This document shows positions 1 to 33,049 of a DNA stretch of 33,049 bases, piece by piece; within the stretch, counting starts at the first letter, position 1, and each line of letters opens with the position of its first letter. A program made the position numbers and the translations under genes. The DNA comes from Candidatus Acidiferrales bacterium. Lineage in GTDB: Bacteria; Acidobacteriota; Terriglobia; Acidiferrales; UBA7541. Below the pieces are notes generated by a model. The model was not told the DNA's origin. It did no database searches and was given only the letters and a program-made list of their open reading frames with translations. The stretch is taken from positions 1 to 33,049 of the forward strand of contig JASHRL010000078.1 in NCBI GenBank assembly GCA_030037355.1. The letters are read 5' to 3'.

Positions 1-201
1 TTCGAGGACGCGAAGATGCTTGGTGATGGCCTGGCGCGTGAGGCGCGAGCCCGCGGTGAGTTGCGAGATAGAGCGCGGGGGGCCGGTGCTGAGCTTGGCG
101 ACGATGGCGAGGCGCGTTGCGTCGCCAAGCGCGGCGAAGATGAGCGCGTGAGCGCGACGGCCTGAAGCCAAGCGCGCGCGGCTATAGTTTCTGCGTGACA
201 T
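1..201 (-). CDS. ArsR-family HTH transcriptional regulator (partial, runs off the window)
   Basis: Reading the minus strand from an ATG at 199-201 gives an open frame of 67 codons up to the window edge. It contains ALGDATRLAIVAKL followed by a SISQLT...RQAITKHLRVLE segment, the winged-helix signature of ArsR-type regulators whose recognition helix ends in KHLRVLE. It overlaps the end of the upstream SRPBCC gene by 20 bases, so the two are almost certainly co-transcribed. ArsR regulators paired with AHSA1-type proteins are a well known combination, although the regulator more often comes first. It probably binds the palindrome at 667-682 and represses its own operon. The effector is unknown because the C-terminal half lies outside the window. 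Confidence 0.85.
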   Translation of the reverse strand, partial: MSRRNYSRARLASGRRAHALIFAALGDATRLAIVAKLSTGPPRSISQLTAGSRLTRQAITKHLRVLE

Positions 202-661
202 AAGCCTCGATGTTCTTCATCTGCTGGATCCAGCCACCTTCATTTTCCCGGAAACGATCTTCGCGGCGGTCTTTGGGCAAACTGTCGAAGCCGGATTCGG
301 TGACGGTGAGCAACGTGCCCGCGGCGGTTTTCTCGAGACGGAATTCGACGAGAGTGATCGGTTCGCCGGAATAATCCTGCGCGCCGGATTTGTCGAAGGA
401 TTTTGGATGAGGCCAGGTGTAGGAAAAGAGGCGCTCAGGCTCCATCCGCTGGATGACGGCTTCCCATTTGATGTGTTCGTAGCCGGGGAAGGTGATATGG
501 CCGCGGGAGACCTGGCCGACGACGAAGGGGCCGTCGATTTTGACGCGGAACCACTCGCCGAATTCGCGATGGTCAGTGAGAGCGCGCCAGACGCGGGAGA
601 CGGGAGCTTTGAGTTCCATGCGCTTGACGATGCGATCGGTGACGCTTGGTGAGTCAGGCAT
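182..661 (-). CDS. SRPBCC / AHSA1 family protein
   Basis: A 159-residue START-like (Bet v 1 fold) protein of the AHSA1 (Aha1 C-terminal-like) family. The typical opening is visible: a hydrophobic strand, then APVSRVWRALTDHREFGEWF, a glycine-rich turn, WEAVIQRMEPERLFSYTW and a C-terminal amphipathic helix ending in the GGW..Q segment. Such proteins bind small hydrophobic ligands, and partners of ArsR regulators usually act in an unknown stress or detoxification response. The ATG at 659-661 is preferred because GGAGG (complement of 671-675) stands nine bases before it; a TTG at 670 would lie inside the operator. It is the first gene of the unit and overlaps the ArsR gene. The ligand cannot be told from sequence. 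Confidence 0.88.
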   Translation of the reverse strand: MPDSPSVTDRIVKRMELKAPVSRVWRALTDHREFGEWFRVKIDGPFVVGQVSRGHITFPGYEHIKWEAVIQRMEPERLFSYTWPHPKSFDKSGAQDYSGEPITLVEFRLEKTAAGTLLTVTESGFDSLPKDRREDRFRENEGGWIQQMKNIEAYVTQKL

Positions 662-666
662 ATTGT

Positions 667-682
667 GCAACCTCCAGGTTGC
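667..682. promoter_or_regulatory. Palindromic operator overlapping the SRPBCC ribosome binding site
   Basis: A perfect inverted repeat of seven bases per arm, gcaacct-cc-aggttgc. The minus-strand GGAGG Shine-Dalgarno of the SRPBCC gene lies within it. Position and symmetry suit a dimeric ArsR regulator, which would block both transcription and translation start. The regulator assignment is inferred from the adjacent gene. Confidence 0.7.
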
Positions 683-703
683 ATATTACTGCAAGAAAAA
701 ATG

Positions 704-727
704 AAATGCAACCTTTTTATTGCATTT
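704..727. promoter_or_regulatory. Second inverted repeat sharing the ATGCAACCT half-site
   Basis: AAATGCAA at 704-711 and TTGCATTT at 720-727 are perfect complements, separated by eight bases. The left arm continues as atgcaacct, the same half-site as in the palindrome at 667-682, about 40 bases away. A second ArsR-binding site upstream of the promoter is plausible. The rest of the space up to 1016 shows no ORF with coding character, and no convincing promoter for the gene at 1017 could be picked out. Confidence 0.45.
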
Positions 728-1016
728 CTCGCGCGGCAGGCAGCGGGCGGATTGCATGTGACCGCGCGACAGCGCCGGGCGACAGACTTCTCAAAGGCGA
801 GGGAGATTCAAACATATTGTTGTGACGACGGTCACACACGATTGACTCCGCATTGTGAATAATGCGGGCGAGGGGCACGAAAAACCAGTGGGTTCGCCCG
901 GTTGGGAAGGTGTATAAGACGCGGCAATGGAGGTCGGCGGGCGGGGAAAACTCCGCGGACGTAGGTTCCCGAAGCGAGACAAATCCACGTGGTTTAAGCG
1001 TCGAGAGGAGGATCGA

Positions 1017-1331
1017 ATGAGTGCGCCATTGATCGGAATGCCATTTGGGGCATTCGTGGTGTTGTTCATCGTGAGCGCGATTGCGGCTGCGATTGTGCAC
1101 TGGGGTTGCCGCTATCGCTTATTCAACGGAATGGATGGGTTTCTGGGGCAGTGGATGGTGGCGTGGGTGGGAGCGTGGCTGGGACCGGCCGTGCTGGGGC
1201 ATTGGTTTGACGCGGCGATGGTGAGCGGCATCCACGTCATTCCGGCATTCCTCGGTGGGGTGGCCGGAGCGTTGGCGGGCACAATCAACGCGAAGATTCT
1301 GGCGGGAGTGACGTCGCAAAGAGGAGCCTAG
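1017..1331 (+). CDS. Small membrane protein, GlsB/YeaQ-like topology
   Basis: A 104-residue protein with three hydrophobic segments (about residues 8-28, 42-60 and 70-95). The pattern GFLGQWMVAWVGAWLG followed by a final Gly/Ala-rich helix recalls GlsB/YeaQ/YmgE transglycosylase-associated membrane proteins, but the match is by pattern only. The ATG at 1017 is chosen because GAGAGGAGG lies just before it at 1004-1011; an upstream start at 927 would add an implausible basic leader. It stands alone, with about 85 bases to the next gene. Function is unknown, and the envelope-stress association of YeaQ-like proteins is only a loose guide. Confidence 0.65.
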   Translation: MSAPLIGMPFGAFVVLFIVSAIAAAIVHWGCRYRLFNGMDGFLGQWMVAWVGAWLGPAVLGHWFDAAMVSGIHVIPAFLGGVAGALAGTINAKILAGVTSQRGA

Positions 1332-1442
1332 CCGGCGCGATTTGTTTTGGAAGCGCAGGCGGAGGCCTAGGTGCGGACGGCAAATGGCGGTGATGTCGCC
1401 CGCTTGCGCTGAGGCATGGATAGACGAGTCCGGGAGAATGAG

Positions 1443-2138
1443 ATGAGCGCGGGACGGGATGTGAGCATGCCGGCTCCGGTTGAGGATCTGCTGCCGGCGG
1501 CGCGCCGAATGAAAAGAAGCGCAGCCGCGCGATATCGGGCTGTGAGCTGGCTCTTTGCGCGCGAGGCGACGAAGGAGTCGGTGGCGACGCGAGTGCGACT
1601 CGCGGCCAGCGCCGAGGCGGTGTGGGATGAATTGATGTTCTATGAAGAAGTGCCGGGGCGCGCGCCGCTGCTGCTGCGGGCCGTCCTGGCGCAGCCGGTG
1701 CGGACCGAAGGCGACAAACGGCGGGCGGAAGCGACGGTGCGGTGCGTGTATAGCGGCGGAGCGGAGCTGATGAAACGCATCACGAGCGTGGAGGCGCCGC
1801 GGTCGTTGCGTTTCGAGGTGATTGAGCAGAGATTGGGAATTGAGGATTGTATTCGGACTCTGGGAGGATCATACGAGATTCAGAGCTGCGGCGAGGCGAG
1901 TGAAGTTGTGCTGACGACGAATTATGAGGCGTATTTGCGGCCGCGGGCGCTGTGGCGGCGCGTGGAAGCGGCGCTGGTGAGCCAACTGCATCGGCATATT
2001 CTGGGCGGAGTCTCGGCGGCGATTCAGCGAAAGAGTGAGGTTCTGCGTGCGGAGGCGCAGGAACCGCGCACGGCGAGACGCGATATTGCGGGGGGAGGAT
2101 TTGCGTGCACGATTTCGCAATCGCGTTCCCGCCACTAA
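1443..2138 (+). CDS. SRPBCC-like protein (polyketide-cyclase fold)
   Basis: About 231 residues. The central part (roughly residues 45-185) has the SRPBCC pattern: VATRVRLAASAEAVWDELMFYEEV, later RITSVEAPRSLRFEV, and a VLTTNYEAYLRPR strand followed by a long C-terminal helix that ends in HRHILGGV. The N-terminal 45 residues and the C-terminal basic tail are not recognisable. The ATG at 1443 has GGGAGAATGAG before it; an ATG at 1416 is the alternative. The end overlaps the DoxX-like gene by 34 bases. Some NmrA/SDR-type proteins carry an SRPBCC-like domain fused to a DoxX-like membrane domain, so the two adjacent genes here may be a split version of that pair. The substrate is unknown. Confidence 0.75.
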   Translation: MSAGRDVSMPAPVEDLLPAARRMKRSAAARYRAVSWLFAREATKESVATRVRLAASAEAVWDELMFYEEVPGRAPLLLRAVLAQPVRTEGDKRRAEATVRCVYSGGAELMKRITSVEAPRSLRFEVIEQRLGIEDCIRTLGGSYEIQSCGEASEVVLTTNYEAYLRPRALWRRVEAALVSQLHRHILGGVSAAIQRKSEVLRAEAQEPRTARRDIAGGGFACTISQSRSRH

Positions 2139-2500
2139 TCGTGATTCGAGCGAGCGTGGCAGCGGTGTGGGTGTACGAAGGGCTATGGTGCAAGATTCTG
2201 GGGCGGGTGAAAACGCAGCTGGAAGTGGTGACGGCGGTGCCGCAGCTGGGGCCGAAGTTCGGGGCGGCGTTTCTGAAAATGCTCGGGGTGGTGGAGGTGG
2301 CGCTGGCGACGTGGGTGATGGTTGGCGTCGCGCCGGGCTTGTGCGCGATTGCGCAGACCGCGTTGCTGGTACTGCTGAACGCGAATGGGCTGCTGTGGGC
2401 GCGGCGGATCATTCACGAACCGGCGGGAATGATTGTGAAGAACATCGCGTTTTTGGTGCTGGTGTGGGTGTGCGGGGCGATGCCCGGAAGCAGGCTGTGA
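2105..2500 (+). CDS. DoxX-like membrane protein
   Basis: A 131-residue integral membrane protein with four hydrophobic helices, opening with a VWVYEGLWCKILG segment as in the DoxX-like family. It starts at GTG 2105, with GGGGGAGG ending six bases upstream, inside the 3' end of the SRPBCC gene. Its TGA (2498-2500) overlaps the GTG of the next gene, implying translational coupling. DoxX-like proteins are poorly defined membrane components, often linked to redox or quinone chemistry. The tight overlap on both sides argues that the three genes form one operon. Confidence 0.8.
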   Translation: MHDFAIAFPPLIVIRASVAAVWVYEGLWCKILGRVKTQLEVVTAVPQLGPKFGAAFLKMLGVVEVALATWVMVGVAPGLCAIAQTALLVLLNANGLLWARRIIHEPAGMIVKNIAFLVLVWVCGAMPGSRL

Positions 2501-3390
2501 AATCGGAAACCGCGTGGCAGGCGGGGCGGCTCGGGTGGAGAAGCGGTTCGCAGCGGCTGCTTTTCGGACGGATGTATGAGGATGCGGAGATCGAGCGCGC
2601 GGCGTTTCGGGGAAAGCGGCGCGTTTTTTGCATTGCGTCGGCGGGCGACACGGCGCTGCGGCTGGCCGACGAGCATGAAGTCGTAGCCTGCGATATCAAT
2701 CCTGTACAGCTTGCGTATGCGGAGCGGCGCGCGAACGGCGGGCCAGCGGAAACGGGCGACGCGGAGCGTGCGATGAGATTCGCGCGCCGGATGATGCCGC
2801 TGGCGGGCTGGCACGCTAGAGTCTTGCGCGAGTTCTTGGCGATGTCGGACGTCGCGGCGCAGGCGACCTTTTGGCGCGAGCATTTCGATACATGGCGATT
2901 CCGCGCAGGGTTTGATTTGCTGATGTCCGCGCCGGTCCTGCGGATGATGTACGCGCGGGAATTTCTTTCCTTTTTGCCACGAAAATTCGGCGCAGTGATG
3001 CGGAAGCGACTGGAACGAGGATTCGCGCGGCACGCGAACGCTGCGAATCCGTACGCGCGAGCGCTGTTGCTTGGGGAGTCGGGCGAGGAGATCTCGGCGA
3101 AGAAGGAGAACATCAGCTTTGTTGCGGGGGATGCGGCGTCGTGGCTGGAATCGCGCGAGGAGAAATATTTTGATGGGTTTACGCTTTCCAACATTTTGGA
3201 TGGAGCGGATGAGGCATATCGCGCGCGGTTGATGCGAGCTGTGCAGAGAGCAGCGACGGATGAGGCGATTCTGGTGCTGAGGAGCTTCGGCGAACCGTCG
3301 CAGAGCGTCGAGAACAACCGAGCGGAATGCGACCGCGCGATGCTGTGGGGAGTGGTGGATGTGCGCGGCGCGCGGACATTTTTTGCGTGA
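2497..3390 (+). CDS. BtaA-like S-adenosylmethionine 3-amino-3-carboxypropyl transferase (DUF3419)
   Basis: A 297-residue protein of the DUF3419/BtaA family. BtaA transfers the 3-amino-3-carboxypropyl group of S-adenosylmethionine to diacylglycerol, the first step of betaine-lipid synthesis. The SAM-binding motif is clear: RRVFCIASAGDTALRLADEHEVVACDINPVQ, with the DxNPxQ segment typical of the family. Later SFVAGDAASWL and the FTLSNILDG segment follow the usual Rossmann-methyltransferase order. The GTG at 2497 overlaps the DoxX stop (GTGA). The length is on the short side for BtaA, and no BtaB N-methyltransferase is nearby, so the product may be a non-methylated lipid or a different acceptor. 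Family is fairly certain, substrate is not. Confidence 0.8.
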   Translation: MKSETAWQAGRLGWRSGSQRLLFGRMYEDAEIERAAFRGKRRVFCIASAGDTALRLADEHEVVACDINPVQLAYAERRANGGPAETGDAERAMRFARRMMPLAGWHARVLREFLAMSDVAAQATFWREHFDTWRFRAGFDLLMSAPVLRMMYAREFLSFLPRKFGAVMRKRLERGFARHANAANPYARALLLGESGEEISAKKENISFVAGDAASWLESREEKYFDGFTLSNILDGADEAYRARLMRAVQRAATDEAILVLRSFGEPSQSVENNRAECDRAMLWGVVDVRGARTFFA

Positions 3391-3439
3391 AGAGGCGTGA
3401 CTGGGGTCACATGCCATCGGTTTTGCGCGGTGAATCATG

Positions 3440-3451
3440 ATGCATGTGCAT
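3440..3451. promoter_or_regulatory. Short palindrome upstream of the gap promoter
   Basis: ATGCA-TG-TGCAT is a perfect inverted repeat of five bases per arm, ending seven bases before the -35 box of the gap promoter. It could be a regulator site, but it is short enough to be chance. Confidence 0.25.
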
Positions 3452-3457
3452 GGTGCG

Positions 3458-3486
3458 TTGACATTTTGTGCGAGGCGACCTAGCAT
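3458..3486 (+). promoter_or_regulatory. Sigma70-type promoter of the gap-pgk-tpiA cluster
   Basis: TTGACA at 3458-3463 matches the -35 consensus fully, and TAGCAT at 3481-3486 follows after exactly 17 bases. Transcription would start near 3493, leaving a leader of about 65 bases before the gap ATG. Confidence 0.75.
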
Positions 3487-3558
3487 CGCTCGGACACGCC
3501 GCCTGTGGATGCACAGTTTGGAGTTTGATTCGGCATATCTTCGCGTTCGGAGGGAAGA

Positions 3559-4563
3559 ATGGCAGTAAAAGTGGCGATCAACGGATTCGGGCGCATCGGG
3601 CGAAATATATTTCGCGCGGCGATTGGCGACCCGGCCGTTGAGATCGTAGCGGTGAACGATTTGACCGATGCGAAGACACTGAGCCATCTGCTGAAATACG
3701 ACTCCATTCTTGGGAATTTGCCGAACCGCGTTACGAGTTCTGAAGATGCGATACAAGTGGACGGGCGAAGCGTGCGCGTTTTTCGCGTGAAAGAATTGGA
3801 TAAGGTGGACTGGCCGTCGACGGGCGCGGAAATCGTGGTGGAGTCGTCAGGGGTGTTCAATAAAGGGCCGGAGGCGCGGAAGCACATTCGCGGGCCAGTG
3901 AAAAAAGTGCTGATTACGGCGCCGGCGACGGACCCGGATTGCACGCTGGTGCTGGGAGTCAACGACAAGACGTACGATCCGGCAAAACACCATGTGGTTT
4001 CCAATGCGTCGTGCACGACGAACTGCCTGGCGCCGGTGGCGAAGGTGCTGCATGAGACGTTTGGGATCGCCGTGGGAACGATGACGACGATTCACTCGTA
4101 CACGAACGACCAGCGGCTGCTCGATTTGCCGCACAAGGATTTGCGGCGAGCGAGGGCGGCGGCGCTATCGATGATTCCGACGTCGACGGGAGCGGCAAAG
4201 GCTCTGCATCTAGTGATTCCGGAGCTCAAGGGAAAGCTAGACGGATACGCGATGCGCGTGCCGACGCCGGATGTGAGCGTGGTGGACCTGTCGGTGATGC
4301 TGGAAAAAAGCGCGACGCCGGAGAGTATCAATGCGGCGTTTCGTGCGGCGGCGGAGGGAGCGCTCAAAGGAATTCTTGAATTTACAGAAGAGGAGTTGGT
4401 GTCGATCGATTTTCGCGGGAATCCACATTCGGCGATTGTGGACGCGAGTTACACGCGAATGGTCGGGACAAACTGCGCGAAAGTGCTGGCGTGGTATGAC
4501 AATGAATGGGGATATTCTTCGCGATGCCTGGATTTGATCAAGATGATGGCGGCGCGGCTGTAA
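3559..4563 (+). CDS. gap: Glyceraldehyde-3-phosphate dehydrogenase
   Basis: 334 residues, the normal length for type I GAPDH. It oxidises glyceraldehyde-3-phosphate to 1,3-bisphosphoglycerate with NAD in cytosolic glycolysis. The N-terminal VAINGFGRIGRN is the nucleotide-binding motif, SNASCTTNCLAP holds the catalytic cysteine (Cys152), and His179 in TIHSYTNDQ is the partner base. The C-terminal WYDNEWGYS segment is intact. GGAGGGAAGA precedes the ATG. It is the first gene of the gap-pgk-tpiA cluster, 43 bases ahead of pgk, and has a strong promoter upstream. Confidence 0.98.
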   Translation: MAVKVAINGFGRIGRNIFRAAIGDPAVEIVAVNDLTDAKTLSHLLKYDSILGNLPNRVTSSEDAIQVDGRSVRVFRVKELDKVDWPSTGAEIVVESSGVFNKGPEARKHIRGPVKKVLITAPATDPDCTLVLGVNDKTYDPAKHHVVSNASCTTNCLAPVAKVLHETFGIAVGTMTTIHSYTNDQRLLDLPHKDLRRARAAALSMIPTSTGAAKALHLVIPELKGKLDGYAMRVPTPDVSVVDLSVMLEKSATPESINAAFRAAAEGALKGILEFTEEELVSIDFRGNPHSAIVDASYTRMVGTNCAKVLAWYDNEWGYSSRCLDLIKMMAARL

Positions 4564-4606
4564 ACCGGCAGGTCTGCTGAACTTCCGCGATGGTTGCCCA
4601 GCAAAG

Positions 4607-5803
4607 ATGAACAAACTCTCGATACGCGAGCTGGAATTAAAAGGGAAACGCGTCTTCGTGCGCGCGGATTTCAATGTGCCGCTGGCTGACGGCAAAGTGG
4701 CGGACGATACACGGATTCGCGCGACGCTGCCGACGCTGAGGCTGGCGATGGAGCGTGGGGCGCGAGTGGTGGTCGCTTCGCACCTGGGACGGCCGAAGGG
4801 AAAGCCGGAAGAGAAGTACAGCCTGGCGCCGGTGGCGGCGAGGCTGAAGGAGTTGCTGGGGAAGCCGGTGGTCTTTGCGTCGGATTGTGTGGGCGAAGGG
4901 CCGGTCTCGCGGAGCCGCGCGCTGAAGGATGGCGACGTGATGCTGGTCGAGAATGTGCGGTTCCACGCGGAAGAAGAAAAAAACGATGAGAAGTTCTCGA
5001 AGCAGCTCGCGGAGTTGTGCGACGGGATTTTCGTGTGCGACGCATTCGGATCGGCGCACCGCGCGCACGCGTCGGTGGTGGGCATCACGCATTTTGTGAA
5101 GCAAGCGGCGGCGGGGCTGCTGATGGAGCAGGAGCTGAAATATCTGGGGCAGGCGATGACCAATCCGGAGCGGCCGTTTGTGGCGATCCTGGGCGGCGCA
5201 AAAGTGTCGGACAAGATCGAAGTGATTGAGAATTTGATGAAGATCGCCAATACGATGCTGATCGGCGGGGCGATGGCGTATACGTTTTTTCGCGCGAAGG
5301 GATACACGACGGGGAAATCGCTGGTGGAAGAAGACAAGGTGGATCTGGCGCTGACGCTGCTTGGCGAGGCGCGAGAGCGGCATTGCCCGATTGTGCTTCC
5401 CGTTGACCACGTGTTGGCGCGAGGGTTGGAGGAAGGCGCGCAGACGCAAATCACAGGAGTCGAAGGCACGCCGGCGGATTGGATGGGGCTGGACATCGGG
5501 CCGAAGACGATTGATTTGTTCCGCAAGGAAATTGCGGGCGCGAAAACGATTGTGTGGAATGGGCCGGTGGGGATGTTCGAGAAGCCGGCGTTTGCGCGGG
5601 GGACGCTGGCGATTGCGCAGGCCGTCGCGGACGCGACAATGAAGGGCACAACTTCGATTGTGGGCGGCGGGGACAACGTGGCGGCGGTGGAGCAGGCGGG
5701 AGTGGCAGAAAAGATTTCGCACATTTCGACGGGCGGCGGAGCTTCGCTGGAATTTCTGGCGGGACGAAAATTGCCCGGCGTTGAAGCGCTGACGAATTGT
5801 TGA
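4607..5803 (+). CDS. pgk: Phosphoglycerate kinase
   Basis: 398 residues, full length. It transfers phosphate from 1,3-bisphosphoglycerate to ADP in the first ATP-yielding step of glycolysis. Hallmarks are KRVFVRADFNVPL near the N terminus, VVVASHLGRPKG, LVENVRFH, ILGGAKVSDKIEVI, WNGPVGMFE and the C-terminal GGGDNVAAV...HISTGGGASLEFL. No strong Shine-Dalgarno is visible before the ATG, so translation may depend on read-in from gap. The TGA at 5801-5803 is followed after 11 bases by the probable start of tpiA. Confidence 0.97.
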   Translation: MNKLSIRELELKGKRVFVRADFNVPLADGKVADDTRIRATLPTLRLAMERGARVVVASHLGRPKGKPEEKYSLAPVAARLKELLGKPVVFASDCVGEGPVSRSRALKDGDVMLVENVRFHAEEEKNDEKFSKQLAELCDGIFVCDAFGSAHRAHASVVGITHFVKQAAAGLLMEQELKYLGQAMTNPERPFVAILGGAKVSDKIEVIENLMKIANTMLIGGAMAYTFFRAKGYTTGKSLVEEDKVDLALTLLGEARERHCPIVLPVDHVLARGLEEGAQTQITGVEGTPADWMGLDIGPKTIDLFRKEIAGAKTIVWNGPVGMFEKPAFARGTLAIAQAVADATMKGTTSIVGGGDNVAAVEQAGVAEKISHISTGGGASLEFLAGRKLPGVEALTNC

Positions 5804-5814
5804 CAGAGGGTTTG

Positions 5815-6564
5815 GTGCGGCGACCGGTAATCGCGGGAAATTGGAAGATGTACAAGACGCTCGCGGAGACGCGGGCGTTTTTTGAGGCGTTCAAGCCGCT
5901 GGTTGTGGGAACGAAAAAATGCGACATCGTTATTGCGCCGCCGTTTACGGCGCTCGCGGCGGCCGTGGAAGCGGCGAAGGGAAGCTCGATTGCGATCGCG
6001 GCGCAGGATGCGTATTGGGAGTGCGAAGGAGCGTTCACGGGCGAAATTTCGATGGGGATGCTGCTTGAAACGGGCTGCCGCGCGGTGATTTTGGGACATT
6101 CCGAGCGAAGACAATACTTCGGGGAGACGGATGCGACGGTGAATCGCAAGCTGAGGGCTGCCGTCGCGGCAGGATTACAGCCGATTGTTTGCGTAGGAGA
6201 GAGGCTGGAAGAGCGAGAAGCAGGGAAGACGGAAGAAGTGCTGGAACGGCAATTTTCGGGGGGAATGGCAGCGTTGACCGATGCGGAGTTCTCGCGTATT
6301 CTGATTGCTTACGAGCCTGTGTGGGCGATTGGCACGGGCCGAACGGCGACGCCGGAGATAGCCGAGGAAGCGCAGAGGTTCATCCGGCGTCTCGGTGCGA
6401 AGAAATTCGGCGCGGATGGCGCGGCGACGTGCAGGATTCTTTATGGCGGGAGCGTGAAGCCGGAGAATATCCGCGGCCTGATGGCGCAGGAAGATATTGA
6501 TGGCGCGCTGGTCGGCGGGGCGAGCCTGGATCCGCGGGCGTTTTCAGAGATTGTGAACTATTAG
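5815..6564 (+). CDS. tpiA: Triosephosphate isomerase
   Basis: About 249 residues from GTG 5815, giving MRRPVIAGNWKMY, the usual N terminus of the family. It interconverts dihydroxyacetone phosphate and glyceraldehyde-3-phosphate. The catalytic lysine is in GNWKMY, the histidine in ILGHSERR, and the glutamate in AYEPVWAIGTG. The phosphate-binding loop YGGSVKPEN is present. Two TTG codons overlapping the pgk stop (5797 and 5800) are alternative starts, but GAGGG at 5806-5810 suits the GTG, albeit with short spacing. It closes the glycolytic trio; a weak GCCTC/GAGGC hairpin follows at 6573-6592 before secG. Confidence 0.95.
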   Translation: MRRPVIAGNWKMYKTLAETRAFFEAFKPLVVGTKKCDIVIAPPFTALAAAVEAAKGSSIAIAAQDAYWECEGAFTGEISMGMLLETGCRAVILGHSERRQYFGETDATVNRKLRAAVAAGLQPIVCVGERLEEREAGKTEEVLERQFSGGMAALTDAEFSRILIAYEPVWAIGTGRTATPEIAEEAQRFIRRLGAKKFGADGAATCRILYGGSVKPENIRGLMAQEDIDGALVGGASLDPRAFSEIVNY

Positions 6565-6617
6565 AAGTTTGCCTCAGAAGATTCAGAGGCTAAGCCTAAT
6601 TGAAGTGGGAGTAGAGG

Positions 6618-7028
6618 ATGCCAAACGCGGGAAAATGGGGACTTGCATTGGTGGCGGCGGTGCTGCTGGTATGGTTCGGATGGCACTATAGCTTTGTGCT
6701 GGTGACGCTGCACGTGGCGGTATGCCTGCTATTGATTTTCGTGATTATGCTGCAAAGCGGTAATGCGGCGGATTTGGCGGGAGCATTCGGCGGGGCTGGG
6801 AGCCAGACGGCATTTGGTCCGCGTGGAGCGGCGACGTTTTTGACGAAGGCGACGACGTGGTGCGCGATTGTGTTCATGATGAGTTCGCTGGCGCTTTCGC
6901 TGAAGAGAGCACCGACGACGCAGGAGGGGAGTTCCATCCTGGAACAAACCATGCCGACGGCGCCGAGCAAGCCAGCTTCAGCGCCAGTGCGGACTCCCAA
7001 TCAGCAAAATCCTGCGCCGCATAAATAA
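6618..7028 (+). CDS. secG: Preprotein translocase subunit SecG
   Basis: 136 residues. SecG joins SecY and SecE in the inner-membrane translocon. Two transmembrane segments are clear (about residues 22-45 and 74-93), joined by the SecG loop GSGNAADLAGAFGGAGSQTAFGPRGAATFLTK-like stretch with its FG..G...FL pattern. The N terminus carries an additional hydrophobic segment (residues 8-23), and the C-terminal 35 residues are rich in Pro, Ala and Ser and probably disordered. GGGAG and a second weak purine stretch precede the ATG. Placement of secG directly after tpiA and before a tRNA-Leu gene is a common bacterial arrangement. Confidence 0.92.
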   Translation: MPNAGKWGLALVAAVLLVWFGWHYSFVLVTLHVAVCLLLIFVIMLQSGNAADLAGAFGGAGSQTAFGPRGAATFLTKATTWCAIVFMMSSLALSLKRAPTTQEGSSILEQTMPTAPSKPASAPVRTPNQQNPAPHK

Positions 7029-7064
7029 GGCGCAGGTCCTTGGAATCCGGAGTTTTGGCAATGT

Positions 7065-7151
7065 GCGGTCGTGGCGGAACTGGCAGACGCATCAGCTTGA
7101 GGGGCTGACGGTAGCAATACCGTGGTGGTTCGAATCCACTCGACCGCACCA
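7065..7151 (+). tRNA. tRNA-Leu (anticodon GAG)
   Basis: An 87-base cloverleaf. The acceptor stem GCGGTCG pairs with CGACCGC, followed by discriminator A and an encoded CCA. The anticodon stem TCAGC/GCTGA encloses the loop TTGAGGG, giving anticodon GAG, which reads CUC and CUU. A long variable arm (CGGTA-GCAA-TACCG) marks it as a class II tRNA, and the T arm has TTCGAAT. It lies 36 bases after secG and may share its transcript. Confidence 0.97.
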
Positions 7152-7217
7152 AATCTCGCCGAGCGATAAACGATAAAATCAGGGAAGAAAAAAAAGAAAT
7201 CGGCAGCGGAATCCTGC

Positions 7218-7247
7218 TTGAATTCCTTCGCGCGTGACGTATATGAT
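7218..7247 (+). promoter_or_regulatory. Probable promoter of the cytochrome c oxidase operon
   Basis: TTGAAT at 7218-7223 and TATGAT at 7242-7247 are separated by 18 bases. The predicted start near 7254 gives a leader of about 100 bases before coxB. The -10 box is one base from consensus and the -35 is moderate. Confidence 0.5.
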
Positions 7248-7352
7248 GTGGCGTTTGAATTAGAGACGCGACGCGTTTGATTTGGATGGGGTGTGAGAAG
7301 CGACGGTCAGAAGTTTGCGACTGAGGCCGCGACTTTATTCGGAGTGGAGGAA

Positions 7353-8186
7353 ATGGGTTCGAGAAAATCGAATGCAGGATCTGCAGCTCCCGCAGTTTTA
7401 TTGGCAATCGTCATTTTACTTCTTGTTGGATCAACCCTCTATTTCCACATAGCCAAGACCTGGTGGTTTCCTCCGGCGATCACGCCGGTTGGCCATGAAA
7501 TCGACCAGCAGTTTTTCCTGACGCTGGTGGTGACGGGCATCGTGTTCGTGCTCGCGCAACTGGCGCTGGCATGGATGGTGTTCAAGTACCGCGACCACGG
7601 ACAGAAGGCGCATTTCACGCGCGGGAATCACGCGCTGGAAGTGATCTGGACGACGGCGACGCTGGTGATCTTCGTCGGATTGGGCGCGCTGGCGACGCAT
7701 GCGTGGGGACAAGTGCATTTTGGCGGAGTCGAACCGGGCGCGCTGCAGGTGGAAGTGACGGGAGTGCAGTTTACATGGACCTTCCGCTATCCGGGGCCGG
7801 ACGGGAAGTTCGGCAAGATCGTTCCGGCGGATATTGATGCATCGGTCGGCAATCCGCTAGGGCTTGATCCGAATGATCCGGCGGGGAAGGACGACATCGT
7901 CGTTCCGGATTTGTATGTCCCGGTAAACCAACAGATCGAACTGATGATTCGGTCGCAGGACGTGATTCACAGTTTTTTTGTCCGCGAACTGCGCATCAAG
8001 CAAGACGCGGTTCCAGGATTGATTGTGCCGATTCATTTCCGAGTCGAGCAAACTGGGGATTATGAGATCACGTGCAATCAATTGTGCGGGCTGGGGCATT
8101 ACCACATGCACGCGATGATGCACGTGCTGTCACAGGCGGATTTCGAACAGTGGGAGAAGAAGCAGGAGGCACAGAACGCGCAATGA
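7353..8186 (+). CDS. coxB: Cytochrome c oxidase subunit II
   Basis: 277 residues from ATG 7353, preceded by GTGGAGG. Subunit II accepts electrons from cytochrome c through the binuclear CuA centre on the periplasmic side. Two membrane helices (about 13-32 and 55-78) come first, then an ELVWTT-like segment (here ALEVIWTT, 94-101) and a cupredoxin domain. CuA ligands are visible: His206, Cys241, Cys245, His249 and Met252. The usual glutamate between the cysteines is Gln243 here; its backbone carbonyl is the ligand, so the centre should still form. There is no fused cytochrome c domain, so this is not a caa3-type subunit. It opens the cox operon. Confidence 0.96.
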   Translation: MGSRKSNAGSAAPAVLLAIVILLLVGSTLYFHIAKTWWFPPAITPVGHEIDQQFFLTLVVTGIVFVLAQLALAWMVFKYRDHGQKAHFTRGNHALEVIWTTATLVIFVGLGALATHAWGQVHFGGVEPGALQVEVTGVQFTWTFRYPGPDGKFGKIVPADIDASVGNPLGLDPNDPAGKDDIVVPDLYVPVNQQIELMIRSQDVIHSFFVRELRIKQDAVPGLIVPIHFRVEQTGDYEITCNQLCGLGHYHMHAMMHVLSQADFEQWEKKQEAQNAQ

Positions 8187-8238
8187 AAATCATAACCTGG
8201 ACTCTTAGTTTGGGGAATCAGGCGCACGGAGGAGCTCT

Positions 8239-9990
8239 ATGAGCGCGCACGCAGGCCCAGTGCACCACGCGGAAGCGCCCAAAGGCTGGATCCGGCATTA
8301 CATCTTCAGCGTCGACCACAAGATCATCGGGACGCAATACATTCTGCTAGGGCTTTCGGCGGTGACGATTGGAATGATTCTGTCGCTGATCATGCGAACT
8401 CATTTGGTCTGGCCGAATGCGCACATCTGGGGATTCGCGAACGGGATCGTTTCGCCGGAGGATTACCTGCGCGTGGTGACGATGCACGGGACGCTGATGG
8501 TGTTCTTCGTGCTGACGACGGTGCCGCAGAGCGGATTCGGGAATTATTTTCTGCCAATACAAATCGGCGCGCCGGACATGGCGTTTCCGCGAATCAACAT
8601 GCTGTCGTTCTGGTTCACGTTTCTGGCGATGATCGTGCTGTTGTCGTCGGCATTCGTGCCGGGCGGCGCGTCGATCAGCGGATGGACTTCTTATGCGCCG
8701 TTGAGCGCGGTGGGCGAAGTGGCAGGGCCGGGATTGGGAATGGGACAGACGCTGTGGGTGGTGAGTATCGCGCTGTTCTGCGGCGCATCGCTGATGTCGG
8801 CGCTGAATTTCCTGGGGACGACGATTGACCTGCGAGCGAAGGGCCTTTCACTGATGCGCATGCCGCTGACCGTATGGGGATGGTTCATCACGGCGTGCCT
8901 GGCGCTGCTGGCCTTCGGCGTGTTGCTGGCTGCTTGCGTTCTGTTGCTGCTCGACCGGCTGGCGGCTACGAGTTTTTTCATTCCGGCCAATCTGGATGTG
9001 AGCGGCGTGCTGCTGCATCACGGAGGCGGGTCGCCGCTCCTGTGGCAGCACCTCTTCTGGTTCTTCGGGCACCCCGAGGTTTACATCGCGATTCTGCCAG
9101 GCATGGGGATCATCTCCCATGTTCTTTCGACATTTTCACGCAAGCCTGTTTTTGGCTACAAGGCCATGGTGTACTCGCTGACGGCGATCGGCTTCCTGAG
9201 CTTCACGGTGTGGGGCCATCACATGTTCATCAGCGGAATGAATCCGTTTTCGGCGCTAGCGTTTTCGATCATCACGCTGGTGATCGGCGTGCCGTCGGCG
9301 ATCAAGACATTCAACTGGCTCGGGACGCTGTGGGGTGGACGAATTCATTTCACGGCGGCGATGCTATTTGCGATTGGATTTGTGTCGCTCTTCGTGACCG
9401 GCGGATTGTCTGGAATTTTCCTGGCGCAGCCGGCGCTGGATTTGTATCTGCATGATACGTATTACGTCATCGGGCATTTCCACCTGATCATGGGCGTGGC
9501 GGCGATCTTTGCGATGTTTGCGGCGACGTACTACTGGTTCCCGAAAATGTTCGGGCACCACATGAGCGAGACGCTGGGCAAGGTTCATTTCTGGTGTACG
9601 TTCGTCGGCGTCTACTGCATCTTCATGCCGATGCATTATCTGGGCTATGCGGGCGATCCGCGGCGGTATGCGAGCATCGAGTCGGTGAATTATCTGATTC
9701 CGCTGCATCCGGTGCACTACTTCATCAGCATTGCGGCGTTCTTCACGGCGAGCGCGCAACTGCTCTTCTATTGGAATTTCTTCTGGAGCATCAAGCATGG
9801 AAAGCCAGCGGAACGAAATCCGTGGCATGGGACGACGCTCGAATGGTCTGTGAGCACGCCAGTGCCGCACGATAATTTCGCGGGACATTATCCGACGATT
9901 TATCGGGGACCTTATGAGTACAGCGTGCCGGGGATGAGAGACGACTACGTGCCGCAAGATCTGGCTCCGGAACTTGTGGCCAAGGCCTAA
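8239..9990 (+). CDS. coxA: Cytochrome c oxidase subunit I
   Basis: 583 residues, the catalytic heme-copper subunit that reduces oxygen to water and pumps protons. Heme ligands include His83 in VTMHGTLMVFF and the pair in DTYYVIGHFHLIMG; the CuB site is in WFFGHPEVYIAILPG with the cross-linked Tyr, and WGHHMF follows. The HPEV glutamate marks the A1 subfamily. Twelve membrane helices can be traced. GGAGGAG stands seven bases before the ATG. It follows coxB by 52 bases, a gap almost filled by a 19-codon ORF, and is followed 19 bases later by the first subunit III gene. Confidence 0.97.
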   Translation: MSAHAGPVHHAEAPKGWIRHYIFSVDHKIIGTQYILLGLSAVTIGMILSLIMRTHLVWPNAHIWGFANGIVSPEDYLRVVTMHGTLMVFFVLTTVPQSGFGNYFLPIQIGAPDMAFPRINMLSFWFTFLAMIVLLSSAFVPGGASISGWTSYAPLSAVGEVAGPGLGMGQTLWVVSIALFCGASLMSALNFLGTTIDLRAKGLSLMRMPLTVWGWFITACLALLAFGVLLAACVLLLLDRLAATSFFIPANLDVSGVLLHHGGGSPLLWQHLFWFFGHPEVYIAILPGMGIISHVLSTFSRKPVFGYKAMVYSLTAIGFLSFTVWGHHMFISGMNPFSALAFSIITLVIGVPSAIKTFNWLGTLWGGRIHFTAAMLFAIGFVSLFVTGGLSGIFLAQPALDLYLHDTYYVIGHFHLIMGVAAIFAMFAATYYWFPKMFGHHMSETLGKVHFWCTFVGVYCIFMPMHYLGYAGDPRRYASIESVNYLIPLHPVHYFISIAAFFTASAQLLFYWNFFWSIKHGKPAERNPWHGTTLEWSVSTPVPHDNFAGHYPTIYRGPYEYSVPGMRDDYVPQDLAPELVAKA

Positions 9991-10009
9991 GCGAATTTGA
10001 GGCGAGCAG

Positions 10010-10666
10010 ATGCCGCATAGCACAACAACCGACGAACTGGAAATCATTATATCCGGCGGCGGACCGAAGGCGCCCGGAGGCGGCGGCTCGGGCGACGGCG
10101 GCGATGGATCTTCGGGAGGAAGCGGATCGGCGCTGCCTCAGCGCGTCTACGTGACGGGAATTACGATCGGGATGGGCGCGATTTTGATGTTTTTCATGGC
10201 GCTCGTCAGTGCATTCATCGTGCGCAAAGGGATGGGCAACGATTGGCGCGCGTTTGAGATTCCCCGAGTTTTGTGGCTGAACACGGCGATTCTGCTGGCC
10301 AGCAGCGGAACGATGATTTACGCGCGGCGTCTTTTCAAGCGCGGCGACCAGAAGGGGTTCCGCCACTGGTGGGCGATGACGACAATTCTGGGGCTGCTGT
10401 TTCTGGCCGGGCAACTGATTGCGTGGCGGCAGATGGTGGCTTCGGGATTTTATCTGGCGACGAATCCGAGCAGCAGCTTTTTTTACGTGCTGACGGCGGC
10501 GCACGGAGCGCACCTGCTCGGCGGAATTTTTGCGCTGATCTACGTCGGCTGGCTGCGACTGCGGAAACTGACCATCGAGACGGCGACCGAAGTAGCAGCG
10601 CTTTATTGGCACTTCATGGATGGGCTGTGGGTTTTTCTATTCCTACTCTTATTGCTGGGACGGTGA
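10010..10666 (+). CDS. coxC: Cytochrome c oxidase subunit III (first copy, Gly-rich N terminus)
   Basis: 218 residues. After about residue 44 it follows the subunit III / heme-copper oxidase family with five membrane helices: VTGITIGMGAILMFFMALVSAFIVRKG, a NTAILLASSGTMIYARR segment, HGAHLLGGIFALIY, and a C-terminal ALYWHFMDGLWVFLF. The last is the conserved HFxDxxW signature. The first 43 residues hold a run rich in Gly, Ser and Asp that is likely disordered; this is unusual for the family. Subunit III stabilises the oxidase and proton uptake. A second, differently sequenced subunit III gene follows three bases later. Confidence 0.9.
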   Translation: MPHSTTTDELEIIISGGGPKAPGGGGSGDGGDGSSGGSGSALPQRVYVTGITIGMGAILMFFMALVSAFIVRKGMGNDWRAFEIPRVLWLNTAILLASSGTMIYARRLFKRGDQKGFRHWWAMTTILGLLFLAGQLIAWRQMVASGFYLATNPSSSFFYVLTAAHGAHLLGGIFALIYVGWLRLRKLTIETATEVAALYWHFMDGLWVFLFLLLLLGR

Positions 10667-10669
10667 CAC

Positions 10670-11323
10670 TTGTCTGAACTCGAGATGGATACTCTGGCGG
10701 GGAGTGCGTGGGATGGCGGCGTAGCGCCGTTTGCGACAAACACGAAAAAGCTGGGAATGTGGCTGTTCCTGCTTTCGGACTCGCTAACGTTTTCGACAGC
10801 GATTCTGGCTTACGCGTACGTGAGATTATCGAGCGCGAACTGGCCGCGGCCGTTTGAGTTTTCGCCAGCAGTGGTCAATGCGACGTTTCTGACGTTCATT
10901 CTTCTCTCCAGCAGCTTGACGATGGTGATGGCCGTTGCGGCGGCGCACCGCGATGAGATTCGCAAGGCGGTGATTTATATTATTCTGACGGCGATTGGTG
11001 GAATCGCGTTCGTCGTGCTGCACTTGATGGAGTGGTTCCGGCTGTTTGCGGAAGGCGTAACGCCGTGGTCGAATCATTACGTGGTGAACGGGCAGCCGGG
11101 CGATCCGCTCTTCGGCGGAACGTTTTTCGGATTAACCGGGCTGCACATGCTACACGTCTCGATTGGCGTGATTTATCTGTGCATTATCGCGTACGGATTT
11201 GGGCGGAGAAAATTCAACGCCGACCACGTGGAAGTGAGCGGACTTTACTGGCACTTCGTCGATTTGGTGTGGATGTTCATATTTCCGATGGTGTATTTGA
11301 TGTCCGTGAATTTGAAAGGCTGA
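10670..11323 (+). CDS. coxC: Cytochrome c oxidase subunit III (second copy)
   Basis: 217 residues. Family marks are KLGMWLFLLSDSLTFSTAILAYAYVR, LTGLHMLHVSIGVIYL and the C-terminal GLYWHFVDLVWMFIFPMVYL. It has the LGMWLFLxSD start and the HFVDxVW end of canonical subunit III, so of the two copies this is the more typical. TTG 10670 is used as the start, three bases after the previous stop; ATG 10685 is the alternative, and neither has a strong Shine-Dalgarno, suggesting coupling. Whether both subunit III proteins assemble in one enzyme cannot be told from sequence. Confidence 0.9.
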   Translation: MSELEMDTLAGSAWDGGVAPFATNTKKLGMWLFLLSDSLTFSTAILAYAYVRLSSANWPRPFEFSPAVVNATFLTFILLSSSLTMVMAVAAAHRDEIRKAVIYIILTAIGGIAFVVLHLMEWFRLFAEGVTPWSNHYVVNGQPGDPLFGGTFFGLTGLHMLHVSIGVIYLCIIAYGFGRRKFNADHVEVSGLYWHFVDLVWMFIFPMVYLMSVNLKG

Positions 11324-11338
11324 GGAGCATAACGCACG

Positions 11339-11671
11339 ATGAGCGCTCATGGAGCAACTGCGGAAGCGACGCACCAACCCGGATCGAAGAAACTGTTCAT
11401 GTGGGTATGGTTCTGGCTATTGATTCTGACGGGGGTTGAAACTTTTCTGGCATATTTAAGGCTGGAGCCCCACCTGATGCTAACGCTGCTGATCGGGCTT
11501 TCGCTGATCAAAGCGGCGCTGATTGTGGCGTATTTCATGCATTTACGATTCGAGAAAATCGGGCTATTTCTGATTATCGTGCCGTCGCTGGTTTTCTGCC
11601 TGACGATGATTTTGATATTTGTGTTTCCGGATAGCCTGCGAATTGCGCAATTGAGCGGATTGGGACACTGA
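11339..11671 (+). CDS. coxD: Cytochrome c oxidase subunit IV (prokaryotic type)
   Basis: 110 residues with three membrane helices. The central LIGLSLIKAALIVAYFMHLRFEK matches the prokaryotic COX4 family, whose signature is the KAxLVxxYFMHLRFE stretch. The protein stabilises the oxidase complex in the membrane. GAGGAG lies about ten bases before the ATG, immediately after the second subunit III stop. It keeps the order coxB-coxA-coxC-coxC-coxD seen in many aerobic bacteria. Confidence 0.93.
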   Translation: MSAHGATAEATHQPGSKKLFMWVWFWLLILTGVETFLAYLRLEPHLMLTLLIGLSLIKAALIVAYFMHLRFEKIGLFLIIVPSLVFCLTMILIFVFPDSLRIAQLSGLGH

Positions 11672-11725
11672 GCCGCAGAGGTAAGATAACAGAGCGGCGA
11701 GCTTACAAAGAGTAAAGGTGAAACA

Positions 11726-12040
11726 ATGAACTGGCGAAGCGTTATGGGGAAGCTGATGGCGGCGGGGGCGGCGACAGTGGGAATTCTCCTGGGCGCGACG
11801 TCGACCTTCGCGCAGGGTTGCGCCCTTTGCTACAGTGACGCAGCGGCGGCGGGCCCGCAGGCGGAGGCTGCGCTGCGGCATGGGATTCTGATCCTTCTGA
11901 TTCCTCCGATGATCATCTTCTCCGGCTTCTACGCGATGCTATACCGACGACGAAATGTACATCTTGGGTCTGACACAAAGGTTCCGGGCGCGTCTTTTGG
12001 GCATGAAAACATCGCTGAGATCGTCCTTCCATTGAACTAA
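11726..12040 (+). CDS. Small exported membrane protein with a CxxC motif, end of cox operon
   Basis: 104 residues. A cleavable-looking signal (about 1-30, ending in TSTFAQ) is followed by GCALCYSDAAAAGPQAEAALR with Cys32 and Cys35, then one membrane helix (about 53-72) and a basic YRRRN stop-transfer. The remaining 30 residues are unlike anything recognised. A periplasmic CxxC facing the membrane next to oxidase genes suggests a role in copper or heme handling or thiol redox for CuA, but that is inference from position. The gap from coxD is 54 bases and AAAGGTG precedes the ATG, so it is probably in the operon. Confidence 0.7.
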   Translation: MNWRSVMGKLMAAGAATVGILLGATSTFAQGCALCYSDAAAAGPQAEAALRHGILILLIPPMIIFSGFYAMLYRRRNVHLGSDTKVPGASFGHENIAEIVLPLN

Positions 12041-12135
12041 ATCGTTTCAAAAATAAAGATAACGATTGAGCGTTTGGCATGCAGAGGTGCGCCCGTATGG
12101 GCGAAATTTTTGTGAGTTTTCGAGCAGAAACTGAA

Positions 12136-12172
12136 GCCGCGCGAGAGCTGAGAAGTTCAGCTCCCACGCGGC
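12136..12172. terminator. Strong hairpin between convergent genes
   Basis: A 16-base arm (12136-12151) pairs with 12157-12172 around a five-base loop, with two mismatches; the inner seven pairs are GAGCTGA/TCAGCTC and the outer six GCCGCG/CGCGGC. It lies between the end of the cox operon and the end of the minus-strand peroxiredoxin gene. There is no U-run on either side, so it may be a bidirectional stop of reduced strength or a 3'-end protecting structure. The rest of 12041-12183 shows nothing else. Confidence 0.5.
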
Positions 12173-12183
12173 AGAATGTGAAA

Positions 12184-12768
12184 CTACGAGCCCTGTTTGG
12201 AGTGGAGGTCCGTGCAAATCGTTACGGCGTTGGTCGGATCGATGGCGGTAGAATCAAAATCAATGTGCTTGATCCTGCCGTCCTTGCCGACGACGAACGT
12301 GGTACGGCGAGCGAATTCGACTTTGTCACCGGCCATGTCGTAGGAGTGCACGATGCCATAAGCGGCAAGGACTTTGCGATTCATGTCGCTTAGGAGCGGG
12401 AACGTGACGCCGATTTCCTTGGCGAAGGCGCCATTGGCTGGCGGGCTATCGATGCTGATGCCGAAAATCACGGAATCGCTTGCTTCAATCTTGGCCAGAT
12501 CAGACTGATAGGCCTCGAGTTCCTGTTTTCAACCGCTGGTGAACGCGAGAACGTAAAAGGCGAGGATGACGTTCTTTTTGCCCCGAAAACTGCTGAGCGA
12601 AACGGTGGAACGCTGGTCGCTTGGCAGGGTGAAATCCGGAGCAACGTCGCCGACTTTCAGATTCGTTGTCGTGATGGCGGCCTGATCCTGTGCTTGCGCG
12701 CGCGGTCCAAATGCAAGCGCGGAAAGCGCCAGGAGCAAAGGCATGGCCATCGTAACGATACGTTTCAT
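12184..12768 (-). CDS. Exported peroxiredoxin with in-frame TGA at the peroxidatic position (candidate selenoprotein)
   Basis: 194 codons in a single frame, interrupted only by TGA at 12529-12531 (codon 80). The N terminus is a signal peptide ending near AQA (residue 26). A typical AhpC/TSA/thioredoxin-like domain follows: [33 protein letters not shown], then the [39 protein letters not shown] and [13 protein letters not shown]. Peroxiredoxins have TxxC here, so TGA replaces exactly the peroxidatic cysteine (TSG-U), as in TxxU selenoperoxiredoxins. A cysteine at 185 could be resolving. A hairpin at 12493-12514 fits a bacterial SECIS element. AGGAGA precedes the ATG. If read as Sec, the product would reduce peroxides in the periplasm. 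The alternative is a point mutation or sequencing error from TGC/TGT. Selenocysteine genes are not in the window. Confidence 0.8.
12493..12514 (-). promoter_or_regulatory. Candidate bacterial SECIS hairpin downstream of the TGA
   Basis: On the minus strand, GGCC-T-ATC-AGTCT-GAT-CT-GGCC folds into a lower stem of four G-C pairs, a bulged U on the 5' side (CU opposite), an upper stem of three pairs and a five-base loop with G in second position. The loop starts 22 bases after the TGA. Bacterial SECIS elements have such short upper stems, a G among the first two loop bases, and a loop about 16 to 37 bases from the UGA. It resembles the E. coli fdhF element, which also has a bulged U. SelB binding is untested. 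Confidence 0.55.
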
Positions 12769-12851
12769 GCGCCGTCTCCTTGAAATTTAAGATGCCTCCC
12801 GAACGGGAATTATCATACCAGAACGCCGAGTGGATAATCTCGCCAGCTGGT

Positions 12852-13931
12852 TCACTTGTCTTCGGACTGAAGGAAGTTGAATGGATCGCCGATGTTTTTG
12901 CGGACCTCGGCCCAATATTGATCAGGCTTGGACAAGAAGGCTTCGACGACGCGGGGGTCGAATTGCGTGCCGGAGAATTTGGTGATTTCCGCGCGAGCCG
13001 CGCTCAAGGGCAGAGCCTTGCGATACGGGCGATCCGACGTCATGGCGTCGAGAGTGTCCGCGACGGCGAAAATCCTTGCTCCCAAAGGAATTTCTTCGCC
13101 CTTCAGGCCGCGAGGATATCCCGTGCCGTCGTAAAACTCCTGGTGCGCCAGGACGATCTGCGCAGGATCTTTCAGGAATGGAATCCGCTTGAGCACGGTG
13201 TAGCCGATTTCGCAGTGGCGCTTCATGATCTGGCGTTCTTCATCAGTGAGAGGACCGGGTTTGCGAAGCACCTGGTCTGGGATGCCCATTTTGCCGATGT
13301 CATGGAGAAAAGCGCCGCGGGCGATTTGACGCAGCTCGTGACGGTCCACTTTCATAATCTTGGCGATCAGAATCGTAATGGCGGTGACGCGCTGGCAATG
13401 GCCTTCGGTTTCGGCGTCCTTGGCGTCGAGGGCGCCACCGAGAGCTTCAAGCGTGTAGTCATAGGATTGCTCGAGGTCACGCAGAGTCAGGGAAAGCTGC
13501 TGGGTGCGTTCGGCGACGAGATGCTCGAGATTATGCTGGTAGGAGCGATTCTCAAGAACCAAGCGGCGGTGTTCGAGGGCGCGGCTGACGCTATGGTAGA
13601 GCTGATCTTTTTCGAAGGGCTTGAGGATGTAATCGTAAGCGCCGGCGCGAATCGCTTCGAGAGCGATGGAAATATCGTGCATGGCGGTGACCATGATGAC
13701 GGGAACATCGACGTCGTGCGTGCGAACCTGACGCAGGAGGCGCATACCGTCCATCTGAGGCATGACGATGTCACTGAGGACGAGGTCGTGCGAGTCCTTG
13801 CCGATTTCCTGAATCGCTTGAAAACCGTCGGAAACAGTGGTGCAGCGATATCCCTGAGCTTCGAGCAGTGTGGAGACAACTTCGCGAATCGCTTCTTCGT
13901 CGTCGCAAACGAGAATCTTTTCCCCGGCCAA
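12852..13931 (-). CDS. Response regulator with HD-GYP cyclic-di-GMP phosphodiesterase domain
   Basis: About 359 residues. The N-terminal receiver domain (about 1-120) has the acidic pair in KILVCDDEE, phospho-acceptor Asp in LVLSDIVMPQMDG, and the Lys of ILKPFEK. A coiled linker (LEHLVAERTQQLSLTL) leads to an HD-GYP domain with HDIGKMGIPD and the signature AHQEFYDGTGYPRGLKGEEIP. HD-GYP proteins hydrolyse cyclic di-GMP, so this is RpfG-like output controlled by phosphorylation. TTG 13931 is preferred: GAGGAG stands seven bases before it, and a TATAAT at 13954-13959 overlaps the upstream ATG (13955), which would put that codon outside the transcript. No histidine kinase is adjacent. Confidence 0.93.
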   Translation of the reverse strand: MAGEKILVCDDEEAIREVVSTLLEAQGYRCTTVSDGFQAIQEIGKDSHDLVLSDIVMPQMDGMRLLRQVRTHDVDVPVIMVTAMHDISIALEAIRAGAYDYILKPFEKDQLYHSVSRALEHRRLVLENRSYQHNLEHLVAERTQQLSLTLRDLEQSYDYTLEALGGALDAKDAETEGHCQRVTAITILIAKIMKVDRHELRQIARGAFLHDIGKMGIPDQVLRKPGPLTDEERQIMKRHCEIGYTVLKRIPFLKDPAQIVLAHQEFYDGTGYPRGLKGEEIPLGARIFAVADTLDAMTSDRPYRKALPLSAARAEITKFSGTQFDPRVVEAFLSKPDQYWAEVRKNIGDPFNFLQSEDK

Positions 13932-13953
13932 AACGCATCTCCTCGATTCGGGC

Positions 13954-13959
13954 ATTATA
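13954..13959 (-). promoter_or_regulatory. -10 element of the HD-GYP gene
   Basis: TATAAT on the minus strand, immediately before the proposed transcript start near 13947. It overlaps the ATG at 13953-13955 and so argues for the downstream TTG as start codon. No good -35 is seen. Confidence 0.5.
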
Positions 13960-14071
13960 GCGACGAAAAGAGGAGCGACAGGCGTGTTTCTCGTGTCATT
14001 GAGCGTAGAAGTTACGCTGGGATAAACAGGGAGGAGCCTGGCAAGTTGCGGACGAACTGGCCGTCTTTAAT

Positions 14072-14629
14072 CTAATGGCCGGGATTCAGGTCAAGACGGG
14101 AAGGCATGATGCCGGCGATTTGAGACATAAGAGTTTCCAACTCTCCGGCGAGACCGGTGATGAGGTTCGTGATGCGGGCGAGCTCGCTTGAAGTGACTCG
14201 ATCCAGCGAGATGCGGATGGCGAGAACCCGATACATGAAGCGGAATTGGAGGCCAAGGCGCAGCCATTCCCATTGATGTGCCTCATTCAGTTGCGGGGAA
14301 AGGGCGGAGGCAAGACGGGCGAGGCGTTCGAGGCGCACGAAATCCTCGGCGAGACTATTGAGGTACTGACGCAGGATGCCACGACGCTGCTTGCGCCAGA
14401 GCTTCTGGACAGACTTTGGAGCCCGGCGAGCCATGAACTCGTCGTCTTCCTTTCCCAAGATCTGGCTGATTTGGGGGAAGTGACGGCAATGGAGCGGCAG
14501 GAGCTTTTCGATATCGAGGGCTTCGACTGCGGGAGTCGACTGCGCGGCTCGCGGAGAAAAAAGGAGCCAGACAAGAGAAACGAGAATGGCGAGAGAGAAC
14601 AAAATGGCAGCGACGAGCGTCATTTCCAC
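14072..14629 (-). CDS. Unrecognised membrane-anchored protein
   Basis: 185 residues. One N-terminal membrane helix (about 4-25) is followed by a mostly alpha-helical cytosolic part rich in Arg, Leu and Glu, with a coiled segment around YLNSLAEDFVRLERLARLASAL. No family is recognised. Its start overlaps the end of the polytopic membrane gene at 14620 by 10 bases, so the two are co-translated and may act together. The intergenic stretch 13956-14071 holds only the HD-GYP promoter. Confidence 0.75.
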   Translation of the reverse strand: MEMTLVAAILFSLAILVSLVWLLFSPRAAQSTPAVEALDIEKLLPLHCRHFPQISQILGKEDDEFMARRAPKSVQKLWRKQRRGILRQYLNSLAEDFVRLERLARLASALSPQLNEAHQWEWLRLGLQFRFMYRVLAIRISLDRVTSSELARITNLITGLAGELETLMSQIAGIMPSRLDLNPGH

Positions 14630-15399
14630 ATCTCCAATAGGGTCGAATTAAGCTGGCGCAAGCGAGAGGTCATCTGCGGGACGATGGCTTCATATTCGCC
14701 CGGCTCAAAGAGCACCGGGGCAGTTTGCTCCTGGGGAAGCGGCTTGAGCAAGGCCACCCACCAAAGAACGATCGCGATATCAAAGGATACAAGGCGCAGA
14801 TCTCGCCACGGCTCGAAGTACCGCCCGGAAATCTGGAGGCGCAGGAAAGTATTGTTGACAAATTGGACCGCGGAATAGAATCCGAGTCCGAGCGCGAGCC
14901 AGGCAATGTGCCTGCTGACACTGACACCGTAGTACCGGCAGAACATGAGCCCGCACAGCAGAATGCCAAAGATAACCGATTCCAGGCCACGTTCGCCCGT
15001 CAGAATCAGGGCAGCGATGCGCGGCGAGCTATTGCCCACGGAGATCGCCGCTCCCACCGCAAGGAAAAGAGCGACGCCAGCCAGAATCGGACGACAAAAT
15101 TTCCATACACCGGCGTAGGGGGAGAGCAGCGCACGGCAGATGTCATACACGGCAGCGGCTCGCGCAAGCAGCAAGGTGGATTGCATGATCCAATAGGCGT
15201 CGAATGAGGCTCGGGAGGAAATGCCGGTAAGACGATAGGTCAGCCAAAGGACCGCCTCGTTGAGGAGCAGCAAGCCGAGGTAGATGGTAAAAAGCGGAAG
15301 ACGCCGGAAAAGGTTTCGGCGCAGAGCCAAGGCAAAAAGAACAACTTCAGCCGCCGCAGCGGCAGCCCACTGAATCGAGATGAAGTGCGAAAAACCCAT
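14620..15399 (-). CDS. Polytopic membrane protein of unknown function
   Basis: 259 residues with about seven membrane helices spread over residues 8-215, and a soluble C-terminal tail of about 45 residues. A conserved-looking core LPLFTIYLGLLLLNEAVLWLTY and YWIMQSTLLLARAAAVYDICRAL is seen. No family name can be given. The ATG at 15397-15399 has no Shine-Dalgarno and lies 15 bases after a TATACT box, so its mRNA could be nearly leaderless. A 19-base palindrome lies just upstream at 15431-15449. It overlaps the next gene by 10 bases. Confidence 0.78.
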   Translation of the reverse strand: MGFSHFISIQWAAAAAAEVVLFALALRRNLFRRLPLFTIYLGLLLLNEAVLWLTYRLTGISSRASFDAYWIMQSTLLLARAAAVYDICRALLSPYAGVWKFCRPILAGVALFLAVGAAISVGNSSPRIAALILTGERGLESVIFGILLCGLMFCRYYGVSVSRHIAWLALGLGFYSAVQFVNNTFLRLQISGRYFEPWRDLRLVSFDIAIVLWWVALLKPLPQEQTAPVLFEPGEYEAIVPQMTSRLRQLNSTLLEMWK

Positions 15400-15414
15400 G
15401 CGCGCCGGGATGCG

Positions 15415-15420
15415 AGTATA
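15415..15420 (-). promoter_or_regulatory. -10 element of the polytopic membrane gene
   Basis: TATACT on the minus strand, about 15 bases ahead of the ATG. Transcription would start only some eight bases before the start codon. No -35 match; the palindrome at 15431-15449 occupies that position. Confidence 0.4.
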
Positions 15421-15430
15421 GCATTTCGAC

Positions 15431-15449
15431 GTTGGTAACGTCTACCAAC
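15431..15449. promoter_or_regulatory. Palindrome GTTGGTA-N5-TACCAAC, putative operator
   Basis: A perfect seven-base inverted repeat around ACGTC, sitting over the -35 position of the gene starting at 15399. It has no U-run, which makes an operator more likely than a terminator for the repeat-peptide gene that ends at 15481. Confidence 0.45.
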
Positions 15450-15480
15450 AGGCATCCCAGCGCGTTTGCGAGCGTCAAGC

Positions 15481-15738
15481 TTATACCGTCGCCGAAGAGC
15501 CCGTGCCCGGGAACGGCGGGGCAGGTGCGCCACCATCGGCCAAGGCAACAGAACCGTTCGACAGACTGATTACTGACTGTCCCGTGCCTGGGAATGGCGG
15601 AGCGGGTGCTCCACCATCGGCCAAGATGACAGGATGCATGACAACGCGAGACGAGTGCGAGTTGACGGTCGGAGCCGCGGAGACTACTATCGCGAGGAAC
15701 AGAGAACCCAAAAAGAGAGAAGCTGCTGCCAGTTTCAT
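15481..15738 (-). CDS. Small secreted protein with two Gly/Ala/Pro repeats
   Basis: 85 residues from ATG 15736-15738, with GGAGGTGG just upstream. A signal peptide covers about residues 1-22 (ending VVSAAP). The mature part of about 63 residues carries two identical copies of ADGGAPAPPFPGTG (residues 40-53 and 67-80) separated by 13 different residues. Nothing else is recognisable, and there is no lipobox or cysteine. Perfect repetition of the peptide while the DNA copies differ at several positions implies selection on the sequence. It could be a precursor processed to small peptides or a cell-wall-binding repeat; both are guesses. It stands alone, transcribed away from the gene at 15840. 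Confidence 0.72.
   Translation of the reverse strand: MKLAAASLFLGSLFLAIVVSAAPTVNSHSSRVVMHPVILADGGAPAPPFPGTGQSVISLSNGSVALADGGAPAPPFPGTGSSATV
15499..15621. repeat. Direct repeat encoding ADGGAPAPPFPGTG twice
   Basis: Copies at 15499-15540 and 15580-15621, each 42 bases, encode the same 14 residues but differ at several third positions. They lie inside the secreted peptide gene. Confidence 0.9.
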
Positions 15739-15839
15739 GGTTGACCACCTCCGGGCAGCAGTCTTAAATGCAGAATGTCGGCGGCTGCGAATCAGAGTAG
15801 AAATGTTCTGAACACGGAACAGCGGCGGGAGAGACAGCG

Positions 15840-16271
15840 CTGGACGAATTTCGGCAAAACCGACGAGTTGTCGAGGACTTCGCAGCAACAACTCTTGCGG
15901 CGATTCCGGGAGACTTCGCGCGTCTTTTGCACGTGGCAACGCTGCGCGATTTAGCGACGGGGCGATACCGGCACGAAGGTCTGGAGAGAATTTATTCGGA
16001 GACGTCCGTCCATCAAGCGCTGGGGATATGCCACGAAGAACTATTCGAGAAGATTCTCGAGACTTCGCTGGAACGGCAGTCGGGCGAGCTTCGGAATTGC
16101 CTGGAAGGGTTTGGAGAACCGGTGAAAGAAATCGCCGCGCGCTGGCAGGAGCACGAATTCTACCGCTTGCTGATTCCGTCGGGCGTCCCGGGCTACTTGA
16201 GAGACCTGTTTTGTTCCAACCAGAGCGCGCTGCTTACGCTGATCGCGAATGGCGAGGCTAAGGAGAAATAA
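15840..16271 (+). CDS. Unrecognised protein, probable CTG start
   Basis: The open frame runs from a TAG at 15798 to the stop at 16271. Protein-like composition begins near 15840, where CTG GAC GAA TTT reads LDEFRQNRRVVEDFAATTLAAIPGDFARLLHVATL, well before the first ATG/GTG/TTG codon (TTG 15927). GGGAGAG ends six bases before the CTG, so CTG is the best start, giving 143 residues. The product is soluble and helical, with a cysteine at the GICHEELFEKIL segment, and no family is recognised. It converges on and overlaps the XRE regulator gene by 14 bases. If TTG 15927 were used, 29 conserved-looking residues would be lost. Confidence 0.65.
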   Translation: MDEFRQNRRVVEDFAATTLAAIPGDFARLLHVATLRDLATGRYRHEGLERIYSETSVHQALGICHEELFEKILETSLERQSGELRNCLEGFGEPVKEIAARWQEHEFYRLLIPSGVPGYLRDLFCSNQSALLTLIANGEAKEK

Positions 16272-16998
16272 GGCGCATCGAAACGGCCACAACCTGGCCG
16301 ACGACTTCAGCGTCATCGGGGAAGCGATAGTTTTCCGGCGCGCATGAAGACAGAGGATGCGGTTGCAGGACCAGGCGATTCCCTTCGAGAAGACACCAGC
16401 AACATCGGTAACCATCGCGAATATCTACAAGGTAGATAGGCCTTTCCGCTTCGTTACGCCAAATCCCTGCGGAGACTTTCTGACGATTCGGGTCGATGAG
16501 AACGAGTGCGCCGGGGCGGAGAAGCGGTTCCATCCAATGATCATCCTGGCCGATGTAGGCGTAATTGTAGCCATTGCCATTTGCCAGCGCGGGAGCCTCG
16601 AAATCAGCCCAACTCTCGACCATGCGCGTGAGGTAAGTCGTCCGGCGCGGATCAAAGGCGGGATCGAAACGAACCGGCAATCGAAAGGCGCGGGGAGAGG
16701 CAGCGAGATGAGTTCGCGGAGCGAGGGAAGAGTTGTAGCTGGCGAAGGCACCGCTTAGCGGAACGTCATACCATTTGCAGACCTCTTCGGGATCGAGATG
16801 ATAGATTGCGCAGAGACTGTAGAGTTTGTGAAGGCTGGGGATGGTTCCGGCATTTTCGAAGTCCGCCAAGCGGCTGATGCGGACAATGAACTCCGGGCGG
16901 CCGTGACGATTTGCAAGCTCGTAGCTTGCTTGTTCCACATCACGATAGGTCAAACCGAGTTGCTCCCTTACCTGACGCAACTGCGTTCCAGGAAACAT
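16258..16998 (-). CDS. XRE-family regulator with a degenerate S24 (LexA-like) domain
   Basis: 246 residues. An N-terminal helix-turn-helix of Cro/C1 type (about 5-72: LRQVREQLGLTYRDVEQAS...ISRLADFENAGTIPSLHKLYSL) is followed by a linker and an S24/S26-like beta domain (about 145-246). The catalytic region reads GQDDHWMEPLLRPGALVLID, matching the GDSMEPTL..GD.VLVD motif except that the serine is Trp155. The lysine of the dyad is also not evident. It is therefore likely to bind DNA and dimerise without self-cleavage. A TATAAT box and a palindrome overlapping the -35 region lie upstream, suggesting autoregulation. Targets are unknown. Confidence 0.85.
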   Translation of the reverse strand: MFPGTQLRQVREQLGLTYRDVEQASYELANRHGRPEFIVRISRLADFENAGTIPSLHKLYSLCAIYHLDPEEVCKWYDVPLSGAFASYNSSLAPRTHLAASPRAFRLPVRFDPAFDPRRTTYLTRMVESWADFEAPALANGNGYNYAYIGQDDHWMEPLLRPGALVLIDPNRQKVSAGIWRNEAERPIYLVDIRDGYRCCWCLLEGNRLVLQPHPLSSCAPENYRFPDDAEVVGQVVAVSMRLISP

Positions 16999-17036
16999 CG
17001 CCTCAGAGCTCCGGAAGTTGTCCGATTGAGCGGGCG

Positions 17037-17042
17037 ATTATA
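17037..17042 (-). promoter_or_regulatory. -10 element of the XRE regulator gene
   Basis: TATAAT on the minus strand, 38 bases ahead of the ATG at 16998. A moderate TTCTGA lies 18 bases upstream of it. Confidence 0.55.
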
Positions 17043-17057
17043 GCAGAGACACAAACG

Positions 17058-17075
17058 TGTTCAGAAATCAGAACA
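17058..17075. promoter_or_regulatory. Palindrome TGTTC-N8-GAACA, putative autoregulatory operator
   Basis: A perfect five-base inverted repeat that covers the -35 region of the XRE promoter. A dimeric Cro/C1-type repressor would fit. The remainder of 17076-17266 shows no clear signal or gene apart from the weak Shine-Dalgarno before the peptidase. Confidence 0.45.
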
Positions 17076-17266
17076 AAGATTATCGCTGCCGCCGTGACGG
17101 AGATTTGTTCGGCTGGCACGGTTGCAGCAATACGCGAATTGAGGATGAGCTTTTCGCGGGTGACGCACAATTCCGGTCTTTATTCCAAGTAGCGACGCAG
17201 GAACTATGTTCTCGATGCGGGGAAACGATTCGGGGCCAAAAGACATCCAATCGGGGACGAGGCGCC

Positions 17267-18643
17267 ATGCGCACACAAAGATTCGTGAGGTTTTTTTGCG
17301 TTACGTTTATCGCAGCAAGCGTCACATGGGCGCAGAGCAAATTGACCGTGCCGCGAGTGGATGCGAATTCCAATACGGAGACCAATGCGAATTTCTTCGC
17401 GGCTGCGGACCAAGTGCTGGAAGTGATGAGCAAGATTCTGGCGTTGCCGGTGAAAGCGCCAATCAAGAAGAGCATCCGCACCAAGGCAGAAATCCGCGAA
17501 TACCTTATCGCCGAAGATAAGAAAGACGAATCCGCGAAGAAGCGCTATGCCGACCAGCGCACGCTCGAAGCTTTTGGCTTGATTCCCAAGGGATTTCCGC
17601 TCGACTCGTTTCTACTGAATTTGCTGACGGATCAGGTGGCCGGCCTGTACGATCCCGATAAAAAAGAGTTCTATATCGCCGACTGGATCGACCCCGTGGA
17701 GCAAAAACCAGTGATGGCGCACGAACTGACGCATGCCCTGGACGATGAGTACTTTCATTTGAAGAAATGGCAGAAAGCCGCGGAGGCCAATGATGATGCG
17801 TCGCTAGCGCGCGAGTCGGTGATCGAAGGCTCGGCGGTCGCTTCGATGATGGATTATTCGCTGAGCGATTTGCACACCAGCGTGCGGCAGATTCCGGACA
17901 TCGCTCCGTTCATTGAATCGGGGCTTGCGGGAGATATGGACACGGACCCGAACTTGGCGAAGGCACCGCCATTCATTCGCGACGAACTGCTTTTCCCCTA
18001 CTTGCAGGGCGCGGAGTTCAGCCAGGCGGTGCTGAAGTCGACATCGGGATGGGTGGACTTCAAGAAAGTGTTTCAGAATCCGCCGGTTTCGACGCAGCAG
18101 ATTCTGCATCCGAAGCTCTATTTTGACGGCACGAAGCCTCGGGATGTTACGCTGCCGCATCTGAAGGCAGTTCTGCCCGACGGATACGAGAAGCTGGACG
18201 AGAATGTCGTGGGAGAGTTTGCGCTCGGGGAAGTCCTAAAGCAGTTCATCGGGCCAGGCGACGCAGATGAATTTGCGCCCATGTGGAACGGCGACCGGTA
18301 TGCGGTGTTCGAAAACAAAGAAACGAAGCAGACGATTCTGGTCGTTCTGGTGACGATCGACAACGAGAAAGATACGGGCGCTTTCTTCGGTGCGTATCGT
18401 GACGCGCTGGAGAAGAAGCACGGAATTCAAAAACCGGACAATGAAGGGCCGGAATACATGGCGGCGGGCGACGTATATCTTCGATGCGTGAAGGATGAAT
18501 GCTTGAGCGTCGAAGGAGCGGAGCGGTCTGTTGATGATCGAATTGTCCAGCAGCTTGGCTGGCCAACAGAGACGGCCCGAGAAAATGCAGTAAGTCGACC
18601 GAGCGGGAAGAGTTCAGCGCTGGCGGGCGAAGGGCGCTGGTGA
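17267..18643 (+). CDS. Secreted zinc metallopeptidase (HExxH)
   Basis: 458 residues from ATG 17267, preceded by GACGAGG. A signal peptide occupies about residues 1-22 (FFCVTFIAASVTWAQ). The zinc motif is in VMAHELTHALDDEYFHL; a glutamate in ESVIEGSAVASMMDY, about 36 residues later, suits the third ligand of a gluzincin. The rest lacks known domains, and the C-terminal 25 residues are low complexity. It probably acts in the periplasm or outside the cell, substrate unknown. Its 3' end overlaps the end of the convergent mrfB gene by 30 bases. Upstream in-frame codons to 17057 are open but lack signal-like sequence and are excluded. Confidence 0.85.
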   Translation: MRTQRFVRFFCVTFIAASVTWAQSKLTVPRVDANSNTETNANFFAAADQVLEVMSKILALPVKAPIKKSIRTKAEIREYLIAEDKKDESAKKRYADQRTLEAFGLIPKGFPLDSFLLNLLTDQVAGLYDPDKKEFYIADWIDPVEQKPVMAHELTHALDDEYFHLKKWQKAAEANDDASLARESVIEGSAVASMMDYSLSDLHTSVRQIPDIAPFIESGLAGDMDTDPNLAKAPPFIRDELLFPYLQGAEFSQAVLKSTSGWVDFKKVFQNPPVSTQQILHPKLYFDGTKPRDVTLPHLKAVLPDGYEKLDENVVGEFALGEVLKQFIGPGDADEFAPMWNGDRYAVFENKETKQTILVVLVTIDNEKDTGAFFGAYRDALEKKHGIQKPDNEGPEYMAAGDVYLRCVKDECLSVEGAERSVDDRIVQQLGWPTETARENAVSRPSGKSSALAGEGRW

Positions 18644-19912
18644 GACCGCGCCGATCCTGGGCTGAAGGCACTTGCGCGTGAGCCGTTCGAGGCGGTGCTG
18701 GACGCGAGCACGAAGCTTGCGGCATCGTACGGCGGCAGGGCCGCTTTGCTTCGTGCCAGCCGAAAGCTGCGCGAGAGCGTCGCGCATGATTTCGGCAGCA
18801 CGGAGAGGGTCGCGTGCGCGATGCTCGAAGTGAATCGCCAATTCGATGCAAGCTTCCGTTCTCTCCACGATGCTGGCATTTTTCTTGCAGCGCAACTGCT
18901 CCCACAGCAGCGTAGCAGCGGGATAGTCGCGATCCAGCTTGGCCAGGCGCGCGAGGTGGCCTCGCGCTAAGGTCTCGAGCTCCGGAGGCAACCCGGCATC
19001 GAGAGTGCTGCCGAAAAGCTGGCGCGCACGCGCGCGATGGCCGTGGCGGCTGAGGATGCGAGAGACACCGTAGAGTTCAAACGCGTCCGACCCTTCGGAT
19101 TCCGGAGAAGCGAGCAGAGAAAACGCCTTCCGCGTGAGCGCGGCAAGGCCGCGAAGGTCCATCTGATTGTGGCGAATCACAGGGACGAGCGGCGCTGCGG
19201 CACCGGTACGCAAGAAATCGAAATAAATCTGCGGAATCAATTCCGAAAATACATCTCCTTCGCGCCGCCAGCCGAGGACGTGTTCCTCAAGCTGGGAAAG
19301 CCGCGCATTGCCGACGCGGAGACGCCAAAGCTGGCGCGAGGGATGAAGGAGATCGATATGCGCGAGCGGAGGATGCGGGGGGATGGAGCGCGTCATGCGG
19401 AAACGAGTTTCGAGCAAAGGCCAGTCGAAAGATTTGCCGTTAAAGGTCAGAAGAATTGGACGCTCGAGCATGCGCTTGCGAAGTTCGAACAAGACGGAAT
19501 GCTCTTCGCTGTGGTCGCGCATGAAAAATTGCTCGACTTCGAGACCGGCGGTGTCCCACCAGGCGATACCGACAAGAAATGCGTACGTGCCAGAGCCGCC
19601 GGCGAGGCCGGTCGTTTCCGTATCGAGGAAAAGCCAACGGCGAGGGTCAGCCGCGTCGGGAGGCGCGCCGGGCAATAGCAAACGAAGTGATTCCAGGTCC
19701 GGGTCGATTGAGGACGGATCGGAATACCAACGACGGATCGAGAGGTGCTCGCCGAAGCGATTGTGCTGCGGCGCTGCACCGAGAAATTCAGCTAGGGAAT
19801 CGCACGGCTCCATTGTTTGAACGGAGCCTTCGGCTATCGGTGGAGACGCAGGACGATTTGCCGGGCGGAGGGCCTTCAGATTGGCGAATTTGTCTTTGGG
19901 TGCAGTGGCCAT
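18614..19912 (-). CDS. mrfB: MrfB/YprB-type 3'-5' exonuclease (DEDDh)
   Basis: 432 residues. An RNase H-like exonuclease domain (about 90-260) shows the DEDDh residues: WLFLDTETTGL (Asp97, Glu99), LTFNGKSFDWPLLETR and VIRHNQMDLRGLAAL with His and Asp. The C-terminal part (about 280-400) is helical and TPR-like, as in YprB. In Bacillus subtilis, MrfB works with the helicase MrfA in repair of mitomycin C damage, independent of UvrABC. Here it starts 12 bases after mrfA, so they form an operon. The 3' end overlaps the convergent metallopeptidase gene. Function is transferred from the Bacillus pair by family and context. Confidence 0.88.
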   Translation of the reverse strand: MATAPKDKFANLKALRPANRPASPPIAEGSVQTMEPCDSLAEFLGAAPQHNRFGEHLSIRRWYSDPSSIDPDLESLRLLLPGAPPDAADPRRWLFLDTETTGLAGGSGTYAFLVGIAWWDTAGLEVEQFFMRDHSEEHSVLFELRKRMLERPILLTFNGKSFDWPLLETRFRMTRSIPPHPPLAHIDLLHPSRQLWRLRVGNARLSQLEEHVLGWRREGDVFSELIPQIYFDFLRTGAAAPLVPVIRHNQMDLRGLAALTRKAFSLLASPESEGSDAFELYGVSRILSRHGHRARARQLFGSTLDAGLPPELETLARGHLARLAKLDRDYPAATLLWEQLRCKKNASIVERTEACIELAIHFEHRARDPLRAAEIMRDALAQLSAGTKQSGPAAVRCRKLRARVQHRLERLTRKCLQPRIGAVSPAPFARQR

Positions 19913-19924
19913 TTTGATCCGAGC

Positions 19925-22318
19925 CTAACCGTTCAAGCGGCGAAGAATTTCGAGCGCGGCCTCCTTGGCGTGTTCGTGGCATTCGCCGACCGGGCCGACG
20001 CACGAGGGGCAGCCCTTTTCACAAGGGCATGCAGAGATGAGTTCGTGCGTGCGCTGCAAGAGAAGATTCGCCGCACGATAAAGCGGCTCGCTGAAGCCAA
20101 TGCCGCCAGGATAAGCGTCGTAGAGATAAAGATTGGGCTCGAAGAATTCTTTGCTCTCCGTGAGATCAACGGCGGCCTCGGGGACCTGCTCCCATTCGGC
20201 TTCGATCCCGGGATTCGGCGGACGCTCGCCGATGGCGGCGCCAAGGTCGCGGCGATCACACATCAGGAGCAGTGTGGCGATGGATTCGAGAGCGTGGAGC
20301 AGACCGAACATGCCGCCCTGACGGTCGGAAACAGAGAATGGAAGTGAAGCGACGAGCTCGCGACGAAGCGTGAGCCAGAATGCCGTCGTGTGCATTTCGT
20401 TTTCCGGCAATTCAAGTTTTCCTGCGCCGAGATTTTCATTGGTGAAGAATTTGATTTTCTTGAAGCCGACGACTTGCGAGCGAACGAGAACGTCGCCGTG
20501 CGCGCGCTCCGAGGGGCCAGAGGAAGAATGTGAATCGGCGATTTCGAGAACACGAACCTGCGTATAGCGAATGGCGTCAGTGAAGTAATCGACGTTGACG
20601 CGTTTGACATAGACTTTGCGTTCGGCGAAATCGAGACGCTCGACATGAAATTGCTGACCTTCGTGGATGTAGATGGCCTTGGGATGCACCGTGGTGAGTG
20701 CGCTCGCGAAATCGACTTCGCCAATGACTTCGGGTCCGGCCGATTCATCGCGCTCGTTGCCGGTGATGTCGATAATCACGAAGTTGTCGGAAGTGACGGA
20801 GCGCAAGCTGACGGCGTTGGCGGGATAGGCTTCCTGAATCCAGTGATAGTTGCCGCCGCTCTTGTGAAGAAATCCAGCTTGGGCCAGACGCTCGCAGAGC
20901 GCGGGCAAATCGACGTCGCCGAAACGCTCGGCGGGATCGAGCGGCAATTCGAAGGCAGCGCACTTCAAATGATTGACGAGAATTTCCAGGTTATCCGGCT
21001 GAACGTAAGCGTGCTCCGGCGAACGGCCAAAGAAATATTCGGGATGCTGAACGATGAATTGATCGAGTGGCGAGGACGAAGCAACCATCACGGCGCATGA
21101 GGTGCCAGTGCGGCGGCCAGCGCGGCCAGCGCGCTGCCACGTGGAAGCGATAGAACCGGGGTAGCCGGCGAGAACCGTGGCGTCGAGCGAACCGATGTCG
21201 ATGCCGAATTCGAGCGCATTCGTGGAGACGACGCCACGAATTTTGCCGTCGCGGAGGCCGCGTTCGATGTCGCGGCGTTCGCCGGGCAAATAGCCTCCGC
21301 GATAGCCGCGAATCGGTTCCGAACGGCCCGGCGAAGAGGGAAAAGCCTGGCGGAGATATGTGAGCATGACTTCCGTGTGCAAGCGGCTATTGGCGAAAAC
21401 GATGGTCTGGAGATTGCGGGAAAGCAGTTCCTTGGCGACGCGCGTGGCCTCGTTCAGGTAGCTGCGGCGAATGCCAAGATTGCGATTGACGACCGGCGGG
21501 TTGTAAAAGACGAAAACTTTCTCGGCGGAAGGTGCGCCATTTTCGTCCACGACTTCGACTTCGTCTTCGATGAGGCGAGAAGCGAGCTCTCCGGGATTTG
21601 CGATTGTCGCAGAGCAGCAGATGAAAATGGGATCGGAACCGTAGAATCGCGCGATGCGGCGAAGGCGGCGAAGAACATTGGCGAGATGACTGCCGAACAC
21701 GCCGCGATAGGTGTGAAGCTCGTCGAGAACGATGTAGCGCAAGTTTTCGAAAAGGCGCATCCACTTGGTGTGGTGCGGGAGGATTCCCGTGTGAAGCATA
21801 TCGGGATTGGTGAGAACTATGTGGCCGCGCTCGCGAATGGCTTTGCGAGCGTCGCCGGGCGTGTCGCCATCGTACGTGAAGACGCCGAAGCGGTCATTGA
21901 GGCGCGTCGCGAGATCGTGCAATTCGGCGAGCTGATCCTGGGCGAGAGCCTTTGTGGGGAAGAGGTAGAGAGCGCGCGTGTCGGCGTTTTCGAGGATGGC
22001 GTTCAACACAGGCAGGTTGTAGCAGAGCGTCTTGCCGGAGGCGGTTGGCGTGACGACGACAGCGTTCTTTCCCGCGTGAACGTGTTCGACGGCCGAGGAT
22101 TGGTGCGTGTAGAGTTGCGAGACGCCTTTGGCGCGATAAACCGCGGCCAATTCCGGCGCGGCCCACGAAGGTATCGCTGCGAACTGCGCCTCACGCGCGG
22201 GGATGCGCTGAACAGCGGTTAGAACCTCTCCAGTGCGGTCGCGCGCCGCAATCTCGCCGAGGGCCTCGTGGATGACGTCGAGGGAGGTGCGGGTACGAAC
22301 TGCCAGCGATTGTGCCAA
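19925..22318 (-). CDS. mrfA: MrfA/YprA-type DEAD/DEAH-box helicase
   Basis: About 797 residues. Helicase motifs in order: THQ upstream of Walker A TPTASGKT, the DExH box VLDELHTYRGVFGSH, CSATIANP (motif III), EFGIDIGSLDA and QRAGRAGRRTG (motif VI). The C-terminal domain ends with a four-cysteine cluster, SACPCEKGCPSCVGPVGEC, as in MrfA, where the cysteines bind metal and matter for function. TTG 22318 is preferred since AAGGAGG lies six bases before it; ATG 22357 is the alternative, but would give a very basic leader. The downstream gene is mrfB. The pair should translocate on DNA and excise crosslink or adduct damage. Confidence 0.92.
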   Translation of the reverse strand: MAQSLAVRTRTSLDVIHEALGEIAARDRTGEVLTAVQRIPAREAQFAAIPSWAAPELAAVYRAKGVSQLYTHQSSAVEHVHAGKNAVVVTPTASGKTLCYNLPVLNAILENADTRALYLFPTKALAQDQLAELHDLATRLNDRFGVFTYDGDTPGDARKAIRERGHIVLTNPDMLHTGILPHHTKWMRLFENLRYIVLDELHTYRGVFGSHLANVLRRLRRIARFYGSDPIFICCSATIANPGELASRLIEDEVEVVDENGAPSAEKVFVFYNPPVVNRNLGIRRSYLNEATRVAKELLSRNLQTIVFANSRLHTEVMLTYLRQAFPSSPGRSEPIRGYRGGYLPGERRDIERGLRDGKIRGVVSTNALEFGIDIGSLDATVLAGYPGSIASTWQRAGRAGRRTGTSCAVMVASSSPLDQFIVQHPEYFFGRSPEHAYVQPDNLEILVNHLKCAAFELPLDPAERFGDVDLPALCERLAQAGFLHKSGGNYHWIQEAYPANAVSLRSVTSDNFVIIDITGNERDESAGPEVIGEVDFASALTTVHPKAIYIHEGQQFHVERLDFAERKVYVKRVNVDYFTDAIRYTQVRVLEIADSHSSSGPSERAHGDVLVRSQVVGFKKIKFFTNENLGAGKLELPENEMHTTAFWLTLRRELVASLPFSVSDRQGGMFGLLHALESIATLLLMCDRRDLGAAIGERPPNPGIEAEWEQVPEAAVDLTESKEFFEPNLYLYDAYPGGIGFSEPLYRAANLLLQRTHELISACPCEKGCPSCVGPVGECHEHAKEAALEILRRLNG

Positions 22319-22443
22319 CCCTTTCCTCCTTCGCCTTTTGTTCGCTAAGGCTAGCATTGGGAGATGGACGACGCAACGGGAATTTTAGGATGCGAGCTCG
22401 GATGCATACGGGGAGAGAGCTTCCGCGGGTGAGGATGGGCGCG

Positions 22444-22449
22444 TACAAT
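22444..22449 (+). promoter_or_regulatory. -10 element of the fluoride-riboswitch transcript
   Basis: TACAAT, one base from consensus, with a weak TTCCGC 17 bases upstream. Transcription would begin about 15 bases before the aptamer. Confidence 0.5.
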
Positions 22450-22467
22450 GACGGAACGAAACAGACG

Positions 22468-22517
22468 AACGGCGATGGAGTTCGCAGAAAGCGCCCGAAA
22501 GGGCTGATGACTCCTGG
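22468..22517 (+). promoter_or_regulatory. Fluoride riboswitch aptamer (crcB motif)
   Basis: The sequence matches the crcB motif. GCG (22472-22474) pairs with CGC (22483-22485) around loop ATGGAGTT. GCCC (22493-22496) and GGGC (22501-22504) close a GAAA loop, and the conserved TGATG follows at 22505-22509. The loop GGAGT (22477-22481) can pair with ACTCC (22510-22514) to form the pseudoknot that holds fluoride. One deviation is an A at 22486 where the outer stem pair is expected. ACTCCTGG is also the 5' arm of the terminator, so fluoride binding should prevent termination and switch expression on. It lies upstream of the gene at 22644. Confidence 0.87.
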
Positions 22518-22544
22518 CTGCCACGAGGCGTCCAGGAGTTTTTT
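22510..22544 (+). terminator. Riboswitch-controlled intrinsic terminator
   Basis: ACTCCTGG (22510-22517) pairs perfectly with CCAGGAGT (22532-22539), with inner GCC/GGC pairs around ACGA and a run of six T beginning at 22539. Its 5' arm shares bases with the fluoride pseudoknot, so the two folds exclude each other. Confidence 0.88.
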
Positions 22545-22614
22545 GTTGGGGGTCAGTGGCGCAGAATCGAAGTGAAAGCGCGGACGATTTTGTATCGAAG
22601 CACGAAGAGTTAGG

Positions 22615-22647
22615 ATGATACGGGATAGGGCTCTCGCGAAAACATGA
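22615..22647 (+). CDS. Ten-codon ORF overlapping the start of the riboswitch-controlled gene
   Basis: MIRDRALAKT with its TGA overlapping the ATG of the next gene (ATGA). The next gene has only a weak Shine-Dalgarno, so a translated leader could help by coupling. With ten codons this could be chance. Confidence 0.2.
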   Translation: MIRDRALAKT

Positions 22648-23066
22648 GCGAAAAACTAAAGCTGGGTGAGAATCACCGACGCGTTGTGTCCGTATTGCTG
22701 CGCGGCATTGAAGCGACGTGCGATGAGGTTGAGGCGACGCTCGATGAAACGGCGGGCGTCATGCGGAGGGTGAGCGACGATCTTTCGACGGAACAGAGCA
22801 AAGCGTTGCGGCGAATGAGCGAAGCGGTGCGCACGGAGATTCGGCGGATCAGCTCAGAGATCGAATTGGACCCGGCGATGAATTCGCGGCGACGGAGGAT
22901 TCGCGCGCTGGTGTCGAGTGCGATCGTTAATTTGGAGGAATCAGACCCCAAGAAGTTGCGCGGCTATGGCCACCTGGCGGAGGATGCGGTGAAGCGGCTG
23001 GAGAATGAGTTCGCGAAGCTGCTCAAGATGTTGGACGAAATGGCGGAAGCCGTCGAGCGGACGTAG
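22644..23066 (+). CDS. Unrecognised helical protein under fluoride-riboswitch control
   Basis: 140 residues, almost entirely alpha-helical by composition. The first two thirds have heptad-like spacing of Leu, Val and Met with many Glu and Arg (VEATLDETAGVMRRVSDDL, RRMSEAVRTEIRRISSEIEL), suggesting a coiled coil. The C-terminal part is again helical (LAEDAVKRLENEFAKLLKML). There is no membrane segment, signal peptide or cysteine motif apart from Cys26. It is not CrcB/Fluc, EriC-type CLC or another known fluoride gene. It is the first gene after the riboswitch, 100 bases from the terminator, with no other clear promoter, so its production likely depends on fluoride. Role unknown; it could be a regulator, a stress chaperone or a scaffold. 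Confidence 0.75.
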   Translation: MSEKLKLGENHRRVVSVLLRGIEATCDEVEATLDETAGVMRRVSDDLSTEQSKALRRMSEAVRTEIRRISSEIELDPAMNSRRRRIRALVSSAIVNLEESDPKKLRGYGHLAEDAVKRLENEFAKLLKMLDEMAEAVERT

Positions 23067-23127
23067 GCCCGGCGCTCGGAAGCGAATCGCAGTGGCTCGA
23101 AACCGCATGAAGCTATAGAATGGCCGT

Positions 23128-23484
23128 ATGGCGCAGGCCTTTCTGATTTTCGACTTCAGCAAGAACGAAGAAGCAGCACAGCAGGCGCGGCATCGCATCG
23201 ACGGATGGAAACAGGGATTTCGTCTCGGTAATAAACTGCAATTCAAATTCGAAAGAACGTCCGCTGATTCGGCGAAGAATGCGAAGGCCGATGAATCCGG
23301 CGCGGATGGGCGCGTGCGGCTGTTCATACGCCTCGATTTCTCGAATCACGAAAAGCATTTGTTTCAGACATGGGTAAAACGAATTCCAAGCGAAGAGCCG
23401 TTTAAGTCGGTCCAGTCTGAACTCATTCGATCGAATGAGGACAATTTCGAGAAGACGGACGATTTGTACGAATCCTTGACGTAG
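23128..23484 (+). CDS. Unrecognised small soluble protein
   Basis: 118 residues, mixed composition with a charged C-terminal half. No signal peptide, membrane helix or known motif is seen. The segment MAQAFLIFDFSKNEEAAQQARHRIDGWKQ and VRLFIRLDFSNHEKHLF suggests a small alpha/beta protein. It follows the riboswitch-controlled gene by 61 bases, so it may belong to the same fluoride-responsive unit, although a promoter in the gap is not ruled out. The ATG at 23128 has only a weak Shine-Dalgarno. Confidence 0.65.
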   Translation: MAQAFLIFDFSKNEEAAQQARHRIDGWKQGFRLGNKLQFKFERTSADSAKNAKADESGADGRVRLFIRLDFSNHEKHLFQTWVKRIPSEEPFKSVQSELIRSNEDNFEKTDDLYESLT

Positions 23485-23503
23485 GCCGGGCGGGAATTCG
23501 GTT

Positions 23504-23512
23504 TGGTATAAT
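23504..23512 (+). promoter_or_regulatory. Extended -10 promoter of the E1 gene
   Basis: TGGTATAAT: a perfect TATAAT preceded by the TGn extension, which can replace a -35 box. The start would be near 23519, about 32 bases before the ATG. Confidence 0.6.
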
Positions 23513-23550
23513 CGACGTGCCATCCACCCGTACGACGCGAAAGGAAGCTG

Positions 23551-25707
23551 ATGGCCCTGCAGACAAAGACAAAAACGGCAAAATTTGACGCCGCGAAATA
23601 TCACGGACTCGACCGCGACGCCTTGATTCGATTGTACCGTACGATGTTTTTGTCGCGCCGGCTGGATGACCGCGAGATTCAACTCAAGCGCCAAAACAAA
23701 ATCTATTTTCAGATCAGCGGTGCGGGTCATGAAGCGGCGACGGCCGCTGCAGGGCTCATTCTTAAGCCGGCCTACGACTGGTTTTATCTCTATTACCGCG
23801 ACCGCGCGCTTTGTCTGATGCTGGGAGTGACTCCGTACGAAATGCTGCTCGAAGGCGTGGGTGCGAAGGATGATCCCGCATCGGGCGGACGGCAGATGCC
23901 ATCGCACTGGGGGCATCAAGCGTACAACATCGTTTCGAGATCTTCTCCGACGGGTACGCAGTGGCTGCAAGCGGTCGGAGCCGCAGAAGCATCGCTCTAC
24001 TATGACCGATTTCCGAAAGCACTGAAACAGGCGGAGGCGGCGCCGCTGGGAAAAGCGGTGCATCACTATCGCGACGAAGTCGTTTGCGTTTCTGGCGGCG
24101 AAGGCGCGACGAGCGAAGGAGAATTTTGGGAGGCGATCAACACGGCGTGCCTTCGAAAGCTACCCGTGATTTTCCTTGTGGAAGACAACGGCTACGCGAT
24201 TTCGGTGCCTTCGGAAGTGCAGCATCCGGGAGGAAGCGTTTCGCGGCTGCTGGCGAATCATCCGAATTTACATATCGAGGATTACGATGGGACGGAACCT
24301 CTGGAAAGTTACGCCGCGGCGCAGCGCGCGGTGACGTACTGCCGCGAGCGGCGAGGCCCGGCGCTGCTTCATGCACACGTGACGCGGCCCTATTCGCATT
24401 CTCTCTCCGACGACGAGAAGCTCTACAAGACGGCGGAAGAGCGGGAGATCGAAGCGCATCGCGATCCGATTCCGAAATTCGGTTTGTTTCTCGTGCGCGA
24501 GGGGATTTTGGACGAGCGGGAACTAGAGGCACTTGAAGCGGGAGTCGAAAAGGAAATCTTGGAAGCTACGGATCGCGCGCTGGCGGCGGAGATTCCCTCC
24601 GCGGATTCGATTTACGAATTCGTGTACTCGCCGGACATAGATCCCAAGAGCGAAGCGTTTGTGGCGAAGCCGGTGAATACGGGTTCGGCGCTGACAATGG
24701 TGGAGATGGTTTCGGCGACATTGATGGATGAGATGGGCCGCGACGAGCGGGTCGTCGTCTTCGGCGAAGACGTAGCCGATTGCAGCCACGAAGAAAGCCT
24801 GAGCAAGGTCAAAGGCAAGGGCGGAGTATTCAAAGCGACGGCTGGACTTCAGCGCAAATATGGCGGAGAGCGTGTCTTCAATTCGCCGCTTGCAGAGGCG
24901 AACATCGTTGGGCGCGCTATCGGAATGTCCACGCGCGGAATGAAGCCGGTGGTGGAGATTCAATTTTTTGACTACATCTGGCCAGCGATGATGCAGATTC
25001 GGAACGAGCTGGCGACGACAAGATGGCGGTCGGGAGGGAAATTCAAGTCACCGGCTGTGGTACGCGTGGCGATTGGCGGATATTTGACCGGCGGAGCAAT
25101 CTATCACAGCCAGTCCGGCGAAGTGATGTTTACGCACCAGCCGGGCTTGCGTGTGGTGATGCCGTCAACGGCGCTGGATTTGTGCGGATTGCTGCGGACT
25201 TCCATCCGATGCGACGATCCCGTAATGTTCCTCGAACACAAGCATCTTTACCGGCAGCCTTATAATCGCGCGCCGTATCCGGGCTCTGACTTTACGATTC
25301 CATTTGGCAAAGCGCGCGTGGTTCGCGAGGGCAAGGATGCAAGCATCATCACTTACGGAGCGGTCGTTCATCGCGCGGAAGTGGCCGCAGCGGAGCTGGC
25401 GCGGCAGGGAAAAGACGTCGAGATCATCGACCTGCGGACGTTGAGCCCGTACGATTGGGAGGCGATCGCGACGTCAGTGCGAAAGACGAATCGCGTGATC
25501 GTGGCCTACGAAGACACGCTTTCGTGGGGCTATGGAGCGGAGATCGCAGCGCGGATTGCGGATGAGTTGTTCGAGGAGCTGGATGCGCCGGTGCGGCGCG
25601 TGGCAGCCACGGATACATTCTGCGCCTATCAGCCGAAGCTGGAGGATGAGATTTTGCCGCAGACCGAGGACATCGTTAAAGCAGTCCGGGAGCTGATTGC
25701 TTTTTGA
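23551..25707 (+). CDS. 2-oxoacid dehydrogenase E1, fused alpha and beta subunits
   Basis: 718 residues. The alpha part (about 20-340) holds the thiamine diphosphate motif [38 protein letters not shown]. The beta part (about 380-718) has [41 protein letters not shown] and the C-terminal transketolase domain with [13 protein letters not shown]. In most bacteria the alpha and beta chains are separate genes; the fused form is a known variant. It decarboxylates a branched-chain or related 2-oxoacid and passes the acyl group to an E2 lipoyl protein. No E2 or E3 gene lies in the window. GAAAGGAAGCTG precedes the ATG. The exact substrate cannot be told. Confidence 0.9.
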
Positions 25708-25791
25708 CTTTGCGGCGCCGGCGTGAAACCTTTTTTGCTGCCCCGTCGTACTTGAGTTAAGAGGGATGAGGAAAAGCATTAGGAGGTAACC

Positions 25792-26133
25792 ATGGTTTGT
25801 CCGAAATGCCAGAGGGAAATCGCGGATTACTCGAGCTATTGCTATTACTGCGGCACGCGGCAGGCTCGCGCGGCGGAGGTTGGTGCGCCGCCGCGCCGGC
25901 TGCACCGGTCGGTCGTGGACTCCAAGATTGCGGGCGTATGTGGCGGACTGGGCGAGTATTTCGATACAGATTCGACGATCGTGCGGCTCGTCTGGGCGCT
26001 CGTCACCATATTCACCGGAATCGTACCGGGAATTCTGGTGTATCTAGCGGCCTGGCTAATTATGCCCCTCGGGCCGGCGTATATGCAGGCACCTGCCGCG
26101 GCTCCAGGTCCGACGCAGACGCCGCACGCCTAG
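25792..26133 (+). CDS. Zinc-ribbon / PspC-domain membrane protein
   Basis: 113 residues. A zinc ribbon of four cysteines opens the protein (Cys3, Cys6, Cys17, Cys20: CPKC...CYYC). A PspC domain (about 37-95) follows: [38 protein letters not shown], with one long membrane segment ending at AWLIMP. The tail is Pro/Ala rich. PspC proteins are membrane stress sensors or toxins-like regulators in the phage-shock response, but this stand-alone form has no known partner here. An excellent AGGAGGTAACC leads the ATG. Confidence 0.9.
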
Positions 26134-26175
26134 CGCTGAGGCATTCTTGGCTGGATTGCTGATTAAGCTCTGTCC

Positions 26176-26583
26176 CTAGGCCTTGTCCTTGAAGATTGCC
26201 CGATCCAGAGAGATTGCGCCTGCTCCGAGGGCTACGAGAGCAAAGGCACCGACCGCACAGGCTAGTGGGAATTGATAGTTGCCCACCGCCATGATGCCGC
26301 CCTGCGGCAGATGCACCCTGAGAATGGCAATGGCCATTTCGCCCGCGATCAAAAGGGCAGCGATTCGCGTGAATAGACCTGCAATCAAGAGAATCCCGCC
26401 GAATAACTCCACTATTCCCGCAATGTAAGCGAAGTAGGAAGGAAAGCCCATGTGTGGGAAGGCTTGCAATGTCTCATGGGTATGTGTGATGAGTTTTGGC
26501 CAGCCATGGTAGATAAAAATAACGCCGAGCCCGACGCGAAGGATCAGAAGGGCAAGGGGCTTCAATTTCTCGAGATTGTGCAT
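26176..26583 (-). CDS. DoxX-family membrane protein
   Basis: 135 residues from ATG 26583, with TTAGGAG eight bases upstream. Four membrane helices, with the family opening LLILRVGLGVIFIYHGWPKL and AGIVELFGGILLIAGLFTRIAALLIAGEMAIAI, match DoxX. Such proteins are linked to oxidative or thiol stress, but the function is poorly known. An upstream extension of the frame to 26703 lacks support. It is transcribed divergently from the phosphofructokinase gene and converges on the PspC gene, whose stop is 42 bases away. Confidence 0.88.
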   Translation of the reverse strand: MHNLEKLKPLALLILRVGLGVIFIYHGWPKLITHTHETLQAFPHMGFPSYFAYIAGIVELFGGILLIAGLFTRIAALLIAGEMAIAILRVHLPQGGIMAVGNYQFPLACAVGAFALVALGAGAISLDRAIFKDKA

Positions 26584-26712
26584 CGTCGTACTCCTAACTG
26601 GAGGCTCCTTTATTGGCGCAGCGACTCCGCGAAGCGGCGCCATTCTAGCAGAAACTGAGCCAGTTCCGAGGTGTGGCTGATTCAACGGCCTACCGCATCT
26701 CATACATTGATG

Positions 26713-26718
26713 TACAAT
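26713..26718 (+). promoter_or_regulatory. Possible -10 element directly before phosphofructokinase
   Basis: TACAAT ends eight bases before GTG 26727, which would give a leaderless or nearly leaderless transcript. No -35 is convincing. Confidence 0.35.
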
Positions 26719-26726
26719 CAGGCTTC

Positions 26727-27836
26727 GTGAGAGAACAGGCAGGCAGATTGTCCTCGGCCCAGCGGATTATCGGCGTCTGCAACGGCGGCGGCGACGCGCC
26801 CGGACTGAATGCTGTCATCCGCGCGGTGGCGTGTACTGCAATCCGCGGGTACAACTGGCGCCTGATTGGCATTACGAACGGATTCAATGGATTGATTTGG
26901 CCGGAACAGTCGTTCGATCTGACTCTTGATAAGATCCGAGGCATTCTGCCGCGCGGCGGGACTGTCCTGGGCACCACAAATCGCGGGAATCCCTTCGCTT
27001 TTCCGACCGAGACCGACGGCGTCACACTCACCTCGGATTTTTCTGCGCGTTGCATGGAGAATATGTCCAAAATGGGCATCGAGGCGATGATTGTCATCGG
27101 TGGTGACGGGACGCTGCACATTGCCCACGAATTTGAGAAACTCGGAATGAAGGTCGTGGGTGTTCCCAAGACGATTGACAACGACATTCACGCCACGGAA
27201 GTCACTTTCGGTTTTGACACCGCGTTGCACGTTGCCACCGACGCGATCGACCGCCTGCACACAACTGCGGAGAGTCATCATCGGGTGATGGTGGTTGAAG
27301 TCATGGGACGCCAAACGGGGTGGATAGCGCTCCACTCGGGAATCGCCGGAGGCGCGGATGCAATCCTGATTCCAGAGATTCCGTTTACAATCGAAACAGT
27401 GTGCGAGGCGATTCGACGCAGAGAGGAGGCAGGGCGGTTATTTTGCATTGTGGTCGTTGCCGAAGGCGTGAAACTCCCGGAGCGTGACGCCTTTGGGAAG
27501 CCATTTCCAAAGCCAGTGGCAGGACAAGTCGGCAATGCAATCGGGTATGCGATTCGAGAGTATCTTCATCGTGAGGTGCGTGTGACGGTGTTGGGACACG
27601 TCCAGCGCGGTGGTTCGCCGAGCCCGTTTGACCGCATCCTGGCGTCGCGTTTCGGTGTGCATGCAGTGGACCTGGTTGCGCGAGGAGAATTTGGACGAAT
27701 GGTTTGCCTGCAATCGGGAAAAATTCGCTCTGTTCTACTTGAAGAAGCCATCGGAGCTCTAAGAGCAGTCGACCCGGAAAGCGATATCGTCCGCACCGCA
27801 CGAGGCATTGGAATAACGTTTGGAGACCGGCCCTGA
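26727..27836 (+). CDS. pfkA: 6-phosphofructokinase
   Basis: About 369 residues. It phosphorylates fructose-6-phosphate, the committed step of glycolysis. Motifs: RIIGVCNGGGDAPGLNAVIR (phosphate loop), VIGGDGTLHIA, PKTIDNDIHATEVTFGFDTA with the catalytic Asp, MVVEVMGRQTGWIAL and HVQRGGSPSPFDR. The GGDGT glycine favours ATP over pyrophosphate, whereas the lysine of PKTIDND is shared with pyrophosphate-type and some ATP-type enzymes, so the donor should be tested. GTG 26727 is chosen because homology to the family starts soon after; GTG 26673 is the alternative. Its TGA overlaps the ATG of the next gene (TGATG). Confidence 0.9.
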   Translation: MREQAGRLSSAQRIIGVCNGGGDAPGLNAVIRAVACTAIRGYNWRLIGITNGFNGLIWPEQSFDLTLDKIRGILPRGGTVLGTTNRGNPFAFPTETDGVTLTSDFSARCMENMSKMGIEAMIVIGGDGTLHIAHEFEKLGMKVVGVPKTIDNDIHATEVTFGFDTALHVATDAIDRLHTTAESHHRVMVVEVMGRQTGWIALHSGIAGGADAILIPEIPFTIETVCEAIRRREEAGRLFCIVVVAEGVKLPERDAFGKPFPKPVAGQVGNAIGYAIREYLHREVRVTVLGHVQRGGSPSPFDRILASRFGVHAVDLVARGEFGRMVCLQSGKIRSVLLEEAIGALRAVDPESDIVRTARGIGITFGDRP

Positions 27837-28819
27837 TGAGAAGAATTTTCGTTGTCGCTTTCGTTGTGGGATCGCTCATTGCGGTCAGCATTCGCCTGTA
27901 TCGCACGCACCAGCCGTCGGCGATGGCCGAAGCTTACGCGGGTTCGGAGGGCGTGACGGTGTGGAATAGCACGGCGGAAGTGCGGATGCCGATTACGACA
28001 CTTGCTTATGGCCAGCCTGTCCAGATCGACCAGCGCAGCGGGAACATGGAGTTGATCGAAACGGCGACGAAAATTCGCGGCTGGGTTTCCGCAGATTCTC
28101 TACTCGACGCGGCGGTATGGCGCGACGAATCGCAGCTCGATGGCATGACAAAGGTGTTGCCTATTCAAGCGAGAGGCTTCACTCGCGTACCAAGCAATTT
28201 GCATACGCGTCCGGGCCGACAGGAGCCAGTGATTGCCGAGGCGCTCGCGCAAGCTCCTGTTTTGCTCTTGCAGCGGAAGGTCGTGACATACGGCGGCGCG
28301 AAGTCCGCCGAGAGCGGCGCGGAGCAAAACGAGAATGCAGAGGATTGGTGGTTGGTTCGCGCACAACTGAGAAATGTGGGCGAGGTTTCCGGCTGGGTGC
28401 TTGGACGATTCGTGGATCTTGATTTGCCGAGCCCGCTGGCAGGCTATCAAAGCTCCGAGGATATGAAGATCGTTTCGTGGTACGAGATTAGTCGCGCTGT
28501 GGACGCTTCGGGAGGAACGAAGCCGGAATATCTGGTGGCGGGAACGCGCGACGGAGACGGGCGCCCATGTGATTTCACGCTGTTACGCGTCTATACGTGG
28601 AGCGATTCACGACAGCGTTACGAAACGGCGTTTGTTGAAGGAGGCGTCTGCGGGAATCTGCCGGTACAAGTTACTCCGGCGCGAATGCCTGGCGGCGATG
28701 CGTATTTTCGTTTTCAGAACAAGGACGCGGGCAGAGCGGAAATGCGCGAATACAAGATGCAGTTGACGACGGTGCGGCGCATTGATCGAGGCGGGCCGGG
28801 CGAGGGGTCGAGACGCTGA
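27836..28819 (+). CDS. Membrane-anchored SH3-domain protein
   Basis: 327 residues. An N-terminal membrane helix (about 4-20) anchors a periplasmic part. Two bacterial SH3-like folds are suggested at about residues 40-90 (TVWNS...PVQI...IRGWVSADSLL) and 115-200 (NLHTRPGRQEPVIAEAL...WWLVRA...SGWVLGRFVDL). The C-terminal third is not recognised. SH3b domains often bind cell-wall peptides. It starts by TGATG overlap with pfkA, an unexpected partner, and is followed after eight bases by the NHL lipoprotein, so three genes may be co-transcribed. Confidence 0.78.
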   Translation: MRRIFVVAFVVGSLIAVSIRLYRTHQPSAMAEAYAGSEGVTVWNSTAEVRMPITTLAYGQPVQIDQRSGNMELIETATKIRGWVSADSLLDAAVWRDESQLDGMTKVLPIQARGFTRVPSNLHTRPGRQEPVIAEALAQAPVLLLQRKVVTYGGAKSAESGAEQNENAEDWWLVRAQLRNVGEVSGWVLGRFVDLDLPSPLAGYQSSEDMKIVSWYEISRAVDASGGTKPEYLVAGTRDGDGRPCDFTLLRVYTWSDSRQRYETAFVEGGVCGNLPVQVTPARMPGGDAYFRFQNKDAGRAEMREYKMQLTTVRRIDRGGPGEGSRR

Positions 28820-28827
28820 AAGGAGTT

Positions 28828-29829
28828 TTGGAGATCGAAGGACGAACGCTCGACAGGGGGGTGTCAATCCACGACGTTCCCATCCGCATTCTCACGGTCG
28901 CTTTATTCATCTCCATCGTGTGTTTGATGGCTTCCTGCTCGCATCCTCAGACCGCCGCGCAAAGTCCCCCACCGCCTGTCTTTCAATACCTTGGGGAGTG
29001 GGGCACCTCGGGCACTGATCCCGGCCAGTTCCAGAATCCGCGGACACTCAACACCGACGCGGTGGGAAATGTTTACGTAGCGGACGATGGCAGTCCGGGT
29101 CAGATTGAGAAATTCGACGCGACGGGCCATCCGCTGCTGACCTTCGGCATCACAGGGGTACAGAACGATTGGGACATTGCCATAGACGAAGGGCAGGCAA
29201 TTTTTCTCGTCGATGTTTCTCATGCGCAGATTCACATCTACACGCCGGAAGGAGAAATTTTTCACACGCTATTTTTCCGCTACCGGCCTGGGTTCAACAG
29301 TCCAACGAGCATCGCGATCGAATCGGGGGGAGATTTCTACCTCGCGGATTCTGGGACGGGACGCGTTGCGCTCCTGAATCCGCGTGGACGCACGCTCGAA
29401 GCGTGGCGCAAACCGGCGGATATGCCCACCAAAACATGGACGCCATATCGCGTCCGGCTCGGCTTGGACGGGAATTTGTATTTTGCGGACCCGGAGAATC
29501 AAAAAATCGACAAGCTATCTGGCGACGGCCATTACATAACGTCGTGGGACTTTGCATTCAGCGACGCGAAAGCAACGCGTGATACGCCGCAAACGATCGG
29601 TCTTGCGGTATTTCAGAATTTGGTCGCGGCGTCGGATCTTGGTAAGCGATTGCTGGACGTTTGGACGCTCGACGGCCAGCAGAAACTGACCGTGGATTTT
29701 TCGCAGCATCCGGAATGGGGACAGAATGCTGCGCCGACGGACATCTCCTTCACTCCAAAAGGCGAGCTTCTGGTGCTTGACCAGCCCGATATGCGTGTGC
29801 TGCGATTCAAGATCAACGTCGCTGAATGA
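28828..29829 (+). CDS. NHL-repeat beta-propeller lipoprotein
   Basis: 333 residues. The signal (ILTVALFISIVCLMASC) ends in a lipobox with Cys37, so the protein is a lipoprotein. The rest consists of NHL-type propeller blades: FQYLGEWGTSGTDPGQFQNPRTLNTDAVGNVYVADDG, INGEG-like repeats through to GELLVLDQPDMRVLRFKI. Such propellers act as scaffolds or hydrolase-like surface proteins. TTG 28828 has AAAGGAG close by; GTG 28861 would give a shorter, more typical lipoprotein signal of about 25 residues and is a real alternative. It follows the SH3 protein closely. Confidence 0.82.
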   Translation: MEIEGRTLDRGVSIHDVPIRILTVALFISIVCLMASCSHPQTAAQSPPPPVFQYLGEWGTSGTDPGQFQNPRTLNTDAVGNVYVADDGSPGQIEKFDATGHPLLTFGITGVQNDWDIAIDEGQAIFLVDVSHAQIHIYTPEGEIFHTLFFRYRPGFNSPTSIAIESGGDFYLADSGTGRVALLNPRGRTLEAWRKPADMPTKTWTPYRVRLGLDGNLYFADPENQKIDKLSGDGHYITSWDFAFSDAKATRDTPQTIGLAVFQNLVAASDLGKRLLDVWTLDGQQKLTVDFSQHPEWGQNAAPTDISFTPKGELLVLDQPDMRVLRFKINVAE

Positions 29830-29870
29830 AAGATGGATTTCAAGGCAGTTAACTGCGCAGAGGTGCGACT

Positions 29871-30863
29871 GTGCCGTTGCTACTGACTGAAACAGATGTG
29901 CGGTCATTGCTGACGATGCCGATGGCGTTGGAGGCGGTTGAGGCGGCGTTCCGGAGACTAGCGGATGCCACGGCGCAAGTTCATCCGCGGAGACGACTGC
30001 ATTTGGAAGGGTTCTCATATCTCCACTACATGGCAGCCGCGGACGGGACCGGCGGATATGAAGGCCTGAAAATTTATACCAGTTCGCGCGATGGACTGCG
30101 ATTCTTGGTTCCTCTTTTCCGCGCGAAGACTGGCGAGCTTCTCGCGTTTATCGAAGCCGATTATCTTGGGCAGATGCGCACAGGCGCAGCCAGCGGAGTT
30201 GCGACGAAATACCTTGCGCGCGAGGATTCCCGCACGGTTGGAGTTATCGGCACCGGGCTGCAAGCGCGAACACAACTCGAAGCGGTCGCGGCCGTGCGCA
30301 GAATGGAACGAATCCTTGTGTTTGGACGCGATCCAGGCAGGCGCGAGCGATTCGCGCGCGAAATGACGGCCAGGCTTGGAGTGCCGGTCGAAGCAGCGCC
30401 AACAGCGGAAGCGGCCGTTCGCGAAGCTGACATCTTGATTACGTCGACGACTTCCTCGACTCCTGTTGTCGAAGGGCGCTGGCTAAAACCGGGGACGCAT
30501 ATCAACGCCATCGGCGCCAACTTCCCGCAAAAGCGCGAGCTCGACGCGGCCGCCATTGACCGCGCGAATGTGATTTTCGTGGACTCGCGCGAGCAGGCCA
30601 AGATGGAAGCAGGTGATTTGATTCAGTCGTTTGAGAAAACGCCGAGCCGATGGGAGAACGTGAAAGAACTTGCCGATTTGGTTGCGGGACGAACGCCGGG
30701 GCGCACGTCGAGTGAGCAAATCACGCTGTTTAAGTCCAGCGGGATTGCGATTGAGGACGTCGTGACCGCCGGAAAAGTCTACGAGCTGGCATTGGAGAGA
30801 GGGGTGGGGCGGGAAGTGCCGTTCTGGCAAGATGAGGGAGCGCGAGAGCGGACAGCGTCTTAG
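29871..30863 (+). CDS. Ornithine cyclodeaminase / mu-crystallin family enzyme
   Basis: 330 residues. An NAD(P)-binding Rossmann motif VGVIGTGLQARTQLEAV follows an N-terminal substrate domain with YEGLKIYTSSRDG and ADYLGQMRTGAASGVATKYLA. The family includes ornithine cyclodeaminase, L-alanine dehydrogenase of the AlaDH-crystallin type and ketimine reductases; the sequence does not decide between them. GTG 29871 is preceded by AGAGGTG. It ends convergently with the anti-sigma gene, overlapping by three bases. Not an evident partner of the preceding lipoprotein. Confidence 0.88.
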   Translation: MPLLLTETDVRSLLTMPMALEAVEAAFRRLADATAQVHPRRRLHLEGFSYLHYMAAADGTGGYEGLKIYTSSRDGLRFLVPLFRAKTGELLAFIEADYLGQMRTGAASGVATKYLAREDSRTVGVIGTGLQARTQLEAVAAVRRMERILVFGRDPGRRERFAREMTARLGVPVEAAPTAEAAVREADILITSTTSSTPVVEGRWLKPGTHINAIGANFPQKRELDAAAIDRANVIFVDSREQAKMEAGDLIQSFEKTPSRWENVKELADLVAGRTPGRTSSEQITLFKSSGIAIEDVVTAGKVYELALERGVGREVPFWQDEGARERTAS

Positions 30864-31099
30864 TCCTTGGGGCGGCGCAAGCGCTTCAAGAGCGCATCGT
30901 GCAGACGCGTGCGAACATCCTCAGAGAGCGGCAGTGGCTCCGAATTGCAGAAAATCTGGATCGTTTTCTTGGTCGTGTCGACCAGCAAGTGGCAATCCTC
31001 GCAGTGCTCAAGATGCACCTCAAGCGATTGCTTGAGGCCCTGGTCGAGAGCGTCATCCAAATAATTCGAAAGTTCACGAACAACATTCTTGCAGTTCAT
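30860..31099 (-). CDS. Zinc-binding anti-sigma factor
   Basis: 79 residues. The zinc anti-sigma (ZAS) motif is visible as His29-x3-Cys33-x2-Cys36, with Cys3 near the N terminus, in VHLEHCEDCHLLV. It would bind and hold the adjacent sigma factor; zinc loss or thiol oxidation often releases it. There is no membrane segment, so it is a soluble form. Its ATG overlaps the sigma stop (ATGA), the classic coupling for such pairs. Confidence 0.88.
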   Translation of the reverse strand: MNCKNVVRELSNYLDDALDQGLKQSLEVHLEHCEDCHLLVDTTKKTIQIFCNSEPLPLSEDVRTRLHDALLKRLRRPKD

Positions 31100-31743
31100 T
31101 GGGGCACACCTCGTTGAAAATAACGATTCAATTTGTCGCGCAGCTTCAGGCGGGACCTGAGCAGCCGCGATTTAACAGCCGGGACAGAAATTCCCAATAC
31201 CTCGGCGGTTTCTTCGGTTGATAGTTCGTCGATGTCGCGCAATTGGAAAACCGTGCGGAATGGAGGATCGAGTTCGCCGATGACGCGGGCGAGAATTTCA
31301 GCGAGTTCGCGCTGGGTATACCGTTCTTCCGGTGATGGACCCCAATCCTCAATCTCGCGGGGCATAACGCTATCTTCGGTTTTGACTTCTTCGTCGAGCG
31401 AAACGTCCTTATTGTGGCGCTTACGCAGCTTCATCAGCGCCTGGTTCACCGCGATACGCACCAGCCAGGTGTAAAAACGCGAATTACCTTGGAACTCCGC
31501 AAGGTGCTCAAACGCCTTCAGAAATGCTTCCTGTGCGACGTCCTGTGCGTCTTCGGTGTTCTGGGTGATGTGCTGCGCGAGACGAAAAATCTTGCGCTCA
31601 TAGCGCGTCACGAGCGCCTCGAAGGCGCTGATGTCGCCGGCTCTCGCTGCGGCAACGAGAACAGATTCGTTGTCGACGGGACTCGCTTGCGTATCAATCG
31701 ACTTCGCCCGCGCGGGTTCCATATCTTTTCCGTTTGGCGTCAT
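31096..31743 (-). CDS. ECF-type RNA polymerase sigma factor
   Basis: 215 residues. Region 2 (FEALVTRYERKIFRLAQHITQNTEDAQDVAQEAFLKAFEHL) and region 4 (FRTVFQLRDIDELSTEETAEVLGISVPAVKSRLLRSRLKLRDKL) are clear, and the intervening linker carries an acidic stretch. A second ATG at codon 8 has a somewhat better Shine-Dalgarno. It forms an operon with the zinc anti-sigma gene. Target genes are unknown, though such pairs often answer redox or envelope stress. Confidence 0.93.
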   Translation of the reverse strand: MTPNGKDMEPARAKSIDTQASPVDNESVLVAAARAGDISAFEALVTRYERKIFRLAQHITQNTEDAQDVAQEAFLKAFEHLAEFQGNSRFYTWLVRIAVNQALMKLRKRHNKDVSLDEEVKTEDSVMPREIEDWGPSPEERYTQRELAEILARVIGELDPPFRTVFQLRDIDELSTEETAEVLGISVPAVKSRLLRSRLKLRDKLNRYFQRGVPQ

Positions 31744-31896
31744 ATATGAGAATCGGGCCAGTAAAGCCTAACACAAAGGCACGCTGTGCTATCCTCCAAG
31801 GCCGCCTTTCATTTGACGCTTTCGAGGCTGGCGGGATGCAAGCTTTTCAGCGGCAGCGACCCGATTTCGCAGGGAAAATGGTGCATTCCGGGCCGC

Positions 31897-31925
31897 TTGA
31901 CGTTCCTTTTGCTGGCAGATAAAGT
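31897..31925 (+). promoter_or_regulatory. Promoter of the enoyl-CoA hydratase gene
   Basis: TTGACG at 31897-31902 and TAAAGT at 31920-31925 with 17 bases between. A leader of about 28 bases would precede the ATG at 31960, which has GGAGAGGAAGAA. Apart from this, 31744-31896 shows nothing convincing. Confidence 0.55.
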
Positions 31926-31959
31926 CGCCGGGCAGTCTTTTGGAGAGGAAGAATAGCGA

Positions 31960-32769
31960 ATGGCAACGGAACAGAGCGGTGATGCAAAGCAGCTTGTGAA
32001 GTATCGCGTCGAGGGCGGCGTTGCTGTCATCGAGCTGGATGACGCTCCAGCGAACACGTACAGCTACGAAATGATGCGTCAGCTCGACGAGGTCATTCTG
32101 CGGGCGCGGATGGATGAAAATGTTCATGTTTTAGTGCTTTGCGGGGCGGGAGAGAAATTCTTTTCCGCCGGGGCAAGTATTTCAATGTTGGCGAAGGCAG
32201 ATCCGCAATTCAAATATTATTTTTGCCTGCACGCGAATGAAACGCTATGCCGGCTGGAGCAGACGCCGAAGATTGTCATCGCGGCGCTCAATGGCCATAC
32301 TGTCGGTGGAGGGCTTGAGATTGCGCTGGCGTGCGATATTCGGATTGCGAGAAAAGAAGGAGGGAAGATTGGCCTGCCCGAGGTCAATTTGGGCGTTCTT
32401 CCCGGTACCGGCGGGACGCAGCGACTCGCTCGGATTGTCGGCAGGGCGTGTGCCTTTGAAATGATGGCCACGGGCCGCACGTTCAGCTTCGAGGAAGCAT
32501 TCGAAATCGGACTGGTTCATTATCTCTACGAAGGCGAGAAATTCTGGGATGATGTGATGACGTACGCGCGGCAATTCTGCCCGCCGAACAAGGCATCGCG
32601 CGCTGTGGGGCGAATCAAGCGCGCCGTTGTGACAGGCCCTGAAGTTGGTTTTGGCGAAGCACTGGCCCTCGAACGTGAATTACAGCAGCTTCTTTTTACG
32701 AGTGAAGACGCGAAGGAAGGAATTGACGCGTACGTAGAAAAACGACAGGCAAAATTCAAAGGGAAGTGA
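31960..32769 (+). CDS. Enoyl-CoA hydratase / isomerase family protein
   Basis: 269 residues, crotonase fold. Oxyanion-hole segments are FFSAGASISML and GHTVGGGLEIALACDIRIA; a catalytic-type glutamate is in IGLPEVNLGVLPGTGGTQRLARIVG. The C-terminal helical part is complete. It would hydrate enoyl-CoA thioesters in fatty-acid degradation or a related path; the family includes isomerases and other lyases. No other beta-oxidation gene is adjacent. It is followed by the glycosylase gene. Confidence 0.9.
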   Translation: MATEQSGDAKQLVKYRVEGGVAVIELDDAPANTYSYEMMRQLDEVILRARMDENVHVLVLCGAGEKFFSAGASISMLAKADPQFKYYFCLHANETLCRLEQTPKIVIAALNGHTVGGGLEIALACDIRIARKEGGKIGLPEVNLGVLPGTGGTQRLARIVGRACAFEMMATGRTFSFEEAFEIGLVHYLYEGEKFWDDVMTYARQFCPPNKASRAVGRIKRAVVTGPEVGFGEALALERELQQLLFTSEDAKEGIDAYVEKRQAKFKGK

Positions 32770-32781
32770 TGGCGGCCCAGC

Positions 32782-32787
32782 TATAAT
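32782..32787 (+). promoter_or_regulatory. Possible -10 element before the glycosylase gene
   Basis: A perfect TATAAT, with no good -35. A 24-codon ORF (32798-32872) begins directly after it and overlaps the glycosylase start in another frame. Confidence 0.35.
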
Positions 32788-32855
32788 TATGAGGAAAATG
32801 AAGGATGCGCATGAATCGAAGGAGTTGCATTTGACGACGGAGATTACACGGAACG

Positions 32856-33049
32856 ATGCGAACGCTGCCTGATCATCTTCGCCGCGGAATGAGGCTGGTA
32901 ATTGTGGGATGCAATCCGGGAGAACGTTCCGCACGCGTCGGGCATTATTACGCGGGCCGCGGGAATGAATTCTGGCCCCTTCTATACGACTCCGGCGTCA
33001 TTCCGGAGCCGCTCACCTACAATGATGACCGGCGCGTGGTGGAGTTTGG
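32856..33049 (+). CDS. mug: Mug/TDG-type G/U mismatch DNA glycosylase (partial, runs off the window)
   Basis: The frame from ATG 32856 stays open to the window end (64 codons). LVIVGCNPGERSARVGHYYAGRGNEFWPLLYDSG is the TDG/Mug signature, with the GxNPG active-site segment and the GHYYAGxxNxFW motif. Mug-type enzymes remove uracil or thymine opposite guanine. A stop lies in frame 24 bases upstream, so the ATG is nearly fixed. The C-terminal part is outside the window. Confidence 0.88.
   Translation, partial: MRTLPDHLRRGMRLVIVGCNPGERSARVGHYYAGRGNEFWPLLYDSGVIPEPLTYNDDRRVVEF

Follow-up and report, generated by a model that had tools for sequence, protein, structure and literature searches.

Known fluoride-response operons carry crcB, eriC, enolase, pyrophosphatase, mutS or formate hydrogen lyase genes; mutS, ion transport and formate hydrogen lyase were already listed behind the crcB motif by Weinberg in 2010 (PMC2864571), and enolase and pyrophosphatase are named among fluoride riboswitch genes (PMC11139923). 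The element studied here lies in a window of 33,049 nt, a stretch of contig JASHRL010000078.1 from a draft genome of Candidatus Acidiferrales bacterium (GCA_030037355.1). It shares with the fluoride riboswitch family RF01734 the consensus aptamer, the pseudoknot, the overlap with a terminator and a full-length covariance model (CM) match; it differs in that its first gene encodes an uncharacterised protein (P0001), crcB and DUF190 having been deleted, and in that the outer pair of P1 is broken. Taken as a whole, the likely reading is that an inherited ON switch lost crcB-DUF190 by deletion and now controls P0001, a member of a helical "RGYG" family that takes part in the fluoride response.

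A cmscan search of Rfam aligned the element to model positions 1-64 of RF01734 at 39.8 bits (E 8e-8), above the gathering score of 34 bits. The initial annotation had called a near-complete crcB motif with a GGAGT/ACTCC pseudoknot, a GAAA-capped stem and TGATG, and had proposed the Rfam scoring of the region; the score bears out the call, and each of these parts is present in the sequence and CM alignment (Table 1). P3 and the pseudoknot are perfectly paired, and P1 forms three of its four pairs. Folding of the terminator stretch gives -37.4 kcal/mol (z -3.24), with 0 of 200 shuffles equally stable, and the terminator shares GACTCCTGG with the pseudoknot, as the initial annotation had said; the expression platform and the aptamer are mutually exclusive, ACTCC being common to both. 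Together these features demonstrate a riboswitch at the sequence level. Judging from its anatomy and class, fluoride would stabilise the aptamer pseudoknot and withdraw ACTCC from the terminator; unable to form, the terminator would then let P0001 be transcribed, and perhaps P0002 and the E1 dehydrogenase too. No internal sigma-70-like promoter was found in 22340-23700, a scan that is weak evidence in this phylum.

Table 1. Features of the riboswitch locus in window coordinates
Feature	Position	Strand	Basis
HRQ1/MrfA-type DEAD helicase; divergent conserved neighbour, synteny anchor	19925-22357	-	Domain search; synteny
Fluoride riboswitch aptamer (crcB motif, RF01734)	22462-22523	+	cmscan 39.8 bits, gathering score 34
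Pseudoknot 5' strand GGAGT	22477-22481	+	Sequence and CM alignment
GAAA-capped stem (P3)	22493-22504	+	Sequence
CTGATG	22504-22509	+	Sequence
Intrinsic terminator GACTCCTGG...CCAGGAGTT plus T run, mutually exclusive with pseudoknot	22509-22544	+	Fold; conservation in G040
Pseudoknot 3' strand ACTCC, also part of terminator 5' arm	22510-22514	+	Sequence; fold
DUF190 remnant, last codons (VKARTILYRSTKS and stop), marking the crcB + DUF190 deletion	22572-22613	+	Comparison with G040
P0001, helical protein of the RGYG family (140 aa); the gene that now comes first after the riboswitch	22644-23066	+	ORF; homologues; dN/dS
P0002, conserved 118-aa protein	23128-23484	+	Present in 80/89 family genomes
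2-oxoacid dehydrogenase E1 (alpha and beta fused); conserved downstream neighbour	23551-25707	+	Pfam E1_dh, Transket_pyr; synteny

In the sister genome G040 the order is riboswitch (4568-4629), crcB, DUF190, P0001, P0002 and E1 dehydrogenase, with crcB and DUF190 confirmed by Pfam CRCB and DUF190 matches and a P0001 that is 89% identical to the one in the window; G037 has the same gene set, divided between two contigs. The tail of the G040 DUF190 (KVRVILYRSAKH and stop) corresponds to the remnant in the window, and crcB-DUF190 lies between the same flanks in G040, whereas the window keeps the aptamer, the terminator and P0001 without crcB and nearly all of DUF190. This comparison demonstrates the deletion at the sequence level. 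Both breakpoints have short stretches of similar sequence, and the deletion probably took place at a short AAAG-GCG microhomology. All five genomes of the genus that we searched carry exactly one crcB, at the native locus in G037 and G040 and in a separate fluoride island in G038, G039 and the window genome (G000). Since G037 and G040 hold the full set, the DUF190 tail is kept and each genome has one crcB, the layout in the window is, on sequence comparison, the remnant of a standard riboswitch-crcB-DUF190-P0001 operon, of which the element would be the inherited transcriptional ON riboswitch. The initial annotation had placed the riboswitch upstream of a gene other than a known exporter; P0001 is indeed the next gene and is not CrcB, but this arrangement is a secondary state, and because crcB and DUF190 were deleted from the operon, little can be concluded from its position in this genome by itself. 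The same loss of crcB and almost all of DUF190 would put P0001 under the direct control of the riboswitch, and we infer that fluoride induces it.

The most durable alternative is that the riboswitch is a decaying relic of crcB loss and P0001 a mere passenger left by the deletion, a reading that we regard as unlikely. In its favor, crcB and DUF190 are absent from the locus, the window riboswitch has the lowest bit score of the same-locus copies in the genus (39.8 bits against 52.7 and 54.8 in the intact sisters, or 13-15 bits lower), and, apart from two copies with an offset P1, it is the only one of the 48 copies compared with a broken outermost P1 pair (G-A). As it scores below its sisters and has lost a P1 pair, some decay is possible. 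However, against G040 the aptamer core is identical at 40 of 44 positions and the terminator past the shared arm at 29 of 30, while the upstream flank has 69 identical and 43 different positions of 112 aligned (38% divergence); because core and terminator were kept while the flank diverged, the element is under constraint. One wobble pair of P3 in G040 is G-C in the window, which strengthens P3. P0001 is itself intact, with dN 0.059 and dS 0.60 against G040 (dN/dS ~0.1), although most of that history may predate the deletion, and its relatives stand directly 3' of riboswitches in other genera. From these comparisons, the window riboswitch is probably still functional, perhaps weakened.

P0001 was described by the initial annotation as an uncharacterised helical protein, and our searches agree. 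It has no significant Pfam or NCBIfam match, weak scores to VPS51, TMF and similar models looking like coiled-coil noise; there is no CRCB domain match that would make it a CrcB/Fluc channel, and no Dynamin_N/GTPase domain within its 140 aa that would make it a dynamin-like GTPase. The structure model is all-helical, with five predicted helices and moderate confidence (pLDDT 76.8, pTM 0.50). No convincing hit came out of a profile search of PDB sequences (best E 0.005). The model had no Foldseek match better than E 1.2, and its VIA-align scores were those of generic helical bundles (best Z 8.1 at rmsd 16.5 over 118 residues), under the level of helical noise. Most named relatives come from MAGs of Acidobacteriota, including one from Terriglobia, and one is labelled Bacillota. 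The neighboring P0002, considered as a fluoride gene, was rejected as probably not fluoride-specific: it occurs in 80 of 89 family genomes, often without an upstream riboswitch, and often adjoins the E1 dehydrogenase in the family.

By sequence, P0001 is a member of the unnamed RGYG family, which is tied to fluoride riboswitches across Acidobacteriota. Searching with a profile of stand-alone members, and counting matches outside the window's own family, we found members in 22 other genomes of the phylum, from 17 genera. A fluoride riboswitch is present in 22/22 genomes with a member versus 110/373 without (Fisher 9.6e-12), and in 17/17 genera versus 46/193 (Fisher 2.3e-10), both p values being inflated by shared ancestry; these counts demonstrate the association in the genome sequences. 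A riboswitch is present within 1.5 kb in 14 of the 25 matched loci outside the window's own genome, one of the 14 riboswitches scoring below the family cutoff. In two genomes of other genera the riboswitch directly precedes a stand-alone member, and no exporter gene intervenes: G477 (locus L142), where it has its own terminator, and G051 (L106 607-710), where the start codon lies 30 nt past the aptamer and the pseudoknot has covaried to GGGGT/ACCCC. In L106, CAGGGG, 9-14 nt 5' of the ATG, can pair with CCCCTG, which suggests translational control of this P0001-like gene. In other families (L143, L145, L147 and L148), another ORF, zinc-ribbon/HEAT-like in L145 and L147, either separates the riboswitch from the P0001-like gene or stands next to it.

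The association might be one of mere neighborhood, arising from shared ancestry in fluoride operons without any fluoride role for the family. Most members do share their loci with crcB, DUF190, enolase or dynamin genes, and some, such as the P0001-like genes of several g6 genomes, have no detected riboswitch nearby. Yet the association turns up again in 17 genera beyond the window's own family, with differing gene orders, and members occur both as single genes and as fusions, including the two directly behind riboswitches in G477 and G051; we judge the neighborhood explanation improbable. Since the family is tied to fluoride riboswitches throughout the phylum, P0001 is a good candidate for a fluoride-response component, as had been proposed, and the proposal stands on this link where its position in the window genome adds little.

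The RGYG domain is also the N terminus of riboswitch-controlled dynamin-like GTPases (BLASTP E 1e-5, 0 of 2,000 shuffles). In profile-profile comparison, the P0001 family aligned with the dynamin N domain over 125 columns that include the RGYG motif (hhalign 96.8%, E 2e-10); within the (R/K)GYG motif, GYG is kept in all rows of alignment A2 except G042 (AYG). The riboswitch-controlled protein, of 715 aa, has a Dynamin_N GTPase domain in common with bacterial dynamin-like proteins (Campylobacter DLP pair 5owv, IniA 6j72 and BDLP 2j68) and is related to 5owv and IniA. P0001 differs from all of these in being homologous only to the N-terminal helical domain before the GTPase (residues ~11-142) and in having no GTPase itself. 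No published link between dynamin and fluoride riboswitches was found in the open-access literature searched. Dynamin as an obligate partner of P0001 was rejected, as G037 and G040, which do have P0001, gave no match to the dynamin of the island. Because P0001 occurs with crcB-DUF190 without the island dynamin, yet is fused to dynamins elsewhere, we favor a role as adaptor or regulator at the membrane; our best guess is that P0001 is a helical adaptor in a fluoride response linked to the membrane or to the exporter, where, as a small fluoride-induced protein, it would act alongside the exporter, DUF190 or, where present, dynamin-like GTPases.

The window genome has seven fluoride riboswitches, four of them above the family cutoff. 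The other six lie on two other contigs, L009 (G000:C231) and L010 (G000:C339), at the head of island genes for MutS-type ATPases, Hyf/Nuo-like subunits, a DnaB-like helicase, a YfcE-type phosphoesterase, enolase, a HEAT protein, cyclopropane synthase, two dynamin-like GTPases, CrcB and a double DUF190. Like known fluoride-response operons, the island has crcB, enolase, MutS-type ATPases and Hyf/Nuo-like subunits behind riboswitches; to these it adds the RGYG family, dynamin-like GTPases, cyclopropane synthase, and DnaB-like and HEAT proteins. The DnaB-like helicase (L009:8068-9696) follows a fluoride riboswitch that, at 27.3 bits, falls short of the cutoff. Several genera of the family have related islands, and in G039 one contig carries nine riboswitches. 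The contig ends (L009 1-498 and the end of L010) overlap by 498 bases at 91% identity, so that the draft may be a mixture of strains or contain the island twice.

The only CRCB match in the window genome is on another contig, and fluoride export would now be encoded in this separate multi-riboswitch island. Where an island carries an exporter, the native one is absent, as though it had been replaced. The deletion and the island are read from a draft genome of 408 contigs, and the other genomes of the genus are also multi-contig assemblies; still, that the operon is really intact and the absence of crcB-DUF190 an assembly error is highly improbable, for although the draft is fragmented, its island contigs are possibly strain-mixed and both breakpoints have similar short stretches, the locus runs unbroken along a single contig and keeps the DUF190 tail, a second crcB was not found in the genome, and the native crcB is also missing in the island-bearing relatives G038 and G039. 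On the reading that we prefer, a deletion from an inherited operon, the genus is a natural experiment in which the native crcB operon has eroded where a multi-riboswitch island carries the exporter.

A fluoride riboswitch serves as a label of gene function, the genes that it controls being likely to belong to fluoride defense. More tentatively, and with somewhat more doubt than confidence, we propose that the RGYG domain defines a new family devoted to fluoride tolerance, whether it works by itself or as a regulatory head on dynamin-like GTPases, and that membrane remodelling may be an unrecognised arm of bacterial fluoride defense. Here the label picks out an unnamed family and a link to dynamin-like GTPases across the phylum, which suggests a membrane component of fluoride tolerance.
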